This document shows positions 1 to 64,000 of a DNA stretch of 64,000 nucleotides, piece after piece (the first letter of the stretch is position 1; each line of letters begins with the position of its first letter). Origin of the DNA: an uncultured Pelagibacteraceae bacterium (GTDB lineage: Bacteria; Pseudomonadota; Alphaproteobacteria; Pelagibacterales; Pelagibacteraceae). A program made the position numbers and the translations under genes. The stretch covers positions 1 to 64,000 of the forward strand of contig CACIKD010000002.1 in the NCBI GenBank assembly GCA_902587145.1. Reading direction: 5' to 3'. A model generated the notes under the pieces. That model saw nothing but the letters and a program-made list of their open reading frames with translations. It was not told the DNA's origin and made no database searches.

Positions 1-891
1 TTTACTTTGATCGTCATGCACTAAATCTTCCGGTTGTAATAGAAGTTTAACACTTTTTCCCTTGGGATAATTTTTTAGTAATTTACCTCTAATTTCACCT
101 AACTCATTATGTTGTAAACTGTGAACAGCACAATCATTGGTTAATACTTTTACTTCTACAAATACTCCCTTATTTAAAAATTTTGCAACTTCTAAAGAAT
201 TTGGTTCATGATGAACATTGTAAGGAACATCATATTGTTTAAGTTCCTGATTAAGAATTATTCCACAACGATCTGCTAAAGAAAATGCTTCGTAGGAGTC
301 GTGAGTGACGATTATTGTTGTTAAATTAATTTTTTTAAGTAGTTTTTTTACAGAATATTGTATTTCTTCTTTAAGACTTTGATCAATATTTGAAAAAGGC
401 TCATCCAATAATAATAGATCTGGTTTAGACATTAATGATCTTGCTAAAGATACTCGTTGAGCTTCGCCAGCACTTATTTGGTGGGGAAATTTTTCTAGAA
501 TTGGTTCAATATGAAGTAATTTAATAATGTCGTCTGTTTCGTAAGAAAAGCCGTTACCATTAGATCTTTTTTTTCCAAAATTTATATTGTCAATTACTTT
601 ATAATTTGGAAATAAAGAATTGTCTTGAAATGATAAAGCTATATTTCTTTTCTCTGGTTCTACATGAATATCCTTTGAAGATATTAATTTATCTTTTAAA
701 TATATTTCTCCGGAACTCAGTTTTTGCAATCCAGCAATAGTTCTCAGTATTGTTGTTTTACCAACACCAGAAGGACCTAATAAAGAGACAATTTCACCTT
801 TTTTTTCTATTTTAAGGTTTACATTATTGACTTTATTTTTTTCACTCGCAACAAAATTACCGGCTTTAATTTCAAAAAATCGATTTGACAT
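1..891 (-). CDS. fbpC: Fe(III) ABC transporter ATP-binding protein (FbpC-like), 3' end truncated by window start
   Basis: Reverse-strand frame from ATG at 889-891 (MSNRFFEIKAGNFVASEKNKVNNVNLKIEKKGEIVSLLGPSGVGKTT...) with Walker A and an ABC signature further on; downstream of an iron permease. Not in the ORF list because it runs off the edge. Confidence 0.85.
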   Translation of the reverse strand, partial: MSNRFFEIKAGNFVASEKNKVNNVNLKIEKKGEIVSLLGPSGVGKTTILRTIAGLQKLSSGEIYLKDKLISSKDIHVEPEKRNIALSFQDNSLFPNYKVIDNINFGKKRSNGNGFSYETDDIIKLLHIEPILEKFPHQISAGEAQRVSLARSLMSKPDLLLLDEPFSNIDQSLKEEIQYSVKKLLKKINLTTIIVTHDSYEAFSLADRCGIILNQELKQYDVPYNVHHEPNSLEVAKFLNKGVFVEVKVLTNDCAVHSLQHNELGEIRGKLLKNYPKGKSVKLLLQPEDLVHDDQSK

Positions 892-903
892 TTTTTGATT
901 ATA

Positions 904-2520
904 TTAGTTTTTTTGTGAAAGTATATATTTTGAAGAAAATATTATGAGGATAGTTGCCCAACTTATAAGAAATAAAGAAGGTAATGCCGCAGCTTCTAAT
1001 AAATCTTGAGAGGCATAGACATATGCTTGTGTAGCAAAAGTCTCAAAATTGAAAGGTCTTAATATCATAGTAATTGGTAACTCTTTTATAATTTCTAAAG
1101 ATATGAGCACAACTATTAAAATTATATTGTTTTTTAAATATGGAACATGAATGTTTGAAAAAGTTTTAATTTTTGAATACCCAAGTAAATATGCGCTTTC
1201 ATCTATTGAATTATTTATTTTCTCATAACTAGATTTAATTCCATTAAAAGAAAGAGAAAAAAATCTTATAAAGTACGCTAAAACTAAACCAAATATAGAT
1301 CCTATAAATATTTTTTTGGTACTTCCTAAATTTGTACTTTCACTTAATAATTCACTAAAATTGCTAAATAAAGTTATAAAAGCTACAGCTAAAATAACAC
1401 CCGGAATTGCATATCCTGAAATTGAGAAATTGGTTAAATAATTTAAAATTTTACTTTTGGATATTCTGCTTCCATAATTGATAAATAATGAAATAAATAC
1501 TAATACTATACTAGCAAGACCTACCAAATACATTGTATTTAAATTTATTTTCAAAATATTAATGTCTTGGATATATTTTGGAAATTTCAAAGTCCAATAG
1601 ATCATTTGTGAAACTGGAAAAATAAAACTTATACAAAATACTAAAAAGCAAAAAGAAAAAGCTAGCAAAGATTTTTTCCCACTAAGTTTAATCTTATTAA
1701 TTGGTTTAAATCCTCTTCCTGGTTGATGATATCTCGCCTCTTTTCTTGAGTAAATTTCTATAGATAAAAGAATTAAAATAAATAATAGTAGTATGAAAGA
1801 AATTTGATTGGCTGTATTTAGATCATCAAAAGACAACCAAGAGTTATAAATTCCCGTAGTTAATGTAGAAACACTAAAAATTGATACTGTTCCAAAGTCA
1901 GACAAACATTCCATAGCAACTAGTGCTAAACCGGCAATAATTGCTGGTCTAGCTGAAGGTAAAATAATCTTAAATAGAGTTTCTTTCTCAGATAAACCCA
2001 AATTTTGACCTACTTCAATATAGTTGTTTGATTGAAAGAAAAATGATGATCTTGTTAATACGTATACATAAGGAAACAAAGAAAAACTTATAGCTATAAT
2101 TGATCCTAATATTCCATCTAATTTAGGTATATGTGGGTTATAGTTATATTCACCAAATATATTAGTAAGTATTGTATAGGCGGTTCCATAGTTTTCAAAA
2201 AAAGCAATTATTGAAAAAGCAAATATGTATCCTGGTATTGCAAACGCTAAAATTAAAGCCCAACTAAAAAAATTACATAATGGAAATTCATAAAATGATA
2301 TAAAATAAGCTGAAATAACACCCAATAAAAAAGTTATAAGCAAAACTGAAATTAAAATAGTTAAAGAATTATTTATATAATCAAATAGAAAAGTATTTTT
2401 TAATACTGTAATGTAATTACTTGTTTCAGCAAAAAAACTGAAAAATACAGTGATAATTGGCATTGCAACTATTAATGCAATTGCTAATGAGCTGAAAAAC
2501 CAGAAGTTATATTTAGTCAT
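904..2520 (-). CDS. fbpB: Fe(III) ABC transporter permease, FbpB/AfuB type, fused two-domain permease
   Basis: 538 aa multi-TM protein with duplicated permease domains; adjacent to fbpA and fbpC. Confidence 0.88.
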   Translation of the reverse strand: MTKYNFWFFSSLAIALIVAMPIITVFFSFFAETSNYITVLKNTFLFDYINNSLTILISVLLITFLLGVISAYFISFYEFPLCNFFSWALILAFAIPGYIFAFSIIAFFENYGTAYTILTNIFGEYNYNPHIPKLDGILGSIIAISFSLFPYVYVLTRSSFFFQSNNYIEVGQNLGLSEKETLFKIILPSARPAIIAGLALVAMECLSDFGTVSIFSVSTLTTGIYNSWLSFDDLNTANQISFILLLFILILLSIEIYSRKEARYHQPGRGFKPINKIKLSGKKSLLAFSFCFLVFCISFIFPVSQMIYWTLKFPKYIQDINILKINLNTMYLVGLASIVLVFISLFINYGSRISKSKILNYLTNFSISGYAIPGVILAVAFITLFSNFSELLSESTNLGSTKKIFIGSIFGLVLAYFIRFFSLSFNGIKSSYEKINNSIDESAYLLGYSKIKTFSNIHVPYLKNNIILIVVLISLEIIKELPITMILRPFNFETFATQAYVYASQDLLEAAALPSLFLISWATILIIFSSKYILSQKN

Positions 2521-2685
2521 TTATTTTTTTGAATTAATCTTCTCTTTGAGTGGAAAGAATATTTGTTTAGCCTCTTCGAAACTTAAATCTTTTGGGTCTT
2601 TATTTTGAAGTTGATTTTGCATACTCTTAGCATCATCATTACAAGTTTTGCACCCCTTTTTACAAGTATTTAATTTATTTTTCAT
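2521..2685 (-). CDS. Small Cys-motif protein (54 aa) in iron-uptake operon
   Basis: Unlisted short ORF: MKNKLNTCKKGCKTCNDDAKSMQNQLQNKDPKDLSFEEAKQIFFPLKEKINSKK*. Stop abuts fbpB start; GGAATA upstream of ATG. Alternative in-frame ATG at 2698-2700. Confidence 0.65.
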   Translation of the reverse strand: MKNKLNTCKKGCKTCNDDAKSMQNQLQNKDPKDLSFEEAKQIFFPLKEKINSKK

Positions 2686-2698
2686 TATTCCAATATTC

Positions 2699-2717
2699 AT
2701 GGCGTTTTAAACGCCAT
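2699..2717 (-). other. Hairpin between fbpA and the small Cys-motif gene
   Basis: ATGGCGT-TTTAA-ACGCCAT inverted repeat just after the fbpA stop; no following U tract, so a 3'-end stabilising or processing hairpin is likelier than a terminator. Confidence 0.5.
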
Positions 2718-2734
2718 TAATAATTAATTAACAA

Positions 2735-3745
2735 CTATTTCCAACCAGCTGCTGTCATTACTTCTAATGCATCAGCTTGTCTTTTTCCGTAATTAACGAC
2801 TTTAGTTTTAAGATCTTGTTTAAAATCTAAACCCATATTAACTACTAATGGATGAGGTGAAACACCTGCTATCATTGGATATTCAAAAGTATTGTTAACA
2901 ATATGCTCTTGCGCTTCTTGACTCAGTAAGAACTCTACAAGCTTTATTGCGTTAGCTTTGTTAGGAGCTCCTTTTACTAAACCAGCACCACTGATATTCA
3001 TATGTGTACCTCTACCATCTTGGTTAGGGAAGAAAGGTTTTACTTTTTTTGCTGCAGCTTGTTGCTCAGCACCTTTTTTACCTGATAACATAAGAGCTAA
3101 GTAGTATGTATTAGCTACTGCAATATCAGCCTCTCCTGCTGCTACTGCTAGTATTTGTGCTCTGTCATTACCTTTTGGAGATCTAGCCATATTCGAGACC
3201 ATTCCTTTTGACCACTCTGCTACTTTACCTTTTCCATTATTTTTAATTAATGAAGCAACCAGTGATTGGTTATAAATATTGTTAGATGCTCTTATGACTA
3301 ATCTGCCTTTCCATTTAGGATCAGCTAAACTTTCATAAGTCAGACCTCTTAACTCTGCACCTGTAACTCTCTCTGGAGCAAAATAAACTATTCTTGCTCT
3401 TTTAGCTATACCAACCCATTTAGATGTTCTAAAATTACTAGGAACTGCTGACTTTATTGTGTCACTTGTTAAACCACCTTGTAAGTTGGCTGCAAATGCA
3501 CCAAGTCTACCAGCATCAGCTGTTATATATAAGTCTGCTGTGCCGCCCTCTGCGATTATTCTTTTCTCTAATGCGCCTGATTTTCCAGAAACAACGTTTA
3601 CTTTTATTCCTGTTTTAGCTGTAAATTTTTCATACAATTGAACATCTGAATCGTAATGTCTTGCACTGAATATATTTACTTCGTTAGCTAAAAGATTTCC
3701 AAAAACAAAAAATAATGCTGAAACTGCTAATATTATTTTTCTCAT
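2735..3745 (-). CDS. fbpA: Fe(III) ABC transporter substrate-binding protein
   Basis: Signal peptide plus NIFSARHYDSDVQLYEKFTAKTGIKVNVV..., typical of FbpA/FutA-type ferric-binding proteins. Confidence 0.9.
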   Translation of the reverse strand: MRKIILAVSALFFVFGNLLANEVNIFSARHYDSDVQLYEKFTAKTGIKVNVVSGKSGALEKRIIAEGGTADLYITADAGRLGAFAANLQGGLTSDTIKSAVPSNFRTSKWVGIAKRARIVYFAPERVTGAELRGLTYESLADPKWKGRLVIRASNNIYNQSLVASLIKNNGKGKVAEWSKGMVSNMARSPKGNDRAQILAVAAGEADIAVANTYYLALMLSGKKGAEQQAAAKKVKPFFPNQDGRGTHMNISGAGLVKGAPNKANAIKLVEFLLSQEAQEHIVNNTFEYPMIAGVSPHPLVVNMGLDFKQDLKTKVVNYGKRQADALEVMTAAGWK

Positions 3746-3786
3746 TTATCTCCCTCGTTAGTTTTGCGAATAGTTCTCAACTATCT

Positions 3787-3811
3787 GAGAATGAGAATAA
3801 TTATCATTATC
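3787..3811 (-). promoter_or_regulatory. Candidate Fur-family box upstream of fbpA
   Basis: gagaatgagaataattatcattatc (reverse GATAATGATAATTATTCTCATTCTC), close to the classical Fur box GATAATGATAATCATTATC. Confidence 0.65.
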
Positions 3812-3851
3812 AATAGTGTCGCACCGTATACGGGAAAAATGTTTTAATTAA

Positions 3852-4010
3852 TTATTTTTTGATTAAAGTTTTCTTCTTAAAAAGATAGTAGAAGTCTGAC
3901 TGAAGGTTATTTTTTGGCTTTAATAGGCTAGTTTTTAGCTTACCGTACTTTAGCTCTTTAGCGTTTTTAATTCTTGAAGCTAAGATTCTCATATGAGACG
4001 AATCTATCAT
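3852..4010 (-). CDS. Possible small basic protein (52 aa)
   Basis: Unlisted ORF MIDSSHMRILASRIKNAKELKYGKLKTSLLKPKNNLQSDFYYLFKKKTLIKK* filling most of a 348-bp gap; an internal in-frame Met (MRILASRIK) could also be the start. Confidence 0.35.
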   Translation of the reverse strand: MIDSSHMRILASRIKNAKELKYGKLKTSLLKPKNNLQSDFYYLFKKKTLIKK

Positions 4011-4065
4011 AAGTTGAGTTGAGCACAACCCAAGATTGTTTCATTTTGGGCCCTTTTTCTGTATA

Positions 4066-4080
4066 TGTTACATAGTAACA
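4066..4080 (+). promoter_or_regulatory. Inverted repeat upstream of the BASS-family transporter
   Basis: TGTTAC-ATA-GTAACA immediately 5' of the SD (GGGAGA) of the gene starting at 4094. Confidence 0.3.
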
Positions 4081-4093
4081 TCGGGAGAAATAA

Positions 4094-4939
4094 GTGGAAA
4101 TCGCAAAAAGTATAGCGCCGATATGTTTGGCTATAATCATGTTTGGTCTTGGACTAGGTTTAACAGCTCAAGATTTTTTAAGAGTAGTAAAAAATCCTAA
4201 AGATTTTCTTATAGGCTTTTTATCACAAGTTATTCTTCTTCCTATAGTAGCTATTATCTTAATAAGTTTAATTTCGTTACCTGTAGAAATTGCTATGGGT
4301 GTTATGATTATTGCAGCAGCACCAGGTGGAGTAACGTCAAATATATTAACTAAGTTTGCTGATGGAGATGTTGCTTTATCAGTAACATTAACTGCTGTTG
4401 TGAGCTTACTAAGTATAATTATTGTCCCTTTGATAGTGTTTAATTCAGCTAATTATTTAGGTATTGAAATAGTTAAAGAAATTTCAATGCTAAATATTGC
4501 GCTTAAAATGTTTTTTGTCGTAACCGTGCCAGTGCTTTTTGGAATGATTGTTAGAAGTTTAATGACTGATTTTATAATATCTAAAACTTTATTAGTTCAA
4601 AGGCTATCAGTAATATTATTTTTAATTGTTTTTATATCTATTTGGGTTGAGGAATGGGACAGAATAATTAGTTTTATAACTAGAGCAGGTTTAATATCTT
4701 TGCTACTAAATCTAACTATGATTTTCTTAGGTTATTATATTGCTAAAATGTTTGCTTCAGGAATTCCCCAGAGAAAATGTATTTCTCTTGAATGCGGTTT
4801 ACAAAATGGAACATTAGCTGTATTTGTAGCAACTCAGTTATTTGATGATATTGTGTTTATGGTTCCTACAGCTGCATATGCATTGATTATGTTTGTGACG
4901 TCAATCATTTTTGTTCTTTTTGTGAGAAAAATTAATTAA
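4094..4939 (+). CDS. Bile acid:sodium symporter (BASS) family transporter
   Basis: 281 aa multi-TM protein with APGGVTSNILTKFADGDVALSVTLTAV typical of SBF/BASS; GTG start. Confidence 0.85.
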   Translation: MEIAKSIAPICLAIIMFGLGLGLTAQDFLRVVKNPKDFLIGFLSQVILLPIVAIILISLISLPVEIAMGVMIIAAAPGGVTSNILTKFADGDVALSVTLTAVVSLLSIIIVPLIVFNSANYLGIEIVKEISMLNIALKMFFVVTVPVLFGMIVRSLMTDFIISKTLLVQRLSVILFLIVFISIWVEEWDRIISFITRAGLISLLLNLTMIFLGYYIAKMFASGIPQRKCISLECGLQNGTLAVFVATQLFDDIVFMVPTAAYALIMFVTSIIFVLFVRKIN

Positions 4940-4940
4940 A

Positions 4941-5807
4941 TTATCTAGATTTAATGTTATCTTGAGGAATAATTTTTTGGGTTATTCTATCTAAAATAAT
5001 TGCTAATATAACAATACCAGTTCCTCCAACAACAGCTCCACCAATATCTAACCTACCTAATGCAACGTATACAGTTAATCCTAACCCCCCTGCTCCAATT
5101 AGTGCAGCTATAACTACCATTGATAAAGCTAACATTAATGTTTGGTTAACCCCAGCCATAATAGTCTTCATTGCTAAAGGAATTTCTATTTTAGTTAATA
5201 TTAAAAATCTTGATAAACCTAAGCTCGCACCAGCTTCTTTAAATCCTTTACCAACTTGTCTAATTCCTAAGTTCGTTAGTCTAACAATTGGTGGCAAAGC
5301 AAATACAATAGTTGCAACCACACCCGGTGTCAGCCCTACTCCAAATAACATCACAACAGGAATTAAATAAACAAAACTTGGTATAGTTTGCATTATATCA
5401 AGAATAGGTCTTAATATAGTTTCAAATAAATTACTTCGTGATGCAACAATTCCCAAAGGTATTCCAATTATCATACAAAAGATAACTGCTGTGAATATCA
5501 TTGCTAACGTTGTCATTGTTTCTTGCCACAAATCAACAAGGTCAATAAAAATTAAACTTAGTGCTGATAATAATGCGAATTTTAATCCATTAGTTTTAAA
5601 TGCAAAAGCCATGAATATAAGAATTACTATCGGAAATGGTATGAAGTTAAATAATGTGTCTAAACCGTTTAAAACTGAGTCTATTGGAGCTGACAACTTT
5701 TTAAAGAGTGGTCGTTGCATGAACAACCACTCCTTAATATGTTTTTCAATCCATTCTGCTATCGGAACGTATACTTCGTAGTCAGATGGTGAAAGTTTTA
5801 AGCTCAC
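4941..5807 (-). CDS. proW: Glycine betaine/proline-type ABC transporter permease
   Basis: BPD permease with IPSFVYLIPVVMLFGVGLTPGVVATIVFALPPIVRLTNLGIRQV, characteristic of ProW/OpuAB. Confidence 0.88.
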   Translation of the reverse strand: MSLKLSPSDYEVYVPIAEWIEKHIKEWLFMQRPLFKKLSAPIDSVLNGLDTLFNFIPFPIVILIFMAFAFKTNGLKFALLSALSLIFIDLVDLWQETMTTLAMIFTAVIFCMIIGIPLGIVASRSNLFETILRPILDIMQTIPSFVYLIPVVMLFGVGLTPGVVATIVFALPPIVRLTNLGIRQVGKGFKEAGASLGLSRFLILTKIEIPLAMKTIMAGVNQTLMLALSMVVIAALIGAGGLGLTVYVALGRLDIGGAVVGGTGIVILAIILDRITQKIIPQDNIKSR

Positions 5808-5818
5808 TTACCTAAAAC

Positions 5819-6760
5819 TTATTTTATCCAACTGTCGAACGTACTTTGGTTCGCTTTAATCCACTCCTTAGCATGCTTCTTGATTGCTCTTTCGCTTTTC
5901 TCACCAGCATTCATCTTCATGTTTTGTGCTGCGATATCCGCTAGTGGAATAGATGCTTTAGAAAGCATTTTTTTCACTTTTGGATTAGCTTTTAAGAAAT
6001 CAGAGTTAGCTGCTGGACGAATATCATCAGCACCAAAACCCATATTTATTTTAGATTTTGTTGCATTTGATACTGCTACTTTTTTTGTAGCGCTGTATGG
6101 AACTTCTATCCAAACAACATCTTGTCCAAGTTTTAAAGCACCAACTGTCCAATTCGGTGTCCAAGTATAAAATAATACTGGCTTACCGTTTTTATATTTA
6201 GCCACTACGTCAGCCATTGAAGCAGAGTAGTCAGCTTTTACTGGATTTATAAAGTCACCTAAACCTAGTTCAGCAAAGTGTTTTGTGATTTGTTTCTCAC
6301 ATCCCCAACCTGGAGGGCAAGCTACCATGTCTGCTTTACCGTCACCATTTGAGTCAAATTTTGCTGCGTGTTTTTTAATATCCATTACGCTTTTGATACC
6401 AAGGCTGTCAGCTGATTTTTTGTCGATAAGGTAACCTTGTAAGCCACCTTTTTTCATTACATAACCAACTTTTTTAACTTTACCTTTAGCTTCTTTGATA
6501 TATCCATCGTGAGTTCCAAACCATCCGTTTACCCATAGGTCAAGATCTCCTGCTGCTGCTGCAACGTAAAATACTGAAGGCTTAATTGCTTTAGGCTCAG
6601 TTACTTTGTAGCCCATTTTTTCCAAAGCTTGTTTGTATATTTCAGCTTGGAAATAACCAGTATCCCAGTTTGCTTTAGCCATTTTGATTTCGTTAGCATT
6701 AACTGCTTTTGTTATGAACAAAGCTGCAATCAAAGCAACGATAATTTTAAAATGTTTCAT
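5819..6760 (-). CDS. proX: Glycine betaine/proline-type ABC transporter substrate-binding protein
   Basis: OpuAC-type SBP with signal peptide (KMAKANWDTGYFQAEIYKQALEKMGYKV...); adjacent to the permease. Confidence 0.87.
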   Translation of the reverse strand: MKHFKIIVALIAALFITKAVNANEIKMAKANWDTGYFQAEIYKQALEKMGYKVTEPKAIKPSVFYVAAAAGDLDLWVNGWFGTHDGYIKEAKGKVKKVGYVMKKGGLQGYLIDKKSADSLGIKSVMDIKKHAAKFDSNGDGKADMVACPPGWGCEKQITKHFAELGLGDFINPVKADYSASMADVVAKYKNGKPVLFYTWTPNWTVGALKLGQDVVWIEVPYSATKKVAVSNATKSKINMGFGADDIRPAANSDFLKANPKVKKMLSKASIPLADIAAQNMKMNAGEKSERAIKKHAKEWIKANQSTFDSWIK

Positions 6761-6861
6761 GTATACTCCTTATTTTTTTGAAAAAACTAGCATGTATAAT
6801 TGTTAAATGTAACCGTAATACAACTAAAAGGTGAATTATAATCAGCTAAAATGGGGGAAAA

Positions 6862-7275
6862 TTAAGTTTTTTTACACTTTTTGCATAATCCGAAAAATTC
6901 AAGATTATACTTTTTATATTTCATGCCAGATTTATCCTCAAAACTATTTAAGAAATTAGAAAGTTTATTGTTTGCGATTTCAGTGACTTTTTCACAAATC
7001 TCACAAATTGAAAAGGCAGTAGCTTTAGATACTTCACAATTAGAACTTTTACAGGCTACGAATGCATTTTTACTTTCCACTTTATGAATTTTGCCAAGCT
7101 TAATTAATTTTTCTAAAGCTCTATAAACTTGTAAAGGTGCTTTGATACCTTTTTTTTGAACATTAAATAAAATTGAGTAAGCTTTTAAAGGTTCTTTGGC
7201 TTTTTCAATAATATCTAAAATTATTTTTTGATTTTTAGAAAGAGTTTGTATTTGAGCCATATTATATTTTACCAA
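6862..7275 (-). CDS. zur: Fur-family regulator, probable Zur
   Basis: FUR-family wHTH plus CxxC pairs (CEIC, CKKC); follows znuC-znuB. Confidence 0.8.
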   Translation of the reverse strand: MVKYNMAQIQTLSKNQKIILDIIEKAKEPLKAYSILFNVQKKGIKAPLQVYRALEKLIKLGKIHKVESKNAFVACKSSNCEVSKATAFSICEICEKVTEIANNKLSNFLNSFEDKSGMKYKKYNLEFFGLCKKCKKT

Positions 7276-7282
7276 TTAACTT

Positions 7283-8086
7283 TCATTTTTTCAATTCAGA
7301 AAATTTTTTTGTTTTAATAAGTGAAATTAAAAATAGTAGTAATGCTGCAGTTATTATTGAAGGACCAGATGCTGTATTAAATTCTAAAGAAGAAAACAAT
7401 CCTATTAAGATTGATAATAACCCCCCAATTGTAGATAAAAGAGCCATTTGTATTGGATTACTTGATATATTTCTTGCTAGAGCAGCAGGAATAATTAACA
7501 TTCCAGTTATTAAGAGCAGTCCGACTATTTTTATTGAAATAGCAATTATTGCTGCCATCAAAATTGTAAATATCGCATTATATCTGTCAGGGTTCATTCC
7601 TTCCGCTTTAGCTAAATCGTAATTTATTGTTGAAGCAAACAAAGGTTTCCAAATAATTTTTAAAATTATTAAGATAAATACACCACCGCCCCAAATTACT
7701 AATAAATCACTTTGACTTACAGCTAATATATCGCCAAACAGTAATCCCATAACGTCAAATCTAATAGTTGTTAAAAATCCAATGATTACAAGTCCTATTG
7801 CTAGTGATGAATGGGCTAATAAACCTAACAAAGCATCGTTAGGAAGATTTGTTTTAGTTTGTAATTGAAGAAGGAAAATAGATATAACCGCTGATATTAA
7901 AAAAACTGATAAAGCAATATTTAGTTCAAATACCAAAGCCATAGTTACGCCTAATAAAGCTGAATGTGCAAGAGTGCCTGCAAAAAAAGACAATCTTCTC
8001 CAGATTACAAAGCATCCTATTGGACCTGTTATTAAAGCTATTCCAATTCCTGCAAGTAAAGCTCTTATAAAAAAATCATCAAGCAT
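7283..8086 (-). CDS. znuB: Zinc ABC transporter permease
   Basis: ABC-3 family permease (FAGTLAHSALLGVTMAL...). Confidence 0.88.
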   Translation of the reverse strand: MLDDFFIRALLAGIGIALITGPIGCFVIWRRLSFFAGTLAHSALLGVTMALVFELNIALSVFLISAVISIFLLQLQTKTNLPNDALLGLLAHSSLAIGLVIIGFLTTIRFDVMGLLFGDILAVSQSDLLVIWGGGVFILIILKIIWKPLFASTINYDLAKAEGMNPDRYNAIFTILMAAIIAISIKIVGLLLITGMLIIPAALARNISSNPIQMALLSTIGGLLSILIGLFSSLEFNTASGPSIITAALLLFLISLIKTKKFSELKK

Positions 8087-8087
8087 A

Positions 8088-8834
8088 TTATTTTTGATCT
8101 ATTGTTCCGTCTTGAGAATGTGTATGGTCATGTTTATGTTCATAAAGGGATAAGATATTTGAAGCTCTATCACCAAATAATTCCCTATATTTGCTATCTT
8201 TCACGACATTATGTGGTGTTCCAGAACAACAGACATGTCCATTTAAGCATAATACATAATCAGTAGCAGACATTACTACATGCAAATCATGCGAAATTAA
8301 AAGTATTCCACATTTCATTTTGTCTGAAATTTTTTTGATTAACTCATATAAGGCAATTTCACCTTTAAAATCGACACCCTGTACAGGTTCATCAAGCACT
8401 AATAATTCTGGTTGCTTAGAAATAGCTCTCGCTATCAATACTCTTTGAAACTCACCTCCAGATAAATTACTCAAACTTTTATTTTTTAAATGTTCAACGC
8501 CTGTTAAATTTAAAGCAATATTAATTTGATCTTGATTTAATTCTTCTGTCAAAGTCATAAAATCCGAAACTCTAATTGGTAAGGTCCAATCTATTGAGAT
8601 TTTTTGAGGCACGTATCCAATTTTATTAGTGTATGTTTTAACTTTACCATCTATCTTTTTATATATTCCTAGTGCAATTTTTGCTGTTGTTGATTTTCCA
8701 GAACCATTTGGACCTATCAACGTAACTATTTCACCTTGTTTAACTTCAAATGAAACTCCTTTAACTAAAGATTTGTCATTCAAAGAAATGCCAGCATTTT
8801 CAACCTTAAGTAGTACCTTATTTTTATTTTCCAT
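8088..8834 (-). CDS. znuC: Zinc ABC transporter ATP-binding protein
   Basis: GPNGSGKST Walker A, LSGGEFQRVLIARA signature, His-containing C-terminus (HKHDHTHSQD). Confidence 0.9.
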   Translation of the reverse strand: MENKNKVLLKVENAGISLNDKSLVKGVSFEVKQGEIVTLIGPNGSGKSTTAKIALGIYKKIDGKVKTYTNKIGYVPQKISIDWTLPIRVSDFMTLTEELNQDQINIALNLTGVEHLKNKSLSNLSGGEFQRVLIARAISKQPELLVLDEPVQGVDFKGEIALYELIKKISDKMKCGILLISHDLHVVMSATDYVLCLNGHVCCSGTPHNVVKDSKYRELFGDRASNILSLYEHKHDHTHSQDGTIDQK

Positions 8835-8857
8835 AATTAAATCCTTGACCTTAAATA

Positions 8858-8889
8858 TGTTATATTATAACAAACGTTATATTATAACA
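8858..8889 (+). promoter_or_regulatory. Two tandem Zur-like palindromes in the znuC/znuA divergent region
   Basis: TGTTATATTATAACA (8858-8872) and CGTTATATTATAACA (8875-8889), each with a GTTATA-N-TATAAC core, repeated at 17-bp spacing; similar to the GTTATANTATAAC Zur core. Confidence 0.75.
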
Positions 8890-8891
8890 AT

Positions 8892-9965
8892 ATGATAAAC
8901 AAATTTTTAAAGCTTACAATTACTTTATTTTTTGCATTTACACTTAATTTTTCTGCTAATGCAGATATTAAAGTTGTGGCCTCTATTAAACCTATACACT
9001 CATTAGCAAGTTATTTGATGGATGGAGTTGGTAAACCAGATTTAATCGTAGATGGCTATAATTCTCCACATGGATTTGCATTAAAACCATCGCACGCTAA
9101 AATGTTGCAAAATGCTGATTTAGTATTTTGGGTTGGTGAAGACTTAGAAAATTTTTTAGAGAAACCATTAAAATCAATAGCAAAAAAAGCTGAAAAAATT
9201 GAATTAATGGAAATCAAGGGTTTAAAAAAATTAGAATTCAGAGAAAGAAACATATTCGAAGGGCATGATGATCACGGACATGACGATCATAAAGAACATG
9301 GTCATAAAGAGGCTAAACATGACGATCACAAAGAACACGGTCAAAAAGAAGCTAAACATGACGATCATAAAGAACATGGTCATAAAGAGGCTAAACATGA
9401 CGATCACAAAGAACACGGTCATAAAGAGGATAAACACGATGATCATCATGAACATGCTCATGGTGAGCACGATCCACATATTTGGCTTGATCCAATGAAT
9501 GCAAAAGTAATTTTAAGTGAAATGGCGGAACATCTAATTGAAAATGATCAAGAAAATGCATCAAAGTATAAAGCTAATTTAAAAAAAGCACACAAAGAGT
9601 TAGATAAACTAACAAAAAAAGTTAAATCTGATTTAAATAAAGACTTTAAATCAATTGTTTTTCATGACGCCTATCAGTATTTCGAAAAAAGATTTGATGT
9701 TAATGTTTTAGGAGCTTTTACAGTAAATACAGATGTATTACCTGGTGCAGAACAATTATCTGAGATTAGAGAAGTAATTGAACATGAAAAAGTAAGTTGT
9801 GTATTTTCTGAACCTCAATTTAACCCTGATATAATCAAAGCAGTAGCAAAAGATACAAATATTAAGACTGGAATTATAGATCCTTTGGGAGCTACTCTAA
9901 ATCCAGGAAAAACTTTGTATTTTGATTTAATTAAGAATATGTCTTCCTCTTTTAAAGGCTGTTAG
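8892..9965 (+). CDS. znuA: Zinc ABC transporter substrate-binding protein with His-rich repeat loop
   Basis: ZnuA/TroA family: signal peptide, ADIKVVASIKPIHSLASYLMDGVG, His/Asp-rich loop, HDPHIWLDPMNAK. Confidence 0.92.
   Translation: MINKFLKLTITLFFAFTLNFSANADIKVVASIKPIHSLASYLMDGVGKPDLIVDGYNSPHGFALKPSHAKMLQNADLVFWVGEDLENFLEKPLKSIAKKAEKIELMEIKGLKKLEFRERNIFEGHDDHGHDDHKEHGHKEAKHDDHKEHGQKEAKHDDHKEHGHKEAKHDDHKEHGHKEDKHDDHHEHAHGEHDPHIWLDPMNAKVILSEMAEHLIENDQENASKYKANLKKAHKELDKLTKKVKSDLNKDFKSIVFHDAYQYFEKRFDVNVLGAFTVNTDVLPGAEQLSEIREVIEHEKVSCVFSEPQFNPDIIKAVAKDTNIKTGIIDPLGATLNPGKTLYFDLIKNMSSSFKGC
9278..9433 (+). repeat. 39-bp (13-codon) tandem repeat x4 coding for HDDHKEHGHKEAK
   Basis: Units 9278-9316, 9317-9355, 9356-9394, 9395-9433; units 1 and 3 are identical, 2 and 4 nearly so. 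Confidence 0.92.
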
Positions 9966-9969
9966 TTTT

Positions 9970-11412
9970 TTATCTATCTACAATTAAAGTGTCTTTTGAC
10001 CCACCACCTTGCGAGCTATTAACTATTGTGCTTCCTTTTTTAAGTGCAACTCTAGTTAGACCTCCCGTAGTAACCCAGGAAGTTTTACCAGATAAAATGA
10101 ACGGTCTTAAATCTAAATGTCTAGGTTGGATACCTTCATCAGAAATAGTTGGTGTTGTTGAAAGAATTTCTAAAGGTTGGGCAATATAATCATTCGGTTT
10201 AGATTTGATTTTATTTACCATGTCATCTCTTTCTTTTTTTGATGATTTTGGTCCTATTAGTATTCCATTTCCACCAGATCCATTAGTTGGTTTAACAACA
10301 AGTTTAGAAATATTATCTATTACATGTTCTCTGTGAATTTTTTTTCTACATAAAAAAGTTTGGACTTGTTTAATCTTAGGGTCCTCATCTAAATAATATT
10401 TTATCATCTGATCTACATAAGAGTAAATTGCTTTGTCATCTGCTATTCCTGTTCCAGGGGCATTTATAATACCCACATTTCCCTTTCTCCAACATTTAAA
10501 TAAACCTGGTACACCTAAAATTGAATGTTTATAAAATACTTTTGGATCTAAAAAATTATCATCAATTCTTCTGTAAATACAATCTACTTTTAACGGTCCT
10601 TTAACTGTTTTCATGTAAACTAAATCTTTTTCTACGAATAAATCTTTTCCTTCGACTAAAGCTATTCCCATTTGTTCTGCTAAAAATCTATGTTCAAAGT
10701 ATGCTGAGTTATATCTTCCAGGTGTTAAAACGCACATATGTGGATTTGTTGTCTTTCTAGGAACGCATTCGAGCATACAGTGATAAAGTTTATTAGGGTA
10801 TTGATGTACTGATGAAACTTTATATTTTGTAAATAATTCTGGAAAAACATCTCTCATTACCATTCTATTTTCCAACATATATGATACTCCAGAAGGTACT
10901 CTTAAATTGTCTTCAAGAACTAAAAATTCTCCGTCAATATTTCTAATTAAATCAATCCCTGATATATTTGACCATGCTTTATATTTTGGTGAGAAACCAT
11001 AACACTCTCGCAAATAGTATGGGGAATCGAAAACTAATTCCTCAGGTATAATATTGTCCTTAAATATTTTTCTATCGTTATAAACATCATCAATAAATAA
11101 ATTTAACGCTTTAACTCTTTGCAATAATCCTCTAGCAACTTTAGACCAGTCTTTCTTAAGAATTATTCTTGGAATAATATCAAGAGGCCACTGCTTTTCT
11201 TGTAATTTTTTACCTGAAGAATAAACTCTAAAATTAATTCCTCTTGAGTTAATCGTGCTTGCACAATTTTTCTCGATTTCGTTTAATTTTTTAATTCCGT
11301 GTCTCTCTAAAATATGAGAAATTATCAGAGCTTGCTTTCGGAGCTTATTTTCCGAGTTTAAGTACTCATCATAAGTGTTTTTTGAATTGTACTTTTTCCA
11401 CATATTAGCCAT
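9970..11412 (-). CDS. Circularly permuted ATP-grasp protein (DUF404/DUF407 type)
   Basis: VFDSPYYLRECYGFSPK..., VKPTNGSGGNGILIGPKSS..., matching the circularly permuted ATP-grasp family that neighbours Anbu genes. Confidence 0.8.
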   Translation of the reverse strand: MANMWKKYNSKNTYDEYLNSENKLRKQALIISHILERHGIKKLNEIEKNCASTINSRGINFRVYSSGKKLQEKQWPLDIIPRIILKKDWSKVARGLLQRVKALNLFIDDVYNDRKIFKDNIIPEELVFDSPYYLRECYGFSPKYKAWSNISGIDLIRNIDGEFLVLEDNLRVPSGVSYMLENRMVMRDVFPELFTKYKVSSVHQYPNKLYHCMLECVPRKTTNPHMCVLTPGRYNSAYFEHRFLAEQMGIALVEGKDLFVEKDLVYMKTVKGPLKVDCIYRRIDDNFLDPKVFYKHSILGVPGLFKCWRKGNVGIINAPGTGIADDKAIYSYVDQMIKYYLDEDPKIKQVQTFLCRKKIHREHVIDNISKLVVKPTNGSGGNGILIGPKSSKKERDDMVNKIKSKPNDYIAQPLEILSTTPTISDEGIQPRHLDLRPFILSGKTSWVTTGGLTRVALKKGSTIVNSSQGGGSKDTLIVDR

Positions 11413-11512
11413 AATATTCTAGTTATTTTCTCTACAATCAAATGCGAATTTTAGATGTTAGATATGATAATAAAGAATTGAAAAGTTAGTTAATTTTAAA
11501 TAAGTATTCAAC

Positions 11513-12238
11513 ATGACATATTGTGTAGGTATTAAAACGAAAGAAGGAATAGTTGTAGCCTCAGACTCAAGAACTAATGCTGGCTTGGACAATGTAAATA
11601 TTTATTCCAAAATGTTAACTTACGATGTTGGAGATAGAACAATAATAGTAGTGACATCAGGTAATTTAGCTACATCTCAAGCAGTTTTTAAAACAATAGA
11701 AAAAGATATAAAAAATAAAAATGGCGCTTTAAATTTAAATACTTGTAAAGACTTTGAGCAAATTGCTTCTTATATAGGAAAACTCAATGTGAAGCACTCA
11801 TCGCCCGATGGTGTTAACACCGATAGCTCAGTTTTGGGATCCACTTTCATAATCGGAGGTCAGATAAAAGGTCAATCGCTTGAACTGTATATGGTTTATC
11901 CGCAAGGTAATTATATAAGACCAGCTGACAGCAAACCATACCTTGTAATAGGTGAAGTTAAATATGGAAAACCTATTTTAGATAGAGTTATAACTCCTAA
12001 TGTTTCAATAGGTGATGCATCAAGATGTGCATTAATTTCTATGGACTCAACCCTAAAAAGTGACCTTACAGTTGGTCCTCCTATTGACATTGCTGTTTAC
12101 AAAAAGGATCAAAAGAAAATTTCTTACTTAAAGTGCCTAAACACTACTGATGAAGACTATGCAAAGGTTTGTAATCAGTGGTCAGATAAGGTTCTGCAAG
12201 TTTTTGATACCTTTCCAAAATTTGACTGGGAGAAATAA
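11513..12238 (+). CDS. Anbu-type (ancestral beta subunit) proteasome-like peptidase
   Basis: MTYCVGIKTKEGIVVASDSRTNAGLDNVNIYSKM, close to the known N-terminal Anbu signature (MTYCVG...ASDSRTNAGxDN). Confidence 0.85.
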   Translation: MTYCVGIKTKEGIVVASDSRTNAGLDNVNIYSKMLTYDVGDRTIIVVTSGNLATSQAVFKTIEKDIKNKNGALNLNTCKDFEQIASYIGKLNVKHSSPDGVNTDSSVLGSTFIIGGQIKGQSLELYMVYPQGNYIRPADSKPYLVIGEVKYGKPILDRVITPNVSIGDASRCALISMDSTLKSDLTVGPPIDIAVYKKDQKKISYLKCLNTTDEDYAKVCNQWSDKVLQVFDTFPKFDWEK

Positions 12239-12241
12239 GCA

Positions 12242-12421
12242 ATGAACCAAAAATATAATATTTCAGATATTTTAGACGCTGTTAACGAAATAAATAATTC
12301 CAAACCTTTTAAAAAAATTAAAGATCCCACTGTTCAGAAATCAAAAGAAATATTAAATAAGGATATACCTCCAAGCACTTTAAAATTGATTGAAGAAGCA
12401 GAAAAAAATATTAAAAATTAA
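12242..12421 (+). CDS. Small protein (59 aa) directly downstream of Anbu
   Basis: Unlisted ORF MNQKYNISDILDAVNEINNSKPFKKIKDPTVQKSKEILNKDIPPSTLKLIEEAEKNIKN*, starting 3 nt after the Anbu stop; overlaps the 3' end of gap by 4 bp. Confidence 0.6.
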   Translation: MNQKYNISDILDAVNEINNSKPFKKIKDPTVQKSKEILNKDIPPSTLKLIEEAEKNIKN

Positions 12422-13422
12422 ATCAGTCCTGCTATTTGAATTGCAGTATCACACATCCTATTTGAAAAACCCCATTCATTATCATACCAAGATAATACTC
12501 TGCTAAATTTTCCTTTTATAACTTGAGTTTGTGTTAAATCAAATATTGAACTGTGTGGGTTATGATTAAAGTCTTTAGAAACTAAAGGAGCTGAATTAGT
12601 TGCTAAAATCCCTTTTAAGGGTCCCTTAGCTGCTTTAATCATAGCATCATTAATACTTTCAGAACTTACTTCTTTATTCGGTACGAATGTAAGATCTATT
12701 AAAGATACATTGGGTGTTGGTACTCTTATGGCTGTTCCGTCAAGTTTTCCTTTTAAACTTGGTAATACTAAACTCATAGCTTTAGCTGCTCCAGTAGAAG
12801 TTGGTATCATGGCATCTCCGGACGCTCTTGCTCTTCTCAAGTCTTTATGAAGTGTATCTAAAAGTTTTTGATCTCCTGTGTAGCTATGAATAGTAGTCAT
12901 ATATCCATATTCAATACCAAAAGTATTTTCTAGAACCATAGCAACTGGTGCTAAACAGTTTGTAGTACAAGAGCCATTAGAAATTACATTATGTTCTTTC
13001 TTCAAATCTTTACTGTTTACTCCTTGAACAACAGTAAAGTCTACTTCCTTAGCAGGCGCAGAGATTATTACCTTTTTTGCGCCAGCCTCTATGTGTTTGC
13101 CAGCTGATTTTTTATCTAAAAAAAAGCCTGTACATTCTAAAACAACATCAGCTCCAATTTTTCCCCAAGGTAATTTGGACGGATCTCTTTCAGCAAAAAC
13201 TTTGATATTTTGATCTCCAATTTGAAAACCTTCTTTAGTTGTCTTTACTTCATGATTTAATGTGCCATGTGTACTATCAAATTTGATTAGGTGAGCGTTG
13301 GCTTCTATAGATCCAAGATCATTAATGCCTACTACTTGAATTTTACCTTTATAGTTTTCTAATAAAGCTCTTAAGATAAGCCGCCCTATTCTACCAAAAC
13401 CATTAATTCCTACTTTGACCAT
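12418..13422 (-). CDS. gap: Glyceraldehyde-3-phosphate dehydrogenase
   Basis: VKVGINGFGRIGRL, SNGSCTTNCLAP, SWYDNEWGFSNR. Confidence 0.97.
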   Translation of the reverse strand: MVKVGINGFGRIGRLILRALLENYKGKIQVVGINDLGSIEANAHLIKFDSTHGTLNHEVKTTKEGFQIGDQNIKVFAERDPSKLPWGKIGADVVLECTGFFLDKKSAGKHIEAGAKKVIISAPAKEVDFTVVQGVNSKDLKKEHNVISNGSCTTNCLAPVAMVLENTFGIEYGYMTTIHSYTGDQKLLDTLHKDLRRARASGDAMIPTSTGAAKAMSLVLPSLKGKLDGTAIRVPTPNVSLIDLTFVPNKEVSSESINDAMIKAAKGPLKGILATNSAPLVSKDFNHNPHSSIFDLTQTQVIKGKFSRVLSWYDNEWGFSNRMCDTAIQIAGLI

Positions 13423-13425
13423 TTG

Positions 13426-13779
13426 TTATACGTATTTAAATACAACAATAAAATAAGCAACACAAATAATTGATGCTATCCACAAGAGACTACCCACGAG
13501 ACCTAACCATGCTAAATGAATAAACGCACTTCCTAATAAAGAAACAAATAATCTATCACCTCTAGTTGTATCTAAACCTAAAATACCTTTTCTTGGAGAA
13601 CCTCCTGGTACTTTTTTTTCCCAAATAAGCATTACCGTTATACATAAAGCTATAAAAATGAAAAAAGCAGCCGTTTGCCATGTCCAAGCCATCCATGAAA
13701 ATAAATCAAAATCAAAAAAACCTTTTTCTTTTGCTTTTCCAACATCCCCCCAAGTAGCTGAGTATAATTTTGTAAACAT
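13426..13779 (-). CDS. glpU: Small membrane protein, DUF2160 / GlpU type
   Basis: 117 aa, several TMs (FDLFSWMAWTWQTAAFF...WEKKVPGGSPRKGILGLDTTRGDRLFVSLL), in the glycerol transporter operon. Confidence 0.7.
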   Translation of the reverse strand: MFTKLYSATWGDVGKAKEKGFFDFDLFSWMAWTWQTAAFFIFIALCITVMLIWEKKVPGGSPRKGILGLDTTRGDRLFVSLLGSAFIHLAWLGLVGSLLWIASIICVAYFIVVFKYV

Positions 13780-14579
13780 TAAACCCTTCCCATCGCAAAT
13801 CCTTTAGCGATGTAATCTTTAACGAAGTAAATTACAATAGCTCCTGGAATTATTGTTAAAGTTCCTGCTGCAGCTAATAAACCAAGTTCATATCCCGAAG
13901 TACTAGCCGTTCTTGTCATAGTGGCAGCTATTGGTTTAGCCTCTGTGGCTGTCAAAGTTTTAGCTAATAAAAGCTCAACCCAGGAGAACATGAAGCAGAA
14001 AAACATAGTAATACCTATTCCAGCTGCAATAGTTGGCACGAATATTTTAAAGAAAAATCTTCCAAAAGAATATCCATCTACATAAGCTGTTTCGTCTAAT
14101 TCTTTTGGAACTGCAGACATAAATCCCTCTAAAATCCAAACTGCTAAAGGAATATTAAATAAGCAATGCGATAAGGCAACAGCAATATGAGTATCAAATA
14201 AATTTACTGAAGAATAAAATTGAAAAAACGGTAAAGCAAAAACTGCTGGGGGAGCCATTCTGTTAGTTAATAGCCAGAAGAATAAATGTTTATCACCTAA
14301 AAACTTATACCTTGAAAATGCATAAGCTGCTGGTAAAGCAGCTGCTACTGAAATAACCGTATTAAATACTGTATATGTAATTGAATTTACGTAACCCATA
14401 TACCAAGTACTGTCTGTAAATATTTTTACATAATTTTCTAATGTAAATTTTTGCGGCCACAACGAGTAGGTATTTATAATCTCAGTAGTCGTCTTAAAAG
14501 ACATATTGATCAACCAATAAATCGGAAGCATTAAAAAAATTATATATAATGTAGGAACTAACCATTTATATTTTTTCAT
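13779..14579 (-). CDS. glpQ: Glycerol ABC transporter permease (GlpQ-like)
   Basis: MalG-like permease with an EAA loop (ELDETAYVDGYSFGRFFFKIFVP). Confidence 0.78.
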   Translation of the reverse strand: MKKYKWLVPTLYIIFLMLPIYWLINMSFKTTTEIINTYSLWPQKFTLENYVKIFTDSTWYMGYVNSITYTVFNTVISVAAALPAAYAFSRYKFLGDKHLFFWLLTNRMAPPAVFALPFFQFYSSVNLFDTHIAVALSHCLFNIPLAVWILEGFMSAVPKELDETAYVDGYSFGRFFFKIFVPTIAAGIGITMFFCFMFSWVELLLAKTLTATEAKPIAATMTRTASTSGYELGLLAAAGTLTIIPGAIVIYFVKDYIAKGFAMGRV

Positions 14580-15442
14580 GATTGCGCCTCATTTTTCATC
14601 ATTAAATTATAAAATACCCAACAGACTAAAAGAACTATAAAGAAATAAATCAAAGACATTGCTGCCGCTGGTCCTAAATCAAATTGACCTAATGCCATTT
14701 TAACTAAATCAATGGATAAAAATGCTGTAGTATTTCCTGGTCCTCCTCCTGTTAAAACAAATGGCTCGGTATAAATCATAAAGCTATCCATAAATCTTAA
14801 TAAGATGGCTAAAGTTAAAACTTTTTTCATTTTTGGTAATTCAATATATCTAAAAGTAGCCCACCTACTTGCTCCATCGATTTCTGCTGCTTGATAATAA
14901 GCTGGTTGAATTGAGTTAAGTCCTGCGTAAGATAAAAGAACCACTAATGATGTCCAATGCCAAACATCCATAAGAATAGTTGTAAACCAAGCATCACCAG
15001 GTTGTTGGGTAAAATTATAATCAAAACCAACTGAGTTTAATGTATAGCCAAGAAATCCAATATCTGGAAGCGCAAAAATATTCCACATTGCTCCAACAAC
15101 ATTCCAAGGTATAAGAAGTGGCATAGACATTAAAATTAAACAAACTGGTACTCCCCAACCTTTTTTTGGCATCGTCAAAGCAATTGCAATACCTAGAGGT
15201 ATTTGAATAAGAAGTATTATAAAAGTAAAAGCAAATTGCCTTCCTAATGAAGCATGAAATCTTTCGGATAACAGAATTTGTTTAAACCATCTTGTGCCTT
15301 CCCAAGCAAATACGTTATTCCCAAAAGTTTCTTGAAATGAATAATTTACTACTGTCATTAAAGGAATAGCTGCATTAAATGCAACAAGAACAAATACGGG
15401 AATTACAAAATACCAAGCTTTTTGATTAATAGTTTTATTCAT
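14576..15442 (-). CDS. glpP: Glycerol ABC transporter permease (GlpP-like)
   Basis: MalF-like permease (YYQAAEIDGASRWATFRYIELPKM). Confidence 0.78.
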   Translation of the reverse strand: MNKTINQKAWYFVIPVFVLVAFNAAIPLMTVVNYSFQETFGNNVFAWEGTRWFKQILLSERFHASLGRQFAFTFIILLIQIPLGIAIALTMPKKGWGVPVCLILMSMPLLIPWNVVGAMWNIFALPDIGFLGYTLNSVGFDYNFTQQPGDAWFTTILMDVWHWTSLVVLLSYAGLNSIQPAYYQAAEIDGASRWATFRYIELPKMKKVLTLAILLRFMDSFMIYTEPFVLTGGGPGNTTAFLSIDLVKMALGQFDLGPAAAMSLIYFFIVLLVCWVFYNLMMKNEAQS

Positions 15443-16506
15443 TATTCTATAATCCAGTTATCTCCATAAACATAAGTATATTTTTGATTGAAAGTTATAT
15501 GAGCGCTTCCACTTGGAATTTCAGTAGAGGCGTTGGATAATATTTTAATATTTCCCCCGTTACATTCTGTATCAACAATTTTATGTCTTCCAGTATTGCT
15601 TACTCTTTTAATTTTGACTGGAATCCCATCTTTTGAAAAATTAATAAATTCTGGTCTAATACCTATTTGAGTTTTGCTAAAATTTGATTTTTTTATAGTC
15701 TTATGACTTTGAATTTTTTGACCACTGAAATTTATTTCACCATTTTTAATTTCACAAGGGAGTATATTCATTCCAGGTGAGCCAATAAAATGTCCAACAA
15801 AAGTATGTTTGGGTTTCTCAAATAATTCAACAGGTGTCCCAGTTTGTACGATTTGACCTTCATGCATGACTACAACTTGATCTGCAAAAGTTAAAGCTTC
15901 TGTTTGATCATGTGTTACATAAATCATAGTACGATTAATCTTTTGGTGTAATTCTTTTAGTTTGGATCTTAAAACCCATTTTAAATGTGGATCTATTACA
16001 GTTAATGGTTCATCAAACATAATTACATTTACGTCTGATCTGACAAGTCCTCTACCTAAGGAAATTTTTTGCTTACCATCAGCTGTTAACCCTGATGCTC
16101 TGTTGTTTAGTGTAGTCGTTAACTCAAGCATCTCAGCTATTTCTTTAACTTTAGATGCAATCTGTGAGTCAGAAAGACCTCTATTTTTTAACGGAAAAGC
16201 TAAATTATCATATACAGACATGGTGTCGTAAATAACTGGAAACTGAAATATTTGAGCAATATCTCTTTCAACTGGATTTAGTAATGTCATATCCTTGTCA
16301 TCAAACAAGACATTGCCTTTTGTTGGTTTTAATAAGCCTGAAACAATATTTAACAAAGTTGTTTTTCCACATCCAGATGGACCTAAAAGTGCATATGCTC
16401 CACCGTCTTTCCAATCAATATTAACATCTCTTAAAGCCCAATCAGAGTTACTATTCTGTTGCTCTAAATAGCTGTGACTTAAGTCTTTTAAAGTAATTTT
16501 AGCCAT
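15442..16506 (-). CDS. glpT: Glycerol ABC transporter ATPase (GlpT-like)
   Basis: Walker A GPSGCGKTT, TOBE-like C-terminus; one of two adjacent ATPases, as in rhizobial glpST. Confidence 0.75.
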   Translation of the reverse strand: MAKITLKDLSHSYLEQQNSNSDWALRDVNIDWKDGGAYALLGPSGCGKTTLLNIVSGLLKPTKGNVLFDDKDMTLLNPVERDIAQIFQFPVIYDTMSVYDNLAFPLKNRGLSDSQIASKVKEIAEMLELTTTLNNRASGLTADGKQKISLGRGLVRSDVNVIMFDEPLTVIDPHLKWVLRSKLKELHQKINRTMIYVTHDQTEALTFADQVVVMHEGQIVQTGTPVELFEKPKHTFVGHFIGSPGMNILPCEIKNGEINFSGQKIQSHKTIKKSNFSKTQIGIRPEFINFSKDGIPVKIKRVSNTGRHKIVDTECNGGNIKILSNASTEIPSGSAHITFNQKYTYVYGDNWIIE

Positions 16507-17563
16507 TGTTCACCAATCTGTTATTTTGATCAAAATATAAAAACTCGTCTGTGTTCATGTATAGTTTAGTATCTTCTCCAACATTTTTTTGTTGGGTACC
16601 ATTAGACAATGAAACCCAGCTTAAATTTCCGTTTGTAAAGTGTATTAAGCTCTCTGACCCACTAAGTTCAGAAATTTGAACTTTACCGTTAATTTCAACT
16701 GAATTATTTCCCTCTTTATAAGTAGTAATATTATGCGGTCTTATACCTATTCTATAAGTACCATCTTTGATTTTTACTGATGATTTCCATTGAACATCAT
16801 TATCTGTAAATTTACAATTCTCTCCTTTTTTTGTGATTTCAGCTATATTCATTGGAGGATCACTAAAAACTTTAGCTGAAATTAAATTTTCAGGCTTATT
16901 ATAAACCTCTAGAGTTTTACCATACTGAATAACTTTGCCTTCTAATAATGTCGCAGTATTTCCACCTATCATTAATGCATCTGATGGCTCTGTTGTTGCA
17001 TAAACAACTATACAATCTCTATCTTCAAATAGTTTCGGTAATTCTTCTCTAAGTTCTTCTCTTAGTTTAAAATCTAAATTTGCCAAGGGCTCGTCTAATA
17101 AAATTAAATCTGAGTCCTTTACTAATGCCCTTGCTAAAGCAGTTCTTTGTTGTTGTCCGCCTGATAATTCATCAGGTTTTTTATTTAACATTGCTGATAA
17201 TTTTAAGAGCTCAGCCACCTTTCCTACTCTTTGTTTAATTTCGTCAGTTTTAACTCCCGTAATTACTAATGGGGAAGCAATATTTTCATAAACCGTATAA
17301 TTTGGATAATTAATAAATTGCTGATAAACCATAGAACAATTTCTTTTTTGTACTTTCATGCCTGTAACATTTTTTCCATCAAACCATATCTCACCTGAAG
17401 TTGGTTTATCTAACCCTGCCATTATTTGCATTAAAGTTGTCTTGCCAGCTAGTGTGGAACCGAGTAGTACATTTATTGTATTTTTCTCTAATTTAAGACT
17501 TGTAGGATGAATATGAGTATCTATTCCAACTTTTTTTTCTACATTTTTTAATTCTAGACTCAT
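16499..17563 (-). CDS. glpS: Glycerol ABC transporter ATPase (GlpS-like)
   Basis: LLGSTLAGKTTLMQ, LSGGQQQRTALARALV. Confidence 0.75.
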   Translation of the reverse strand: MSLELKNVEKKVGIDTHIHPTSLKLEKNTINVLLGSTLAGKTTLMQIMAGLDKPTSGEIWFDGKNVTGMKVQKRNCSMVYQQFINYPNYTVYENIASPLVITGVKTDEIKQRVGKVAELLKLSAMLNKKPDELSGGQQQRTALARALVKDSDLILLDEPLANLDFKLREELREELPKLFEDRDCIVVYATTEPSDALMIGGNTATLLEGKVIQYGKTLEVYNKPENLISAKVFSDPPMNIAEITKKGENCKFTDNDVQWKSSVKIKDGTYRIGIRPHNITTYKEGNNSVEINGKVQISELSGSESLIHFTNGNLSWVSLSNGTQQKNVGEDTKLYMNTDEFLYFDQNNRLVNNG

Positions 17564-17581
17564 AATTTAAAGTTTAGTTTT

Positions 17582-17611
17582 AAAAAAAGGGGGCAGCTAG
17601 TGCCCCCTTTT
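17582..17611 (-). terminator. Intra-operon hairpin/terminator after glpV
   Basis: Minus-strand RNA AAAAGGGGGCA-CTAGC-TGCCCCCUUUUUUU: 7-bp GC-rich stem (17589-17607) plus U7. Confidence 0.85.
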
Positions 17612-17631
17612 CAATTTAGATTAACCTCTTA

Positions 17632-19362
17632 CTATTTCCAAGCTTTCGCGTATGGAACAGTTTTTCCTTGAGGTTTCTCATCACGTTTAGCTTTTGGTGA
17701 ACCTTTTTTATTTAACCAATAAGAAGCTTCTCTTGGTTTATTAAGTCTTGGTCCACATCCACCGTATGCGTTGTTACCTTTATCAGCAGCTTCCATACGA
17801 GACATAACTAAGTCCATCTCTTCTGCAAGACGATCCATAGCTTGTTGTGGAGTAAACGCACCTGAGTTTACATCTCCAATTTGTTGCCACCAGATTTGTG
17901 CAAGTTTCGGATAGTCCGGAACGTTTACACCTGTTGGTGACCAAATATTTCTGTTGTTTGATCTGTAGAACTCAACTAGTCCACCAAGTGCTGGTGCTCT
18001 TTCTGTGAAAGATTTGTGGTCTATTGAACTATCTCTAATGATAGTTAAACCTACGTGACTTTTCTTAAGATCTACTGTTTTTGATACAACGAATTGAGCG
18101 TACAACCATGCAGCTTTTCTATTTTTAACTGGTGTAGACTTAAATAAAGTCCATGATCCAGCATCTTGATATCCAAGCTTCATGCCTTCTTCCCAATAAG
18201 GTCCTTTTGGTGATGGACCCATTCTCCATAACGGCATACCCTTATCATCAACAACTTTATTGTTAGGATTTTTTCCTACTAAAGAAGCTGTGAACGCTGT
18301 GTACCAGAAAATTTGCTGAGCAACGTTTCCAGAAGATAGTGACGGTAGAGACTGATAGAAGTCCATAGCCGCAGCACCTGGAGGAGCGTAATTTCTTAAC
18401 CACTCATCCCATTTTCTGATTGCGTATACAGCAGCAGGACCATTTGCAGCTCCACCTCTTGTTACTGAAGCTCCAACAGGGTTACAAGAACCTTTTTCCA
18501 TTCTTATTCCCCACTCGTCCACTGGTATTCCATTAGGTTTTCCTACATCACCTGCTCCAGCCATTGATAACCACGCGTCAGTCATTCTCCAACCTAAGTC
18601 AGGAGCTCTCTTACCGTAGTCCATGTGACCGTAAATTCTAACACCGTCAATATTTTTCACATCTTCTGAGAAATATTTAGCGATGTCTTCATAAGCAGAC
18701 CAATTTAAAGGTACACCTAAATCGTAACCGTATTTGGCTTTAAAACCTTTTTTGATCTCAGGTCTGTCAAACCAATCTTTTCTAAACCAGTAAAGGTTAG
18801 CAAATTGTTGGTCAGGCATTTGGTATAAGTCGCCATCTGGACCTGTAGTAAACTGTTTACCAATAAAATCATTTAAGTCTAAAGTTGGTAAAGTAACGTC
18901 TTTACCTTCTCCAGCCATCCATTTTGTTAGGTTTACAGCTTGTTGCATTCTAGCGTGAGTACCAATCAAATCTGAGTCATTGATGTACGCATCGTAAATA
19001 CTTACGTTAGTTTGCATCTGTGTTTGTACTGCCATTACTACGTCACCTTCTCCAAGTAACTGGTGATTTACTTTAATCCCAGTAATTTCCTCAAAAGCTT
19101 TTGTTAAAACTTTTGATTCATACTCGTGAGTAGGAATAGTTTCTGACAATACTTTAATAGACATTCCTTTGAATGGCTTTGCAGCATCGTGAAACCATTG
19201 TAGTTCTTTCTCTCTTTCTTTTGCAGAAAGCGTAGAAAGACTAAACTCACCATTAGACCATTTCTTAATTGCAGCCATATGACCGTCTGCAATCGCATTC
19301 GAAATAGTAAGTATAGAAAATGAAACAGCAACAGCTATTATAGTTTTCAATGTTTTAAACAT
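17632..19362 (-). CDS. glpV: Glycerol ABC transporter substrate-binding protein (GlpV-like)
   Basis: 576 aa extracellular binding protein with signal peptide; operon context with glpS/T/P/Q/U and glpK. Confidence 0.8.
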   Translation of the reverse strand: MFKTLKTIIAVAVSFSILTISNAIADGHMAAIKKWSNGEFSLSTLSAKEREKELQWFHDAAKPFKGMSIKVLSETIPTHEYESKVLTKAFEEITGIKVNHQLLGEGDVVMAVQTQMQTNVSIYDAYINDSDLIGTHARMQQAVNLTKWMAGEGKDVTLPTLDLNDFIGKQFTTGPDGDLYQMPDQQFANLYWFRKDWFDRPEIKKGFKAKYGYDLGVPLNWSAYEDIAKYFSEDVKNIDGVRIYGHMDYGKRAPDLGWRMTDAWLSMAGAGDVGKPNGIPVDEWGIRMEKGSCNPVGASVTRGGAANGPAAVYAIRKWDEWLRNYAPPGAAAMDFYQSLPSLSSGNVAQQIFWYTAFTASLVGKNPNNKVVDDKGMPLWRMGPSPKGPYWEEGMKLGYQDAGSWTLFKSTPVKNRKAAWLYAQFVVSKTVDLKKSHVGLTIIRDSSIDHKSFTERAPALGGLVEFYRSNNRNIWSPTGVNVPDYPKLAQIWWQQIGDVNSGAFTPQQAMDRLAEEMDLVMSRMEAADKGNNAYGGCGPRLNKPREASYWLNKKGSPKAKRDEKPQGKTVPYAKAWK

Positions 19363-19459
19363 TAATTCCCCTCTGTTGTTTGTTAATTTATTAATTGAAG
19401 CAAAATAGAACTTAATTGTACAGACTTAATTCTTAAAATTTATACAACTATAAATTGTT

Positions 19460-20941
19460 TTAGTTAATGAGTGCTCTTTTAATAGCCTTTGACCAGCCTA
19501 TCAGAAGTGATTTTCTGTCGCTGTTTTTCATTTTGGGAGTAAATTTTTTTTCAAGACTCCAATTTTTAGAAATATCTTTTAAAGATTTATACACTCCAAT
19601 TTTTAATCCAGCCATGAATGCTGCGCCTAATGCTGTAGTTTCATGAACTTTAGGTCTATAAACTTTGACGTTCACTATGTCTGATAAAAATTGTGAGAAC
19701 CAATTATTCATGACCATTCCTCCATCTACTTTAACCATTCTTGGTCGCAAACCATCGTGTTTCATTGCTTCAAATAAATCATGTGTTTGATATGCCACCG
19801 ACTCTATCGTGGCCCTTACTATTTCCTTTGGACCTGTGTCTCTTGTTAATCCACTTAAAACTCCTCTTGAGTTTTGATTCCAATATGGCGCACCCATACC
19901 TGTAAAGGCTGGAACTAAATAGACATCTTTATTGTCTTTTAAAGATTTTAAAATCTTTTCAGTTTCATAAGCTTTTTTAAAGAATTTCATTCGATCTCTT
20001 AACCACTGAACACCTGCTCCTGCAATAAAAATTGATCCTTCCATAGCATAAGTAGTTTTTCCGTTAATTCTATATCCAATTGTAGTGAGCAGTCTATTTT
20101 TGGAATAAATTTTTTTGTAACCAGTATTTAATAATACAAAAGCCCCTGTTCCATAAGTGCTCTTTAATGAGCCTGGTTCAAAACAGCATTGACCTATTGA
20201 TGCAGACTGTTGATCTCCCACAACTCCAGCAATTGGTATCGATTTGCCTGTAATTGTTGGATGTGTAGAACCATAATCATCAGCGCAATTTTTTACCTCA
20301 GGAAGAATGTGTTTTTTTATTTTTAATATATTTAAAATTGTATCATCCCATTTATTTGTTGATATATTAAAAATCATAGTTCTACTTGCATTCGTTGCAT
20401 CTGTTGCATGGACTTTGCCTTTAGTTAATCTCCAAATCAAGAAACTATCAATTGTTCCAAAAAGAAGTTGTTTTTTATTCATTAATTTTCTGGCTAATGG
20501 GACATTATCTAATATCCATTTAATTTTTGTTCCTGAAAAATATGAGTCAATAGGAAGACCTGTTTTATTAAATATTAGAGTTTCCTTGTTTTGTTTTTTT
20601 AATTTTTTACAATATTCAGCTTGTCTACGATCCTGCCAAACTATTGCTTTATAAACTGTTTTGCCCGTTTTTTTATCCCATAGGACTGTTGTTTCTCTTT
20701 GATTAGTAATTCCAATTGCTAACACTTCGCCCCGAAATTTTTTTGCTTTCGAAATTACATCTCTTAAGACTTTTTTTGTAGTGTTCCAAATTTCTTCTGG
20801 GTTATGTTCTACCCATCCACTTTTAGGAAAATATTGTGTAAATTCTTTTTGTGATGAAAAAACAGGTTTGCCTTTTAAATCAAAAAGTATTGCTCTATTT
20901 GAAGTTGTTCCGGCATCTATAGAAACTATAAATTTTTTCAT
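19460..20941 (-). CDS. glpK: Glycerol kinase
   Basis: FGGY family: SIDAGTTSNRAILFD, NQRETTVLWDKKTGK, GDQQSASIGQ. Confidence 0.95.
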   Translation of the reverse strand: MKKFIVSIDAGTTSNRAILFDLKGKPVFSSQKEFTQYFPKSGWVEHNPEEIWNTTKKVLRDVISKAKKFRGEVLAIGITNQRETTVLWDKKTGKTVYKAIVWQDRRQAEYCKKLKKQNKETLIFNKTGLPIDSYFSGTKIKWILDNVPLARKLMNKKQLLFGTIDSFLIWRLTKGKVHATDATNASRTMIFNISTNKWDDTILNILKIKKHILPEVKNCADDYGSTHPTITGKSIPIAGVVGDQQSASIGQCCFEPGSLKSTYGTGAFVLLNTGYKKIYSKNRLLTTIGYRINGKTTYAMEGSIFIAGAGVQWLRDRMKFFKKAYETEKILKSLKDNKDVYLVPAFTGMGAPYWNQNSRGVLSGLTRDTGPKEIVRATIESVAYQTHDLFEAMKHDGLRPRMVKVDGGMVMNNWFSQFLSDIVNVKVYRPKVHETTALGAAFMAGLKIGVYKSLKDISKNWSLEKKFTPKMKNSDRKSLLIGWSKAIKRALIN

Positions 20942-21987
20942 TATCTAAAAGCCTCCCAATCAATCTCTAGTTTTTTATCTTCTACTATTGCATTAATCAT
21001 TGCTAACATTAAAGGTAATTTTTTATTGTCAAAATCTTCATTAACTTTTTTTGCAATTTCTTTTGCTAAATCAGCACCCTCTACAGTTACTTTTTCCATT
21101 TTCATTTTTTTGGCTTTAGAAAAAGTTAGTCCTTCACCAATGTAGGATCCCATTTTAGCATTTCTTCCACCTCCTGAACTTACATATAGATCACCTAAGC
21201 CTGCTAAACCTTTTACTGTTTCTTTTTTTCCTTTTAAGTGCTCAACAAATACTTCCATCTCATGTATCGATTGTTTTATTAAAGCTGAAGATGTATTTAA
21301 GTAGTTTTTTTCTCTTACCTCATTTGAAATATCATTACTACATAAACCTTTAGCTGCACCCACTGCCATGGAAAATATATTTTTTATTGCGGCTGAAACC
21401 TCTACACCATTTATGTCATCTGAAAAAGAAGTGTGGTAATAACTAGTGTTAAGCATGTCGGCAATTTTTTTTGCAATTTTAATATCTTCATTAGCTATAA
21501 CAACACTGCTGTGGACTCTGTTGGCTAACCCTGCGGCAAGACAAGGTCCTCCTACAGCGGATATATTAACTTTATTTATTCCATTATCTGATAATAATCT
21601 TTTTAATTTATCAACTAATAACTCATAATCATTTTTAAAAATACTCAATCCTTTTGTAAGCATAAGTAAATTTGGAATATTTTTATCTTTAAAAATTTTA
21701 CTTAGCTGTTCTGCAACCCATTCAATACCTTTAGAACTTATCCCTAAAACAATTAAATCAGCGCCGTTATTTAGTAAATTGTTAAAATTATCAAATTTAT
21801 GAATTTTGATCTTCTTATCTAATTTTACATTCAACCCGGGATGAAAGTTTTCTTTAGCTTTTAAACTATCAATAAAGTTATTTTCTAAATGTGTGCCAAT
21901 AATATTTACGTCATGATTATTGTCTATACAAGGTAAAGCAAATGCTGAACCCATAGCGCCAGCACCGATGATAATGATCTTCGACAT
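20941..21987 (-). CDS. gpsA: NAD(P)-dependent glycerol-3-phosphate dehydrogenase
   Basis: IIGAGAMGSAFALP, ISAVGGPCLAAGLANRVHSSVVIA, EVSAAIKNIFSMAVG. Confidence 0.9.
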   Translation of the reverse strand: MSKIIIIGAGAMGSAFALPCIDNNHDVNIIGTHLENNFIDSLKAKENFHPGLNVKLDKKIKIHKFDNFNNLLNNGADLIVLGISSKGIEWVAEQLSKIFKDKNIPNLLMLTKGLSIFKNDYELLVDKLKRLLSDNGINKVNISAVGGPCLAAGLANRVHSSVVIANEDIKIAKKIADMLNTSYYHTSFSDDINGVEVSAAIKNIFSMAVGAAKGLCSNDISNEVREKNYLNTSSALIKQSIHEMEVFVEHLKGKKETVKGLAGLGDLYVSSGGGRNAKMGSYIGEGLTFSKAKKMKMEKVTVEGADLAKEIAKKVNEDFDNKKLPLMLAMINAIVEDKKLEIDWEAFR

Positions 21988-21989
21988 AT

Positions 21990-23402
21990 TTATTCTTTAA
22001 ATAAAAGTTTTTTGAACAATATTAAAATAGATATTAGCTCAATTTTTCCAATAATCATAAATATAATTAAAAATAATTTTGTACTATTCATAAGATTTGC
22101 AAAATTGATATCACTCACGCCATATAATGAGGAATTTGTAGTATTTGTTAGTGTAAGTATAGATAGCTTAAAAGAACTTTCAAAATTTATATCGTCTAAA
22201 ACTAGTATACTAGATAAAATAAAAATACTTATAAAAAAGGATATAAAAATTAAAAAGGATAAGTTTATTATTTGATTATCTATTTTTTTTTCAGAATAAA
22301 AAATTAAATTGTTAAAAACATTATTAGGTCTTACTAGTCTTATTATTTCTGCTGCCGCTGATTTTATCAATATATAAATTCTTATAAACTTTATTCCAGA
22401 GGAATTTGAGATTAATGATCCACCCATTGCACATAAAAAAATAAAAATAATTGTTCCACCACTTGACTTTGTAAAAGAAATACCAGAATTGCTTATACTT
22501 GAAATTATATTGATTAAAATTTCACTTATATCTACATTTTTTAAAGAATAAAACATTACAAGAGATAAGATTAAAATGAATGCTATTAAAAATAAATCTT
22601 CTTGATGGTCATTTAAAATTCTTCTTTTGTTAAACAAATTAAATAAGAAAAAAATATTAATTGTTGGGATAAGAAGAGTTATTGCTAGAATATAACGATT
22701 ATCTTTTAAAAATATTTGGTCTAAACTATTAGTAGGAAGAAAACCCCCATTTGAAATTATTGTCATTGAAAGATTTAGCGAATTAAATAATCTTACATTT
22801 CCTATATTTAATATTATTAAGATTAATAATGTTAGTAACGAATAGACTAAAAAAATTTGAAGTAAAATATTTTTGGTGTTTGATTTTGAAAAGGAACCCA
22901 TATTTCCTGTGAATGCCAAATGATTAAGCCTAAAATTATACTGGTTATTTGAGAAAATAATAATTAAAAATATAAGAAAATATAAACCTCCTATCCACTG
23001 TGAAGAAGATCTCCATAATATTAAAGTTGGATCTAAATATTTTATATTCCCAAATATAGAAAATCCTGTTGAAGTTATCCCTGAAAAACTTTCAAAAACT
23101 GAGTCAAAAAAAGTTATTTGATAATTACTCAAATAATAAGGCAAAGCAATAAAAACAGATGAAATTAAGTATACTAAAATAATTAATAATAGTTGTTCGT
23201 AAAAGTTAATTTTTTTAATTGAATTTTTACCGTAATAACAAAAAAAAGATCCGGTCACTAAAGTAAGAAAAAAAGTTACAGTGTAAGAGTCTATGCTTAA
23301 AAAGTAATCAAAATATGTTGAATAAAGAATATTTAAAAAAGAGAGTCCAGACAGAGGAAAGGTAAATAGACCTAAATAAAATAGAATAGCTTTATAATTC
23401 AT
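21990..23402 (-). CDS. trkH: TrkH-family potassium uptake protein
   Basis: Trk-type pore features (SFSGITSTGFSIFGN, WRSSSQWIGGLYFL). Start trimmed from the 23447 call to MNYKAILFY to reduce overlap with NAD kinase. Confidence 0.8.
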   Translation of the reverse strand: MNYKAILFYLGLFTFPLSGLSFLNILYSTYFDYFLSIDSYTVTFFLTLVTGSFFCYYGKNSIKKINFYEQLLLIILVYLISSVFIALPYYLSNYQITFFDSVFESFSGITSTGFSIFGNIKYLDPTLILWRSSSQWIGGLYFLIFLIIIFSNNQYNFRLNHLAFTGNMGSFSKSNTKNILLQIFLVYSLLTLLILIILNIGNVRLFNSLNLSMTIISNGGFLPTNSLDQIFLKDNRYILAITLLIPTINIFFLFNLFNKRRILNDHQEDLFLIAFILILSLVMFYSLKNVDISEILINIISSISNSGISFTKSSGGTIIFIFLCAMGGSLISNSSGIKFIRIYILIKSAAAEIIRLVRPNNVFNNLIFYSEKKIDNQIINLSFLIFISFFISIFILSSILVLDDINFESSFKLSILTLTNTTNSSLYGVSDINFANLMNSTKLFLIIFMIIGKIELISILILFKKLLFKE

Positions 23403-23412
23403 GTGAATATTG

Positions 23413-24189
23413 TTATCTTTTTGAACTTTGCTGTCTCTTAATCTCACTTCTAATTCTTTTTACTAAACTTCTACTTGTATCAAACAATAATTTAATATTT
23501 ATTTTTTTATTTCTTTTAATTGATAAGCTTTTAACATTTCTCAATTCAATATTATCAGCAACAGCTGCTATTGGTCTTTTTTTTGAATTAAGATTTTTTA
23601 TTTTAACAATTGACTTATTAGAAATAATTTTACCTTTCCATCTTCTGGGTCTAAAAGGGCTGATAGGAGTGATGGCTAACTTTCCAGAATTTAAAGATAA
23701 AATTGGCCCATGAACAGAAAGATTGTATGCGGTGCTTCCAGCAGGTGTTGAAACAAGCACTCCATCACCTATTAGTTTTTTTATAATTTGTTTTTTTCCT
23801 ACTGAAATATTAAGAGAGGCAGTTTGTTTGCTTTGTCTAAAAATTGAAATTTCATTTATTGCTAATAATTTTTTTTTCAAACCATTTCCATATGAACAAT
23901 TTACAGAAAGGCTACTTATAGTGGTCTTTTTTGATTTTAATATCTTTCGCTCAAGATAATCAATGTTTGAATTGTTCATCAAAAATCCGAAGGTTCCACA
24001 ATTAACACCATAGAATGGTTTATTAAATTTGTAATATTTTTTTAAATTCTTCAACATAAAACCGTCACCACCAAAAACAATAATGCAAGAAGACTTTAGA
24101 GGAGAAAAATTTTTAAATATTTTAGAAAGTTTTTTTTTAAAGTTTTGCGATTTTTTATTTTTGTCGAAAACGAAATGGAATTTATTCAT
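23413..24189 (-). CDS. nadK: NAD kinase
   Basis: FGGDGFMLKNLKK, GVNCGTFGFLMN, GDGVLVSTPAGSTAYNLSVHGP. Confidence 0.93.
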   Translation of the reverse strand: MNKFHFVFDKNKKSQNFKKKLSKIFKNFSPLKSSCIIVFGGDGFMLKNLKKYYKFNKPFYGVNCGTFGFLMNNSNIDYLERKILKSKKTTISSLSVNCSYGNGLKKKLLAINEISIFRQSKQTASLNISVGKKQIIKKLIGDGVLVSTPAGSTAYNLSVHGPILSLNSGKLAITPISPFRPRRWKGKIISNKSIVKIKNLNSKKRPIAAVADNIELRNVKSLSIKRNKKINIKLLFDTSRSLVKRIRSEIKRQQSSKR

Positions 24190-24194
24190 ATTAG

Positions 24195-24280
24195 TGGTGC
24201 CCTCGGCCAGACTCGAACTGGCACTCCCAAAAGGGCAAGGATTTTAAGTCCTTTGTGTCTACCAATTTCACCACGAGGGC
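24195..24280 (-). tRNA. tRNA-Leu (anticodon UAA), CCA encoded
   Basis: Reverse complement GCCCTCGTGGTGAAATTGGTAGACACAAAGGACTTAAAATCCTTGCCCTTTTGGGAGTGCCAGTTCGAGTCTGGCCGAGGGCACCA folds as a class II cloverleaf. Confidence 0.96.
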
Positions 24281-24316
24281 CCTATTCATATTTTATCAAT
24301 GTTATTACTATTAAAC

Positions 24317-25417
24317 TCAGTTGATTAATTCAATTAAATTTTTTGAAATATGTCTAATTTCATTTTCTTTTAAACCAGGATATATGGGTAAACAAATAAT
24401 ATTTTTTGAAATCGTGTCAGAAATTTTTATTTCTTTAGATTTAAAGTTTTTGTAAATTTTAAGTTGATTTGGTGAATAGAACCCATTCCTAGTTTCTATT
24501 TTTCTTTTTAATAATTTTTTAATTAAATTATCTCTATTTAATTTCTTTTTTGAACTTAAAGTAACACACAATGTCCATATCATAGGATTTACTTTATTAG
24601 AAAATTTTTGAAGACTTATATCTTTGCAGTCTTTTAAATAATTTTGATATAATTTAAAAACTTTTTTTCTTTCGTTTTTAAAAAAATTGATCCTTTTGAG
24701 TTGTGAATATCCAATAGCTGCTTGTAAATTAGTTAACCTAAAATTGCTACCTGGCAAGATATGAAAATATCTTTTTTTATCTACACCGTGATTTCTTATC
24801 ATTGAAAGTTTTTTAAAATGAGATTGAGGTTTTTTTGTTGTTATCATGCCTCCTTCTCCTGTTGTTACAGATTTAGTTGCCTGAAAACTAAAAGTTCCAA
24901 AATCACCAAAGGTTCCTGCTTGTTTGTTGTTTAAGGTAGAGCCTAATGACTCAGCAGCATCCTCAAGAATATTCAAATTATGTTTTTTTGAAATTTTAAA
25001 TATTTCTTTAAAATCACAAATATTACCGTAAGTATTAATAACAACTAATAACTTTGTTTTTTTTGTTATTTGCTTTTCAATTTTTTCAACATCAATACAT
25101 AAACTGTCAGGATCTACATCTACAAATTTTGGTTTATATCCGTATTTGAGTGCTAAATTTGAAGCAGCCATATATCCATATCCAGGAAAAATTATTTCAT
25201 CACCCGGTTTCAAACTTAGTGATTGATAGACTAAATCGATGGCAGAAGTTCCATTATTAACGCTTAAAGCTTTATTGCAATTTAAAAACTTAGCAAAATT
25301 TTTTTCAAAGCTGTCTACATAAAAACCACCTGATATCCATGTTGAGTCGAACGCTTTGATTAAATGTTTTTTATCTACATTAATTAAACTAGGTTTCGCG
25401 TAAGGTATAAATTTCAT
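24317..25417 (-). CDS. DegT/DnrJ/EryC1 family sugar aminotransferase
   Basis: NNGTSAIDLVYQSLSLKPGDEIIFPGYGYMAASN, FSFQATKSVTTGEGGM. Start trimmed to MKFIPYAKPSL. Confidence 0.88.
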   Translation of the reverse strand: MKFIPYAKPSLINVDKKHLIKAFDSTWISGGFYVDSFEKNFAKFLNCNKALSVNNGTSAIDLVYQSLSLKPGDEIIFPGYGYMAASNLALKYGYKPKFVDVDPDSLCIDVEKIEKQITKKTKLLVVINTYGNICDFKEIFKISKKHNLNILEDAAESLGSTLNNKQAGTFGDFGTFSFQATKSVTTGEGGMITTKKPQSHFKKLSMIRNHGVDKKRYFHILPGSNFRLTNLQAAIGYSQLKRINFFKNERKKVFKLYQNYLKDCKDISLQKFSNKVNPMIWTLCVTLSSKKKLNRDNLIKKLLKRKIETRNGFYSPNQLKIYKNFKSKEIKISDTISKNIICLPIYPGLKENEIRHISKNLIELIN

Positions 25418-25689
25418 TTGTATAAAAATTTTTTTATTACAGAATATATTTATCAATATCTGTAATAAAAGATAAATGCAAAATAAAAATTAGTTACACA
25501 ATCTCAATGTTTTAATATTTTTCTCCTTAATTTTTAACTCTAATTCTCTGCTAGGATACGAATAGACATTTAATTTTGCCGTATTACTAGATTTCGGATA
25601 ATTTTTTTTAATTTTTTTAGTCTGCTTGAGAAAATTTGAATTAATAATTTTTGATCTTAAACATTCGTCGTAAATTATTAAGTATTTTA

Positions 25690-26385
25690 TTAAGAGCTTA
25701 TTTTAAGTTTAATGACTTCTATAAAATATTTGTAGGCCATTTGAAAAAATTTTGATTTAGATTTACCTCTGGTTCTTGTTGTGTATCGTGCTGGAATTTC
25801 AACAATAGAAAAATCTTTTTTTTTAGCAAAATACAGTAATCTAAAATAGTAATCTCCATAACCATAAAAAATTCTCTCATAAGGAAGTTTCATTAAATTC
25901 TTACGTTCAATACAAAAAAATCCACCAAGATTGTCTTCAATTTTTGTTTGTAAAATAAATTTTATCATTTTGTTGTATAACCGACTTAGAATATAATGCA
26001 TTGTACTTTCCATTGATCCGCCTTTGCAAAATCTTGAGCCACTTATAATATTATACTTTGCATTCATACTTAACATTTGTTTAATAAGATTTGGATCATG
26101 TGTAAAATCAGTATCCATTATTACAACGTATTCCCCTTTTGCATTTTCAATACCTTCTCTAATAGAATTAGCTAATCCGTAATTTGTTTTTCTAAGTATC
26201 ATTATGATATTTTTATCATTGATAAAATATTCTTTACATTTTTCAAAAGTCTTATCTGGGCTGTTGTCATCAACAACTATTATTTCATATGTATAGCTTT
26301 GAATAACATCCTTAATTTTATTTATAAGATCTATAATGTTATCTTTTTCATTATAGGTAGGTAATACAATAGAGAGGTTTGTCAT
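25690..26385 (-). CDS. Glycosyltransferase family 2 (dolichol-phosphate mannosyltransferase-like)
   Basis: LSIVLPTYNEKDNI, EIIVVDDNSPDKT, YVVIMDTDFTHDP. Confidence 0.88.
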   Translation of the reverse strand: MTNLSIVLPTYNEKDNIIDLINKIKDVIQSYTYEIIVVDDNSPDKTFEKCKEYFINDKNIIMILRKTNYGLANSIREGIENAKGEYVVIMDTDFTHDPNLIKQMLSMNAKYNIISGSRFCKGGSMESTMHYILSRLYNKMIKFILQTKIEDNLGGFFCIERKNLMKLPYERIFYGYGDYYFRLLYFAKKKDFSIVEIPARYTTRTRGKSKSKFFQMAYKYFIEVIKLKISS

Positions 26386-26407
26386 GATTTTAATTTAAAG
26401 TTAAGTA

Positions 26408-27250
26408 TTAACCTTTAACAACTTTGTGTTTTTGCTTACCTAATTTATCTATTCCTAAGATAAGTTCCTCACCACCCCTTAAAAATTTTGGTGGCTTCAT
26501 GTTTTCACCAACACCGTTAGGTGTTCCAGTGCAGCATATATCGCCAGGGTATAAAGTCATACAGTTGCTCATGTAAGAAACAAGCTGTTCAATGTTAAAT
26601 ATCATATCTTTAGTGTTTCCAGTTTGCATTCTTTCACCATTTACATCCAAAAACATATTAAGGTTATTGTAATCTTTAACCTCATCTTTTGTTAAAATAT
26701 ATGGTCCAATCGGTCCGAAAGTATCAAAACCTTTTCCTTTATCCCAAGTAAGACCTTTATTTTTTTGAAATTCTCTTTCACTAACATCAGTGACAAGAAA
26801 AAAACCAAGAACATAATCAAGCGCATTTTTTTCCTCAACATATTTAGCTTTTTTTCCTATCACAAAACCAATCTCAACTTCCCAATCTGTATGGTTTGAG
26901 TTTTTTGGAACTTCTATGTTATCGTTAGGTCCAACAATACAATTAGTAAATTTTGAAAATATAATCGGTTCTTTAGGAATTGGTAAATTTTGCTCTGTTG
27001 CATGATCTTTAAAATTCAGACCGATTCCCAAAAACTTCGAAGGATTTTTTACACAAGCTCCAATTCTAGAGTTTGCATCAAGAGTTGGTAAGTCTTTAAT
27101 ATTTAATTTTTTTATTTTTTCAATAGTTTCAAAGTTTAAATTTTCAGGATTAAGATCAGATATTGCGCTAGATAGATCTTTATATGAGCCATCTTTATCT
27201 ATAATTGCAGGTTTTTCTTTATCTAGTTCACCAATTCTACAGAGTTTCAT
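26408..27250 (-). CDS. Fumarylacetoacetate hydrolase family protein
   Basis: IGVGLNFKDH-like LGIGLNFKDHATE, DWEVEIGFVIGK, DICCTGTPNGVGE. Confidence 0.88.
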   Translation of the reverse strand: MKLCRIGELDKEKPAIIDKDGSYKDLSSAISDLNPENLNFETIEKIKKLNIKDLPTLDANSRIGACVKNPSKFLGIGLNFKDHATEQNLPIPKEPIIFSKFTNCIVGPNDNIEVPKNSNHTDWEVEIGFVIGKKAKYVEEKNALDYVLGFFLVTDVSEREFQKNKGLTWDKGKGFDTFGPIGPYILTKDEVKDYNNLNMFLDVNGERMQTGNTKDMIFNIEQLVSYMSNCMTLYPGDICCTGTPNGVGENMKPPKFLRGGEELILGIDKLGKQKHKVVKG

Positions 27251-27254
27251 ATTT

Positions 27255-28166
27255 TTATTTATTTAAGTTTCTTAAACTTTTTTCTATAATTTTTCCCTCT
27301 AATGACTTTATATTAACCTTTATATTTTTATCAACTCTCATATCTACCCCGTTTTTCCATATTCCAGCCGCTAAGTGCATAATTCCTATCTCATTATTCG
27401 GAATATTTGGTTCTTTAAAAGTTTTATTCTTTTCGTCATAAACCGGAAGAAGATGACTTGTTATCCAATTGTGGCTAATGGGTAGAAATTCAGTTTCTAC
27501 ATTATCTATATAAACTGTCATATTTATCGCTAAACCCTCTGATCCAAACACTCTGCCTTTAGCTAACGTTTTTTTTAAATTTTTTTGCCATACGTCCCAA
27601 CAAGAAGATTGTTTCATTAAAGAGAAAACCCCTATATTTAAATGAGGGGCAAAAGCAATTTTTCTAGCATCTTGCTCTAAAAGTCCTGACATTTTCGCAT
27701 GTTTATAATTTTGAGTTTTAATCGCTGCAAGTTTTCCAAATATCCAATTTACTTTAGCTAAATTTCTGTATCCTGGTCCTATTGATTGAGTGATACCTAG
27801 TTTGTTGTTTTCACAAGCTTTAAAATAATTTTCAATACACTCCCAAGAGTTTACCCAAGCATCGCAATCTATCCATAAATACTTATCATAATTAGGGAAA
27901 TATTTTGGAAGGAAGGCTCTTGAGATTTGGCTTTTTAACCATTCTTTTCCTTTTTTATAAAAAGGGATATTTATATCCCAGTCTGCTTTTTTAATTTCAT
28001 CAACCTGTGTACTAATTAATTCTATTTGATCAGATGATAATCCAGCATCCAATAAACAAATATCAATATTTTCACTTTGTTTGAATCTTCTTATTGAATG
28101 AATTAATTCCTCAAGTAACGGAAAATAATTTGAGTCTGAAAGAGTAACGATCGTTTTTTTTGTCAT
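27255..28166 (-). CDS. Glycosyltransferase-like protein (GT8-like)
   Basis: N-terminal nucleotide-sugar fold and a DxD motif (YLWIDCDAWVNS). Confidence 0.6.
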   Translation of the reverse strand: MTKKTIVTLSDSNYFPLLEELIHSIRRFKQSENIDICLLDAGLSSDQIELISTQVDEIKKADWDINIPFYKKGKEWLKSQISRAFLPKYFPNYDKYLWIDCDAWVNSWECIENYFKACENNKLGITQSIGPGYRNLAKVNWIFGKLAAIKTQNYKHAKMSGLLEQDARKIAFAPHLNIGVFSLMKQSSCWDVWQKNLKKTLAKGRVFGSEGLAINMTVYIDNVETEFLPISHNWITSHLLPVYDEKNKTFKEPNIPNNEIGIMHLAAGIWKNGVDMRVDKNIKVNIKSLEGKIIEKSLRNLNK

Positions 28167-29057
28167 CTATTCAATCCAATTAGAGTATTTTGTTTTATTT
28201 TTTTTAAGATATTCAGGCAGTTCATGTCCATCTGTGGCTTTAAGATTTTGGGTTCCATCAAATTTTTCATTTTTCATGTCGGCTCTTAAGTTATAAATAG
28301 ATTTTTTACTTTTGATTATCTCTTCGATTTTTTTTGTACCCAAAGGTTTTAAATCGTACTCTCTGTGATGAAGATAAGTTCTCATTTTTTTTTCTATTTC
28401 TTTAGGGGTTTTCATATTTGAAAAATGCCAACCTCCATTATCAATAAATTTAATATTCGAGTATTTTTTGTCAGAAAATAATACGTCTAATCTCCAAAAA
28501 GGATATTTTTTATCCTTTATATTTCTTAACCACTGGGGTGATTTTAAATTTTTATATTTGCATCCTTTTGTACCTAACCAAGGCATATCTTCAAGTTTTA
28601 AGTTAAATTTATAATAATAAAAATTTTGTTTAAATAGAATTATATCATTGTTAACTTTATTAATATCTATATTTGATAAATTTGGAATTTCATCAACATC
28701 GGAAATCAGAATTAAATCGTCAGGATTTGCATTTGTTAATCCTTTTTTTATGCCATTTCGTTGATAATTTTCTCTTTTTAACGCATTCATAATGTACTTA
28801 GAATTTTTTTTATCATCTGTATCATTATCGTAAACTATTTCTAAATCTGTAGGCTCGTTTTCTAATACAATATAATTTATTTTTTTTTTAAATTTGGAAT
28901 ATTTATTAATATCAAATAAAAGTTCTCTTTTTTTACCGCTGTGGGTAAATTTACTTTCAACTATTACAAACTCGTTCACATGTTCATTTAAAATATTAAA
29001 ACGAAGATCTATCACCAAATCTTCATCGTAAAACATGAAACAATCGAAAATTTTCAT
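28167..29057 (-). CDS. Glycosyltransferase family 17-like protein
   Basis: MKIFDCFMFYDEDLVIDLRFNILNEHVNEFVIVESKFTHSGKKRELLF and ISDVDEIPN, as in GT17 (MGAT3-like) proteins. Confidence 0.8.
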   Translation of the reverse strand: MKIFDCFMFYDEDLVIDLRFNILNEHVNEFVIVESKFTHSGKKRELLFDINKYSKFKKKINYIVLENEPTDLEIVYDNDTDDKKNSKYIMNALKRENYQRNGIKKGLTNANPDDLILISDVDEIPNLSNIDINKVNNDIILFKQNFYYYKFNLKLEDMPWLGTKGCKYKNLKSPQWLRNIKDKKYPFWRLDVLFSDKKYSNIKFIDNGGWHFSNMKTPKEIEKKMRTYLHHREYDLKPLGTKKIEEIIKSKKSIYNLRADMKNEKFDGTQNLKATDGHELPEYLKKNKTKYSNWIE

Positions 29058-29809
29058 ACCTTTTTAATTTTTTTTTTCTTTACAATATTTTTTAAAATTT
29101 CATTTTTACATAAAGAAATTTTATGTTTATTTTGAGACCTCAAAACTATTGATACACCAACTCTTCCAAGCCTAAAAAAAGGATAGCTTCCAATATCAAT
29201 ATACTTTTTATATTTTTTTTGTAATTTTCCTAATTCTCTGGATATGTTGCTCTCAACTGTAATCAAATTAATTGAGTCGCTGTAAACCTTTGAACCTTTT
29301 TTTAAATATTTAGTACAATTGTGTATCATCGATCTTAAAATTAAAGGAACCCCTGGAAGACAAAAAACATTTTTTATTTTGAAACCAGGTGCTGCACTAG
29401 ATGGGTTGTAAATAAGATCTGATCCTTTTGGCATTTTGCTCATTTTTTTTCTGCCATCGTTAAAATTGTTTTTTCCATAGTATCTTTTTAATATAGCGAA
29501 AGCTTCTGGGTGATATTCATATTTTACTTTAAATACTTTTGAAATTGATTTTGCGGTAATATCATCATGTGTTGGGCCTATTCCTCCAGTAGTAAAAATG
29601 TAATTATATTTTTTTCTTAACTCAGATGTAGTCTTTATGATTATTTTTTCTACGTCAGGTATAACTCTTACTTCATGAACTGTAATACCATTTTTTTCAT
29701 TTAACCATTTCGCTATAAAGGAGACATTTAAGTCTTGAGTTCTTCCTGATAGAATTTCGTTGCCGATAACTATAATACCTGCATTTACTTTTTTGAAATT
29801 TTTCTTCAT
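29054..29809 (-). CDS. Molybdopterin-binding domain protein (CinA N-terminal type)
   Basis: AGIIVIGNEILSGRTQDLN, YIFTTGGIGPTHDDITAKSI. Confidence 0.88.
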   Translation of the reverse strand: MKKNFKKVNAGIIVIGNEILSGRTQDLNVSFIAKWLNEKNGITVHEVRVIPDVEKIIIKTTSELRKKYNYIFTTGGIGPTHDDITAKSISKVFKVKYEYHPEAFAILKRYYGKNNFNDGRKKMSKMPKGSDLIYNPSSAAPGFKIKNVFCLPGVPLILRSMIHNCTKYLKKGSKVYSDSINLITVESNISRELGKLQKKYKKYIDIGSYPFFRLGRVGVSIVLRSQNKHKISLCKNEILKNIVKKKKIKKV

Positions 29810-29824
29810 AGTAAAAAACTATAT

Positions 29825-30520
29825 ATGATTTTTGAAAATGAATTAATAGCAGGTGTGTTAATTAAAAGATACAAAAGGTTTTTTGTTGATATAAAAGTTA
29901 AAAATAAAGTTATTACTGCTCATTGTCCCAATACAGGCTCAATGATGGGTCTTCTCAAAAAAGGTAATAAAGTGTGGTTCACTGAGTCAAATGATAAAAA
30001 AAGAAAGTTAAAATATACTCTCCAAATAATAGAAGTTAATGGAACGAAAATTGGAGTAAATACTCATCTTACAAATAAAATATTCTACGAAGCGTTATCA
30101 AGTGGAAAAATAATAGATATTAAAAAAAATGATATTTTATTTAAAGAAAAAAAATTTAATCAAAATACAAGATTTGATTTTTTTATAAAAAAAAGTGAAA
30201 AAGGTATTTTTATTGAAGTAAAAAATGTAACGTTATCAAGAATTAAAAATATTGCTGAGTTTCCTGACGCTGTAACTGAAAGAGGATTAAAGCATTTAAA
30301 CGAGTTAATAGAAGCAAAAAATAGAGGTTTCGATATTTATTTAGCGTTTATTATACAGAGGGAGGATTGTAAAAAATTTAAAATTGCTGAAGACATAGAC
30401 CCAAAATATAAAAAATTATTAACATTTGCTTTAAAAAATAAACTAAAAGTTATTTGCTATGATTGTAAGTTTTTATCAAAAGGAATAATAATAAATAACA
30501 GAGTTAATTTTATAAAATGA
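29825..30520 (+). CDS. sfsA: SfsA family protein
   Basis: HCPNTGSMMGLL, FPDAVTERGLKHLNEL. Confidence 0.93.
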   Translation: MIFENELIAGVLIKRYKRFFVDIKVKNKVITAHCPNTGSMMGLLKKGNKVWFTESNDKKRKLKYTLQIIEVNGTKIGVNTHLTNKIFYEALSSGKIIDIKKNDILFKEKKFNQNTRFDFFIKKSEKGIFIEVKNVTLSRIKNIAEFPDAVTERGLKHLNELIEAKNRGFDIYLAFIIQREDCKKFKIAEDIDPKYKKLLTFALKNKLKVICYDCKFLSKGIIINNRVNFIK

Positions 30521-31278
30521 GTGAAAGTTTTGAAAAAACAAAAATAGCTGGATCTATAGCGGCAGGTGCCTTGGATGAAGTAAATAATATTATTAAACCT
30601 GGAATAAGCACCTCAGAAATTGATAAGTTATGTTATGAGTTTATAAATGATCATAAAGCTTTTTCTGCGCCTTTATATTATAGAGGATATCCAAAATCTT
30701 GCTGCACATCTTCAAATCATGTCGTTTGTCATGGCATTCCATCAGAAAAAGTTTTGAATGATGGAGATATTCTTAATGTCGATGTTACCGCTATAAAAGA
30801 TGGGTGGCATGGGGACACAAGTAGAATGTTTGTTGTGGGTGAATGTTCTGTAAAAGCTAAGAAGCTTATTAAAACTACGTATGAAGCTATGATGGAAGCT
30901 ATAAAAATAATAAAGGCAAACATGAAAATTGGAAATATAGGCTATACAATTCAAAAACTTGTTGAAGCAAAGGGTTTTTCAGTTGTAAGAGATTTTTGTG
31001 GTCATGGCATAGGAAAAAAATTTCATGAAAGTCCAAATGTGCTTCATTATGGGGAAAAAAATTCTGGCCAAGAACTTAAAGCTGGAATGATATTTACTGT
31101 CGAACCCATGATCAACTATGGAAAATTTGAAACAAAAACTTTAAAAGATGGATGGACTGCGGTTACTAAGGATAAATCTTTATCAGCACAATTTGAACAC
31201 ACTGTTGGTGTAACTAAAGAAGGATACGAAATTTTTACTTTATCGGATAAAGGTTTAAATTTTCCTCCAAATTTATAA
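30517..31278 (+). CDS. map: Methionine aminopeptidase type I
   Basis: SSNHVVCHGIPSEKVLNDGDILNVDVT, DFCGHGIGKKFHE, FTVEPMI. Confidence 0.95.
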   Translation: MSESFEKTKIAGSIAAGALDEVNNIIKPGISTSEIDKLCYEFINDHKAFSAPLYYRGYPKSCCTSSNHVVCHGIPSEKVLNDGDILNVDVTAIKDGWHGDTSRMFVVGECSVKAKKLIKTTYEAMMEAIKIIKANMKIGNIGYTIQKLVEAKGFSVVRDFCGHGIGKKFHESPNVLHYGEKNSGQELKAGMIFTVEPMINYGKFETKTLKDGWTAVTKDKSLSAQFEHTVGVTKEGYEIFTLSDKGLNFPPNL

Positions 31279-32573
31279 TGATTGAAAGATATTCAAGAGA
31301 AGAACTTAAAAGTATTTGGAGTGATTTCAATAAATACTCTTTGTGGCTTAAAATTGAAATTGCGGCTGCAGAGGCTATGGAAAAGTATAAGATTATTCCA
31401 AAAGGTGTTTCAAAAAAAGTTAGAAGTAAAGCAAAAATAAATACTAAAAGGATTTTAGAAATTGAAAAAAAAGTCAAACACGATGTAATTGCTTTTTTAA
31501 CTTCTATAACTGAAAAAGTTGGAAAAGAAGCAAAGTACCTTCATAAAGGAATGACCTCATCCGATGTTTTGGACACATGCTTTAATTTACAATTAAAACA
31601 ATCTGGTGAAATTCTTGTCAAAGACTTAGATTTACTTTTATCTTCAATAAAAAAACAAGCTAATAAACATAAATTTACAGTTTGTATGGGAAGGAGTCAT
31701 GGTATTCACGCTGAACCTGTAACTTTTGGTTTAAAGATGCTTTCTTTTTATCAAGAGTTTGTAAGAAACAAAAAAAGACTTTTGAATTCTATAAATGAGA
31801 TTTCCACTTGTGCGATATCTGGAGCGGTAGGCACCTTTGCAAATATTGATCCTAAAATAGAAAATTATGTTGCGAAAAAACTAAAATTGAAAATTGAACC
31901 AATATCTACTCAAGTTATCCCAAGAGATAGACATGCTCAATTTTTTTCTACCTTAGCAATAATTGCAAGTTCTATAGAAAGATTTGCAGTTGAGATAAGA
32001 CACTTGCAGAGAACTGAGGTTTTAGAAGTTGAAGAATTTTTTAGCAATAAACAAAAGGGGTCTTCAGCGATGCCTCATAAAAGAAATCCTATTTTAAGTG
32101 AAAATTTAACTGGGTTAGCTAGATTAATAAGAGCTAATGTATTACCTGCTTTAGAAAATGTAGCATTATGGCATGAAAGAGATATCTCTCACTCCGCTGT
32201 TGAGCGAAATATTGGGCCAGACTCAACAATTGCTTTAGATTTTGCATTGGTAAGATTAAATGACATTATTAAAAATTTAAATATTTATCCAAAAAATATG
32301 AAAAAAAATCTCAATTTAACAAATGGTTTATTTTTTTCTCAAAGAGTTCTTCTGGAACTTACGTCTTGTGGTTTTACAAGAGAACAAGCCTACGCATTGG
32401 TTCAAAAAAATGCCATGACAACTTGGAAAAATAACACTTCTTTTTTTGAAAATTTATCAAAAGATAAGAGAATTATTAAAAAAATACCTGTTAATAAATT
32501 AAAAAAGTTGTTTGATTTAGGTTATCATTCTAAAAAAATTAATATAATTTTTAAAAGAGCGTTAAAAAAATAA
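31278..32573 (+). CDS. purB: Adenylosuccinate lyase
   Basis: KGMTSSDVLDTCFNLQL, GRSHGIHAEPVTFG, KGSSAMPHKRNPILSENL. Confidence 0.95.
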   Translation: MIERYSREELKSIWSDFNKYSLWLKIEIAAAEAMEKYKIIPKGVSKKVRSKAKINTKRILEIEKKVKHDVIAFLTSITEKVGKEAKYLHKGMTSSDVLDTCFNLQLKQSGEILVKDLDLLLSSIKKQANKHKFTVCMGRSHGIHAEPVTFGLKMLSFYQEFVRNKKRLLNSINEISTCAISGAVGTFANIDPKIENYVAKKLKLKIEPISTQVIPRDRHAQFFSTLAIIASSIERFAVEIRHLQRTEVLEVEEFFSNKQKGSSAMPHKRNPILSENLTGLARLIRANVLPALENVALWHERDISHSAVERNIGPDSTIALDFALVRLNDIIKNLNIYPKNMKKNLNLTNGLFFSQRVLLELTSCGFTREQAYALVQKNAMTTWKNNTSFFENLSKDKRIIKKIPVNKLKKLFDLGYHSKKINIIFKRALKK

Positions 32574-32579
32574 TCTCAT

Positions 32580-33371
32580 ATGAATAAAGGCAAAAAACTT
32601 TACGAAGGAAAAGCCAAGATAATTTATTCAACAAATGATAAATATTTGGTTATTCAGCATTTTAAAGATGATGCAACAGCCTTTAATAATCTAAAAAAAT
32701 CTAAAATTGAAGGTAAAGGTGTTTTAAATAATAGAATATCTGAATATCTCTTAACAAGTTTGGCGCAAAGTGGGATAAAAACACATTTTGTTAAAAGACT
32801 TAACATGCGTGAACAATTAATAAGACGTGCAGAAATAATTCCCATTGAATTTATAGTAAGAAATGTTGCCAGTGGATCTTTAACAAAAAGGCTTGGGGTG
32901 GCTGAAGGAACAGTTTTAAATAAGCCTCTTTTAGAATACTGTCTTAAAAATGATGAGTTGCAAGATCCTGTAGTGTCAAAAGAACATATTTTCAACTTTG
33001 AATGGGCTACGAAAGAAGAAATTAGACAAATAGATAAGATGACACTTAGAATAAATGATATTCTAATTGGTTTATTTAGAGGTATAGGCATTAAGTTAAT
33101 AGATTTTAAGATTGAATACGGAAAATCTTGGAATAAAGACAAAGGAGTTAATGAGATTGTTCTTGCTGATGAAATTAGTCCTGACACATGTAGGCTTTGG
33201 GACTCAAAAACAGAAAAAAAATTAGATAAAGATAGATTTAGGAAAGATTTAGGAAATATAATTGAGGGCTATCAAGAAGTGGCTAGAAGACTTGGTATTT
33301 TACCAGAAATAACAAATGTTAAAGAAGTAAATTTCAGTAAACCACGATCAATAAAATTCAAAAAAAAATAA
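32580..33371 (+). CDS. purC: SAICAR synthetase
   Basis: KLYEGKAKIIYST, IEFIVRNVASGS, LADEISPDTCRLWD. Confidence 0.95.
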   Translation: MNKGKKLYEGKAKIIYSTNDKYLVIQHFKDDATAFNNLKKSKIEGKGVLNNRISEYLLTSLAQSGIKTHFVKRLNMREQLIRRAEIIPIEFIVRNVASGSLTKRLGVAEGTVLNKPLLEYCLKNDELQDPVVSKEHIFNFEWATKEEIRQIDKMTLRINDILIGLFRGIGIKLIDFKIEYGKSWNKDKGVNEIVLADEISPDTCRLWDSKTEKKLDKDRFRKDLGNIIEGYQEVARRLGILPEITNVKEVNFSKPRSIKFKKK

Positions 33372-33372
33372 A

Positions 33373-33612
33373 TTGAAATTTGCAGTTATCATAACTTTAA
33401 AAAAAGATGTGTTAGATCCTCAGGGCAAAGTAGTTGAGCATACGTTACAAAGCATGGGGATTAATTCGCTAAAAAATTTGAGACAAGGAAAATATATTGA
33501 AATTGATTTGAATGAGACAGATGAAAAGAAAGCTCATAATATTATAGAGGATATGTGTAAAAAACTTTTAGTAAATTTAATTATAGAGGAATATAAAATA
33601 AAAAAAATTTAA
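33373..33612 (+). CDS. purS: FGAM synthase subunit PurS
   Basis: VLDPQGKVVEHTLQSMGINSLKNLRQGKYIEID; between purC and purQ. Confidence 0.93.
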   Translation: MKFAVIITLKKDVLDPQGKVVEHTLQSMGINSLKNLRQGKYIEIDLNETDEKKAHNIIEDMCKKLLVNLIIEEYKIKKI

Positions 33613-34289
33613 TGAACTCTTCAGTAATTGTTTTTCCTGGATCAAACTGTGACAGAGATGTTGCAACAGCTCTTACAAATCTTCAATTTAAAAATAAAAT
33701 GGTTTGGCACAAAGATAGTGAGCTACCAAAATCAGATTTAATTGTTATTCCTGGTGGTTTTTCATATGGAGACTATTTAAGATCAGGTGCTATTGCTGCC
33801 AAATCTAATATTTTAAAGGAAGTTATAAAAGCAGCGAATTCAGGTTGTCTTGTACTAGGTATATGTAATGGGTTTCAAATACTAATCGAAACCGGACTTC
33901 TTCGAGGAGCATTATTAAGGAATAAAGATCTTAAGTTTGTATCAAAAGATATAAATTTAAAGATAATTAATAATGAAAATAAATTTTGTAATAAGTATAA
34001 GAAGAATAGTATTATTAGTTTAAATATAGCACATAACGAAGGTAATTATTTTACTCAAAGAGATCATCTTAAGGAATTGGAAGATAATAATCTTATACCC
34101 TTTAAGTATTGTGACAAAGAAGGTTCAATTAATGAAAACAGTAATCCTAATGGGTCTTTAAATAATATTGCTGGAATATTAAATAATAAAAAAAATATTC
34201 TAGGAATGATGCCTCATCCTGAAAGAATGGTTGACAACTTAATAAGTAATTCTAATGGTGTTGAATTATTTACAAGTATTTTAAGTTAA
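33612..34289 (+). CDS. purQ: FGAM synthase subunit PurQ
   Basis: [38 protein letters not shown]. Confidence 0.95.
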
Positions 34290-36484
34290 TGAAAATTACA
34301 AAAGAAATAATTGAGTTGCACGGTTTAAAATCGGACGAATATTCTAAAATTAAACTCTTAATGAATAGAGAGCCGAATTATTTGGAACTGGGTATTTTTT
34401 CAGCTATGTGGAATGAACATTGCTCGTATAAATCATCAAAAATTCATTTAAAGAAATTGCCTGTTAAAAATAAAAATGTAATTCAAGGTCCAGGTGAAAA
34501 CGCTGGAGTAATTGATATTGGAGAAGGCGACGCAATAGTGTTTAAAATAGAGAGTCATAACCATCCCTCATTTATTGAACCCTATCAAGGTGCTGCAACA
34601 GGTGTGGGAGGAATACTAAGAGATGTTTTCACAATGGGCGCTAGACCTATAGCTCTACTTAATTCAATTCATTTTGGTGATCCAAGTAACAAAAAAACAA
34701 AAAATCTTTTGAATGGTGTTGTTTCAGGTATTGGTGGGTACGGTAATTGTATAGGAATACCGACAGTTGCCGGTGAAACAAAATTTAACAACACATACAA
34801 TGAGAATATACTTGTTAATGCAATGGCTGTTGGTTTGGTAAATAAAAAAAAAATTTTTTACTCTAAGGCAAAAGGTATTAATAAGGCTGTAGTTTATGTT
34901 GGGTCTAAAACAGGAAGAGATGGAATTCACGGGGCTTCAATGGCATCAGCAGAATTTGATGAAAACTCTGAAGATAAAAAACCAACAGTACAAGTAGGAG
35001 ATCCTTTTACTGAAAAACTTTTAATGGAAGCTTGCTTAGAGTTAATGAAAAAAGACTCTATAATTTCTATACAAGACATGGGTGCAGCAGGTTTGACATC
35101 GTCAAGTGTTGAGATGGCCTTTAAAGGGGGTTTAGGTATAGAGTTAGATTTAGACAAAATTCCTTGTAGAGAAGAAAATATGAGTCCTTATGAGATGATG
35201 TTATCTGAAAGCCAAGAAAGAATGTTAATTATTTTGGAAGATGGTAAAGAAAACGAAGCAAGACAAATTTTTAAAAAATGGGATCTAGACTTTGTCGTAA
35301 TTGGTAAAACAACAGATACTAAAAATTTATCTTTAAAATTTAAAAATGAAGTTGTAGCCACGATTCCAATAGAGGCATTATCCTCAAAAGCGCCTTTATA
35401 TGACAGAAAATGGGTCAAAAAAAAATTTGATAAAAAAAAAATTAACCTTAAAGAACATAAAAAAATTAAATTTGATAAAGCTTTTTTTGAACTTATATCC
35501 TCACCCAATCATTCAAACAAACAATGGGTAACCGAGCAATACGATCAAATGGTTATGGGTAATACTATTGAGCGTTCTGGGGCAGATGCTGCAATCGTAA
35601 AAATACACCAAAAAGATAAAGCGATTGCTTTAACAGTGGACTCATCGGCTAACTATTGCAAATCTCATCCTCTAAGTGGGGGCAAACAAATTGTTTGTGA
35701 AAGCTGGAGAAACTTAATTTCTGTTGGTGCCAAACCAATTGCTATAACTAATTGTTTAAATTTTGGAAATCCTGAAAACCCAGAAGTAATGGGGCAGTTT
35801 GCAGAAAATATATTAGGAATTAAAGAGGCATGTGAATTTTTGGACTATCCAGTAGTTTCTGGAAACGTTTCATTTTACAACGGTACCAATAATAATAATA
35901 TTTATCCTACTCCTGTAATTGGTGGTGTAGGATTGATAAAAAATTTAAATAAAATTAAAAATCATAAATTTAAAAAAATTGATAGTCATATTTTGATAAT
36001 AGGTAAAACTTTTGGTCATTTAGACCAAAGTGCTTTTATAAATGAATTATACAATATACATGATGGAATGCCTCCTGAAATTAATCTGCTAAATGAAAAA
36101 AATAATGGTGAAATGATTTTAAAACTGATCGCTAACGAAAATATTAATTCTGTACACGATATTTCGTCTGGTGGTATTATTATTGCTTTGGCCGAGATGT
36201 CTATAAGTTCACAAGTTGGTGTTAAAATACAAAAACCTCAAAAGATATCAAATATATTTGAATATTTTTTTGGTGAGGATCAAGGAAGATATTTAATTGA
36301 AGTAGAGAAAAATAATTTGTCTAAAGTAGAAAAAAAATTGAGAGAAAATAATATATATTTTGAAAATATTGGAACAACTCAAAAAGATTATTTTGAATTG
36401 GAAAAAGATTTAAAAATTAATGTAAAAGAGCTTTATGAGTTAAATAATAAATGGTACAATAAATTCAATGGCCTTAACAGCTGA
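34289..36484 (+). CDS. purL: FGAM synthase subunit PurL
   Basis: [39 protein letters not shown]. Confidence 0.96.
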
Positions 36485-36698
36485 AGAAATAAAGAAACAT
36501 ATATTAGAAGCAATACCAGACGCATCCATAGAGATAAAAGATTTAATGGGTGACAATAATCACTATTCTGCAATCATCAAATCTAAGATATTTAAGGGAA
36601 TGAGTAAAATCGAACAACATAAAAAAGTTTATAAATCATTAAAAGGTAAAATGGGTAATGAGCTTCATGCGCTTTCATTAACAACTGAAGCAAAATAA
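36468..36698 (+). CDS. bolA: BolA family protein
   Basis: 76 aa, [31 protein letters not shown]. Confidence 0.88.
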
Positions 36699-36699
36699 A

Positions 36700-37017
36700 A
36701 TGAACATTAAAGAAAATATACAAAATTTGATTGATCAAAATGACATTTGTTTATTTATGAAAGGTACACCCGAAGCCCCACAGTGTGGTTTTTCAATGGC
36801 TGTATCAAATGTTTTAAAACATTTAAATGCAAAATTTAAAGGTGTAAATGTTTTAGAAGATGAAAATTTAAGACAAGGGATTAAAGATTTTAGTGATTGG
36901 CCAACTATTCCTCAATTATATGTTAAAGGAGAATTTATTGGTGGCTGTGATATTGTTAAAGATATGTTTGAAAAAGGTGAATTAAAAAAAATTTTAGAAG
37001 AAAAAAAATTAATCTAA
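36700..37017 (+). CDS. grxD: Monothiol glutaredoxin, Grx4 type
   Basis: FMKGTPEAPQCGFSMAV, DWPTIPQLYVKGEFIGGCDIV. Confidence 0.95.
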   Translation: MNIKENIQNLIDQNDICLFMKGTPEAPQCGFSMAVSNVLKHLNAKFKGVNVLEDENLRQGIKDFSDWPTIPQLYVKGEFIGGCDIVKDMFEKGELKKILEEKKLI

Positions 37018-37635
37018 TTATCTTGAATAGTATTCAATAACTAAATTTGGTTCCATAATTACGGGATAAGGAACTTCTGAGAATTTTGGCACTCTGACTA
37101 ACTTGACGGATTTACTTTTGCCATCCAATTGAATGTACTCTGGAATTTCTCTTTCTTTACTTTGTATAGAACCATCAATTACATTAAGTTTTTTTGACTT
37201 TTCGTTAACTTCAACTTGATCAGAGTCTTTTAAAAGATAGCTTGAAACATTCACCCTCTTTTTATTAACTTTAATATGGCCATGGTTGATTAATTGTCTG
37301 GCTGCAAAAACGGTTGGTGCAAGCTTAGCTCTATAAACAACTGTATCAAGTCTAGTTTCTAATAAAGCTATTAAATTTTCAGATGTATCTCCTCTTTTAG
37401 ATAGAGCCTTTCTATAAATATTTCTAAACTGTCTTTCGTTTATATTTCCGTAATATGCTTTGAGTTTCTGTTTTGCTTGAAGTTGAATTCCGTAATCTGT
37501 TGGTTTACCTTTTTTATTTTGGCCATGCTGACCTGGAGGATAAGCACGAACGTTAAAAGGGCTTTTGGGCCTGCCCCACAAATTAGCTTTAAGTCGTCTG
37601 TCTACTTTATGTTTAGATTTTAATCTTTTTGTCAT
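37018..37635 (-). CDS. rpsD: 30S ribosomal protein S4
   Basis: [17 protein letters not shown]4 domain [30 protein letters not shown]. Confidence 0.97.
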
Positions 37636-37649
37636 TATTTGAACACGGG

Positions 37650-37677
37650 TTTACAAGGTTTAGGGGGTGCATGTCAA
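37650..37677 (-). promoter_or_regulatory. Candidate promoter for rpsD
   Basis: On the minus strand TTGACA (37672-37677), 16-bp spacer, TGTAAA (37650-37655); the -35 lies against the upstream gene's stop. Confidence 0.4.
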
Positions 37678-38402
37678 TTGAGCTTTTTTTTATTTTTGCT
37701 GAGAGAGCCAATTAAACTGCCTAAAATCCTTAGTTCTTTATCATCTGGCTCCAATCTGTAAAATAAATTGTTTATATTTTTAATCATTGAACTTCTTTTT
37801 TCAGGTGGTTTAAAAAAATTTTTCTTTTCAAGATTAGTTATTAGCAACTTAAGTATTTGAGATAACTTACCCTTTTGACCTATATTTTTATTAAAAAAAA
37901 GTTGTTTTGTAAGTCTTGAATTATTTAATTTAAATATTTCGTAACAAATCAATGATACTGAGTGGGAAAGATTCATTGATTTGAACTTTGGTGATGAAGG
38001 TATCTGAACTACATAATTAGCATATGATAAATCTAAATTCGACAAACCTGATGCCTCTGGACCAAACATTAATCCAATTTTTTTTTGTTTAAATTTTTTT
38101 GTGATATTAAGAAATTTATTTAAACTAATATGTTTTTTATTTATGTCTCTTTTCCTAGCACTGAATGAAAAAATTATATCAAAATTTTGAATAGCTGAGT
38201 TAGTATTGTCGAATACCTTTGTTTTATTTAAAATATCAAAAGCGCCAACAGAAGTTGCCTTGGCTTTAATATTGGGCCAACCATGTTTAGGATTAGTAAT
38301 AATTAAATTTTTGAATCCAAAATTTTTTAATGATCGTGCAGACGCTCCAATGTTTTCACCAAGTTGTGGTTTAATTAAAATAAAACCATATTTATTTTTC
38401 AT
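37674..38402 (-). CDS. trmJ: tRNA/rRNA methyltransferase, TrmJ-like SPOUT
   Basis: IKPQLGENIGASARSLKNFGF, GLMFGPEASGLSNLDL, MNLSHSVSLICYE. Confidence 0.87.
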   Translation of the reverse strand: MKNKYGFILIKPQLGENIGASARSLKNFGFKNLIITNPKHGWPNIKAKATSVGAFDILNKTKVFDNTNSAIQNFDIIFSFSARKRDINKKHISLNKFLNITKKFKQKKIGLMFGPEASGLSNLDLSYANYVVQIPSSPKFKSMNLSHSVSLICYEIFKLNNSRLTKQLFFNKNIGQKGKLSQILKLLITNLEKKNFFKPPEKRSSMIKNINNLFYRLEPDDKELRILGSLIGSLSKNKKKLN

Positions 38403-39996
38403 GAATATTTGCTGGTGCTTTTTCTTTGAACAATTTATATTCTAAACTATCTATTAATGCTTTAAATGAAGCTTCAATAATATTTTGAGAAACACCAATT
38501 GTAAACCAGCTTTTCCCAGTTTTATCAGTACTTTCAATAGAAACTCTTGTGGTTGCTCCTGTTCCAGTATTTAAAATTCTAACTTTGTAATCTAAAAGCT
38601 TAAGATCAGAAAAATATTTGTAGTATTTTTCAACCTTTTTAAAATTTGATCTAATTGCATTATCTAGTGCATTCACAGGTCCATTTCCTTCACCCTGACA
38701 ATGGATTTCCTTACCATCAATTATAAAAGTAACCTCTGCAGTTGTTTTTAATTCATTATCTTTTTTTACATTCACATTATAGTTTTTAACTTTCAAATAT
38801 TCTGGGAGTTTACCTAATAATTTATTTGCCAAAAGTTCAAAAGATGCATCAGCACCATCGTACGAGTAACCAGTAAATTCTCTTTCTTTAACTTCATTTA
38901 AAATTTTTTGAACATTGGTGTCTTTTGAATCAATTTTTATTCCATAATTTTCAAGTCTGGATATTATATTTGATCTTCCGGCTTGATTTGAAACAATAAT
39001 GTTTCTATGATTACCAACTTCTTTTGGATCTATATGTTCGTAGGTTTTTGGATCTTTTTTAACAGCAGAAACATGTAATCCACCTTTATGTGAAAAAGCA
39101 GATCCCCCAACATAAGCCATACTTTTGTTTGGTTTTTTATTTAAAACTTCGTCCAAAAATCTAGAGCATTCAGTTAATGATGAAAGTTTCTTTTTGTTTA
39201 CATTTAAATCAAATTTGTCACTAAAAGTTTTTTTTAAAAAAAGTGTCGGTATAATAGACATTAAGTTTGCATTTCCACATCTTTCTCCCAGACCATTTAT
39301 AGTTCCTTGTATTTGTCTAGCTCCAGCTAGTACAGCTGTTAAAGAGTTACTTACAGCATTTTCAGTATCGTTATGAGCATGAATACCTAAATTTTTGCCT
39401 GGAATTACTTTGGTAACACTATTTATTATTTCCCCAACCTCATTTGGTAAAGTTCCGCCATTAGTATCACATAAAACTACCCATCTAGCCCCCTCATCAT
39501 AAGCTTGTTTTAGACAATCAAGGGCATAATTAGGATTATTTTTATATCCGTCAAAGAAATGTTCAGCATCAAAAAGAAATTCTTTATTATTTTTTACGAA
39601 ATGTTTTGCTGTCTCTTTTATGTTTTTTAAATTATCTTCATTTTTAATACCTAAAGCAGTTTTGACGTGAAAGTCCCAAGTTTTTCCAACAACGCAAACT
39701 GTTTTACAATCAGCGTTCATTAAAGGAGATAAATTTGGATCATTATCTGCGCTAACTCCATTCTTCTTCGTCATCCCAAAAGCTGTAAATTTTGAGTTTC
39801 CAAGATTAGGAGATTTATCAAAAAATTCGTTATCTACAGGATTTGCACCTGGCCAGCCGCCCTCTATGTAATCTACTCCAATATTGGATAGAATTTTTGC
39901 AATCTTATTCTTATCTTCAACTGAAAAGTCGACTCCCTCAGTCTGTGCGCCATCCCTTAAAGTTGTATCAAAAATGTATATTTTTTCTCTGTTCAT
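38392..39996 (-). CDS. cimA: Citramalate synthase
   Basis: FDTTLRDGAQTEGVDFSVEDKNKIAKILSNIGVDYIEGGWPGANP. Confidence 0.92.
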   Translation of the reverse strand: MNREKIYIFDTTLRDGAQTEGVDFSVEDKNKIAKILSNIGVDYIEGGWPGANPVDNEFFDKSPNLGNSKFTAFGMTKKNGVSADNDPNLSPLMNADCKTVCVVGKTWDFHVKTALGIKNEDNLKNIKETAKHFVKNNKEFLFDAEHFFDGYKNNPNYALDCLKQAYDEGARWVVLCDTNGGTLPNEVGEIINSVTKVIPGKNLGIHAHNDTENAVSNSLTAVLAGARQIQGTINGLGERCGNANLMSIIPTLFLKKTFSDKFDLNVNKKKLSSLTECSRFLDEVLNKKPNKSMAYVGGSAFSHKGGLHVSAVKKDPKTYEHIDPKEVGNHRNIIVSNQAGRSNIISRLENYGIKIDSKDTNVQKILNEVKEREFTGYSYDGADASFELLANKLLGKLPEYLKVKNYNVNVKKDNELKTTAEVTFIIDGKEIHCQGEGNGPVNALDNAIRSNFKKVEKYYKYFSDLKLLDYKVRILNTGTGATTRVSIESTDKTGKSWFTIGVSQNIIEASFKALIDSLEYKLFKEKAPANIHEK

Positions 39997-41345
39997 TTAT
40001 AGTTCCAAGTCGTTTTACCTTTTTCATCTTTTATATCAATACCTTCTTTATTTAAATCATCTCTTATTTGATCAGCAAGTTTATAATTGCCGGTTTTTTT
40101 AGCTTCCTCGCGATCTTTAATTTTGCTTAATATATTATCTTTAGAGATTTTAACTTTACTTTTTTTGTACTCAGCTCTTTTTTCTGCGCTTTCATTAAAT
40201 AAGCCAATTAAACGACAGGCTTTGTTAAATTCTTTTTTTTTATCCTTGTTTCCATTTTGTGATTGTTGAAACAACTCATGCAATTTAGAGATATAAAGTG
40301 GGGTATTCATGTCATCTAATAAATCATTAAAACAATCAGGTGTTTTTTCACTAAGTTCAGAGGAATACATTGAGTACCATTTATCTAAAGTTTTTGATTG
40401 TTCTGTGAGTAATTCGTTATTCCAATCCAATGGTTGTTTATATTGAGCGCTTAATAAAGATAAACGAACCACCTGTCCTGAATATTTTTTGGTTGCATCT
40501 TCTATTGTTGTTATATTGCCAAGTGATTTTGACATTTTTTCTTTATTCATAGTTACAAAACCGTTGTGTACCCAATAGTTAGCAAATTTATCTGTTCCAT
40601 TATGTACACACGATTGAGCAATCTCATTTTCATGATGAGGAAAAATTAAATCTAATCCTCCACCATGTATATCAAAATTTTTACCTAAATATTTTTCACT
40701 CATTACTGAACACTCTAAATGCCATCCAGGTCTACCTCTTCCCCATGGCGAGTCCCAACCAGGATCATTATTATCTGAAGGTTTCCAAAGAACAAAATCT
40801 AAAGGATCATTTTTTAATTTAGATACTTCAACTCTCGCACCAGCTTTTAGATCATCAGGATTTTTATTTGAAAGCTTTCCATATTTTTTAAATGAACTTA
40901 CTTTAAAAAAAACATGCCCCTCTTTTTCATAAGCAGCATTTTTTTCAATTAGATTTTTTGTCATGTTAATCATGCCTTCAACATGATCAGTTGCTCTTGG
41001 TTCTTTAGTTGGATTTAAACAAAATAAAATTTTACAATCTTTGTGAAATTTTTCCGTTACAGATTTTGTTAAATCTGAAATACTTATTTTTTTAGTTTTT
41101 GAAGCCTCAATAATTTTATCATCAATATCTGTTATATTTCTAACATAATTAACTTTTTTCTCTCCATAAAGTTCGATGAGTATTCTGAAAAGAAGATCAA
41201 ACACTACTATAGCACGAGCATTTCCAACATGTGGATTGTCATAAACAGTTGGCCCACATGCATATAAGGAGACTTTTTCTTTATTAATTGGATTAAAAAT
41301 TTCTTTTTTATTTGTAAGTGAATTAGTTAAGTGTAAATTATTCAT
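39993..41345 (-). CDS. cysS: Cysteinyl-tRNA synthetase
   Basis: YACGPTVYDNPHVGNAR, GWHLECSVMS, KMSKSLGN. Confidence 0.97.
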   Translation of the reverse strand: MNNLHLTNSLTNKKEIFNPINKEKVSLYACGPTVYDNPHVGNARAIVVFDLLFRILIELYGEKKVNYVRNITDIDDKIIEASKTKKISISDLTKSVTEKFHKDCKILFCLNPTKEPRATDHVEGMINMTKNLIEKNAAYEKEGHVFFKVSSFKKYGKLSNKNPDDLKAGARVEVSKLKNDPLDFVLWKPSDNNDPGWDSPWGRGRPGWHLECSVMSEKYLGKNFDIHGGGLDLIFPHHENEIAQSCVHNGTDKFANYWVHNGFVTMNKEKMSKSLGNITTIEDATKKYSGQVVRLSLLSAQYKQPLDWNNELLTEQSKTLDKWYSMYSSELSEKTPDCFNDLLDDMNTPLYISKLHELFQQSQNGNKDKKKEFNKACRLIGLFNESAEKRAEYKKSKVKISKDNILSKIKDREEAKKTGNYKLADQIRDDLNKEGIDIKDEKGKTTWNYK

Positions 41346-42075
41346 TAAATTTGCAAACTGGGATAGGATTCATTTTGTGTAAATTTTTTTCTCTTATCTT
41401 TAAATATTTCTGATAGTTTGGATCATCTTTATTTTCCATAGCTTTTTCAAGATCCTCATAACTCATACCTAATTGTTGGACGTCGTTTCTACCATCATCC
41501 CACAATCCATCAGTCGGTTGAGAATTAATAATTTCATCTGAAACCCCAAGATATTTACCTAATTCCCAAACTTGAGTTTTTGTACAATCTGCTATTGGAG
41601 AAATATCTACGCCCCCATCACCATATTTAGTATAAAAGCCAACACCAAAATCTTCAACTTTATTCCCTGTTCCAACTACTATACCAGAATTAGCTGCTGC
41701 TACTTGATATAGAGTTGCCATTCTTAACCTCGCTCTTGAATTTGCAAATCCATGTTCGTTATCAAAGTTATTTAGAACTTCGGAAAAAGATCCAAATATT
41801 TTGTCCATCTCGATTAAGTGATGCTCAACATTTTTAAATTTATCTTTTAACCATTTTGAATGCTTCAAGCTTAAATCATGTTGGGTTTTTATTTGTTTAA
41901 TTGGCATTGTTAACACAATTGTTTTTCTTCCTGTGTTTGCACATAGCGTACTAACTACGGAAGAGTCTATACCTCCTGAAATACCAACTACTAATGCTTT
42001 AGGATTAAAAGAGGTAGTTTCACAATAATTGTTGATCCAATCAGTGATAATTTTTGCTCTATTTTTTACTTCCAT
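41338..42075 (-). CDS. nadE: NAD synthetase
   Basis: GISGGIDSSVVSTLCA, GTGNKVEDFGVGFYTKYGDGGVDISPIADC. Confidence 0.93.
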   Translation of the reverse strand: MEVKNRAKIITDWINNYCETTSFNPKALVVGISGGIDSSVVSTLCANTGRKTIVLTMPIKQIKTQHDLSLKHSKWLKDKFKNVEHHLIEMDKIFGSFSEVLNNFDNEHGFANSRARLRMATLYQVAAANSGIVVGTGNKVEDFGVGFYTKYGDGGVDISPIADCTKTQVWELGKYLGVSDEIINSQPTDGLWDDGRNDVQQLGMSYEDLEKAMENKDDPNYQKYLKIREKNLHKMNPIPVCKFNE

Positions 42076-42104
42076 AATTAATACACCTCCTCTTTTAAGG
42101 TCAT

Positions 42105-42133
42105 GTCTTAATAATTACAATAATTATTAAGAC
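42105..42133 (-). other. Perfect 13-bp inverted repeat spanning the aroG stop codon
   Basis: GTCTTAATAATTA-CAA-TAATTATTAAGAC between aroG and nadE; no U tract follows on the minus strand. Confidence 0.7.
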
Positions 42134-43509
42134 GCGGCTTGGATAATTTTTTTTGAATATTTTGAGTTTTTCTTAATTTCATCAGAAATTAAAAAAGCTA
42201 ATTCTAACGCTTGATCAGCATTCAATCTTGGGTCGCAATGAGTTCTGTATCTATTAGATAGGTCATTTTCAGATATTTTCTGTGCCCCACCTGTGCATTC
42301 GGTCACATCCTGACCAGTCATTTCGACGTGTAAACCTCCGGCATAACTTCCTTCAGATTGATGTACTCCGAAAAAATTTTTTACCTCTTTTAAAACACTG
42401 TCAAAAGGTCTTGTCTTAAAACCTGTGGCTGCTTTGATAGTGTTACCGTGCATAGGATCACATGACCATATTACATTTAATCCCTCTTTTTTAATTACTT
42501 TAATTAGTTTGGGTAAATATTTTTCTACGTTGTCTGCACCAAATCTTGAAATCAAGGTCATTCTTCCTGGCTCATTTTCTGGATTAAGAATATTACATAG
42601 TTTTACAAGTTCCTCTGGTTTTAAGGTCGGACCACATTTTAAGCCTAAAGGATTTTTAATACCTCTACAAAATTCAACATGAGCTCCGTCTGGTTGTCTT
42701 GTTCTATCTCCTATCCACACAAAGTGTGCAGATGTATCGTGATACTCTCCAGTTGTTGAATCGACTCTTGTCATGGCTTCTTCGAATGGTAGTAAAAGAG
42801 CTTCGTGAGAAGTATAAAAATTAACAGTTCTTAATCTTCTATTATTATCAGAATTAATTCCACAAGCTTGCATAAACGCTAAAGCATCACTAATTTTATC
42901 TTCAATCTCTTTGTATTTACCTTTAGTTTTGTCTTTTATAAATCCTAAATTCCATAAATGAACCTGTCTTAGATCAGCAAAACCTCCTTGGGAAAAAGCT
43001 CTTAACAAGTTTAAAGTAGATGCCGATTGAGAATAAGCTCTGAATAATCTTTTTGCATCTGGAATTCTTGCTTTCTCGTTAAAATCCATTCCGTTAATAT
43101 TATCGCCTAAATAACTTGGTAATTCTTTTCCATCTTTTTTTTCTGTTGGAGCGCTTCTTGGTTTAGAAAACTGCCCTGCAATTCTTCCTACTTTTACTAC
43201 TGGCACTGATGCTGAAGCTGTCAAAACTAAAGACATTTGCAATATTACCTTAAACGTATCTCTGATATTATCTGGATGAAATTCTGCAAAACTTTCAGCA
43301 CAATCTCCTCCTTGAAGCAGAAAAGCTTTGCCTTCTACTACTTGCCCCAATGCTTTTTTTAAAGATCGAGTTTCTCCAGCAAAAACAAGTGGTGGATATT
43401 TTTGTATTTTACTTAAGACTAAATCCAGTTCTTTTTTGTCTACATAACTAGGTAGATGCTTTGCAGGAAATTTAGCCCAGCTATTTAATGTCCATTTTTT
43501 CATATTCAA
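42127..43509 (-). CDS. aroG: Class II (plant-type) DAHP synthase
   Basis: LLQGGDCAESFAEF, VGRIAGQFSKPRSA, WSCDPMHGNT. Confidence 0.95.
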   Translation of the reverse strand: MNMKKWTLNSWAKFPAKHLPSYVDKKELDLVLSKIQKYPPLVFAGETRSLKKALGQVVEGKAFLLQGGDCAESFAEFHPDNIRDTFKVILQMSLVLTASASVPVVKVGRIAGQFSKPRSAPTEKKDGKELPSYLGDNINGMDFNEKARIPDAKRLFRAYSQSASTLNLLRAFSQGGFADLRQVHLWNLGFIKDKTKGKYKEIEDKISDALAFMQACGINSDNNRRLRTVNFYTSHEALLLPFEEAMTRVDSTTGEYHDTSAHFVWIGDRTRQPDGAHVEFCRGIKNPLGLKCGPTLKPEELVKLCNILNPENEPGRMTLISRFGADNVEKYLPKLIKVIKKEGLNVIWSCDPMHGNTIKAATGFKTRPFDSVLKEVKNFFGVHQSEGSYAGGLHVEMTGQDVTECTGGAQKISENDLSNRYRTHCDPRLNADQALELAFLISDEIKKNSKYSKKIIQAAS

Positions 43510-43566
43510 CCTGTGATATGTATATAGAGTATAGAGATATAATTTCCAATAGTTAAATTAGAATAA

Positions 43567-45384
43567 TTACTCAACAGTAACAGATTTAGCCAAGTTTCTT
43601 GGCTTGTCGATGTCACATTTTTTTAAAAGAGCCACATGATAAGCTAATAATTGAAGTGGTATCGTTAATAAAAAAGGATTAAGCAATTCATCTATAAAAG
43701 GCATTTCAATTTTAAATCTGATATTTTCATTAATCACTTCGTCATGTTTATCGGATATTAATAAAACCTTTCCTCCTCTTGCAATAACTTCTTGCATATT
43801 AGAAATTGTTTTCTCAAAATATTTATCTTTAGGTGCTAAAATAATTACAGGTAGACCATCTTCAATCAAAGCTAGCGGACCATGTTTCATTTCTCCAGCG
43901 GGGTAACCTTCAGCGTGAAGATAAGACAATTCTTTCAATTTTAATGCTCCTTCTAATGCTATAGGGAATGATGATCCTCTTCCTAAAAACATTGATCCTT
44001 TGGCTGTTAAAAAGTCTTTAGCAAATATTTGAATAAGTTCCTCGGTCTTTAATGAATTTTCAATTCCTTGAGGCAAATTTTTAAGATTTTTAATTTTTTC
44101 AATATAATTTTTATCGTCAATATTCCCTCTTATTTTAGATATCTTTAAACTCATTATATACAAAACTAACATTTGGCCTATAAAAGCTTTTGTAGATGCT
44201 ACGCCTATCTCTGGGCCCGCATGAATAGGGACAACCCAATCAGAATTCCTAGCTATTGAGCTTTCTACTACATTAATAACAGAACAAGTTTTCATTTTAT
44301 TTTTTTTAGCTATATCTAAAGCTGCAGCTGTATCTGCTGTTTCCCCAGACTGAGACACAAATATATATAAAGTATTAGGGTTAAATCTAATCTTTCTATA
44401 TCTAAATTCTGAAGCCACCTCAGTTTCTACGTTTAAATCTGTTAATTCTTCTATCCAATATTTAGCAACTTGGCATGAATGATAAGCAGTACCACATCCT
44501 ACAAGGAATATTTTATTAATTTTTTTTGGGTCAATAGGAAAGTCATAAAGATTTATATCATTTCTTATTTTGTCTATATATTCGTTCAAACAATTTTTAA
44601 TAGTAGTTGGTTGCTCAAATATTTCTTTAGACATAAAATTTTTATAATCACCTAACTTTGCTTCATTTTTATCTTCAGATAAAACTAATATTTTTTTATT
44701 AATTTTATTTTTAGAAACATCAAAAAATTCAACACTATCTTTTGTTATTTTGCATATCTCTCCGTCATCTAAATAAGAAATTTTATTTGTCATTGCTTTA
44801 AGTGCATATGAGTCGGAACCTAAATAATTTTCGTTATTTGAGTATCCAACAGCAAGTGGGCTGCCTCGTCTAGCCCCAATAATAATATCAGATTGGTCTT
44901 TAAATAATATCCCTAGTGCAAAACTTCCTTCAAGATATTCTAAAGACTTTAATACTGCATCAATTGGATTTGAGTCTTTTAAATATTTTGTTATCAATAA
45001 TGTGATAACTTCAGTATCAGTTTGAGATTTAAATTTGTATCCCTCTTTTTCCAGTTTCTTTTTAAGAGAATTAGAATTTTCAATTATTCCATTATGAACC
45101 ACTGATACTATTTCAGAAGAATGTGGGTGGGCATTGACTTCGTTTGGTATGCCATGAGTAGCCCATCTCACGTGGCCAATTCCTATATTACCTTGAGCTG
45201 GAGAATTAAATAATATTTTTTCAAGCTCTTCAACTCTTCCAGAGCATTTTTTTTCATTAAGATTTTTTTTAGAGATTGTCGCAATACCAGCGGAGTCATA
45301 TCCTCTATATTCCAATCTTTTTAAAGAATTGATAATATTTGAAGTAACAGACTTATTGCTCGCAATACCAATTATCCCGCACAT
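43567..45384 (-). CDS. glmS: Glutamine-fructose-6-phosphate aminotransferase
   Basis: MCGIIGIASN, GHVRWATHG, SQSGETADT, KPRNLAKSVTVE. Confidence 0.97.
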   Translation of the reverse strand: MCGIIGIASNKSVTSNIINSLKRLEYRGYDSAGIATISKKNLNEKKCSGRVEELEKILFNSPAQGNIGIGHVRWATHGIPNEVNAHPHSSEIVSVVHNGIIENSNSLKKKLEKEGYKFKSQTDTEVITLLITKYLKDSNPIDAVLKSLEYLEGSFALGILFKDQSDIIIGARRGSPLAVGYSNNENYLGSDSYALKAMTNKISYLDDGEICKITKDSVEFFDVSKNKINKKILVLSEDKNEAKLGDYKNFMSKEIFEQPTTIKNCLNEYIDKIRNDINLYDFPIDPKKINKIFLVGCGTAYHSCQVAKYWIEELTDLNVETEVASEFRYRKIRFNPNTLYIFVSQSGETADTAAALDIAKKNKMKTCSVINVVESSIARNSDWVVPIHAGPEIGVASTKAFIGQMLVLYIMSLKISKIRGNIDDKNYIEKIKNLKNLPQGIENSLKTEELIQIFAKDFLTAKGSMFLGRGSSFPIALEGALKLKELSYLHAEGYPAGEMKHGPLALIEDGLPVIILAPKDKYFEKTISNMQEVIARGGKVLLISDKHDEVINENIRFKIEMPFIDELLNPFLLTIPLQLLAYHVALLKKCDIDKPRNLAKSVTVE

Positions 45385-46028
45385 TATTTTTTTTTCCTTT
45401 TGTAATTTTTTTTAGTAATTTGTTGCGATCTAGTCAAAGCTAGTGAATTTTTTGCAATATTTTTTGTAATTACAGATCCTGCGCCTACTACAGAATTTTC
45501 CTCGATTACTAATGGTGCCACTAAAGAAGAGTTAGATCCTACAAATACATTTTTTTTAATTTTAGTTTTGTTCTTTTTAATTCCATCATAATTACATGTA
45601 ATAGTACCTGCTCCGATATTACTATTTTCTCCAACTTCTGTATCACCAATATAGGATAAATGGTTTACTTTGCTTTTAGATTTAATTTTAGAGTTTTTTG
45701 TTTCTACAAAATTACCTACCTTCGAACCTGGTAAAAAATGTGATCCAGGTCTAATTCTGGCATAAGGCCCAACTGTAACATTTTTTTCCAACTTGGCTCC
45801 CTCCAAATGGGAAAAAGACTTTATTGTAACATTGTTTCCGATTTTTACTTTTGATCCAATAACAACATATGGTTCAATTTTTACATTTTTGCCAAATGTC
45901 GTATCTTTGGATAGGAAAATTGTTTCCGGTGCGATTAACTCTACACCTTGGTTTAAGGCTTTTATTCTTAAATTATCTTGTTCAGATCTTAGTTTAATCG
46001 CTTTTTTAAGTTTTAAATTTGTTCTCAT
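45384..46028 (-). CDS. GlmU C-terminal-type left-handed beta-helix acetyltransferase (no uridyltransferase domain)
   Basis: ELIAPETIFLSKDTTFGKNVKIEPYVVIG, GPYARIRPGSHFLPGSKVGNFVETKNSKI, GAGTITCNYDG; 214 aa only. Confidence 0.85.
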   Translation of the reverse strand: MRTNLKLKKAIKLRSEQDNLRIKALNQGVELIAPETIFLSKDTTFGKNVKIEPYVVIGSKVKIGNNVTIKSFSHLEGAKLEKNVTVGPYARIRPGSHFLPGSKVGNFVETKNSKIKSKSKVNHLSYIGDTEVGENSNIGAGTITCNYDGIKKNKTKIKKNVFVGSNSSLVAPLVIEENSVVGAGSVITKNIAKNSLALTRSQQITKKNYKRKKK

Positions 46029-46099
46029 AAAAAGTTCTCTTTACATTAGAAATGGATTATAAATAAGTCACAAAATATTTCTTTTTAAAACTTTAAAAA

Positions 46100-46762
46100 A
46101 TGACTCAAAACCTAACCATTTTATTCGATCTAGACGGAACAATTGTTAACACTGCCCCAGATTTAATGTCTGCACATAATCACGTAATGAGAAAATTTGG
46201 TTTCGAAGAAAAAAAAATGGAAGACATAAAATCACTGGCTGGAAAAGGTGCATGGGTAATGATGCAAAGATCGTTTAAAGAAGAAATTAAAAGTGAAGAA
46301 ACTAAAAAAGCAATGACTAAAGAGTTTATTGATTTTTATTCTAAAAATATTGATACGTATAGTAAGCCATTAAAAGGGCTAGTTAAATTTTTAGATTGGG
46401 CAAAAAACAAAAAAATTTCAATGGCTGTTTGTACAAATAAACAAGAGCGTTTAGCAATTGATTTATTAAAGAAATTAAATATTTACAAGTATTTTGAATA
46501 TGTTGCAGGATCAGACACTTTTGAATTTAACAAACCTGATCCTAGACATTTAACAGATGTCGTTGAAATTATTGGTGGAGATTTAAATAAAACAATAATG
46601 ATTGGTGACAGTGAAGTTGATGAGATGTCTGCTCACAATGCTAAATTACCTTTTATTTTAGTAAAAGATGGCTACACAGAAAAATCTGAAAATGAAATTA
46701 AGCATGACGCTTTAATTTCAGATTTTGTTGGTTTCGAAAAAGTTATAGAAAAATATTTATGA
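46100..46762 (+). CDS. gph: Phosphoglycolate phosphatase (HAD superfamily)
   Basis: LFDLDGTIVNTAPDL, CTNKQERLA, GDSEVDEMSA. Confidence 0.85.
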   Translation: MTQNLTILFDLDGTIVNTAPDLMSAHNHVMRKFGFEEKKMEDIKSLAGKGAWVMMQRSFKEEIKSEETKKAMTKEFIDFYSKNIDTYSKPLKGLVKFLDWAKNKKISMAVCTNKQERLAIDLLKKLNIYKYFEYVAGSDTFEFNKPDPRHLTDVVEIIGGDLNKTIMIGDSEVDEMSAHNAKLPFILVKDGYTEKSENEIKHDALISDFVGFEKVIEKYL

Positions 46763-47358
46763 TAACTTTTGCCCTATTCTCGGCGCTAGCAACTTTTTAT
46801 TTTACTATGTTTATAACTCCTGGCCCTAATAATGCTATGTTAACTGCTTCTGGATTAAAATTTGGTTTTTTTAGAACTTTGCCTCATGTAATAGGAATTC
46901 CTCTTGGTCATATATTTCAAATAGGATTAACTTGTTTTGGTTTAGCTAATTTATTTTTAATTTATCCTCAGGTTCAATTTTATATGAAAATTTTATGTTT
47001 TTTATATTTACTTTACCTAGCTAAAACAATGATTGGTTCTTTTAGTATGATACAGAAAGAAACAGGAAGACCTCTAAAATTTTATGAGGCTTCTATTTTT
47101 CAATTTGTAAATCCCAAAGCGTGGTCTATAGCTGTAACAGTAGCTTCAGGTTTTTTTCCTACCGAAGAAAATATTTTTATAGGTATTGCATTTGTCACAA
47201 TTACTGCTGCAGTAATATGCTTTCCATCAATATGCGTTTGGGCTTTATTTGGTAGTGGTTTAAGAAAATTTGTTACAAATTTGAAGATTAAAAAAACAAT
47301 CGAATATTTACTTGCAATACTATTAGTTTTAACAGGTTTATTTATTTTACTTAAATAA
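46759..47358 (+). CDS. LysE/RhtB family exporter
   Basis: MFITPGPNNAMLTASGLKFGF, PKAWSIAVTVASGF. Confidence 0.88.
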   Translation: MITFALFSALATFYFTMFITPGPNNAMLTASGLKFGFFRTLPHVIGIPLGHIFQIGLTCFGLANLFLIYPQVQFYMKILCFLYLLYLAKTMIGSFSMIQKETGRPLKFYEASIFQFVNPKAWSIAVTVASGFFPTEENIFIGIAFVTITAAVICFPSICVWALFGSGLRKFVTNLKIKKTIEYLLAILLVLTGLFILLK

Positions 47359-47399
47359 TCTTTGATTTTTATACTCTGCTCTAATATACATTTTGGCAA

Positions 47400-48296
47400 A
47401 TGCACTTTACAAAAAAAACAGTAGCAGAAAAAAGATCTAATTTAATAAGTAAATTACAATCAAAAAAATTATTGAGATTTCCAGGTGCTTACAATCCTCT
47501 GTGTGCAAAATTAATTGCTGAAATTGGTTTCGATGGCGTCTATGTTTCTGGTGGAGTAATGTCAAATGACTTAGGATTGCCTGACATAGGTCTAACCTCG
47601 TTAGATCAAGTGAGCTATAGAAGTAGTCAAATAGCAAGGGTTACAGATTTGCCCACGATAGTGGATATCGATACAGGTTTTGGCAATTGTAAAAATACAA
47701 TTGAAGTCTTTGAGGCTAAAGGTTTAGCTGGTTGTCATCTTGAAGATCAGGTTCCTGAAAAAAGGTGTGGCCACTTAGACAATAAAGAACTTATTTCTAT
47801 AGAGGAAATGGTTAAGAAAATTGAAGAATGTGTCAAATCAAGAAAAGACAAAAACTTTTTAATTATCGCCAGAACAGATGCTAATACGGTTGAAGGTTTA
47901 GATAAAACAATTAATAGAATTAAAGCATATGAAGGTGCAGGTGCTGATATGATATTTCCAGAGGCTTTAAAAGATGAGCATGAATTTGAAAAAGTAAGAA
48001 AAAATTCAAAAGGCTATTTGCTAGCCAATATGACTGAGTTTGGTAAATCTAAATTATTAGATAAAAAACAACTGGAAAATTTAGGATACAATTTAGTTAT
48101 TTATCCAGTAACAACTCAAAGATTAGCTATGAAAAGTGCAGAAGAAGGTCTGAAATCAATTTTTAAAGATGGCCACCAAAATAATATTATAGACAAAATG
48201 CAGACTAGAAAAAGGTTGTATGAGCTCGTAGAATATGAGAAATACAATACGCCAGATAAAAAAATTACAGATTTTTCTACTGAGGGACATGAATAA
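47400..48296 (+). CDS. prpB: 2-methylisocitrate lyase
   Basis: GVYVSGGVMSNDLGLPDIGL, GCHLEDQVPEKRCGHLDNKEL. Confidence 0.9.
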   Translation: MHFTKKTVAEKRSNLISKLQSKKLLRFPGAYNPLCAKLIAEIGFDGVYVSGGVMSNDLGLPDIGLTSLDQVSYRSSQIARVTDLPTIVDIDTGFGNCKNTIEVFEAKGLAGCHLEDQVPEKRCGHLDNKELISIEEMVKKIEECVKSRKDKNFLIIARTDANTVEGLDKTINRIKAYEGAGADMIFPEALKDEHEFEKVRKNSKGYLLANMTEFGKSKLLDKKQLENLGYNLVIYPVTTQRLAMKSAEEGLKSIFKDGHQNNIIDKMQTRKRLYELVEYEKYNTPDKKITDFSTEGHE

Positions 48297-49420
48297 TGAG
48301 TGAGGAAATTAAAAAAGGTTTATTAGGAATAGTAGTTGATGAAACTACGATATCACACGTTGTTCCAGAATTGAGTACGCTTACATACAGGGGTTACACG
48401 GTTCAAGAATTATGTGACAAATGTGATTTTGAGGAAGTGGCCTACTTAGTTTTACACGGAGAATTACCAAACAAAAAACAATTAAAAAAATTTATAAAAG
48501 ATGAAAGATCAGAAAGAAAACTTTCAAAACAAATTTTAAATGATATTCAAAAAATGCCAAAGACTGCGCATCCTATGGATGTTATTAGAACTTGTGTAAG
48601 TTTAATGGCCTTAGAGGACAAAGATACAAAAGATAACTCCCCTAAAGCTAACATGAGAAAAGCAATGAGAATTTTTGCTAAAACGCCTACAGCAGTTGCG
48701 GCCTATTTTAGATATCGAAAAGGTAAAAAAATTATCTCTCCAGATAAAAAATTGTCATTTTCACAAAATTTTTTCAAAATGATGTTTAATAAAGTTCCTG
48801 ATAAAGAAATTGTTAGGGCTTTTGATATTTCTCTAATCCTTTATGCTGAACATAGTTTTAATGTTTCGACATTTACTGCCAGAACAATAACTAGCAGCTT
48901 ATCTGATTTACACGGTGCTATTACTGGGGCGATAGCTTCACTTAAAGGTCCATTACATGGTGGAGCTAATGAAGCCGTAATGCACATGATGAAAGAAATA
49001 AAGAAACCAGAGAAAGCAAAAGCTTGGATTGAAAATGCTTTAGATAAGAAAAAGGTTATTATGGGATTTGGTCACAGAGTTTACAGGACAGGAGATTCGA
49101 GAGTTCCTACGATGAAACATTATATGTTCAAAGTTGCAAAACTTTTAAAAAAAGAAAAGTATACTCAAATATATGAAATTTTGGAAAAAGTCATGTTAGA
49201 GAAAAAGAATATACACCCTAATGTAGATTTTCCATGCGGACCTACTTACTATATGATGGGAATAGATATAGATTTTTATACTCCAATATTTGTAATGTCT
49301 AGAATTACAGGTTGGTCAGCTCATATTATGGAACAGCATACGTCTAACAAACTAATCAGACCTTTATCTAAATACAAAGGTCAGGAAGTTAGAGAAGTTA
49401 TGCTTTTAAATCAAAGATAG
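48296..49420 (+). CDS. prpC: 2-methylcitrate synthase
   Basis: KGLLGIVVDETTISHVVPELSTLTYRGYTVQEL, GFGHRVYRTGDSR; adjacent to prpB. Confidence 0.92.
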   Translation: MSEEIKKGLLGIVVDETTISHVVPELSTLTYRGYTVQELCDKCDFEEVAYLVLHGELPNKKQLKKFIKDERSERKLSKQILNDIQKMPKTAHPMDVIRTCVSLMALEDKDTKDNSPKANMRKAMRIFAKTPTAVAAYFRYRKGKKIISPDKKLSFSQNFFKMMFNKVPDKEIVRAFDISLILYAEHSFNVSTFTARTITSSLSDLHGAITGAIASLKGPLHGGANEAVMHMMKEIKKPEKAKAWIENALDKKKVIMGFGHRVYRTGDSRVPTMKHYMFKVAKLLKKEKYTQIYEILEKVMLEKKNIHPNVDFPCGPTYYMMGIDIDFYTPIFVMSRITGWSAHIMEQHTSNKLIRPLSKYKGQEVREVMLLNQR

Positions 49421-49432
49421 TCTAATCTCAAT

Positions 49433-50452
49433 TTAAGAGAATGCTTCGACCCAAGTTCCTTTTGTTGAAGCTTTAGAATACTCTGTAGCTCTACCTTCAA
49501 AAAAGTTCATGTGCTCAACAGCATTGAGCATGGTATCTAACCATGTTAATGGATTTTTCTTAACATCATAAATAGGTTCTAATCCTAATTGAACTAATCT
49601 TCTGTTTCCAATGAACCTAATATAATCTTTTACCTCTTGAGCCGTTAAACCTTTCATCGGACCCATCTCAAAAGCTAAATCGATAAAAGCATCTTCATGC
49701 TCAACAATTGTTCTGCAAGCCTCGTAAAGCTCTTTTTTTAATTTAGGTGTCCAGATTTCTGGGTTTTCTTTTATGAACTCCTTAAATATTCTAATCATTG
49801 AATTACAGTGCAGAGTTTCATCTCTTACAGACCAAGTTACTATTTGGCCCATGCCTTTAAGTTTATTGTGTCTCGGAAAATTTAGGAGAATTGCAAAACT
49901 AGCAAATAATTGAAGCCCTTCTGTGAAAGCACTAAAAACTGCTACAGTTTTAGCAATATCCTCTTTTGAATTGACATTAAAACCTTGCATATAATCGTAT
50001 TTGTCTTTCATTTCTTTGTACTTCATGAAAGCAGAGTATTCTGACTCAGGCATACCAATTGTATCTAATAAATGAGAATAGGCAGCTACATGAACAGTTT
50101 CCATGGATGCAAAGGCAGTCATCATCATTAATACTTCCGTAGGTTTAAAAACAGTAGTGTAATGCCTTAAGTAGCAATTGTTTACTTCTACGTCTGCTTG
50201 AGTAAAAAATCTAAAAATTTGTGTGACTAAATTTTTTTCAGGTTGTGATAAATTTTTTTGCCAATCTCTTACATCATCACCAAGTGGAACTTCTTCAGGT
50301 AACCAATGAATTCTTTGTTGTGTTAACCAAGCGTCGTAACACCAAGGATATCTAAATGGTTTATAAACAGGATTTTCTACTAATAATCCCATTTTTTTTG
50401 GCTCTATAATTTTTTTACTGTTTTCTTTTTTTGCTACTGACATGATAAACAC
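49433..50452 (-). CDS. nrdB: Ribonucleotide reductase beta subunit
   Basis: METVHVAAYSHLL (EXXH plus candidate radical Tyr), WSVRDETLHCNSM. Confidence 0.93.
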   Translation of the reverse strand: MFIMSVAKKENSKKIIEPKKMGLLVENPVYKPFRYPWCYDAWLTQQRIHWLPEEVPLGDDVRDWQKNLSQPEKNLVTQIFRFFTQADVEVNNCYLRHYTTVFKPTEVLMMMTAFASMETVHVAAYSHLLDTIGMPESEYSAFMKYKEMKDKYDYMQGFNVNSKEDIAKTVAVFSAFTEGLQLFASFAILLNFPRHNKLKGMGQIVTWSVRDETLHCNSMIRIFKEFIKENPEIWTPKLKKELYEACRTIVEHEDAFIDLAFEMGPMKGLTAQEVKDYIRFIGNRRLVQLGLEPIYDVKKNPLTWLDTMLNAVEHMNFFEGRATEYSKASTKGTWVEAFS

Positions 50453-52383
50453 TCCTCGTATTTGTTTTCTTCATTATTTGATTCTTTGTTAGCTTTATAA
50501 ACGTTTTTTGTCACATCTGTTGAAGATCCAGTGTTAACGTTTTCAGCTCTTTGTATTGATTTTGATCTGCAATAATACAGACTTTTCAATCCTTTTTTCC
50601 ATGCTTGAAAATGTATTTGATGTAAATCTTTCTTATGAATATCTGCTGGAACAAACACATTTATTGATTGAGCTTGAGATATGTTTGGTGTTCTATCCGC
50701 TCCTAATTCTACAATCCATCTTTGATCGATTTCAAAAGCTGTTTTAAAAGTATCTTTCTCAATATCTGTTAAGAAATCTAGATGCGAAACAGATCCTTGA
50801 TTAGTCGTAATTGAGGACCAAGTTTCATCGTCATTTTTTCCGTGTTTTTCTAAAATCTTAGCTAAATATTTATTTCTTACGTTAAATGAACCAGATAAAG
50901 TTTTATGAGTGTAGCTGTTCGCAGCAATAGGCTCAATTCCAGGAGAAGCTCCTCCGCAAATAACTGAAATTGAAGCAGTTGGAGCTATAGCCGTTTTATT
51001 GGAAAATCTCTCTTTGATTCCATACTCTTCAGCATCAGGACAAGAACCTCTCTCTTCAGCTAATTTTACCGAAGCCTGATCAGCTTTTTCTTGTATATGT
51101 TTGAAAATTTTTTGGTTCCATACTTTGCTCATTACTGATCCGAAAGGAATATTTTTTTGTTGAAAAAATGAATGTAAGCCCATAACTCCTAAGCCTACAC
51201 TTCTCTCTCTAGCAGCAGAATATTTTGCATTGCTAAAACTGTCCGGTGCTCTATTTATAAAATCAGACATTACGTTATCTAAGAATCTCATTACATCTTC
51301 AATAAACATTGTGTCATCTTTCCATTCATCATATTTTTCGATGTTTAAAGAGGATAGGCAACAAACAGCTGTTCTTTCTTTTCCAGAATTATCTATTCCA
51401 GTCGGTAATGTGATTTCGCTACATAAATTAGATGTTTTTACTTTCAATCCAGCAAGTTTATGGTGTTGAGGAATTTGTCTATTAACTGTATCAATGAAAA
51501 CTATATAAGGCTCACCTGTTTCAACTCTAGCTGTTAATAATCTGATCCATAAGTTTCTTGCTGGCATGGTTGATTGCACGCTTCCGTCCTTTGGACTTCT
51601 AAGCGCCCATTGACCGTCTGTTTCGACTGCTCTCATAAAATCGTCTGAAACTAAAACACCGTGATGCAAGTTCAAAGATCTTCTATTCACATCGCCACCA
51701 GTTGGTCTTCTCATTTCAATAAATTCTTCAATTTCGGGATGATCTATTGGAAGATAGCATGCAGCAGATCCTCTTCTCAAAGATCCTTGGCTAATAGCAA
51801 GTGTAAGTGAATCCATAACTTTAATAAAAGGAATGATGCCAGAAGTTTTACCTACTTTACCAATTTTTTCTCCTATAGATCTCAAGTTTCCCCAGTAGCT
51901 TCCAATACCGCCTCCTCTAGCGGCTAACCAAACATTTTCACTCCAAAGACCAAGTATTCCTTCTAGGCTATCTCCTGCCTCATTCAAAAAACATGAAATT
52001 GGTAAACCTCTCTCAGTTCCACCGTTTGATAATACTGGTGTTGCTGGCATGAACCATAAATTGCTTATATAGTTGTATAATCTTTGAGCGTGTAAGTTAT
52101 TATCAGCATACACACTTGCTACCCTTGCAAATAGATCTTGAAATGACTCGTTTTGACCCAAATACCTATCTGTTAATGTTGCTCTACCAAAATCTGTTAG
52201 ATTAGAATCTCTAGATCTATCAATTTTAATTGTAATACCTTTGTCATTTTGAAATAATTCAGTATCACCTGATAAAGAGAATAAATCCGGTTTTTTGGGA
52301 CCATTGATAGCCAGATCATTTTGGTTCAACTGGCTCATATTGCCCATAGCTTTTTTTATTGCCAAAGATACATTTTTACTCAT
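50434..52383 (-). CDS. nrdA: Ribonucleotide reductase alpha subunit
   Basis: NLWFMPATPVLSNGGTERGLPISCFL, RGSAACYLPIDHPEIEEFIEMRRPTGG, C-terminal CLSCQ. Confidence 0.94.
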   Translation of the reverse strand: MSKNVSLAIKKAMGNMSQLNQNDLAINGPKKPDLFSLSGDTELFQNDKGITIKIDRSRDSNLTDFGRATLTDRYLGQNESFQDLFARVASVYADNNLHAQRLYNYISNLWFMPATPVLSNGGTERGLPISCFLNEAGDSLEGILGLWSENVWLAARGGGIGSYWGNLRSIGEKIGKVGKTSGIIPFIKVMDSLTLAISQGSLRRGSAACYLPIDHPEIEEFIEMRRPTGGDVNRRSLNLHHGVLVSDDFMRAVETDGQWALRSPKDGSVQSTMPARNLWIRLLTARVETGEPYIVFIDTVNRQIPQHHKLAGLKVKTSNLCSEITLPTGIDNSGKERTAVCCLSSLNIEKYDEWKDDTMFIEDVMRFLDNVMSDFINRAPDSFSNAKYSAARERSVGLGVMGLHSFFQQKNIPFGSVMSKVWNQKIFKHIQEKADQASVKLAEERGSCPDAEEYGIKERFSNKTAIAPTASISVICGGASPGIEPIAANSYTHKTLSGSFNVRNKYLAKILEKHGKNDDETWSSITTNQGSVSHLDFLTDIEKDTFKTAFEIDQRWIVELGADRTPNISQAQSINVFVPADIHKKDLHQIHFQAWKKGLKSLYYCRSKSIQRAENVNTGSSTDVTKNVYKANKESNNEENKYEECLSCQ

Positions 52384-52417
52384 AATTTAACTTGTTTTAC
52401 TGGTTAATTGTTAATAA

Positions 52418-52464
52418 ACAACTATATGTTGTGTTACAATATTGTTAATATACTATATACCATC
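52418..52464 (-). promoter_or_regulatory. Candidate pair of NrdR boxes upstream of nrdAB
   Basis: ACAACTATATGTTGTGT (52418-52434) and ATACTATATACCATCA (about 52449-52464), centres about 30 bp apart; NrdR consensus is acaCwATATwGtgt-like. Confidence 0.5.
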
Positions 52465-52570
52465 AAAATCAATAGAACATTATAAGAACATTTGATTATT
52501 TTTGCAAGTGGAAAATTTTGTTAATAAACATTTAATAACAAATGCCTTTATTCTCTAGTATTTATAACTC

Positions 52571-54013
52571 ATGAAAATCAATCCTAATGGTTTTAGAGAA
52601 TATGATGCTCGGTGGATCTTTGAAAAAGACATCGATATAGAGGGAATCACCAATTTAGGAAAAGGCCTAGGAACTCAAATAATAGGCCATACAAAAAAAA
52701 TTAATCCAAGGGTAACAGTTGGTCACGATTATAGGTCATACAGTGAAAAAATTAAAATGGCTTTAAGTGAAGGTTTGGTATCGACAGGCTGTAATGTTGA
52801 GGATGTTGGTTTGTCTCTTTCTCCAATGGTTTATTTCGCTCAGTTTAATTTAAACTCCGATGCAGTAGCAATGATAACAGCTAGTCATAATGAAAATGGT
52901 TGGACTGGAGTAAAAATGGGAATCAAAAAAGGATTAACGCACGCTCCAGAAGAAATGTCTGAGTTAAAAGATATCGTTCTTAATAATAAATTCAAATCAG
53001 GTAAAGGTAATTTAAAAAAAATTAATGGCTTTAAAAACGTATACACACAAAATTTAATCAAAAATAATAAAATTAACAAAAAAATTAAAGCTGTAGTCGC
53101 TTGTGGAAATGGAACAGCTGGTATTTTTGCACCAGATATTTTAAGAGGCATAGGTTGTGATGTGGTAGAATTGGATTGTAAACTAGACTGGTCATTTCCA
53201 AAATACAATCCAAACCCAGAAGACTTAGAAATGCTTCATGCTATTTCTAAAGCTGTTAAAGATAACAAAGCAGATATAGGTTTTGGTTTTGATGGTGATG
53301 GAGATAGGTGCGGAGTGATTGACGAAAAGGGTAATGAAATTTTTTCTGATAAAATAGGTTTATTAATTGCTAGAAACCTAGCTCCAAAACATAAAAACTC
53401 CAAATTTATTGTAGATGTCAAATCTACCGGTCTTTACTCAAAAGACAAAGTTTTAACAGAAAATCAATGTAAAACTATTTATTGGAAAACGGGACACTCA
53501 CATATCAAAAGAAAAGTGAATACAGAAAAAGCGTTGGCAGGTTTTGAAAAAAGCGGCCATTTCTTTTTTAATCAACCTTTAGGATATGGTTATGATGATG
53601 GCGTTAATTCTGCAATACAGGTTTGTCATTTGTTAAATAATCAAAACAAAAAAATGAGTGAGCTGATGAAAGAATTACCAAATACATATCAAACTCCAAC
53701 TATGGCCCCCTACTGTAAAGATGAAGAAAAATACGGAGTTGTTGATGATATGGTAAAAAAGGTTCAAAAAATTCAAAAGGAAAATATTAAAATAGATAAT
53801 CAAAAAATTGTAGAAGTTTTAACTGTTAATGGTGTGAGATTTTCCTTAGAAGATGGATCTTGGGGTTTAATAAGAGCTTCATCTAATAAACCTTCACTGG
53901 TTGTAGTAACAGAGAGTCCTTCGTCTGACGATCGTAAAAGAAAGATTTTTGAATTTATTGATGGTTTACTTAAAAAAACTGGTAAAATCGGAGAGTACGA
54001 TCAAAAAATTTAA
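52571..54013 (+). CDS. Phosphomannomutase/phosphoglucomutase
   Basis: FREYDARWIFEKDI, MITASHNENGWTGVKMG, FGFDGDGDRCGVID. Confidence 0.92.
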   Translation: MKINPNGFREYDARWIFEKDIDIEGITNLGKGLGTQIIGHTKKINPRVTVGHDYRSYSEKIKMALSEGLVSTGCNVEDVGLSLSPMVYFAQFNLNSDAVAMITASHNENGWTGVKMGIKKGLTHAPEEMSELKDIVLNNKFKSGKGNLKKINGFKNVYTQNLIKNNKINKKIKAVVACGNGTAGIFAPDILRGIGCDVVELDCKLDWSFPKYNPNPEDLEMLHAISKAVKDNKADIGFGFDGDGDRCGVIDEKGNEIFSDKIGLLIARNLAPKHKNSKFIVDVKSTGLYSKDKVLTENQCKTIYWKTGHSHIKRKVNTEKALAGFEKSGHFFFNQPLGYGYDDGVNSAIQVCHLLNNQNKKMSELMKELPNTYQTPTMAPYCKDEEKYGVVDDMVKKVQKIQKENIKIDNQKIVEVLTVNGVRFSLEDGSWGLIRASSNKPSLVVVTESPSSDDRKRKIFEFIDGLLKKTGKIGEYDQKI

Positions 54014-54840
54014 AGTGAAAAATATTCGTAAAGAAATCTAGTTCCTATAACTACTAAAAATAAACCAAAATATTTAGTCATTTTCTTTTTATTAATTCTA
54101 TGACTAGCTTTAGCCCCTAACCTAGCCATAAAAGCTGTTATTGGAAAAAATATTAGAAAGGCTGGAATATTGAAAAAACCAACGCTAAGAGGCAATTGAG
54201 CGTTTAGATACGAACCGGATATTAAAAATCCTACAGCGCCAAATAATGCAATAATAAAACCAATGGCTGCAGCGCTTCCTATCGCTTTATTTATTGGATA
54301 TCCAAAAAACTTTAAAATTGGCACATTCATAACTGCTCCCCCTATACCCATTGGTGCAGATATAAAACCACTAACAATTCCTGCTATTACTTTAGATGGT
54401 AAACTCATTTTTACATCTAAATTTTCCTCTTTCTCTTTAAGGAAGAGTAAATAAAAAGCTAAAAGATAAACAACAATTGTGAAAAACAAAATCAGGGGTT
54501 TAGTTTTTAAACTTGCTGCTAAAATTGTTCCTAAAATAACCCCTGTAGCTACAAATATTCCGTAACCTTTGACAATGTTAAAGTCTACAGCTTTATGTTG
54601 ATGATGTGTCATTACAGAAACAATAGAAGTTGGAATTATAATTCCAAACGATGTGCCAACCGCTAAATGCATTAAATAACTAGGTTCTATTCCTGAAGTA
54701 CTAAAAATATAAAACAAAATTGGAACTGTAATTAAACCTCCACCAATTCCAAATAAACCTGCAGCAAATCCAGCAGGAATTGCTGTGATGATCATAATAA
54801 AAATTAAATAAATAATTTCTGATTGTGAGAGAATATCCAA
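54010..54840 (-). CDS. TauE/SafE (TSUP) family membrane protein
   Basis: FAAGLFGIGGGLITVPIL, SAPMGIGGAVMNVPILKFFGYP. Confidence 0.9.
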   Translation of the reverse strand: MDILSQSEIIYLIFIMIITAIPAGFAAGLFGIGGGLITVPILFYIFSTSGIEPSYLMHLAVGTSFGIIIPTSIVSVMTHHQHKAVDFNIVKGYGIFVATGVILGTILAASLKTKPLILFFTIVVYLLAFYLLFLKEKEENLDVKMSLPSKVIAGIVSGFISAPMGIGGAVMNVPILKFFGYPINKAIGSAAAIGFIIALFGAVGFLISGSYLNAQLPLSVGFFNIPAFLIFFPITAFMARLGAKASHRINKKKMTKYFGLFLVVIGTRFLYEYFSL

Positions 54841-54842
54841 AA

Positions 54843-55826
54843 TTATCTTTCTAAAGATGTGGGGTTTGTTTTTTTAACCTGATCCATTATATGATTGACC
54901 TTTTGTAGGTCTGCATCTCTAATACACATATTTTTAGATAGATATTGTTTCCAAGTTCTTGATCCAGTTTGTCCATGGAATAATCCAATGGTATGTCTCA
55001 TGATATGGTTTAATTGAATACCTTGAGATGTTTGCTCTTGAATATAAGGAATTAACTTTTCCATTACGTCACCTCTTGAAGGGACACTTTGATTATTAAA
55101 TATTTCTCTTTCAATATCAGCTAAAAAATAAGGAGAATGGTAAACAGCTCTACCGATCATTGCACCATCAACTTTCATTAAATGATTTTTAATTTCTTCA
55201 ATTGATTTAATTCCCCCATTAATAATAATTTCATCATTTTTAAAATGCTCTTTAAGTTTATAGACAAATTCATATTTTAAGGGCGGTATATTTAAATTTT
55301 CTTTTGGACTTAATTTTTTTAATAATGCTTTTCTTGCATGAATAATAAATTTTTTTGATCCAGCATCTTTGGTTATTTGAATAAAAGATTTTAAAAATTC
55401 AAAGTCTTCAACCTCATTGTAACCAATTCTTGTTTTAATTGTTACTGGTAACTTTGTTGACTTTGCCATAGCTTCAATACACTTAGCAACTAGATCTGGT
55501 TCTTGCATTAAACACGCACCAAATTTGTTTTTTTGAACTTTTTTACTTGGACATCCTAAATTTAAATTAATTTCATTGTAACCGTAATCTTCTGAAATTT
55601 TGCATGCTTCGCTAAGCTCATTAGGATTTGATCCTCCAATTTGAAGAGTTACTGGATTTGATATCTTATTAAAAGACAACAATTTTTTTCTATCTCCTCT
55701 TATAATTGCATTAGCAACAATCATTTCTGTATATAAATGAACATTTCTACTAATAAGGCTTAAAAAATAAATTTCATGCTTATCAGTGCAGTCCATCATT
55801 GGAGCAACTGAAATTGTTTTATTCAT
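54843..55826 (-). CDS. dusA: tRNA-dihydrouridine synthase A
   Basis: SVAPMMDCTDKHEIYFLSLISRNVHLYTEM, NLNLGCPSKKVQKNKFGACLM. Confidence 0.95.
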   Translation of the reverse strand: MNKTISVAPMMDCTDKHEIYFLSLISRNVHLYTEMIVANAIIRGDRKKLLSFNKISNPVTLQIGGSNPNELSEACKISEDYGYNEINLNLGCPSKKVQKNKFGACLMQEPDLVAKCIEAMAKSTKLPVTIKTRIGYNEVEDFEFLKSFIQITKDAGSKKFIIHARKALLKKLSPKENLNIPPLKYEFVYKLKEHFKNDEIIINGGIKSIEEIKNHLMKVDGAMIGRAVYHSPYFLADIEREIFNNQSVPSRGDVMEKLIPYIQEQTSQGIQLNHIMRHTIGLFHGQTGSRTWKQYLSKNMCIRDADLQKVNHIMDQVKKTNPTSLER

Positions 55827-56317
55827 TATTTATCTTCTGTATTATTAATTTCTTCTTTGAGTTCTAATGGTTCTTCTTTTTCAATATCTTCCTGCTTAAT
55901 TTCTGGTTGTTCAGATTTGAGCTCGGATAAAGCTTCTTTAGCTAAATTGCTTGTTGGTTTTTGATCAGGTGTTCTTCTAGTTCTTTTCGATGGTAAAACA
56001 GCTATGCCGCTTTTTGAAACTTGGCCTTTGTATATATTTTCAAAGTCATCATTAACCTCTTCTTCAGTATCCTCAAGTTCTTCAACTTCATCAGGTTCTT
56101 TTCTTAATCTTGTTATGGCGTTTTTTTCCAGTTCTTTAATTGATAGTTTTCCATCTCCAATTTCTCGTAATGCAATGATTGTTTTTTTATCGTTGTCTTC
56201 CTCAACTAACATTGGTGAACCAGAATTTAATTGGGTTGTCCTCTCTTTCGCTAAAAGAACTAGATCATATTGATTGTCGATTTTTTCTAAGCAGTCTTCT
56301 ACGGTAATTCTTGCCAT
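55826..56317 (-). CDS. rpoZ: RNA polymerase omega subunit with extended C-terminus
   Basis: [46 protein letters not shown]. Confidence 0.92.
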
Positions 56318-56362
56318 GATGAGGATTATTTAGTCAATATATCTTAATAAATCAAGTATATT

Positions 56363-57571
56363 TTATAACTTTACCGGCTCAAGTTTTTTTCTAAAAATGA
56401 GCAATAAAATTAAAGATACAACGATATACGTTGCACCAATTAAAGCTATCTCTGCAATAGAGAAACCCTGGTCAATTAATATTCCAAATAAAGCAGTGCC
56501 AAAAGCCGTTGAAAATACCATTAAAGCTGTTGTTAGGGCTTTAATACTGCCGATAAACTTTACTCCGTAAATTTCTGCCCAAGTAGAAGAGCCAAGAACA
56601 TTGGCTAAACCATTTGTTATTCCTATCAAACCTAAAAATATAAAAGCACTTAAATCATATTCAAAAGATATGAGTGTTAACATTGATAATAGTAAAGGAA
56701 TATTAACAATTGGAATTAACTTTCTGCTCGTAAATTTATCTACTAGAAAACCTGATATAATAAGTGATAATATTGATATTATTGAGTAAAACATAAAAGC
56801 TTTTGGAATAACAAATATATTCCATCCTTTTGCTTCTGAAATAAATGATTGATATATAAATATTCCTGTAATTATCCATGGTCCTGCTAACATATTAAGT
56901 GACACAATATAAAATCTATAATCTTTAATTACTTCTAGACGGGTCCATTGTTTAATTTGATTTTTTTTGTTATTAGATAAGTCTTCTTCTCTTGAATCTA
57001 ACTTAATAGTTTGGATACATTTAAATATAACAATTGGTAATAAAATTATAATAATTAAAGCTATGCCTTGCCAAACAATTCTCCATGAATACAAAAATGT
57101 TAAATAAGTTATGAAAACTGGTAGAATAAATTCAGCTGTTGATAAACCAAACCATATAGTGCTTAAAGCCTTTCCTCTGGATTTGTCAAAGAATCTTGAA
57201 ATTGAAGTTGTTGAGGTATGACTCATTAATCCTTGGCCTGAAAATCTCATTAGAAATATTCCAATAGCCAGAAAATAAACATTGTTGATGAAAGAAAAAA
57301 ATAAAGAGGAAATTGAAAGTAAAATTACTACAAATAATGAATAATATAATAATTTAAATTCATCAATTTTTTTTCCCACCCAAATTAATAATAAACTTGA
57401 ACATATTGTAGCTGAAGCATAAATTGTTCCAAATTGTCCGTGTGTGATATCAAGTTCTTTTCTAATTGGTGCGTTAAACAATCCCAAAAAAAAACTCTGT
57501 CCAAAACTTGAAAAAAATGTAAATATAAAACCAAATATAATTACTTTTTTATTGAGAGAGAGATTAATCAT
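56363..57571 (-). CDS. Major facilitator superfamily transporter
   Basis: 402 aa, 12-TM pattern, FLMRFSGQGLMSHTSTTSISRFFDKSRGKALS. Confidence 0.88.
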   Translation of the reverse strand: MINLSLNKKVIIFGFIFTFFSSFGQSFFLGLFNAPIRKELDITHGQFGTIYASATICSSLLLIWVGKKIDEFKLLYYSLFVVILLSISSLFFSFINNVYFLAIGIFLMRFSGQGLMSHTSTTSISRFFDKSRGKALSTIWFGLSTAEFILPVFITYLTFLYSWRIVWQGIALIIIILLPIVIFKCIQTIKLDSREEDLSNNKKNQIKQWTRLEVIKDYRFYIVSLNMLAGPWIITGIFIYQSFISEAKGWNIFVIPKAFMFYSIISILSLIISGFLVDKFTSRKLIPIVNIPLLLSMLTLISFEYDLSAFIFLGLIGITNGLANVLGSSTWAEIYGVKFIGSIKALTTALMVFSTAFGTALFGILIDQGFSIAEIALIGATYIVVSLILLLIFRKKLEPVKL

Positions 57572-57573
57572 TT

Positions 57574-58443
57574 ATGAGTTGTAAAGTTTCATTCATAGGC
57601 TTAGGTGTAATGGGATACCCTATGGCTGGATTTATATCAAAAGCCGGGCACAAAGTAACTGTTTATAATAGGACAAAATCTAAAGCTGAAAAATGGATTA
57701 AAGAGTACAAAGGTAATCTTGCGGAAACACCAATGGATGCCACAAAAGATTGTGATTTTATTTTCACATGTGTTGGAAATGATAATGATCTTAGAGAAGT
57801 TACTTTGGGCGATAAAGGTTTATTTAAAACTGCAAAGAAGAATTCAATTTATATAGACAATACAACTGCTTCAGCAAATATTGCTCGTGAATTATACAAG
57901 GAGGCGAAAGCCAAAGGATTTGATTTTTTAGATGCTCCTATATCAGGTGGACAAGCTGGGGCTGAGAGTGGAACACTCACTGTAATGGTTGGTGGTGATG
58001 AGGCCCCATTCAAAAAAGCTCAGCCAGTAATAGATTGTTATAGCAAGAAAATTAAGCTTTTAGGTCCTTCGGGAAGTGGGCAATTAACTAAAATGGTAAA
58101 TCAAATTTGTATAGCCGGTTTAGTACAAGGATTGTCTGAAGCAATTAATTTCGGAATGAACGCTGGTTTAAACATGCATGATGTTATTGAAGTAATCTCA
58201 AAAGGTGCTGCTCAATCTTGGCAAATGGATAATAGACATAAAACTATGATAGAAGATAAATTTAATTATGGTTTCGCTGTTGATTGGATGAGAAAAGATT
58301 TAAAAATTGCGATGGATGAAGCTAAAAAAAATAATTCTCCATTACCAATAACTAAAATAATTGATGAATATTACGCTGAAGTTCAAAAAATGGGTGGACA
58401 AAGATGGGATACTTCTAGCTTGATAAAAAGATTTAAAAAATAG
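57574..58443 (+). CDS. 3-hydroxyisobutyrate dehydrogenase family (beta-hydroxyacid dehydrogenase)
   Basis: SFIGLGVMGYPMAGFISKAGHKVTVYNRT, DAPISGGQAGAESGTLTVMVGG. Confidence 0.92.
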   Translation: MSCKVSFIGLGVMGYPMAGFISKAGHKVTVYNRTKSKAEKWIKEYKGNLAETPMDATKDCDFIFTCVGNDNDLREVTLGDKGLFKTAKKNSIYIDNTTASANIARELYKEAKAKGFDFLDAPISGGQAGAESGTLTVMVGGDEAPFKKAQPVIDCYSKKIKLLGPSGSGQLTKMVNQICIAGLVQGLSEAINFGMNAGLNMHDVIEVISKGAAQSWQMDNRHKTMIEDKFNYGFAVDWMRKDLKIAMDEAKKNNSPLPITKIIDEYYAEVQKMGGQRWDTSSLIKRFKK

Positions 58444-59054
58444 TGTCAATAGAAAACGTCAGTTACTACGAAGACTTTAATGAAATAGAAAAAAAATTAT
58501 GGGCATTGCTTGTAAGAGCTGTAAATGATCGAAATTCAGAATTTAGAACACCTGTATTTATTTGTGGAGATAAGAATAACTTAGATGGAAGAGTTGTTGT
58601 TCTTAGAAAAGCAGATGAAAAAAATATATCTCTTCAATTTCATAGTGATATAAGATCTACAAAGATTGGCGCTATTAAGAAAAACCCTAATAGCTCTCTC
58701 TTATTTTACGGAAAAAAAGAAAAAATACAGCTAAGGATGAAAGTAGAAAGTAAATTACATTACAATGACGAGATTACAAAAGAATCTTGGGATAAAACAG
58801 GACATATAAGTAGGAAATGCTATTTAGTAACAAATGGCCCAGGTACAAAGTCTGAAAAACCAACTTCAGGACTAGATAATAAGTTTGATAACTTTGATTT
58901 TACTAAAGAGGAAAGTGAAGAAGGTTATAAAAATTTTTGTGTTATTAAATGTAAGATTAAAAGTATTGAATGGTTATATCTTGCTGCCAAGGGTCATCGA
59001 AGAGCTTTAATTGAGTTTGAGGGATCTAAAAAATTTTCTTGGTTAATTCCCTAA
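58443..59054 (+). CDS. Pyridoxamine 5'-phosphate oxidase family protein
   Basis: GRVVVLRKADEKNISLQFHSDIRSTKIGAIKKNPNSSLLFY, IEWLYLAAKGHRRALIEF. Confidence 0.75.
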   Translation: MSIENVSYYEDFNEIEKKLWALLVRAVNDRNSEFRTPVFICGDKNNLDGRVVVLRKADEKNISLQFHSDIRSTKIGAIKKNPNSSLLFYGKKEKIQLRMKVESKLHYNDEITKESWDKTGHISRKCYLVTNGPGTKSEKPTSGLDNKFDNFDFTKEESEEGYKNFCVIKCKIKSIEWLYLAAKGHRRALIEFEGSKKFSWLIP

Positions 59055-59555
59055 ATTTTTATATTTTTTATAATTTTTTACGTAATGCTCGGCATTTTCT
59101 TTGATATGTTTTATTTCTTCATCTGTGACCTGTCTTATTACTTTTCCGGGACTACCTATGACTAAAGATCTTTCAGGAATTATTTTATTCTCTGTTATTA
59201 AAGCATTAGCTCCTATAATAGAATTTTTTCCTATTTTGGCTTTGTTGAGAATTGTGCTTCCAATTCCGATTAAACAATCATCTTCAACTATACATCCATG
59301 TAACATTACCAAATGACCTACTGTAACATTTTTACCTATAGTTGCCGGACAGCCTGGATCAGTATGAATTACACTTCCGTCTTGTATATTTGAACCCTCA
59401 CCTATTGTGATTGGTTCTACATCTCCTCTTAACGTCGCGTTAAACCAAACGTTCGCATCTTTTTTTAGAGTGACGTTACCTATTAGAACTGAATTCGGTG
59501 CAAACCAACTATCCTTATCAATCTTTGGACTTATATTGTTGAAATTATAAATCAT
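59043..59555 (-). CDS. Gamma-carbonic anhydrase family protein
   Basis: Hexapeptide repeats, VTLKKDANVWFNATLRGDVEPITIGEGSNIQDGSVIHTDPGCPATIGKNVTVGHLVMLHGC. Start trimmed to MIYNFNN. Confidence 0.9.
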   Translation of the reverse strand: MIYNFNNISPKIDKDSWFAPNSVLIGNVTLKKDANVWFNATLRGDVEPITIGEGSNIQDGSVIHTDPGCPATIGKNVTVGHLVMLHGCIVEDDCLIGIGSTILNKAKIGKNSIIGANALITENKIIPERSLVIGSPGKVIRQVTDEEIKHIKENAEHYVKNYKKYKNLGN

Positions 59556-59575
59556 TAATATAATTATAATATAAT

Positions 59576-60130
59576 ATGGTCTTAACAAAAACCCCTATAT
59601 GCAATTTTGATGAAAAAGCTCACGATTTCAATCTAAAAGGAGTAGATAATAAATTTCACAAACTTGATAATTGTTTAGGAAAAAATGGAACTCTGATTAT
59701 GTTTATTTGTAATCATTGTCCCTACGTCAAAGCTATAATTAAAGAATTAGTGGAAGATATAAAAGAGATAAAAAAAAACGGAATTGAAACAGTTGCTATT
59801 ATGTCCAATGATACAAAAAATTATCCTGAGGACTCTTTTGAAAATATGCTATCTTTTTCAAAGGAGAATAATTTTGAATTCCCATACTTGTTTGATGATA
59901 ATCAGGAAATTGCTAAAAAATTTGGAGCAGTGTGTACTCCAGATTTTTTTGGTTATAATAAACTATTGAAGCTACAGTATAGAGGTAGGTTTAGAGAGTT
60001 GAAAAATCTATCTCCTATTAAAAACGGTGAAAGTGATCTCAAAAAAGCCATGTTAGAGATCTCTAAAACACAAAATGGTCCAAAAGAACAAATACCAAGT
60101 ATGGGCTGTAACATAAAGTGGATTAAATAA
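59576..60130 (+). CDS. Thioredoxin-like AhpC/TSA family protein
   Basis: LIMFICNHCPYVKAIIKELVEDIKE, IPSMGCNIKW. Confidence 0.87.
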   Translation: MVLTKTPICNFDEKAHDFNLKGVDNKFHKLDNCLGKNGTLIMFICNHCPYVKAIIKELVEDIKEIKKNGIETVAIMSNDTKNYPEDSFENMLSFSKENNFEFPYLFDDNQEIAKKFGAVCTPDFFGYNKLLKLQYRGRFRELKNLSPIKNGESDLKKAMLEISKTQNGPKEQIPSMGCNIKWIK

Positions 60131-61221
60131 TGTTTGTAATATCGACAAGAAACTTTCCTCCAGAAATTGGTGGAATGCAAAATTTAATGGGTGGATTATC
60201 TTCATCTTTGTTAAAACATGGGCCTGTAAAAGTATTTGCAGACAAAACTAATGTAAAAAATAACTTTGATAAAAATTCAGGCATCAACATTACTCGTGTT
60301 TCAGGTTTTAAAATTTTTAGAAAATATAGAAAAGCAAATTTAATAAAAGAATTTTCTCTAAAAAATTCAATTAGAGCTTTTTTTTTCGACCACTGGAAAA
60401 GTATAGAAAAAATAGATGATAAAATCTTGGCAAATACAACATCATTTTGCTTAATACATTCCAAAGAGATTAATCATGTAGAGGGCACTCTTATAAATAA
60501 AAGAATGTTAAAAGCTTTAAATAAAGCAAGTTATGTGATTTCAAATTCTGAATTTACAAAAAAACTTGCTATTAATAATGGTTTAAACGAAAAAAAAATT
60601 AAAATCATCCATCCTGGTTGTAACTATCCAATTAAAATTGATAACAAAAATTTAGATAAAGCAAAAGATTTGTTTAGAAATAATTTTCCAAAAATTATAA
60701 CCGTAGCGAGACTTGATAAGAGAAAAAGTCATCAAAATATTTTAATGACGATTAAAAATTTAAAACCAAGATTTCCAAACATTAAATATATTTCCATTGG
60801 AGATGGTGATGAAATGCAAAATCTTAGGAGTTTAAAAAATGAATTAGGTCTTGGTAATGAAGTGCTGCTTTTAAATGAGTCAACTGAGCAATTAAAAATA
60901 GCGCTTTTAGAACAATCTGATCTTTTTCTAATGCCTTCTGTAATTTATAAAAAATCCGTTGAAGGTTTTGGAATATCTTTCATAGAGGCAGCTGCTTTTG
61001 GAACTGGTTCAATTGGAGGTATTGCTGGTGGTGCCTCTGATGCTATTCAAGACGGTGTTACTGGATATTTGTGTGATGGAAATGACTTAAATTCCATATA
61101 TGAAACTATAGTTAAATTTTACGATAATGATAATTTTAAACAACTAGGTAAAAATGCTTTTACGTTTTCAAAAAATTTTAATTGGGATAAAATTATAAAA
61201 AAATATATTAAGTTAATCTAA
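60130..61221 (+). CDS. Glycosyltransferase family 4
   Basis: FPPEIGGMQNLMGGLS, TVARLDKRKSHQNIL, EGFGISFIEAAAFGTGSIGGIAGG. Confidence 0.9.
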   Translation: MFVISTRNFPPEIGGMQNLMGGLSSSLLKHGPVKVFADKTNVKNNFDKNSGINITRVSGFKIFRKYRKANLIKEFSLKNSIRAFFFDHWKSIEKIDDKILANTTSFCLIHSKEINHVEGTLINKRMLKALNKASYVISNSEFTKKLAINNGLNEKKIKIIHPGCNYPIKIDNKNLDKAKDLFRNNFPKIITVARLDKRKSHQNILMTIKNLKPRFPNIKYISIGDGDEMQNLRSLKNELGLGNEVLLLNESTEQLKIALLEQSDLFLMPSVIYKKSVEGFGISFIEAAAFGTGSIGGIAGGASDAIQDGVTGYLCDGNDLNSIYETIVKFYDNDNFKQLGKNAFTFSKNFNWDKIIKKYIKLI

Positions 61222-62145
61222 ATTTTTTTTTATATGATCAATAACATCATCGACTTTTAACTCTGCTAAATTATTGACTGTTAATGTTTTAAAATTTGTA
61301 TTTCCTATATTAACTTTTTTTGCAGTGGTATGACTTCCAAATAATGCAAGTCCATTTTTATTAAGGTGAGAACAAATATGTGCAGGTCCTGTATCATTTG
61401 ACACAATATATTTAGCAGAATTAATTAACGAAATTAAAAAACTTATATTGACTGGTTTATTTTTATCTACAACAAGTTTTGCATTTAGTTTTTTTGCTTC
61501 ATCTATTTCATTAGGACCTGGTGCAACTAAAACAGGATACTTATTTTTATAAATTTCTTTTATTCTAATTATTAATTGAGAAAAATAAGGCCATTTTTTT
61601 TGGACATGTTTTTTTGAACAAAATGGAAAAAGTAAAACATAATCTCCATTTGTATACTGTTTTAAATTTCTAGAAATATCTTTTATGCTCCAATTTAAAT
61701 TAATGGCTTGAGTGTTTTTAGTTAAAACATTGCTTTTTTTCAGCTGCTTTTCCATCCTGGTCAAAACAGAGTCTTCGTCAAAATCTGACAATTTTTCTCC
61801 AATATCAAGAGAAGTTTCTGACGATGACCAAATAGGCTTTTTTAATAAATATTTTTTGTAAAATTTCGTTCTATTTGAATTTTGTAGATCAAATACATGT
61901 GAGAATTCATATCTTTCTAATAATTTTTTTAAATCTTTCAAATAAAACAAGTTCCATCTAGGTAATCTTTTGTCCAAAATTACCCCATCTATGTAAGGAC
62001 ATGATGACATAAATTCTAAATACGGCCTCGAAGTTAAAAGAAGAACTTTGGATGTTGTAAAAGAATTTTTTATGTCTTGAATAGCCCCATTTGCTTGTAT
62101 TAGATCTCCAAGAGATCCGTGCTTTATTATTAAAATATTTGACAT
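61213..62145 (-). CDS. Glycosyltransferase family 9 (heptosyltransferase-like)
   Basis: MSNILIIKHGSLGDLIQANGAIQDIK, VSNDTGPAHICSHLNKNGLALFG. Start trimmed from 62184. Confidence 0.88.
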   Translation of the reverse strand: MSNILIIKHGSLGDLIQANGAIQDIKNSFTTSKVLLLTSRPYLEFMSSCPYIDGVILDKRLPRWNLFYLKDLKKLLERYEFSHVFDLQNSNRTKFYKKYLLKKPIWSSSETSLDIGEKLSDFDEDSVLTRMEKQLKKSNVLTKNTQAINLNWSIKDISRNLKQYTNGDYVLLFPFCSKKHVQKKWPYFSQLIIRIKEIYKNKYPVLVAPGPNEIDEAKKLNAKLVVDKNKPVNISFLISLINSAKYIVSNDTGPAHICSHLNKNGLALFGSHTTAKKVNIGNTNFKTLTVNNLAELKVDDVIDHIKKNLD

Positions 62146-62195
62146 AATTTTAACTTTATATAATGAATTAATTAGTATAATCAAAAAAATACTTT

Positions 62196-62591
62196 ATGAA
62201 TACAAAATTAAATCAAATACTAGCTGAGATTTCTGCTGGTGAGCTATTGGATAAAATTACTATTCTTGAGATAAAGATGGAAAAAATAACAGATAGTGAA
62301 AAATTAAAAGATATAAATAAAGAGCTATCTTCGCTTACAAAAACCTCTGATGAAAAAATACCTGATAAAAAAAGAATAGAAGATCTTGTTTTAAATTTAA
62401 AAAAAATAAATCTTAAACTTTGGGATATCGAAGAAAATAAACGTAAAGCAGAAAAAGAGAAAAAATTTGATGAAACTTTCATACAGCTCTCGCGTGATGT
62501 ATATAAATCTAATGATGAGAGAGCAAAAATAAAATTAAAAATTAATGAGATATTGGGTTCAAATATTAAGGAAGTTAAATCTCATTATTAG
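62196..62591 (+). CDS. DUF6165-like protein
   Basis: ISAGELLDKITILEIKMEKITDSEKLKDINKELSSL. Confidence 0.6.
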   Translation: MNTKLNQILAEISAGELLDKITILEIKMEKITDSEKLKDINKELSSLTKTSDEKIPDKKRIEDLVLNLKKINLKLWDIEENKRKAEKEKKFDETFIQLSRDVYKSNDERAKIKLKINEILGSNIKEVKSHY

Positions 62592-63388
62592 TCAAAACTA
62601 ACACTAGGAATAGTTCTTCTTAATTTAATAGGTTTTTTTGGATCAACAGTTGTAGTGATTACACCTTCGCGTTTACCTAATTCTTTTAAAATTTTTCCGT
62701 CAGGAGACACAATTAAAGAATGTCCGTAAGTTTTTCTTCCATTACAATGTTTACCGGCTTGACCAGGTGCAAAAACGTATGAAAAATTTTCAATAGCTCT
62801 TGCTTTTAACAAAGTATGCCAATGTCTTCTTCCAGTAGTTTCAGTAAAGGCTGAAGGTATACTTAAAAAAATAGCTCCTTTTTTTGACATTTTTCTGTAC
62901 ATATTGGGAAATCTAAGATCATAACAAATCGATAGTCCTAATTTTCCCCATGGAAGACTTACAACTTTAATATTTTTTCCTGCCTTAAAAGTTTTTGACT
63001 CGAAATATTTTTCTGATTTACTCAATTTAGCATCATACATATGAATTTTATCATAAAATGTCTTTATTTTTCCTTTATCGTTAATAAGAACCGATCTATT
63101 TAATAGTTTCTTTTTATTTTTTATTATTAGAGAGCCAATTAAAATCCACTTTTTATATTTTTTCGCTAATCTTTTTATCCCTAAAAGATAGGAGTCTTTA
63201 TTCATTGTTGTAGCAACTTGTAAAAGTTTCTTTTTATTTAACGAGAACTTTGATGATACTTCAGGAGTTATAATTAGATTTGCTTTTTGACTTACTGCTT
63301 TTTTAATAAGTTTTTCACTTCTTTTAAGATTATCTTTAATACAATCGGAAGAGCACATTTGAATGCAAGAAACTCTAAACATTTGCAA
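62588..63388 (-). CDS. Carbon-nitrogen hydrolase (nitrilase superfamily)
   Basis: NLIITPEVS, KIHMYDA, LGLSICYDLRFPNMYR (Glu-Lys-Cys triad). Confidence 0.92.
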   Translation of the reverse strand: MQMFRVSCIQMCSSDCIKDNLKRSEKLIKKAVSQKANLIITPEVSSKFSLNKKKLLQVATTMNKDSYLLGIKRLAKKYKKWILIGSLIIKNKKKLLNRSVLINDKGKIKTFYDKIHMYDAKLSKSEKYFESKTFKAGKNIKVVSLPWGKLGLSICYDLRFPNMYRKMSKKGAIFLSIPSAFTETTGRRHWHTLLKARAIENFSYVFAPGQAGKHCNGRKTYGHSLIVSPDGKILKELGKREGVITTTVDPKKPIKLRRTIPSVSFD

Positions 63389-63444
63389 ATTCTAGGGAAT
63401 AAATTGATAATATACTAGTATTTTTTATTGTGTAATATTAGGGC

Positions 63445-64000
63445 TTAACGCATCATTGATGATGCAAAATTCCATTTGCAGTCAAAACTTGGTACGTAAG
63501 CGCCTGAAAGTTTTACATTACCAAAATTTTTTTCCAAAACATTACACCATTTTTCTACCTGTTTTGGTTTTTTATCTTGGCTTCCAACTTGTGCTGTGAT
63601 TACGCCACCTTTTTTTAAAATTCTTTTTAAGTTTTTCATATTTTTTTTTGCTAAATCAATACAATATTGGTCATCATTTAAATCTACAAAAATTTTGTCA
63701 TATTTTGAGTCCTCTATTTCTTTTATACTTTTAAATGCATCACCCCAAAATGTTTTTATTTTATTACTCTTTTTTACCTTAGAACAAACTTTTGGAAGGT
63801 GTTTAAAACAAACATCTACAATTTCTGGGTCGAGTTCAAACCAATCAATATAATTAGAGTTGTTTTCTAGACAAGCTCTTGCTACTCCTCCGTCTCCTCC
63901 CCCAATTATAGCAACATTATTATTTTTTTTACTTAGATCATAACTAGATTTAAAAAAATTAGAGCTATAAATTTTTTCATCCTTTTCTGATACTTGAATT
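63445..64000 (-). CDS. speE: Spermidine synthase (polyamine aminopropyltransferase), 5' end beyond window
   Basis: Reverse frame ...IQVSEKDEKIYSSNFFKSSYDLSKKNNNVAIIGGGDGGVARACLENN..., DLNDDQ, SFDCKWNFASS; the listed 63445..63639 ORF is only the C-terminus. Confidence 0.88.
   Translation of the reverse strand, partial: IQVSEKDEKIYSSNFFKSSYDLSKKNNNVAIIGGGDGGVARACLENNSNYIDWFELDPEIVDVCFKHLPKVCSKVKKSNKIKTFWGDAFKSIKEIEDSKYDKIFVDLNDDQYCIDLAKKNMKNLKRILKKGGVITAQVGSQDKKPKQVEKWCNVLEKNFGNVKLSGAYVPSFDCKWNFASSMMR

Follow-up and report, generated by a model that had tools for sequence, protein, structure and literature searches.

The window analysed here is a stretch of 64,000 nucleotides from an uncultured Pelagibacteraceae bacterium (contig CACIKD010000002.1). 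At its beginning, the genes for a binding protein, a permease and an ATPase are adjacent on one strand, as is characteristic of an Fe3+ ABC transporter (fbp/sfu) operon, and a small gene for a CxxC protein is inserted between fbpA and fbpB. In relatives, too, fbpC follows fbpB. The features of the locus are:

1-891, minus strand: fbpC/sfuA ATPase, cut by the window edge, with Walker A GPSGVGKT and SAGEAQR signature
904-2520, minus strand: fbpB/sfuB permease, 538 aa, BPD_transp_1
2521-2685, minus strand: small CxxC protein gene, 54 aa, MKNKLNTCKKGCKTCNDDAKSMQNQLQNKDPKDLSFEEAKQIFFPLKEKINSKK plus stop, recognized from the ORF and its same-slot homologues
2641-2652, minus strand: CKTC, the window's form of the CxxC (Cys12, Cys15) that is invariant in 75/75 distinct sequences
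2662-2664, minus strand: Cys8, first Cys of CxxxCxxC, not conserved
2699-2717, minus strand: intercistronic hairpin ATGGCGTTTAAAACGCCAT between fbpA and the small gene, fold z = -2.97 in the window
2735-3745, minus strand: fbpA/sfuC, Fe3+-type periplasmic binding protein, 336 aa, Pfam SBP_bac_6 and others, orthologue of HTCC1062 sfuC
3787-3811, no strand assigned: Fur-box-like palindrome upstream of fbpA, three overlapping matches to GATAATGATAATCATTATC with 2-3 mismatches

The order binding protein-permease-ATPase is likewise that of fbpABC/sfuCBA in 'Ca. Pelagibacter ubique' HTCC1062, where sfuC-B-A is induced 16-, 10- and 5-fold under iron limitation (PMC2864753). In the window, the three overlapping matches to GATAATGATAATCATTATC compare with 0.07 expected over its whole length, and mark a predicted Fur site. 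Together with this box, orthology to the HTCC1062 operon suggests that the window's operon is iron-regulated as well. The induction data nevertheless come from a strain without the CxxC gene, since HTCC1062 has none in its fbpA-fbpB gap; the gene is an accessory addition in Pelagibacteraceae, found neither in HTCC1062 nor in the sister SAR11 family. Elsewhere in the window, positions 8892-9965 (plus strand) encode a periplasmic binding protein of the zinc type, into which a His-rich DDHKEHGHKEAKH repeat is inserted; next to it are a metal ABC transporter at 8834-7283 and, at 6862-7275, an ORF for a regulator resembling the Fur family.

The first-pass annotation had placed an ORF of 54-59 aa at 2521-2700 on the minus strand, with its stop abutting fbpB. 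The ORF is present, and its TAA immediately precedes the fbpB ATG at 2520. Only the shorter version holds: the true start is the ATG at 2685, giving 54 aa, and the 59-aa version was rejected, for its ATG at 2700 is part of the conserved hairpin and, in the relatives that were read (e.g. L066), does not share the reading frame. Moreover, the ORF was said to fill the fbpA-fbpB gap exactly, but 49 nt including the hairpin separate it from the fbpA stop. The description of a charged, cytosolic product agrees with the sequence, in which 13 K/R and 7 D/E occur among 54 aa and inspection found no evident signal peptide or transmembrane segment. AlphaFold models, of low to moderate confidence, consist of helices with the CxxC at the N-end of the first helix, both for the window protein (mean pLDDT 65) and for a member from genus g6 (mean pLDDT 75).

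To assess conservation, 75 distinct sequences were aligned, 62 from genus g6, eight from genus g1 and five from the window clade. The CxxC pair at the N-end of the predicted helix provides the only invariant columns; median column conservation is 69%, while an Arg reaches 99% and the Pro of CxPC 92%. The motif reads CxPC in 69 of the 75 sequences and CKTC in the window clade. Of the 75, 61 carry a third Cys in the form CxPCxxEC, in genus g6; the window clade has an additional Cys upstream of the CxxC instead, and some g1 members have two Cys only. The upstream Cys is lost even in L065, L188 and L189, which carry KCCSTC, and is missing from every member outside the window clade, so that CxxxCxxC is not the conserved unit and finds no support as the functional one. 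The reading frame is conserved in relatives (intact in 8/8 window-clade loci read), and the two Cys of the CxxC, far from varying freely, are kept throughout. Among the close relatives L065-L068 in the window clade, dN/dS ranges from 0.03 to 0.24; for genus g6, pairs with 0.1<dS<1.5 have a median of 0.32. Given the window-clade dN/dS values, and with about 250 genomes having the gene in this slot, the ORF is not a chance one. Judged from sequence comparison, it is a real, protein-coding and selectively maintained gene, and we regard the existence of the protein family as practically certain.

Family members have 54-65 residues, typically about 56. The window protein has the CxxC and downstream helix pattern, the length (50-70 aa) and the fbpA-fbpB slot by which the family is recognized; it matches profile A1, which includes it, at E = 3.6e-21, and is also aligned in A3. 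A profile built from the first relatives found matches in 249 of 397 genomes of the order. In a draw of 397 genomes, equal in size and with the same genome labels where listed, fbpA was present in 318, of which 40 belong to sister family f2. The sole CxxC match in f2, in G119, has an E of 0.007, and the fbpA-fbpB gap of that genome holds a peroxiredoxin and no CxxC ORF. With f2 taken out, 248 Pelagibacteraceae genomes with the small ORF compare with 278 with fbpA, or about 89%. The ORF lies between fbpA and fbpB in 80/80 named Pelagibacteraceae loci fetched via fbpA and in 20/20 further loci drawn from the order. The former figure overstates the frequency, since these loci were picked as the top fbpA matches to an alignment that had itself been built from ORF-bearing loci; about 89% is the better figure. 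Six near-complete Pelagibacteraceae genomes (G077, G130, G006, G061, G064 and G065) have no fbpA-profile match at E 1e-40. A class-wide search beyond the order found no convincing member outside the family's own range; of four marginal matches (E 0.002-0.007), three cover only the region after the CxxC and two have in-frame stops, and all were set aside.

The CxxC gene is missing from the laboratory strain HTCC1062 and from about 30 other genomes, and several genomes, HTCC1062 among them, retain fbpA-fbpB in its absence. Locus L194 (G066:C1:1180955-1181971) was recognized as that of HTCC1062 by coordinate match of the fbpA span: its fbpA ends at 1181971, next to position 1181972, where the intergenic region for sfuC/SAR11_1239 starts (PMC2704228). 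The gap there is about 75 nt long and contains no CxxC ORF. In L157, L161 and L191 (G142), the start region of the gene is retained and the remainder deleted; the G142 slot also has a truncated peroxiredoxin. These remnants are recent losses in the slot. As genomes such as HTCC1062 keep fbpA-fbpB in its absence, the CxxC protein is dispensable and not needed for transport.

Neither the ORF nor its relatives match Pfam, NCBIfam or PDB sequences above chance, and a Foldseek search of AlphaFold model 2 against PDB returned no fold match. In viral contigs and phage records, no match to the protein rose above chance. Alignments to ferredoxin-like and CopA-like CxxC segments were discarded, their E values of 0.11-1.6 being at chance level. 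Bfd and other mini-ferredoxins are also small cytosolic Cys proteins linked to iron; however, the CxxC family has two invariant Cys only and no Pfam or NCBIfam match, and lacks the four ligating Cys in fixed pattern, with a Pfam match, that mark [2Fe-2S] or 4Fe-4S ferredoxins. Thioredoxin-like CxPC proteins are similar in having CxPC at a helix N-end, a likeness of motif and predicted position only, whereas the present proteins, at about 56 aa, have no strands in the models and no Pfam or fold match; the helix-only models thus do not display the thioredoxin fold that, with a CxxC, defines thioredoxins and glutaredoxins. A literature search found nothing on this CxxC protein. Within the libraries and papers searched, the protein falls into no described family; it adds a new accessory component to a type of transporter already known.

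The neighbours that share the slot with the small gene mark it as one for redox proteins. Among 169 genomes of the window's genus that were searched, a flavodoxin occurs in the slot in 10, and in 9/10 it directly follows the CxxC gene, giving the order small ORF-flavodoxin-fbpB. It belongs to Flavodoxin_1, and both the slot gene and the fused domain described below score best against CysJ and MioC-like models, yet far below the equivalog cut-offs. The slot flavodoxin is accompanied by the CxxC protein in 10/10 genomes, but the base rate of the latter is near 0.8, so this co-occurrence alone is a weak argument. The stronger one is a fusion: in G026, flavodoxin and CxxC form one protein of 198 aa between fbpA and fbpB (L002/L172, G026:C7:23055-23648). 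The CxxC is present in the fused copy as CETC, and the fusion's tail shares 54% identity with the window protein across 41 residues. This is the only such fusion among the 169 genomes, and a search within the genus found no CxxC tail of this kind in other flavodoxins; the window ORF itself has no flavodoxin domain. Some g6 genomes have a peroxiredoxin gene immediately downstream of the CxxC gene (7/80 named loci, plus L056, L071 and L072), and 3/5 loci read from sister family f2 (L206, L207 and L208) have a peroxiredoxin as the slot's only gene.

Strong hairpins also recur between the cistrons at this junction, in most of the family. In the window clade the hairpin stands before the CxxC gene, with fold z of -6.1 (L065), -6.3 (L066) and -2.6 (L067); 95% of cells are paired, against at most 48% in slid controls, with one two-sided change only, in 6 sequences. 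In genus g6 it follows the CxxC gene and lies between the small ORF and fbpB (loci L073-L152), with z < -2 in 54 of 63 distinct gaps (mononucleotide shuffles). Hairpins are found without the ORF too, in HTCC1062 (z -5.6), G070, G073 and genus g9. Across lineages the junction hairpins differ in sequence and position, with or without the small ORF (also L194, L199, L163 and L195). An Rfam 'Histone3' hit at the hairpin, on the opposite strand and under the gathering score (E 0.085), was put down to chance similarity with a perfect stem. Since the hairpin is present without the ORF and on differing sides of it, it is not the ORF's partner. It probably serves at the fbpA/fbpB junction as an RNA-level device letting fbpA exceed the permease, and the falling induction sfuC > sfuB > sfuA agrees with an fbpA excess set in this way.

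Because of the flavodoxin fusion, our best reading moves towards redox handling. We tentatively propose, as a possibility somewhat short of even, that the CxxC protein is a cytosolic dithiol/metal protein that partners a flavin or thiol redox protein in handling or reducing Fe3+ from FbpBC. The protein would be located in the cytosol next to the cytoplasmic face of FbpBC, its CxxC acting as a redox dithiol or forming a shared (homodimeric) Fe site; its partner would be an FMN flavodoxin (in cis in G026) or another reductant; and Fe3+ leaving the transporter would be taken up and/or reduced, and Fe2+ passed on. Where the flavodoxin gene is missing, as in the window's genome, electrons would come from another cellular reductant. 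In favour of this redox-partner role we count the invariant CxxC, purifying selection, constancy of the slot, the flavodoxin fusion and the peroxiredoxin in the slot, as well as the Fur-like box, the orthologous induction in HTCC1062 and the cytosolic character. Against it, most members have no neighbouring flavodoxin, fbpA-fbpB genomes without the CxxC gene exist, the sister family has the peroxiredoxin without the CxxC protein, and the AlphaFold models (pLDDT 65/75) give no fold match. A bolder version, in which the family is a dedicated cytoplasmic module of Fe3+ reduction or acceptance passing electrons from the FMN of a co-encoded or fused flavodoxin through the CxxC to Fe3+ leaving FbpBC, is rather unlikely. 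The sequence by itself is compatible with a redox relay, an iron acceptor or a reductant of peroxiredoxin. A metal carrier or sensor without redox chemistry, close to what the first-pass annotation had proposed, is somewhat unlikely; here the CxxC, acting alone, across a dimer or together with a third Cys that depends on the lineage (window clade CxxxCxxC, g6 CxPCxxEC), would bind Fe2+, Zn2+ or a small Fe-S cluster and carry iron off FbpBC or regulate the transporter. It accords with the invariant CxxC and the third Cys in 61/75, and the position of the g6 gene, on the fbpA side of a strong hairpin, may allow its product to outnumber the permease much as FbpA does, which would suit a carrier. 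However, the third ligand has no constant position and two-Cys g1 members lack it, leaving no single conserved metal site, the ferredoxin and CopA similarities are at chance, and the fusion points to electron transfer. The iron handling claimed earlier thus survives in part: a Fe3+ transport operon preceded by a Fur box links the protein to iron, but a specific Fe-S site is unsupported because the first Cys of CxxxCxxC varies.

The CxPC form is similar to redox-active motifs, and the adjoining peroxiredoxin genes, with the same slot used in the sister family, would fit a mini-redoxin that reduces the neighbouring peroxiredoxin and so guards against H2O2 and Fenton chemistry during iron import. 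This is improbable, as most members have no adjoining peroxiredoxin, the sister family does without the CxxC protein and the fusion partner observed is a flavodoxin. CruR (DUF2946), a CxxC uORF controlling a metal-uptake operon (PMC9426467), sets a precedent for a leader ORF whose nascent CxxC chain senses metal or redox state and sets fbpB-fbpC expression, the finished peptide being functionless. A small CxxC ORF in a metal-uptake operon is the common feature, the window-clade ORF ends at the fbpB start, and in g6 a strong hairpin follows the ORF. The hairpin is nonetheless independent of the ORF, which weakens such a model; in addition, the ORF is internal rather than operon-leading, a flavodoxin or peroxiredoxin gene can separate it from fbpB, the CxxC also occurs as the tail of a 198-aa flavodoxin, and neither a RAPP motif nor a DUF2946 match (Pfam), which would mark a CruR relative, was found in any family sequence. 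We consider a leader role highly doubtful. That the gene is a neutral or decaying leftover of the fusion after flavodoxin loss is barely credible: the window-clade copy is 46-55% identical to the fused tail against about 30% to the stand-alone CSPC form, and deletion remnants exist (L157, L161, G142), but the low window-clade dN/dS, the intact frames, the absence of a flavodoxin remnant upstream and the wide spread of the stand-alone form across the family all argue otherwise.

Pelagibacteraceae (SAR11) are among the ocean's most abundant cells and are often short of iron. To our knowledge, the fate of Fe3+ after import of the FbpBC type is not settled. Its sequence and setting suggest that the CxxC protein probably helps to handle or reduce iron just after import. 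If the flavodoxin-linked reduction module proposed above is true, a flavodoxin-CxxC module would couple SAR11 iron uptake to reduction without a classical ferric reductase. Retained next to the importer genes at roughly nine in ten fbpA loci of the family, the CxxC protein is a concrete candidate for the post-import Fe3+ step; studies confined to HTCC1062, the best-studied strain, were bound to miss it, because that strain does not have it.
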